Shown here: piece by piece, positions 1 through 10,443 of the stretch
How the letters are laid out: every line of letters starts with the position of its first letter
Numbering within the stretch: the stretch's first letter is position 1
From: Herminiimonas sp.
Lineage (GTDB): Bacteria > Pseudomonadota > Gammaproteobacteria > Burkholderiales > Burkholderiaceae
NCBI GenBank assembly: GCA_014377155.1
Contig: JACMQD010000270.1
Span: forward strand, 1-10,443
Reading direction: 5' to 3'
DNA length: 10,443 nucleotides
Translations under genes and position numbers: made by a program
Notes under the pieces: generated by a model
Databases searched by the model: none
Seen by the model: only the letters and a program-made list of their open reading frames with translations
What the model was told of the DNA's origin: nothing

Positions 1-265
1 GCACAAGGCATTTACGGTCAACGGTATCGTAGTCAATATCGCTTCATACCAGGTCAAGCCGGGTGACATCGTCGCCGTGCGCGAAAAAGCCAAAAAGCAG
101 ATCCGTATCGCCGAGGCGCTGTCTCTGGCTGAACAATCGGGCATGCCTGCTTGGGTTGCTGTGGACGCCAAGAAAATGGAAGGTACGTTCAAGACTCTTC
201 CAGACCGTAGCGATATTGCTAACGACGTCAATGAGTCGTTGATCGTCGAACTGTACTCACGTTAA
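1..265 (+). CDS. rpsD: 30S ribosomal protein S4, C-terminal part (5' end outside window)
   Basis: Only the last 87 residues are present, read from base 2 and ending at TAA 263-265. The family is about 207 residues long. S4 binds 16S rRNA early in assembly of the small subunit. In many proteobacteria it also represses translation of its own operon. The fragment starts inside the S4 RNA-binding domain (HKAFTVNG, then [14 protein letters not shown]) and runs through the conserved tail to [12 protein letters not shown], the normal S4 C-terminus. It is followed by rpoA and rplQ, the usual end of the alpha operon (rpsM-rpsK-rpsD-rpoA-rplQ). The truncation is only the window edge. Identification is secure from the sequence. 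Confidence 0.97.
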
Positions 266-281
266 TTACCGTATTGCAGTG

Positions 282-312
282 GCCCGCCCTCTTTCGAAGG
301 CGGGCATTTTTT
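282..312 (+). terminator. Intrinsic terminator or attenuator between rpsD and rpoA
   Basis: A perfect 7-bp GC stem (GCCCGCC 282-288 with GGCGGGC 299-305) encloses a 10-base loop. An A and six Ts (307-312) follow directly. This is the form of a Rho-independent terminator, placed 16 bases after the rpsD stop and 57 bases before the rpoA start. I see no convincing promoter between it and rpoA, so it probably terminates only partly and tunes the ratio of ribosomal protein to polymerase subunit. Confidence 0.75.
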
Positions 313-369
313 CGTAATGCCGTCAGCCTTATCGGTGTAATGAGCCGAGGGTATTGAAAAGGACATTTC

Positions 370-1347
370 ATGCAGAATAGTTTGTTGAAGCCACGTATCA
401 TCGAAGTCGAAGCACTCGGTGCAGGACACGCCAAGGTCGTCATGGAGCCGTTTGAGCGCGGCTATGGTCATACGCTTGGCAATGCATTGCGCCGTGTGTT
501 GTTGTCGTCGATGGTGGGCTACGCGCCTACCGAAGTTACGATCGCCGGTGTCGTGCACGAGTACTCGTCGCTGGACGGCGTGCAAGAAGACGTTGTCGAT
601 ATGTTGTTGAATCTCAAGGGTGTAGTCTTCAAGTTGCATAATCGCGACGAGGTCACGCTGACATTGAAAAAGGAAGGCGAAGGTTCGGTTCTGGCTTCCG
701 ATATCGACCTGCCGCATGACGTCGAATTGGTCAACCCGGATCACGTGATTGCCCATCTGACAGCCGGCGGCAAGCTCGACATGCAGATCAAGGTAGAAAA
801 AGGTCGCGGCTACGTTCCCGGCAATGTGCGTCGCCTCTCGGAAGATGCCAACAAGACAATCGGCCGTATTATTCTTGACGCATCGTTTTCTCCGGTTCGT
901 CGCGTTTCTTATTCGGTCGAGTCGGCACGCGTTGAACAGCGTACGGATCTGGACAAGTTGGTCATCAATATCGAGACCAACGGCGTGATCTCACCGGAAG
1001 AAGCGATTCGCCAATCCGCACGTGTCTTGGTCGACCAGTTGAATGTATTTGCGGCATTGGAAGGGACAGAAGCGACTGCTGAGACACCATCGCGTGCACC
1101 TTCGGTCGATCCAATCCTGTTGCGTCCGGTGGATGATTTGGAGTTGACGGTCCGTTCGGCAAATTGCCTGAAGGCTGAAAATATCTATTACATTGGCGAC
1201 CTGATTCAGCGCAGCGAAAACGAATTGCTCAAAACGCCTAACCTGGGTCGCAAATCGCTCAATGAAATCAAGGAAGTCCTTGCATCGCGCGGTTTGACAC
1301 TCGGAATGAAGCTGGAAAATTGGCCACCTGCTGGTCTCGAAAAGTAA
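370..1347 (+). CDS. rpoA: DNA-directed RNA polymerase subunit alpha
   Basis: Encodes a 325-residue alpha subunit, close to the 329 of E. coli. The N-terminal domain dimerises and is the platform on which beta and beta' assemble; the C-terminal domain contacts UP elements and activators. The N-terminal domain carries the hallmark [18 protein letters not shown] at residues 30-47. A variable linker lies around residues 231-247 ([17 protein letters not shown]). The C-terminal domain starts near [14 protein letters not shown] (255-268), where R262 matches E. coli R265, the main UP-element DNA contact. It continues through [15 protein letters not shown] and ends with the conserved LENWPPAGL. The ATG at 370 is preceded by a strong ribosome binding site, AAAAGGA (357-363). 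An intrinsic terminator lies upstream and rplQ lies 121 bases downstream. Nothing in the protein is abnormal. Confidence 0.99.
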
Positions 1348-1354
1348 TACGGCA

Positions 1355-1371
1355 GGAGGCATGTCGCCTCC
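1355..1371 (+). other. Hairpin in the rpoA-rplQ spacer
   Basis: GGAGGC (1355-1360) and GCCTCC (1366-1371) form a perfect 6-bp stem around a 5-base loop, seven bases after the rpoA stop. There is no T tract behind it, so it does not look like an intrinsic terminator. It could protect the rpoA mRNA end, pause polymerase or guide RNA processing before rplQ. The rest of the 121-base spacer shows no promoter I would defend. Confidence 0.4.
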
Positions 1372-1468
1372 GCTGATTTGTTGTGAACATCAAGTACCGG
1401 CCCGCGGATTTCAGCATCGAAATACGATAGAAGAGCTGGACTAAAATTGAAAACTGAAAGGAATTACC

Positions 1469-1864
1469 ATGCGTCACCGTCACGGCCTACGTAAATTAAA
1501 TCGCACTTCATCCCATCGCTTGGCAATGCTGCGTAACATGACTGTTTCGCTGCTGCGGCACGAAGCCATCAAGACTACGTTACCGAAAGCTAAGGAACTG
1601 CGCCGCGTCATCGAGCCGATCCTGACTCTTGGCAAGACAGACACTCTGGCCAACAAGCGCCTCGCATTCAGCCGTCTGCGCGACCGCGAAATGGTGTTGA
1701 AGCTGTTCGCCGAACTCGGCCCGCGCTACGCCAATCGTAACGGTGGTTATCTGCGTATCTTGAAGATGGGATTTCGCGTTGGTGACAATGCACCGATGGC
1801 GTACATCGAGCTGATGGATCGTCCGGAAGTCGCCGACGAAGCCGAAGTCGAAACCGTCGACTAA
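1469..1864 (+). CDS. rplQ: 50S ribosomal protein L17
   Basis: Encodes a 131-residue L17, a protein of the large ribosomal subunit that sits near the exit-tunnel face. The family signature is intact: it begins [17 protein letters not shown], followed by [14 protein letters not shown] and [18 protein letters not shown], and ends in [20 protein letters not shown] with a short acidic tail ([12 protein letters not shown]), as often seen in betaproteobacteria. The ATG has a good ribosome binding site, GAAAGGA (1456-1462). It is the last gene of the ribosomal-protein operon and a strong terminator follows 27 bases after its stop. Confidence 0.98.
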
Positions 1865-1891
1865 GCGGTTGATTTACTTGCGATGCAATCG

Positions 1892-1920
1892 AAGCCAGGC
1901 GAAAGCCTGGCTTTTGTTTT
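1892..1920 (+). terminator. rplQ: Strong intrinsic terminator after rplQ
   Basis: A perfect 9-bp stem, AAGCCAGGC (1892-1900) with GCCTGGCTT (1905-1913), is capped by a GAAA tetraloop and followed by a T-rich run interrupted by one G (1912-1921). This is a textbook Rho-independent terminator and marks the end of the alpha ribosomal-protein operon. Confidence 0.92.
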
Positions 1921-1928
1921 TGGTGCGT

Positions 1929-1957
1929 TGAGATTCGATTGATAATCGGTTGCTAAT
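1929..1957 (+). promoter_or_regulatory. Possible sigma-70 promoter for the NodIJ-like exporter
   Basis: TTGAGA (1929-1934) and GCTAAT (1952-1957) are separated by 17 bases, a fair but not strong match to -35 and -10 boxes. The spacer holds an inverted repeat, CGATT-GAT-AATCG (1936-1948), and the palindrome AATCGATT (1955-1962) overlaps the -10 box, which could be an operator. A promoter is expected here because the preceding operon ends in a strong terminator. Confidence 0.35.
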
Positions 1958-1960
1958 CGA

Positions 1961-2026
1961 TTGTCACATCTGTGGCAAGATACGCTCACTCAATTTGCTG
2001 CGTGATGGACGCCACCGACTTGCCAT
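1961..2026 (+). promoter_or_regulatory. Dyad-rich leader before the exporter ATPase gene
   Basis: Two alternative RNA hairpins share one arm. The first pairs TTGTCAC (1961-1967) with GTGGCAA (1972-1978), with one G-U pair and a 4-base loop. The second pairs TGGCAAG (1973-1979) with CTTGCCA (2019-2025). Its 3' arm runs into the proposed ATG, and a small inner stem forms from ACGC (1982-1985) and GCGT (2000-2003). They cannot form at once. The second would hide the start codon, and no good Shine-Dalgarno sequence precedes that codon. Regulation by this fold is only a hypothesis. Confidence 0.25.
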
Positions 2027-2966
2027 GACCTACAACGCCGAAGCACCAATACTCGTCGTAGATGACCTATACAAGTCGTATGGCAGCGATGACGACAAGC
2101 GCGTTATCATCGACGGTCTTTCATTCAGTTTGCGACGCGGCGAATGCTATGGGCTGCTCGGACCTAACGGCGCCGGCAAGACCACGACGCTGCGGCTGTG
2201 CCTGGGGCTGACGGCACCTGACCGCGGCACGATTATGCTGGCCGGCCTGCCCGTGCCGCAAGCAGCGCGTCAAGCGCGGGCGCGCGTGGGTGTGGTGCCG
2301 CAGGGCGATAATCTTGATCCCGATTTTACAGTCGCCGAAAACCTGCTTGTCTTCGGGCGCTATTTTGGGATAGCGGACAGCCAAATCAACCAGCGCATCC
2401 CCGATCTGCTGGAATTTTCCAACCTCACTGCCAAGCGCGATGCTCGCATCAGCGAACTGTCTGGCGGCATGAAGCGCAGGCTGACACTGGCCCGCGCGCT
2501 CGTCAATGACCCCGATCTTATATTTATGGACGAGCCAACCACCGGACTCGATCCGCAGGCACGGCACATGATCTGGGAGCGTTTGAAAAGCCTGCTTAGC
2601 CAGGGCAAGACTATTTTTCTGACGACGCATTTCATGGACGAAGCGGAGCGATTGTGTGACCGCCTTGCGGTCATCGATCACGGCCGCATGATTTCCGAAG
2701 GCTCGCCGCGTGATCTGATTGCGCAACATATCGAATCCGAAGTCGTCGAGGTGTACGGGGAGAATGCGCGCCAGTGGGGCGAGGCGGAAGGTCGGACCAA
2801 GTCGGCTCGTCTTGAAATGAGCGGTGAAACCGTGTTTTGCTATACCAACGATGCGCAGCCGCTGCTGGCGGGTCTGCAAGGTGTGCGTGGCGTTCGATAC
2901 ATCCATCGGCCGGCGAATCTGGAAGATCTGTTCCTGAAGCTTACCGGTCGTGAAATGCGGGATTGA
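2025..2966 (+). CDS. ABC exporter ATP-binding subunit, NodI/DrrA type
   Basis: Encodes a 313-residue cytoplasmic ATPase that would power the membrane partner encoded directly downstream. All nucleotide-binding motifs are present: Walker A GPNGAGKT (46-53), Q-loop Q93 in [30 protein letters not shown] sequence, signature LSGGM (145-149), Walker B LIFMDE (165-170, catalytic E170), D-loop GLDPQ and switch histidine H202 in TTHFMDEAE. The Q-loop region [12 protein letters not shown] and the following LVFGRYFG are typical of the NodI group in the DrrA family, where NodI/NodJ of rhizobia export lipochitin oligosaccharides. I chose ATG 2025; an in-frame TTG at 1950 would add 25 residues that do not resemble the family. 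The stop lies one base before the permease start. The substrate is unknown, and a nodulation role should not be assumed since no nod genes are nearby. Confidence 0.9.
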
Positions 2967-2967
2967 C

Positions 2968-3753
2968 ATGAACAAGATCGACTACGCCTTGCCGGTATTT
3001 TCGCTACGTTTCCTGCCGATCTGGAAGCGCAATTTTCTGGTGTGGAAAAAACTCGCGGTCGCCAGTGTGCTCGGTAATATTGCCGATCCCCTTATCACCC
3101 TGATTGCCTTCGGATACGGCCTCGGCAGCTTACTGCAAAATATCAACGGCATTCCCTATATTCACTACTTGGCATCAGGGTCGATCTGCATGTCGATCAT
3201 GATGGCGTCGTCCTTCGAAGCGCTGTACTCCGCGTTTTCAAGGATGCACATGCAAAAAACCTGGGACGCATTACTCAACGCGCCCATTGCGTTGGACGAC
3301 GTGGTGCTGGCCGAGATGCTTTGGGCAGCGGCCAAATCGACGTTTTCCGGTATCGCTATCATCGGCGTCATGTTTTTGCTCGGTATCGGCCTGCATCCGC
3401 ACATCGCGCTGGTGTTGCCCCTTCTGTTCTTGATCGGCATGACGTTTGCGTCGATCGGACTGGTAGTCAACGCGCTGGCACAAGGCTATGATTTTTTTAC
3501 TTATTACTTTACGCTGGTGTTGACACCAATGATATTCCTGTCGGGGGTGTACTATCCAACCGCGCAATTGCCGACCTGGCTGCAAGCGGTTTCGCAATTG
3601 CTGCCGCTGAGTGCGGCTGTCAGCCTGGTCCGGCCGCTGATTCTGGGCGACTGGCCTGACGCCCCGGTGACACACTTGAGTATACTTTTGGCGTATTGCC
3701 TGTCCGGTTTTTACGTCGCTACCGTTTTGACGCGGCGTCGCCTGCTCAAATAA
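2968..3753 (+). CDS. ABC-2 type exporter permease, NodJ/DrrB type
   Basis: Encodes a 261-residue inner-membrane protein, the usual NodJ size. About six hydrophobic segments are visible (roughly residues 36-56, 68-88, 118-141, 147-170, 178-196 and 236-256). The ABC-2 signature region falls around 181-223: FTLVLTPMIFLSGVYYP, then LPTWLQ and LLPLSAAVSLVRPL. The C-terminus is basic (TRRRLLK), as expected at a cytoplasmic end. Start ATG 2968 sits one base after the ATPase stop, so translation is probably coupled. An in-frame GTG at 2950 would overlap the ATPase gene and is less likely. With its partner it should form a homodimeric-permease exporter. The substrate cannot be read from sequence. The last codons overlap a promoter for cutA. 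Confidence 0.88.
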   Translation: MNKIDYALPVFSLRFLPIWKRNFLVWKKLAVASVLGNIADPLITLIAFGYGLGSLLQNINGIPYIHYLASGSICMSIMMASSFEALYSAFSRMHMQKTWDALLNAPIALDDVVLAEMLWAAAKSTFSGIAIIGVMFLLGIGLHPHIALVLPLLFLIGMTFASIGLVVNALAQGYDFFTYYFTLVLTPMIFLSGVYYPTAQLPTWLQAVSQLLPLSAAVSLVRPLILGDWPDAPVTHLSILLAYCLSGFYVATVLTRRRLLK

Positions 3754-3756
3754 AAT
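3727..3756 (+). promoter_or_regulatory. Sigma-70 promoter for cutA-dsbD
   Basis: TTGACG (3727-3732) and TAAAAT (3751-3756) each match the consensus at five of six positions and are 18 bases apart. The -10 box includes the stop codon of the permease gene. Transcription would start near 3763, giving a leader of about 20 bases before the cutA ATG. No terminator separates the permease gene from cutA, so some read-through is also likely. Confidence 0.6.
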
Positions 3757-3782
3757 GTAAGCTTTGCGACAGCGTCAAGACA

Positions 3783-4115
3783 ATGGATCAAGTGTTACTC
3801 GTGATGACTTCCATGCCGGATGAAGGCAGTGCGCATGATCTGGCCAGCTTGCTAGTGGATGCCGGCCTTGCGGCATGCGTCCACATCCTGCCGGGCATGC
3901 AATCGGTGTACCGCTGGGACGGCGTGCTTCACACGACCAGCGAAGTAACGGTGCAAATTAAGACCGTACAATCGTGTTATGCCGAGGTGGAGCAGGCAGT
4001 CCTGCAATCGCATCCTTATGATGTGCCCGAAATCATCGCCGTGCCCGTAGTCGATGGCTTACCTGCCTACCTCGATTGGGTCCGGCAAAGTACCAGGAAA
4101 GACCGACATGCTTGA
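3783..4115 (+). CDS. cutA: CutA-family divalent-cation tolerance protein
   Basis: Encodes a 110-residue CutA1 protein (112 in E. coli), a small ferredoxin-like-fold protein that forms very stable trimers. The family is linked to copper and other divalent-metal tolerance, but its biochemical role is not settled. Hallmarks seen are GLAACVHILPGMQSVYRWDG (28-47), EVTVQIKT (54-61), and HPYDVPEIIAVPV (77-89) followed by YLDWV. C32 in the ACVHI motif is the cysteine often discussed for metal binding. The start is ATG 3783; no clear Shine-Dalgarno sequence precedes it, and an in-frame ATG at 3696 would only add residues overlapping the permease gene. Its end overlaps dsbD by 8 bases. The cutA-dsbD (dipZ) pair is also adjacent in E. 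coli, where both belong to the cut locus. Confidence 0.93.
   Translation: MDQVLLVMTSMPDEGSAHDLASLLVDAGLAACVHILPGMQSVYRWDGVLHTTSEVTVQIKTVQSCYAEVEQAVLQSHPYDVPEIIAVPVVDGLPAYLDWVRQSTRKDRHA
4095..4098 (+). promoter_or_regulatory. dsbD: Ribosome binding site that fixes the dsbD start
   Basis: AGGA, inside CCAGGAAAG within the end of cutA, lies nine bases before ATG 4108. It supports that ATG over the in-frame ATG at 4054, which lies further inside cutA and has no comparable site. Confidence 0.6.
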
Positions 4116-5988
4116 GGATGTTCAACAACCCCTTGCCGCGCTGCGCGGCAAGCCCGATGTCAACGGCGTCCTACTACGTCTTGCAGGCAAAGTGCTCGCG
4201 CTGCTTACTGTCGCGCTGATGGCATTTTCCCAGCCTGTTTTGGCCGACGAAGAATATCTCGATCCCGAAGTCGCCTTCAAGTTTTCGGCAAAGATGGCTG
4301 ACTCCAAGACGGTCGAGGTGCACTATGCCATCGCCGACGGTTACTACATGTATCGCGAACGTTTCAGTTTCAAGGCAAGCGGCGCGACGGTGGGCGAACC
4401 CGTCATCCCCAAAGGCAAGGTCAAGTTCGACGAAACCTTCAGCAAGGATGTCGAAACGTATCGCGGTTCTATCGTGATCCGGTTGCCTGTCACGGCAAGC
4501 GGCGACTTCACCTTGACGGCGACCAGCCAGGGATGCTCCGACAAAGGCCTCTGTTACGCACCGATGGATTCGGCTGCCACACTGTCTACTACGGGTGGCG
4601 GAGGGCTGATGACAGCCATCCGGGGCGCGACGCAACCGGCAATCGACATGCCGGCAGCATTGCAGGCCGATCTGCCGCGAGTCGCAGGGACGTCTTCCAC
4701 TGGCGTATCGTCCGCATCGCTCTCGGAAACGGGACGCATCGAGGCATCGTTACAGAGTGGCAAGCTGCTGGTGATATTGCCTTTGTTTTTGCTGCTCGGG
4801 TTAGGCCTGGCGTTCACGCCGTGCGTCTTGCCGATGGTCCCGATCCTGGCGTCGATTATTGTCGGTGAGGGATCGCAGGTCAGTCGACGGCGTGGGTTCT
4901 CGCTGGCGGCGATTTACTCACTGGGCATGGCAATCGTCTATACCGCTCTAGGTATTGCGGCGGGACTTATCGGCGAAGGGCTGGCGGCCAGCCTGCAAAA
5001 TCCTTGGGTGCTGGGCACCTTTGCTGCGGTGATGGTCGGGTTATCGTTGTCGATGTTCGGATTCTATCAATTACAGGTGCCGGCGTCGCTGCAAAACAGG
5101 CTGGTGAGTGCGTCTGGCAAGCAATCTGCTGGCAAATCGGTCGGTGTATTCACCATGGGCGCCATTTCTGCCTTGATTGTCGGTCCCTGCGTGGCAGCGC
5201 CACTGGCCGGCGCGCTGCTATACATCAGCCAATCGCGCGATGTCCTGCTCGGCGGCAGCGCCCTGTTTGCGATGGCGATCGGCATGAGCATACCGCTGCT
5301 GCTGGTCGGACTGTCGGCAGGCTCTTTGTTGCCGCGCGCAGGAGCGTGGATGGATGGCGTCAAGCGATTTTTCGGTGTGCTCATTCTGGCCGTGGCGCTG
5401 TGGCTGGTGGCGCCCGTCATTCCGGATACGGCACAGATGATCGGCTGGGCTGCGCTCGGCATCGGCTACGGCGCCTATGCCTTGTGGGGTCAGCGGCTCG
5501 GTTGGATCACCAAGGCGCTCGGCCTGGTTTTCGCGGTATTCGGGATAGTGCAACTGGTGGGTGTCGCCACTGGCGGGCGCGACGCACTGGCGCCACTGGC
5601 GCACATGCGTGGCGCTGCTCCCCGGCATGTGGAGTTCGTGCGCATTCGATCGGTTGCCGAACTCGACGCGGCGTTGGCAAAATCAGGGGACAGGACAACG
5701 TTGCTCGATTTCTATGCCGATTGGTGCGTGTCTTGCAAGGAAATGGAAAAGTTGACATTTTCTGATCCCCGCGTGCAAGCGCAGTTTGGCAAGATGCAGT
5801 TATTGCAGGTGGATGTAACGGCTAATTCAGCCGAGGACAAGGCCTTGCTCAAGCGCTTCAACCTGTTCGGCCCGCCCGGCATTATTTTTTTCAACAAACA
5901 AGGAAGTGAAATCCGCGGCGGTCGCGTGATCGGCTATCAGGCGACCGAAAAATTCCTGGCTTCGCTGGCCCTGGTTTCAAGTTTTTGA
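4108..5988 (+). CDS. dsbD: Thiol:disulfide interchange protein DsbD
   Basis: Encodes 626 residues in the three-part DsbD layout, which carries electrons from cytoplasmic thioredoxin across the inner membrane to periplasmic DsbC, DsbG and the CcmG cytochrome c maturation pathway. A signal peptide with a long n-region ends near VLA-DE (46/47). The periplasmic alpha domain follows with C143 and C149 in QGCSDKGLCYAP. The membrane beta domain spans about 218-488, with roughly eight segments and the buried cysteines C239 (FTPCVLPMVP) and C361 (VGPCVAAPLAG). The C-terminal thioredoxin-like gamma domain has C540 and C543 in DWCVSCKEME, and a conserved FGPPG turn. All six redox cysteines are therefore present and the protein should be active. 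It overlaps cutA by 8 bases and is probably cotranscribed and translationally coupled with it. No clear terminator follows. Confidence 0.96.
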   Translation: MLEDVQQPLAALRGKPDVNGVLLRLAGKVLALLTVALMAFSQPVLADEEYLDPEVAFKFSAKMADSKTVEVHYAIADGYYMYRERFSFKASGATVGEPVIPKGKVKFDETFSKDVETYRGSIVIRLPVTASGDFTLTATSQGCSDKGLCYAPMDSAATLSTTGGGGLMTAIRGATQPAIDMPAALQADLPRVAGTSSTGVSSASLSETGRIEASLQSGKLLVILPLFLLLGLGLAFTPCVLPMVPILASIIVGEGSQVSRRRGFSLAAIYSLGMAIVYTALGIAAGLIGEGLAASLQNPWVLGTFAAVMVGLSLSMFGFYQLQVPASLQNRLVSASGKQSAGKSVGVFTMGAISALIVGPCVAAPLAGALLYISQSRDVLLGGSALFAMAIGMSIPLLLVGLSAGSLLPRAGAWMDGVKRFFGVLILAVALWLVAPVIPDTAQMIGWAALGIGYGAYALWGQRLGWITKALGLVFAVFGIVQLVGVATGGRDALAPLAHMRGAAPRHVEFVRIRSVAELDAALAKSGDRTTLLDFYADWCVSCKEMEKLTFSDPRVQAQFGKMQLLQVDVTANSAEDKALLKRFNLFGPPGIIFFNKQGSEIRGGRVIGYQATEKFLASLALVSSF

Positions 5989-6051
5989 TAGAGCAGGCGG
6001 CTTGTCGGGTCGACATCGCTAAAAGCCAATATGATCAATACGATTCGGTTG

Positions 6052-6080
6052 TTGATTTATAAACCGGACCGACCTATAGT
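6052..6080 (+). promoter_or_regulatory. Strong sigma-70 promoter for the peroxiredoxin gene, with inverted repeats
   Basis: TTGATT (6052-6057) and TATAGT (6075-6080) lie 17 bases apart and match consensus well. Transcription would start near 6087. Two inverted repeats surround it: CGGTT-N11-AACCG (6046-6066) across the -35 box, and ATAGT-G-ACTAT (6076-6086) across the -10 box and start region. Both are in good positions for a repressor or activator. I cannot name the regulator. Confidence 0.65.
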
Positions 6081-6110
6081 GACTATCGAATGACTTTTTG
6101 AGGAAGCGAC

Positions 6111-6749
6111 ATGACATTACGCCTTGGTGATATTGCGCCGGATTTTGAACAGGATTCATCAATTGGAAAACTGAAATTCCATGAGTGGGCTGGCGATTCA
6201 TGGGTGGTCCTTTTTTCGCATCCGGCCGACTTCACGCCGGTTTGCACCACCGAACTCGGCTTGACGGCCAAGCTCAAACCGGAGTTCGACAAGCGCAACG
6301 TCAAGGCGATTGCGCTGTCGGTCGACGCTGCTGACCGCCATGTGCAATGGATCAAGGATATCGAAGAGACGCAGGGCGCGCTGGTCGACTTCCCCATCAT
6401 CGCCGATGGCGACAAGAAGGTCGCACTGCTCTACGACATGATCCATCCGAATCAATCGGAAACCATGACGGTGCGTTCGCTGTTCGTGATCGATCCGAAG
6501 AAGAAAATTCGGCTCACCATTACCTATCCGATGAGTACCGGCCGCAACTTCGATGAAGTGCTTCGCGTCATCGATGCATTGCAGCTGACCGATGGCTATA
6601 CGGTGGCCACACCGGGCAACTGGCGTGATGGTGATGACGTCATTATTCCTCTCACGATCCAGGACGACGCGGTAATCAAAGAAAAATATCCGAAGGGGTA
6701 CACTGCGCCAAGGCCTTATCTTCGCATCACCCCCCAGCCGAACCGGTAA
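6111..6749 (+). CDS. 1-Cys peroxiredoxin, Prx6 family
   Basis: Encodes a 212-residue cytoplasmic peroxidase that reduces hydrogen peroxide and organic or lipid hydroperoxides. The active-site motif P-x3-T-x2-C is present as PADFTPVC (38-45), giving peroxidatic C45 with T42, and the catalytic arginine is R122 in VRSLFVID. C45 is the only cysteine in the whole protein, so there is no resolving cysteine and an outside thiol must recycle it. The C-terminal extension with TPGNWRDGDDVIIP and KGYTAPRPYLR is diagnostic of the Prx6 group and separates it from AhpC. The start has a good ribosome binding site, GAGGAA (6100-6105). The gene is monocistronic, with its own promoter and a terminator 18 bases after the stop. 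It is probably induced by oxidative stress, but the sequence does not show by which regulator. Confidence 0.95.
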   Translation: MTLRLGDIAPDFEQDSSIGKLKFHEWAGDSWVVLFSHPADFTPVCTTELGLTAKLKPEFDKRNVKAIALSVDAADRHVQWIKDIEETQGALVDFPIIADGDKKVALLYDMIHPNQSETMTVRSLFVIDPKKKIRLTITYPMSTGRNFDEVLRVIDALQLTDGYTVATPGNWRDGDDVIIPLTIQDDAVIKEKYPKGYTAPRPYLRITPQPNR

Positions 6750-6767
6750 GTAGGTTCTCGCCAGATG

Positions 6768-6796
6768 AAAAGCCTGCCTTGTTGCAGGCTTTTTTT
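6768..6796. terminator. Intrinsic terminator shared by peroxiredoxin and corA
   Basis: AAAAGCCTGC (6768-6777) and GCAGGCTTTT (6784-6793) form a 10-bp stem with a 6-base loop. On the plus strand seven Ts follow the GC core (6790-6796), a strong terminator for the peroxiredoxin gene. On the minus strand only four Ts follow, so it would be weaker for corA, whose stop is five bases away (6801). Confidence 0.88.
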
Positions 6797-6800
6797 GCGA

Positions 6801-7919
6801 TTAGCGCTGATTCGCGGCACGGTCCTCGATATAACGCTTGCGCCGGAAAACCAGCAACAGGGCAATCACGATGAAAGCCATGCCACCCATCGTGATCCAG
6901 AATCCGTTCTTGTCCTTCAGCAGCGGAATGTAGTCGAAGTTCATGCCGAATATGCCGGTAATCACCGTCAGCGGCATGAACAAGGCCGTGATGACGGTCA
7001 AGGTACGCATGATTTCGCTGGTGCGATGCGCCATTGCCGAAAAATGAATCTGTACCGCTGATTCGATCGACGATTCGAGTCGTCGGGCATGGTTCAGAAC
7101 CCGCGTGATGTGCTCCATCACATCGTTGATTCGGACCAGCAGCAAATCATTGGCACGGGTAGTGCCGACGTCGTTGTAGGTATCGACGAAGTGGTCGCGT
7201 AATTCCTGTACCGCATCATGCTGCTCTTCGCACAGGTGATCGAGCTTGCGCAATTCGATCCGCGCATCGAGCAGGGTGCTCCAGTCGGAAAATACCCGGG
7301 TCGGATGTAGCAGCGCACGTTGCCAGCGATCGATCTGGGCCGTCAAAGGCTGACGCAAATCCAGATATTGGTCGACCATGTCGTTTAGCAGGCGCAGCAT
7401 CAGCTCTTTCGGTGACACGGGCGGACGGGGACCGTGGGTGGTGCCCTCGGATTTCGCCTTGTATGCCAGCAGCCGGCTGCGCGCTGCCTCGACCGTTCGG
7501 CTGTGCTGCCCATGCACCGTCACCAGTGCCTGATCCAGCAGGAAGAATGTAACCGGCAACGTGGTCAGCTTGGTCAGTGCCTGCGGCAGCGCGCGCTTGT
7601 TCTTGGCGGGCATGGCCGTCATTGCATTTGCGATATCCGTTTCACTGCCGCCATTGAGCGCGAGCTTGCGAAACACCAGCATTTCGTAATCGCGAGTCGA
7701 GTCGAAATACGACGGATGTCGCAGGTTCAGCACATCCGTCAAATGCAGATCATAGATTTGCGTGGCAGTGGCTTGCAGAACAGCGTTGCGCCATCCCTCC
7801 GGATCGGCCGCCACTTCGTCGTGAGTCGAATCAATCCACAAGAAACTATCTGCCGGCAATGGTGTAGGAAGTGCCGCACCGAGCGTGACCTGTTTTTCAC
7901 TGATGAGAAAGATGTCCAT
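6801..7919 (-). CDS. corA: CorA-family divalent-cation channel
   Basis: Encodes a 372-residue inner-membrane protein of the CorA family, pentameric channels that mainly take up magnesium and sometimes cobalt or nickel. The large N-terminal cytoplasmic part (about 1-300) ends in a long helix. Two membrane helices follow at about 306-324 and 341-358, with the diagnostic GMN at 325-327 (GIFGMNFDYIP) between them. GMN rather than GVN favours CorA over the zinc transporter ZntB. The loop reads IPLLKDKNGFW, so the glutamate of the common MPEL sequence is absent, and ion preference is uncertain. The protein is longer than E. coli CorA (316), partly from a Pro/Lys-rich insert near 155-171. The start at 7919 lies inside the upstream hydroxylase gene (23-base overlap) with a weak GGA site before it, so translation is probably coupled. 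Confidence 0.92.
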   Translation of the reverse strand: MDIFLISEKQVTLGAALPTPLPADSFLWIDSTHDEVAADPEGWRNAVLQATATQIYDLHLTDVLNLRHPSYFDSTRDYEMLVFRKLALNGGSETDIANAMTAMPAKNKRALPQALTKLTTLPVTFFLLDQALVTVHGQHSRTVEAARSRLLAYKAKSEGTTHGPRPPVSPKELMLRLLNDMVDQYLDLRQPLTAQIDRWQRALLHPTRVFSDWSTLLDARIELRKLDHLCEEQHDAVQELRDHFVDTYNDVGTTRANDLLLVRINDVMEHITRVLNHARRLESSIESAVQIHFSAMAHRTSEIMRTLTVITALFMPLTVITGIFGMNFDYIPLLKDKNGFWITMGGMAFIVIALLLVFRRKRYIEDRAANQR

Positions 7920-9153
7920 GCGTTCCAGAGGAAGGGTTGGAGACGAAACGCAAGGCCAGTAGCGACAGGATGGCCAGCGCGATGATGGCGGCGCGTATTG
8001 GCATTGACAGAGCCGGCACGCCAAACCAGCTTCCGGTCAGCGCGACGGCCGCTACTGTGGCGAGCAGTCGACCGCACTCGAAAGTCGCATGCCGAGCACG
8101 GCTTTCCATCAGGCCACCGACGATCCATAACGTGGCGCAGAGCCATCCAGCATAGGCCAGCGCCTGGCCGACAGGCATCACTTTATGGGCCGCGAGAAAA
8201 TGCGTCGCCACCAGCAGCACGATGCTGAACTGGACGCCGCAGTAAAGCTGCGCAGCCAGCGTGAGCGTCGGCCGATACGCCGGCCTACCGATATCGAATG
8301 GCATGCCCGGCCATTTTGCAGCAACATCCGCCGGCCGCCAGCCCGGCCGTGCTAACCAGATTTTAAATTTATCCGCCAGCCGCTCGGTGCGCCATGCGTC
8401 GACCCAGATCGCCTTATAGACTTCGAGGTTGGCCCATAGCGGATTCCAGCTGCGCAGCGGAGTGCGCGTGCCATACACCACCGGCTCGGCATCGCGTTCG
8501 TCGATATAGGTACCGAACAGACGATCCCACAGGATCAGGATGCCACCATAATTCTTGTCCAGATAGACGTCGTTGACCGCATGATGAACGCGGTGGTTCG
8601 AGGGCGACACGAAGACCCGATCGAACCAGCCGAGCTTGCCGATCTGCTGCGTGTGTACCCAGAACTGGTAGAGCAGGTCGATCAGCGCCACCGCAGCAAA
8701 CACTTCGACCGGAAAGCCCAATATCGCCATCGGCACATAGAATATCCAGCCAAGCAAAGCGCCGCTGCTGGTTTGGCGCAATGCCGTCGACAGGTTGTAT
8801 TCTTCACTCTGATGATGCACCACATGCGCTGCCCACAACAGGTTGACTTCGTGCCCGGCGCGGTGCAACCAGTAGTAGCAAAAGTCGTACAGTAACAGGC
8901 CCGTCACCCACACCACGATGCTGTCAGCTGGCAGTTTGAAGAGCGCGACATGCTGCAGCAGCCAGGCGTAGATGCCGATTCGCACCACGCGCAGGAAAAC
9001 ACCGGCGACCTGGCTCATGACACCGAGGCTGATGCTGTTAATTGAGTCACTAAGACGATACGTATTGCGTTTGCGGACCAGGCCGATTGCCAGTTCCAGG
9101 AAGATCAGCAGGAAAAAAACCGGTGTGGCCAGCATGATGACTTTTTCTTGCAT
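7897..9153 (-). CDS. Membrane fatty-acid hydroxylase superfamily protein, AGMO/TMEM195-like
   Basis: Encodes a 418-residue integral membrane di-iron oxygenase. The histidine boxes are complete: H97-x3-H101 (LHRAGH), H110-x2-HH113-114 (HVVHH) and H187-x2-HH190-191 (HRVHH), plus H167 in FWVHT. The sequence around them (YYWLHRAGHEVNLLWAAH, SEEYNLSTALRQ, DKNYGGILILWDRLFGTY) resembles, as I recall it, animal alkylglycerol monooxygenase, which cleaves the ether bond of alkylglycerols with tetrahydrobiopterin. Plain sterol desaturases are nearer 300 residues. The extra C-terminal part here has about four membrane segments (roughly 297-320, 329-349, 362-379, 386-403), also as in AGMO. The tail is histidine-rich (THGHLSHQ). 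Start 9153 follows a good ribosome binding site. It sits between a lysoplasmalogenase gene and corA. The superfamily call is secure; the substrate is inferred. Confidence 0.85.
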   Translation of the reverse strand: MQEKVIMLATPVFFLLIFLELAIGLVRKRNTYRLSDSINSISLGVMSQVAGVFLRVVRIGIYAWLLQHVALFKLPADSIVVWVTGLLLYDFCYYWLHRAGHEVNLLWAAHVVHHQSEEYNLSTALRQTSSGALLGWIFYVPMAILGFPVEVFAAVALIDLLYQFWVHTQQIGKLGWFDRVFVSPSNHRVHHAVNDVYLDKNYGGILILWDRLFGTYIDERDAEPVVYGTRTPLRSWNPLWANLEVYKAIWVDAWRTERLADKFKIWLARPGWRPADVAAKWPGMPFDIGRPAYRPTLTLAAQLYCGVQFSIVLLVATHFLAAHKVMPVGQALAYAGWLCATLWIVGGLMESRARHATFECGRLLATVAAVALTGSWFGVPALSMPIRAAIIALAILSLLALRFVSNPSSGTHGHLSHQ

Positions 9154-9157
9154 CGCG

Positions 9158-9165
9158 TCCCCCTT
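9158..9165 (-). promoter_or_regulatory. Ribosome binding site that fixes the hydroxylase start
   Basis: Read on the minus strand, AAGGGGGA lies four bases before ATG 9153 and begins at the stop codon of the upstream gene. It supports this start over an in-frame ATG at 9219, which lies inside the upstream gene. Confidence 0.55.
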
Positions 9166-9845
9166 TAACTTCTGATGTTCGGCATTTCGCTGGCGGCCAC
9201 CGATCGCGCAATCAGCCACAGTGCGAAATAATAGGTACCTAGTATCCAGAGCGCGGACATGGCAAGCGGCGCATGAAACTTGTTATACGCCAGCACCGTA
9301 TCAGACGCCAGAAAAAACACGCCGCCCACTGCGGCAAAACGGCTGCTGGGTGTTTTCAACAGCAGGTAACGAATCACCGCTTGCGACGTCATGGCGACCA
9401 GGCAGAGCATGTAGACCAGGACCGGCAAGCGCAAGCCCGAGGCAAGACCGGGCCACAGGATTGCCAGATTGATGGCGCCGATGGTGCCGAACAGCAGCGG
9501 CACCCAGGCAATGGCAAATAGCCGCACGCCGGTTGTCAGCGCCCGCAAGAAAAACAGATGGGCAATCAGGAAGCTGCCAAGGCCGAGCAGAAAACCGGAC
9601 CGGGTGACCGTCGTCGGCAGCATCAGAAAAACATCACCGATCGCCGACAGTGCAATGCCGGTCAGCACCGCACGGCGGTAGCGCAGATCGACCGGCGCAG
9701 GAGCGCGCCAGGCCTCCACCAAGATCAGGAGCGTGGTGAGCGGCTTGAAAGCGAAATGCACCCAGAGCAGCCAGTCTCTGGCGCCGGCCCCGACGATTGC
9801 CAACACACCAGACGCGGCAATGCAGAGTGGCCGCAACCGGCTCAT
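9165..9845 (-). CDS. YhhN/TMEM86-family lysoplasmalogenase
   Basis: Encodes a 226-residue protein that is nearly all membrane segments (about seven or eight). Characterised members, mammalian TMEM86B and a Legionella homologue, hydrolyse the vinyl ether bond of lysoplasmalogens, giving a fatty aldehyde and a glycerophospho-base. Family motifs visible are FAFKPLTTLL (31-40), the acidic SAIGDVFLMLP (67-77), GSFLIAHLFF (90-99) and FFLASDTVLAYNKF (177-190), then GTYYFALWLIARS. The conserved acidic residues D71 and D182 are kept. I chose the start at 9845, 19 bases after the hemB stop; its ribosome binding site is weak, and a start at 9896 would overlap the end of hemB. It lies 11 bases before the AGMO-like gene and is surely in the same transcript. 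The family is secure; activity here is inferred. Confidence 0.87.
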   Translation of the reverse strand: MSRLRPLCIAASGVLAIVGAGARDWLLWVHFAFKPLTTLLILVEAWRAPAPVDLRYRRAVLTGIALSAIGDVFLMLPTTVTRSGFLLGLGSFLIAHLFFLRALTTGVRLFAIAWVPLLFGTIGAINLAILWPGLASGLRLPVLVYMLCLVAMTSQAVIRYLLLKTPSSRFAAVGGVFFLASDTVLAYNKFHAPLAMSALWILGTYYFALWLIARSVAASEMPNIRS

Positions 9846-9864
9846 GGCCGACCGCGCAGAACGA

Positions 9865-10443
<579 letters not shown>

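Follow-up and report, generated by a model that had tools for sequence, protein, structure and literature searches.

Two neighboring genes in a 10,443-nucleotide stretch of Herminiimonas sp. DNA (here called the window, meaning the whole stretch analyzed) raise the question of whether a lysoplasmalogenase-family protein and an oxygenase resembling alkylglycerol monooxygenase (AGMO) work together on ether lipids. A preliminary description of the window had proposed that they form a module for ether-lipid breakdown, and we find this interpretation partly supported. In our reading, the two membrane proteins probably function as a pair of enzymes and would break lyso-ether lipids. Homology, retention of published catalytic residues, grouping with human AGMO, pairing in two gene orders, and natural fusion are observed; the substrates, the pterin cofactor, co-transcription, and the physiological role are inferred.

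Layout of the locus

Both genes are on the minus strand. The open reading frame (ORF) list bore out the placement of the pair at 7897 to 9845 with 11 bases between the genes. yhhN (9165 to 9845; ORF list and PF07947) encodes 226 amino acids from an ATG at 9845, and a longer alternative frame begins with an ATG at 9896. The AGMO-like di-iron oxygenase gene (7897 to 9153; ORF list and PF04116) encodes 418 amino acids from an ATG at 9153, with a longer alternative frame from a GTG at 9219. Inside the 11-bp minus-strand gap (9154 to 9164), a purine-rich Shine-Dalgarno-like stretch, AGGGGGA, precedes the oxygenase ATG. The short gap with this stretch implies that the two genes are likely co-transcribed. 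The upstream neighbor is hemB (ALAD; 9865 to 10443, minus strand; PF00490), truncated by the window end. Downstream is a gene for a CorA-family metal transporter (6801 to 7919, minus strand; PF01544, E = 9e-41), which overlaps the end of the oxygenase gene by 23 bp. These neighbors are context and lie outside the yhhN/oxygenase module.

The gene order in Oxalobacteraceae is hemB-oxygenase-corA, with yhhN variably present between hemB and the oxygenase gene. The window has it there, as do three loci from Undibacterium (L006 to L008). In Collimonas humicola, Noviherbaspirillum aridicola, Oxalobacteraceae bacterium OM1, and G188, hemB, the oxygenase gene, and corA stand without yhhN, and a genome-wide search for YhhN in these four found none. 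Six of the 20 survey genomes with a long oxygenase likewise had no YhhN.

The YhhN protein keeps the residues proposed for catalysis

The yhhN product matched Pfam family PF07947 with 133.6 bits (E = 8.5e-39; cut-off, 25.6), which confirmed its assignment to the YhhN/TMEM86 family. Eight active-site residues have been proposed for TMEM86A/B (PMC11994398, section 15). All eight mutated positions are kept, as K34, G70, D71, H96, G174, S181, D182, and Y205, in a mapping made by alignment to a fusion protein and then by motif and spacing to the numbering of TMEM86A, itself unaligned. The nearest known proteins are TMEM86A/B and the YhhN proteins of Legionella pneumophila and Mycobacterium tuberculosis, which it resembles in PF07947 and the eight tested residues. 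It differs from them in that the YhhN of the window adjoins, and that of the fusions is joined to, an AGMO-type oxygenase; the texts consulted on TMEM86A/B and on the mycobacterial protein mention no partner of this kind. In the structure model of the fusion protein, the YhhN half (residues 359 to 572) has eight helices, with pLDDT above 85 in most blocks; this count belongs to the fusion model and not to the YhhN of the window. A PDB sequence search with YhhN gave no match at E ≤ 1.

The oxygenase groups with human AGMO

The oxygenase matched PF04116 with 107.8 bits (E = 7e-31; cut-off, 31). Its score for PF24858, the AGMO C-terminal domain, was slightly below the cut-off (24.7 bits versus 28.3; E = 2.5e-5), and PF24858.2 is present in the database's precomputed annotation of the protein. 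The AGMP_C-like region lies at about residues 302 to 368. Alignment with a single human AGMO sequence, also used for the trees and not drawn from a curated database, gave 37% identity over 362 amino acids and bore out the described likeness to animal AGMO. Fifteen residues essential for AGMO are listed in the legend of Fig. 2 of PMC7911779. All 15 are kept in the alignment to this human sequence: the nine histidines (H97, H101, H110, H113, H114, H167, H187, H190, and H191) and Q127, D199, N201, Y202, W209, and D210, which correspond to AGMO Q162, D233, N235, Y236, W243, and D244.

We built a first tree of 106 rows, including a random sample of 16 fusions and 40 paralogues hand-picked from 197 PF04116 matches with frames near 400 amino acids favored. 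A second tree held 53 of these rows and left out L187 and L193 as long branches. In the 53-row tree, human AGMO and all 37 long bacterial rows formed one group (support, 100/96), and the other PF04116 proteins fell outside it. The long bacterial rows alone had a support of 95/87. The exact place of human AGMO in the tree is weak because it is the single animal row and its sequence did not come from a curated database. None of the 15 "other" PF04116 proteins had all 15 residues together; they kept the Q in 2 cases, D233 in 10, the Y in 7, the W in 8, and the N and D244 in all 15. The full set was present in 10 of the 12 short AGMO-like proteins as well, so these residues do not pin the substrate down.

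The sole NCBIfam match was to the ornithine-lipid hydroxylase OlsE (NF052566). The likeness covers the fatty acid hydroxylase core (residues 78 to 223), whereas the score of 63.6 bits is far below the equivalog cut-off of 475, which does not support this identity. The window oxygenase carries the label "sterol desaturase family protein," and public annotation calls single members "alkylglycerol monooxygenase" or "lysoplasmalogenase family protein."

The predicted structure of the window oxygenase is weak (mean pLDDT, 60.5). A PDB sequence search at E ≤ 1 found no relative of it, giving two O-methyltransferase matches at E of about 0.6. A Foldseek search of the PDB with the fusion model, which is good in its C-terminal half only, gave no match at E ≤ 0.001. 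Two candidate relationships were undetectable by hhalign: the AGMO C-terminal region as a YhhN remnant (probability, 0.2%) and a 196-amino-acid oxygenase partner on two plasmids as a hidden YhhN (probability, 1%).

YhhN and the oxygenase are paired in two orders and fused

We classified the best 80 of at least 584 oxygenase loci, a set that is biased to close relatives and in which several loci end near the gene, with custom profiles and a centre-to-centre distance of less than 2.5 kb. yhhN was directly upstream of the oxygenase gene in 18 of these 80 (named ones from Oxalobacteraceae and Lysobacterales). In 35, a single protein held both the oxygenase and YhhN in the order opposite to that in the window (named ones from Comamonadaceae). 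One locus had yhhN about 2.2 kb away, and 26 had no linked yhhN. With these three groups, the pairing extends beyond close relatives. In an alignment of 24 of the 35 fusions, YhhN replaces the last part of the AGMO-like protein, and all 15 oxygenase residues and all 8 YhhN residues are invariant. We found no account of an oxygenase-YhhN fusion, or of both proteins together in bacteria, in the open-licence PMC literature.

We then placed the YhhN domains in a tree (123 domains, or 121 once identical ones were removed; L153, missed by the profile, and L011, a partial YhhN that was too short, were omitted). All 54 linked domains shared one clade with a support of 99/95; 36 of them were distinct domains from fusions, and 18 came from adjacent genes, one in the window and 17 at other loci. 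Only 6 of the 60 rows of this clade were not linked. All eight active-site residues were present in 53 of the 54 linked YhhN domains versus 44 of the 67 unlinked ones. That both proteins occur as one fused protein in related bacteria suggests that the bacterial pair may work together.

Across 299 Pseudomonadota genomes, linkage of YhhN to the oxygenase (long-oxygenase profile, E ≤ 1e-5) is rare and the exception: 3 of 70 YhhN genes were linked, all three as fusions. These are not three independent events, since the fusions form one YhhN clade. Chance would give about 0.09 YhhN genes with a direct PF04116 neighbor (67 YhhN genomes and 197 PF04116 matches, assuming one gene per kb). As far as sequence can tell, neither outcome that the preliminary description named as speaking against the module is seen: the oxygenase does not sit in a clade with another known substrate, and the adjacency is found beyond close relatives.

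Co-occurrence across genomes is as strong for a control family

YhhN was present in 45 of the 58 genomes with an AGMO-type oxygenase versus 22 of the 241 others (odds ratio [OR], 34; P = 4e-25). For a Pagel-type test we sampled 100 genomes, 80 with either gene and 20 of the 219 with neither, and used 96, three being dropped for want of an RpoA match and one as partial. On the 96-tip RpoA tree, the likelihood ratio (LR) was 24.3 (P = 7e-5); it was 19.7 for the long oxygenase alone and 20.6 for the short one alone. However, the control family MAPEG behaved alike, with an OR of 61 and an LR of 23.5 with YhhN and an OR of 97 and an LR of 25.9 with the AGMO-type oxygenase. A second control, DUF1295, which 109 genomes matched with E ≤ 0.001 and which was scored in the 30 that reached ≥50 bits, had an OR of 3.0 and an LR of 4.7 (P = 0.32) with YhhN and an OR of 3.8 and an LR of 14.2 (P = 0.007) with the AGMO-type oxygenase. 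The test is liberal, because P ≤ 0.007 was also obtained for MAPEG/YhhN, MAPEG/AGMO-type, and DUF1295/AGMO-type. Within MAPEG-positive genomes, the AGMO-type/YhhN association stood at an OR of 11 (P = 1e-10). It was carried mainly by the short AGMO-like proteins (OR, 14); that of the long oxygenase was weak (OR, 3.1; P = 0.02), and DUF1295/YhhN had an OR of 1.1. Since MAPEG matched the result (OR of 61 versus 34), we dropped co-occurrence as decisive evidence and treat it as weak support.

Cofactor and source of the substrate

The sign of pterin use is an indirect one: pterin-4a-carbinolamine dehydratase (PF01329) was found in 37 of 37 genomes with a long oxygenase (20 from the survey and 17 reached via the loci) versus 21 of the 40 survey genomes that had neither an AGMO-type oxygenase nor YhhN, a difference that may reflect genome size. 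Aerobic betaproteobacteria are not known for ether-lipid synthesis. We looked for PF10520, the plasmalogen desaturase family, in 20 genomes, namely the 18 behind oxygenase loci and two fusion carriers from the survey, and 2 of them had it (G014 and G015). This is consistent with an outside source of substrate and is no proof of one. External lipids from detritus, hosts, or neighbors would be the most likely substrate, and the scavenging or defense suggested in the preliminary description may be what the pair serves.

Discussion

How would the two proteins divide the work? With O2 and a tetrahydropterin, the oxygenase would hydroxylate the carbon beside the alkyl ether bond, and the resulting hemiacetal would break down into a glycerol derivative and a fatty aldehyde. 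Products of this kind would also come from YhhN, by hydrolysis of the vinyl (alkenyl) ether bond in lysoplasmalogens. The substrate rules in PMC3617469 and PMC9052158 state that AGMO cannot attack an alkenyl ether and that both known enzymes need a free sn-2 hydroxyl. Because both need it, the pair would cover both ether classes within the same lysolipid pool.

A closer cooperation is conceivable. Whether the AGMO hemiacetal collapses unaided or with the help of an enzyme was left open by a 2013 review of AGMO (PMC3617469, section 4). By chemical inference, hydration of a vinyl ether by lysoplasmalogenase would pass via the same hemiacetal, so a fused oxygenase-YhhN would channel one common intermediate. 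YhhN would then resolve the hemiacetal made by the oxygenase as well as make and resolve one from vinyl ethers. We regard it as unlikely that YhhN in this way supplies a second enzyme missing from alkyl-ether cleavage; were it so, TMEM86-type proteins might help AGMO in animals too.

The window oxygenase resembles animal AGMO (TMEM195, EC 1.14.16.5) over most of its length, in all 15 residues, in the C-terminal region, and in its tree group. It differs in that it is bacterial, scores below the Pfam cut-off for PF24858, and has a putative activity and pterin dependence; the bacterial fusions differ further in carrying YhhN in place of the last part of AGMO. The plasmalogen desaturase PEDS1/CarF (PF10520) also performs oxygen chemistry on ether lipids, but it belongs to another family, works in the opposite direction by making vinyl ethers, and occurs in only 2 of the 20 carrier genomes.

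The pair could be real and the ether-lipid label wrong. Alkylglycerols would then not be what the bacterial oxygenase clade acts on, its substrate being perhaps another hydroxylated membrane lipid, and YhhN would take up a product of that pathway that is like an aldehyde, an enol ether, or a lysolipid. In the open-licence PMC literature we found no reported activity for any bacterial protein of the long clade, the only NCBIfam match (OlsE) is far under its cut-off, most short AGMO-like proteins share the catalytic signature, PF10520 is present in 2 of the 20 genomes, and aerobic betaproteobacteria are not known to produce ether lipids. Against this, the long bacterial proteins and human AGMO group at 100/96 and have the C-terminal region in common, and the studied members of the partner family, whose catalytic residues are kept, cut the vinyl ether of lysolipids. 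We hold another substrate to be a serious but less than likely explanation. That the module turns over ether lipids made by the bacterium itself seems to us quite unlikely: G014 and G015 do carry the PF10520 lipid desaturase, but 18 of the 20 genomes lack this family, the sole ether-lipid synthesis family looked for.

The adjacency might also be noise of the neighborhood, with yhhN gained and lost between hemB and the oxygenase gene without functional meaning and the fusion a separate accident. The variable presence of yhhN at that one site, the single clade of fusions, possibly from one event, and the rarity of linkage overall would all fit. However, one YhhN clade and one oxygenase clade supply the partners in both of the opposite orders, which occur in different families, both active sites are invariant in all 24 aligned fusions, and only about 0.09 neighbors are expected by chance per 70 YhhN genes. 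This explanation is disfavored, and we consider it very unlikely.

AGMO is reported to have resisted purification (PMC3617469 and PMC7911779), and the bacterial oxygenases and fusions would be a new protein family to try. The fusion makes an enzyme-assisted hemiacetal step directly testable within a single protein. For the bacteria themselves, a pair that does act on ether lipids would mean that aerobic proteobacteria own a compact route that breaks both classes of ether lipid.

The oxygenase and YhhN encoded in the window

Four genes on the minus strand of the 10,443-bp window follow one another with little space between them: hemB (9865-10443, cut by the window end), yhhN (9165-9845), the AGMO-like oxygenase gene (7897-9153) and a CorA-family gene (6801-7919). 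The preliminary description had placed two membrane-enzyme genes 11 bases apart, and we confirmed this gap between yhhN and the oxygenase gene, where a purine-rich stretch lies 5' of the oxygenase ATG. It had also placed the second protein in the YhhN/TMEM86 family. This assignment held: the protein, a YhhN family member, matches PF07947 at 133.6 bits and carries counterparts (K34, G70, D71, H96, G174, S181, D182, Y205) of all eight residues mutated in TMEM86A/B. According to the mutant data described in PMC11994398, activity there was affected by all but the first-glycine mutants, and most changes left <10%.

The oxygenase core matches PF04116. Its match to PF24858, the C-terminal domain of alkylglycerol monooxygenase (AGMO), falls just below the cut-off, and the precomputed annotation includes PF24858; the sole NCBIfam match, OlsE, is far under cut-off. 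For comparison we used a 445-aa human AGMO sequence. In a one-to-one alignment with the oxygenase, identity was 37% across 362 aa (E=1e-78), bearing out the resemblance to animal AGMO noted earlier. The Fig. 2 legend of PMC7911779 names 15 residues essential for AGMO activity; the human sequence used here fits all 15 positions, and the window oxygenase keeps 15/15 relative to it.

We then considered how the oxygenase relates to other PF04116 proteins. From 197 matches in 67 YhhN-carrying Pseudomonadota genomes, 40 were picked by hand: 13 long AGMO-like forms, 12 short AGMO-like forms (270-430 aa, C-terminal region unmatched) and 15 others. In a 53-row tree, the one animal sequence, human AGMO, and all 37 long bacterial rows formed one group (100/96), apart from other PF04116 proteins; the long bacterial rows alone had support of 95/87. 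The full 15-residue signature was present in 71/78 long bacterial rows (17/19 adjacent to yhhN, window included; 16/16 fused; 38/43 unlinked), in 10/12 short AGMO-like proteins and in 0/15 others. Thus, the signature distinguishes AGMO-type proteins from other hydroxylases and does not separate long from short. Judged by its sequence, the window oxygenase is an AGMO-type protein. The short AGMO-like branch occurs in Pseudomonadota (e.g., loci L184, L185, L188-L190), and YhhN was present in 31/38 survey genomes carrying short but no long forms.

Adjacency and fusion across genomes

We scanned 84,980 species genomes with an alignment built from 15 oxygenases and classified the best 80 of 584 relatives. 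Among these 80, oxygenase and YhhN shared a single open frame in 35, mostly of ~570-630 aa; yhhN lay immediately upstream in the same orientation in 18 and ~2.2 kb off on the other strand in 1; in 26 there was no yhhN in the stretch examined. Within the same 80, the adjacent type was seen in Undibacterium (Oxalobacteraceae) and, among Lysobacterales, in Dyella, Rhodanobacter, Fulvimonas, Oleiagrimonas and others, with one locus labelled no finer than Proteobacteria; at L010, L011, L018 and L030 the two genes overlap by 4 bp. Fusion records with a family label were from Comamonadaceae (Acidovorax, Variovorax, Hydrogenophaga, Polaromonas, Ramlibacter, Delftia, Comamonas and others), and a few were labelled Burkholderiales or a higher rank only.

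In the fusion the oxygenase is N-terminal, so the order is opposite to that of the operon. YhhN replaces the last part of the oxygenase with no evident linker, and the 24 aligned of 35 fusions show no variation at any of the 15 oxygenase or 8 YhhN residues. Using the YhhN portion of a fusion as query, a protein search restricted by design to candidates of ~340-1070 aa, and so excluding free-standing YhhN, gave 1128 matches; among the matches listed, 116/120 carried both PF04116 and PF07947. Therefore, the fusion is not an assembly accident.

Long AGMO-like oxygenase genes were also seen on two plasmids with transposases nearby, in P. aeruginosa (L001:4992-6799, NZ_CP115197.1) and Delftia (L002:4992-6808, NC_019312.1). 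Each shares 4 bp with a gene whose 196-aa product has no detectable similarity to YhhN; this product showed one weak DUF6962 match (L002, E=0.007), and 84 relatives of it were found. Is this a second, different partner of the long oxygenase?

History of the pair

The 36 distinct fused domains formed one clade (98/99) in a 121-domain YhhN tree. This lay within a 60-row clade (99/95) that otherwise held 18 adjacent YhhN (the window and 17 loci) and only 6 unlinked ones. Three of these six come from long-oxygenase genomes (G172, G264 and the Rubrivivax of L072); in the other three (G302, G108, G112) no long oxygenase was found at E<=1e-60. All seven genomes of the neighbouring YhhN clade (G072, G076, G080, G148, G164, G208, G279) have a long oxygenase elsewhere. 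In the YhhN tree the Oxalobacteraceae pair was nested among those of Lysobacterales (97/89 with L032, and lower support at wider forks), whereas the oxygenase tree placed the two groups next to each other (98/97). That both trees give this grouping suggests that the two genes moved together between distant families.

The nearest named relatives of the window oxygenase are proteins of Paraherbaspirillum, Collimonas and Noviherbaspirillum, and the window RpoA shares ~97% identity with its counterparts in Collimonas humicola and Noviherbaspirillum aridicola, which very probably places the source in Oxalobacteraceae. The order hemB-yhhN-oxygenase-corA is common to the window and three Undibacterium loci. 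No yhhN lies between hemB and oxygenase-corA in C. humicola, N. aridicola, Oxalobacteraceae bacterium OM1 or genome G188, and a genome-wide search of these four found no YhhN. In G188, whose RpoA is 97% identical to the window's, a 704-aa ORF (L290:7788-9902) occupies the place of yhhN and separates hemB from the oxygenase gene; its start resembles that of a TonB-dependent receptor. The hemB neighbourhood recurs outside the window's lineage at L292 (genome G304), where ~0.8 kb separates the long AGMO-like oxygenase gene from hemB, an interval that carries an oppositely oriented 211-aa ORF.

Frequency and co-occurrence

The preliminary description proposed counting adjacency against chance, and we did so in 299 evenly drawn Pseudomonadota genomes. 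YhhN was found in 67/299 (70 genes); 3/70 were linked to an oxygenase, all fusions, against ~0.09 neighbours expected by chance, in a count where 30/70 YhhN, the three fusions among them, had only ~1.4 kb of flank. At E<=1e-60, 58/299 genomes carried an AGMO-type oxygenase, 20 of them the long kind. YhhN occurred in 45/58 of these carriers (14/20 for the long kind) versus 22/241 others (OR 34), and a test of correlated evolution on a 96-tip RpoA tree gave LR 24.3 (p=7e-5).

However, the control family MAPEG was linked to YhhN to a similar or stronger degree (65/146 vs 2/153, OR 61, LR 23.5) and also to AGMO-type oxygenases (OR 97, LR 25.9). Thus, much of the co-occurrence may be a consequence of large aerobic genomes. 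When only MAPEG-positive genomes were counted, AGMO-type oxygenases and YhhN were associated at OR 11 (p=1e-10), or OR 3.1 (p=0.02) for long oxygenases alone, and in this subset a second control, DUF1295, gave OR 1.1 with YhhN. On the tree, DUF1295 and AGMO-type oxygenases gave LR 14.2 (p=0.007), so the correlated-evolution test is liberal. The argument therefore rests on fusion and pairing, not on co-occurrence.

Single members are already annotated in public databases as alkylglycerol monooxygenase or lysoplasmalogenase. Among the matches listed from 5.39 million open-access papers, we found no account of a bacterial YhhN/AGMO-type pair or fusion, nothing on YhhN with sterol desaturase or fatty acid hydroxylase, and no relevant account of lysoplasmalogenase with gene fusion. 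Of the papers that mention both AGMO and lysoplasmalogenase, one treats myxobacterial plasmalogens, and by title none is about such a bacterial pair.

Proposed mechanism, cofactor and substrate source

As outlined in PMC3617469, AGMO hydroxylates the carbon beside the ether bond, giving a hemiacetal that yields an aldehyde and a glycerol derivative; its substrates must have a free sn-2 hydroxyl, and vinyl ethers are not accepted. In the account of PMC9052158, lysoplasmalogens are the substrates of YhhN enzymes, which likewise require the free sn-2 hydroxyl and hydrolyse the vinyl ether to an aldehyde and glycerophospho-ethanolamine or -choline. As a pair, the two proteins would cleave both classes of ether within one lysolipid pool.

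By our chemical reasoning, adding water to a vinyl ether would give the same hemiacetal as that of AGMO. The AGMO review PMC3617469 leaves undecided whether the hemiacetal collapses unaided or is assisted by a further enzyme yet to be identified, and the YhhN mechanism is described as not yet known (PMC9052158). A fused protein is what would be expected if YhhN resolved a hemiacetal common to both reactions, although we regard this role for YhhN in the fusion as rather improbable.

Carbinolamine dehydratase is expected to help recycle the pterin in the AGMO reaction, as the same review puts it (PMC3617469). This family, PF01329, was present in 37/37 long-oxygenase genomes versus 21/40 survey genomes with neither AGMO-type oxygenase nor YhhN (Fisher p=3e-7; genome size may contribute), and in 20/20 versus 21/40 (p=6e-5) for survey genomes only. 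This distribution is consistent with a pterin-dependent oxygenase. PF10520, the plasmalogen desaturase family, was found in just 2/20 carrier genomes. Thus, the substrates of the pair are more likely external. The mycobacterial YhhN, as described in PMC9052158, also works in an organism lacking plasmalogens of its own.
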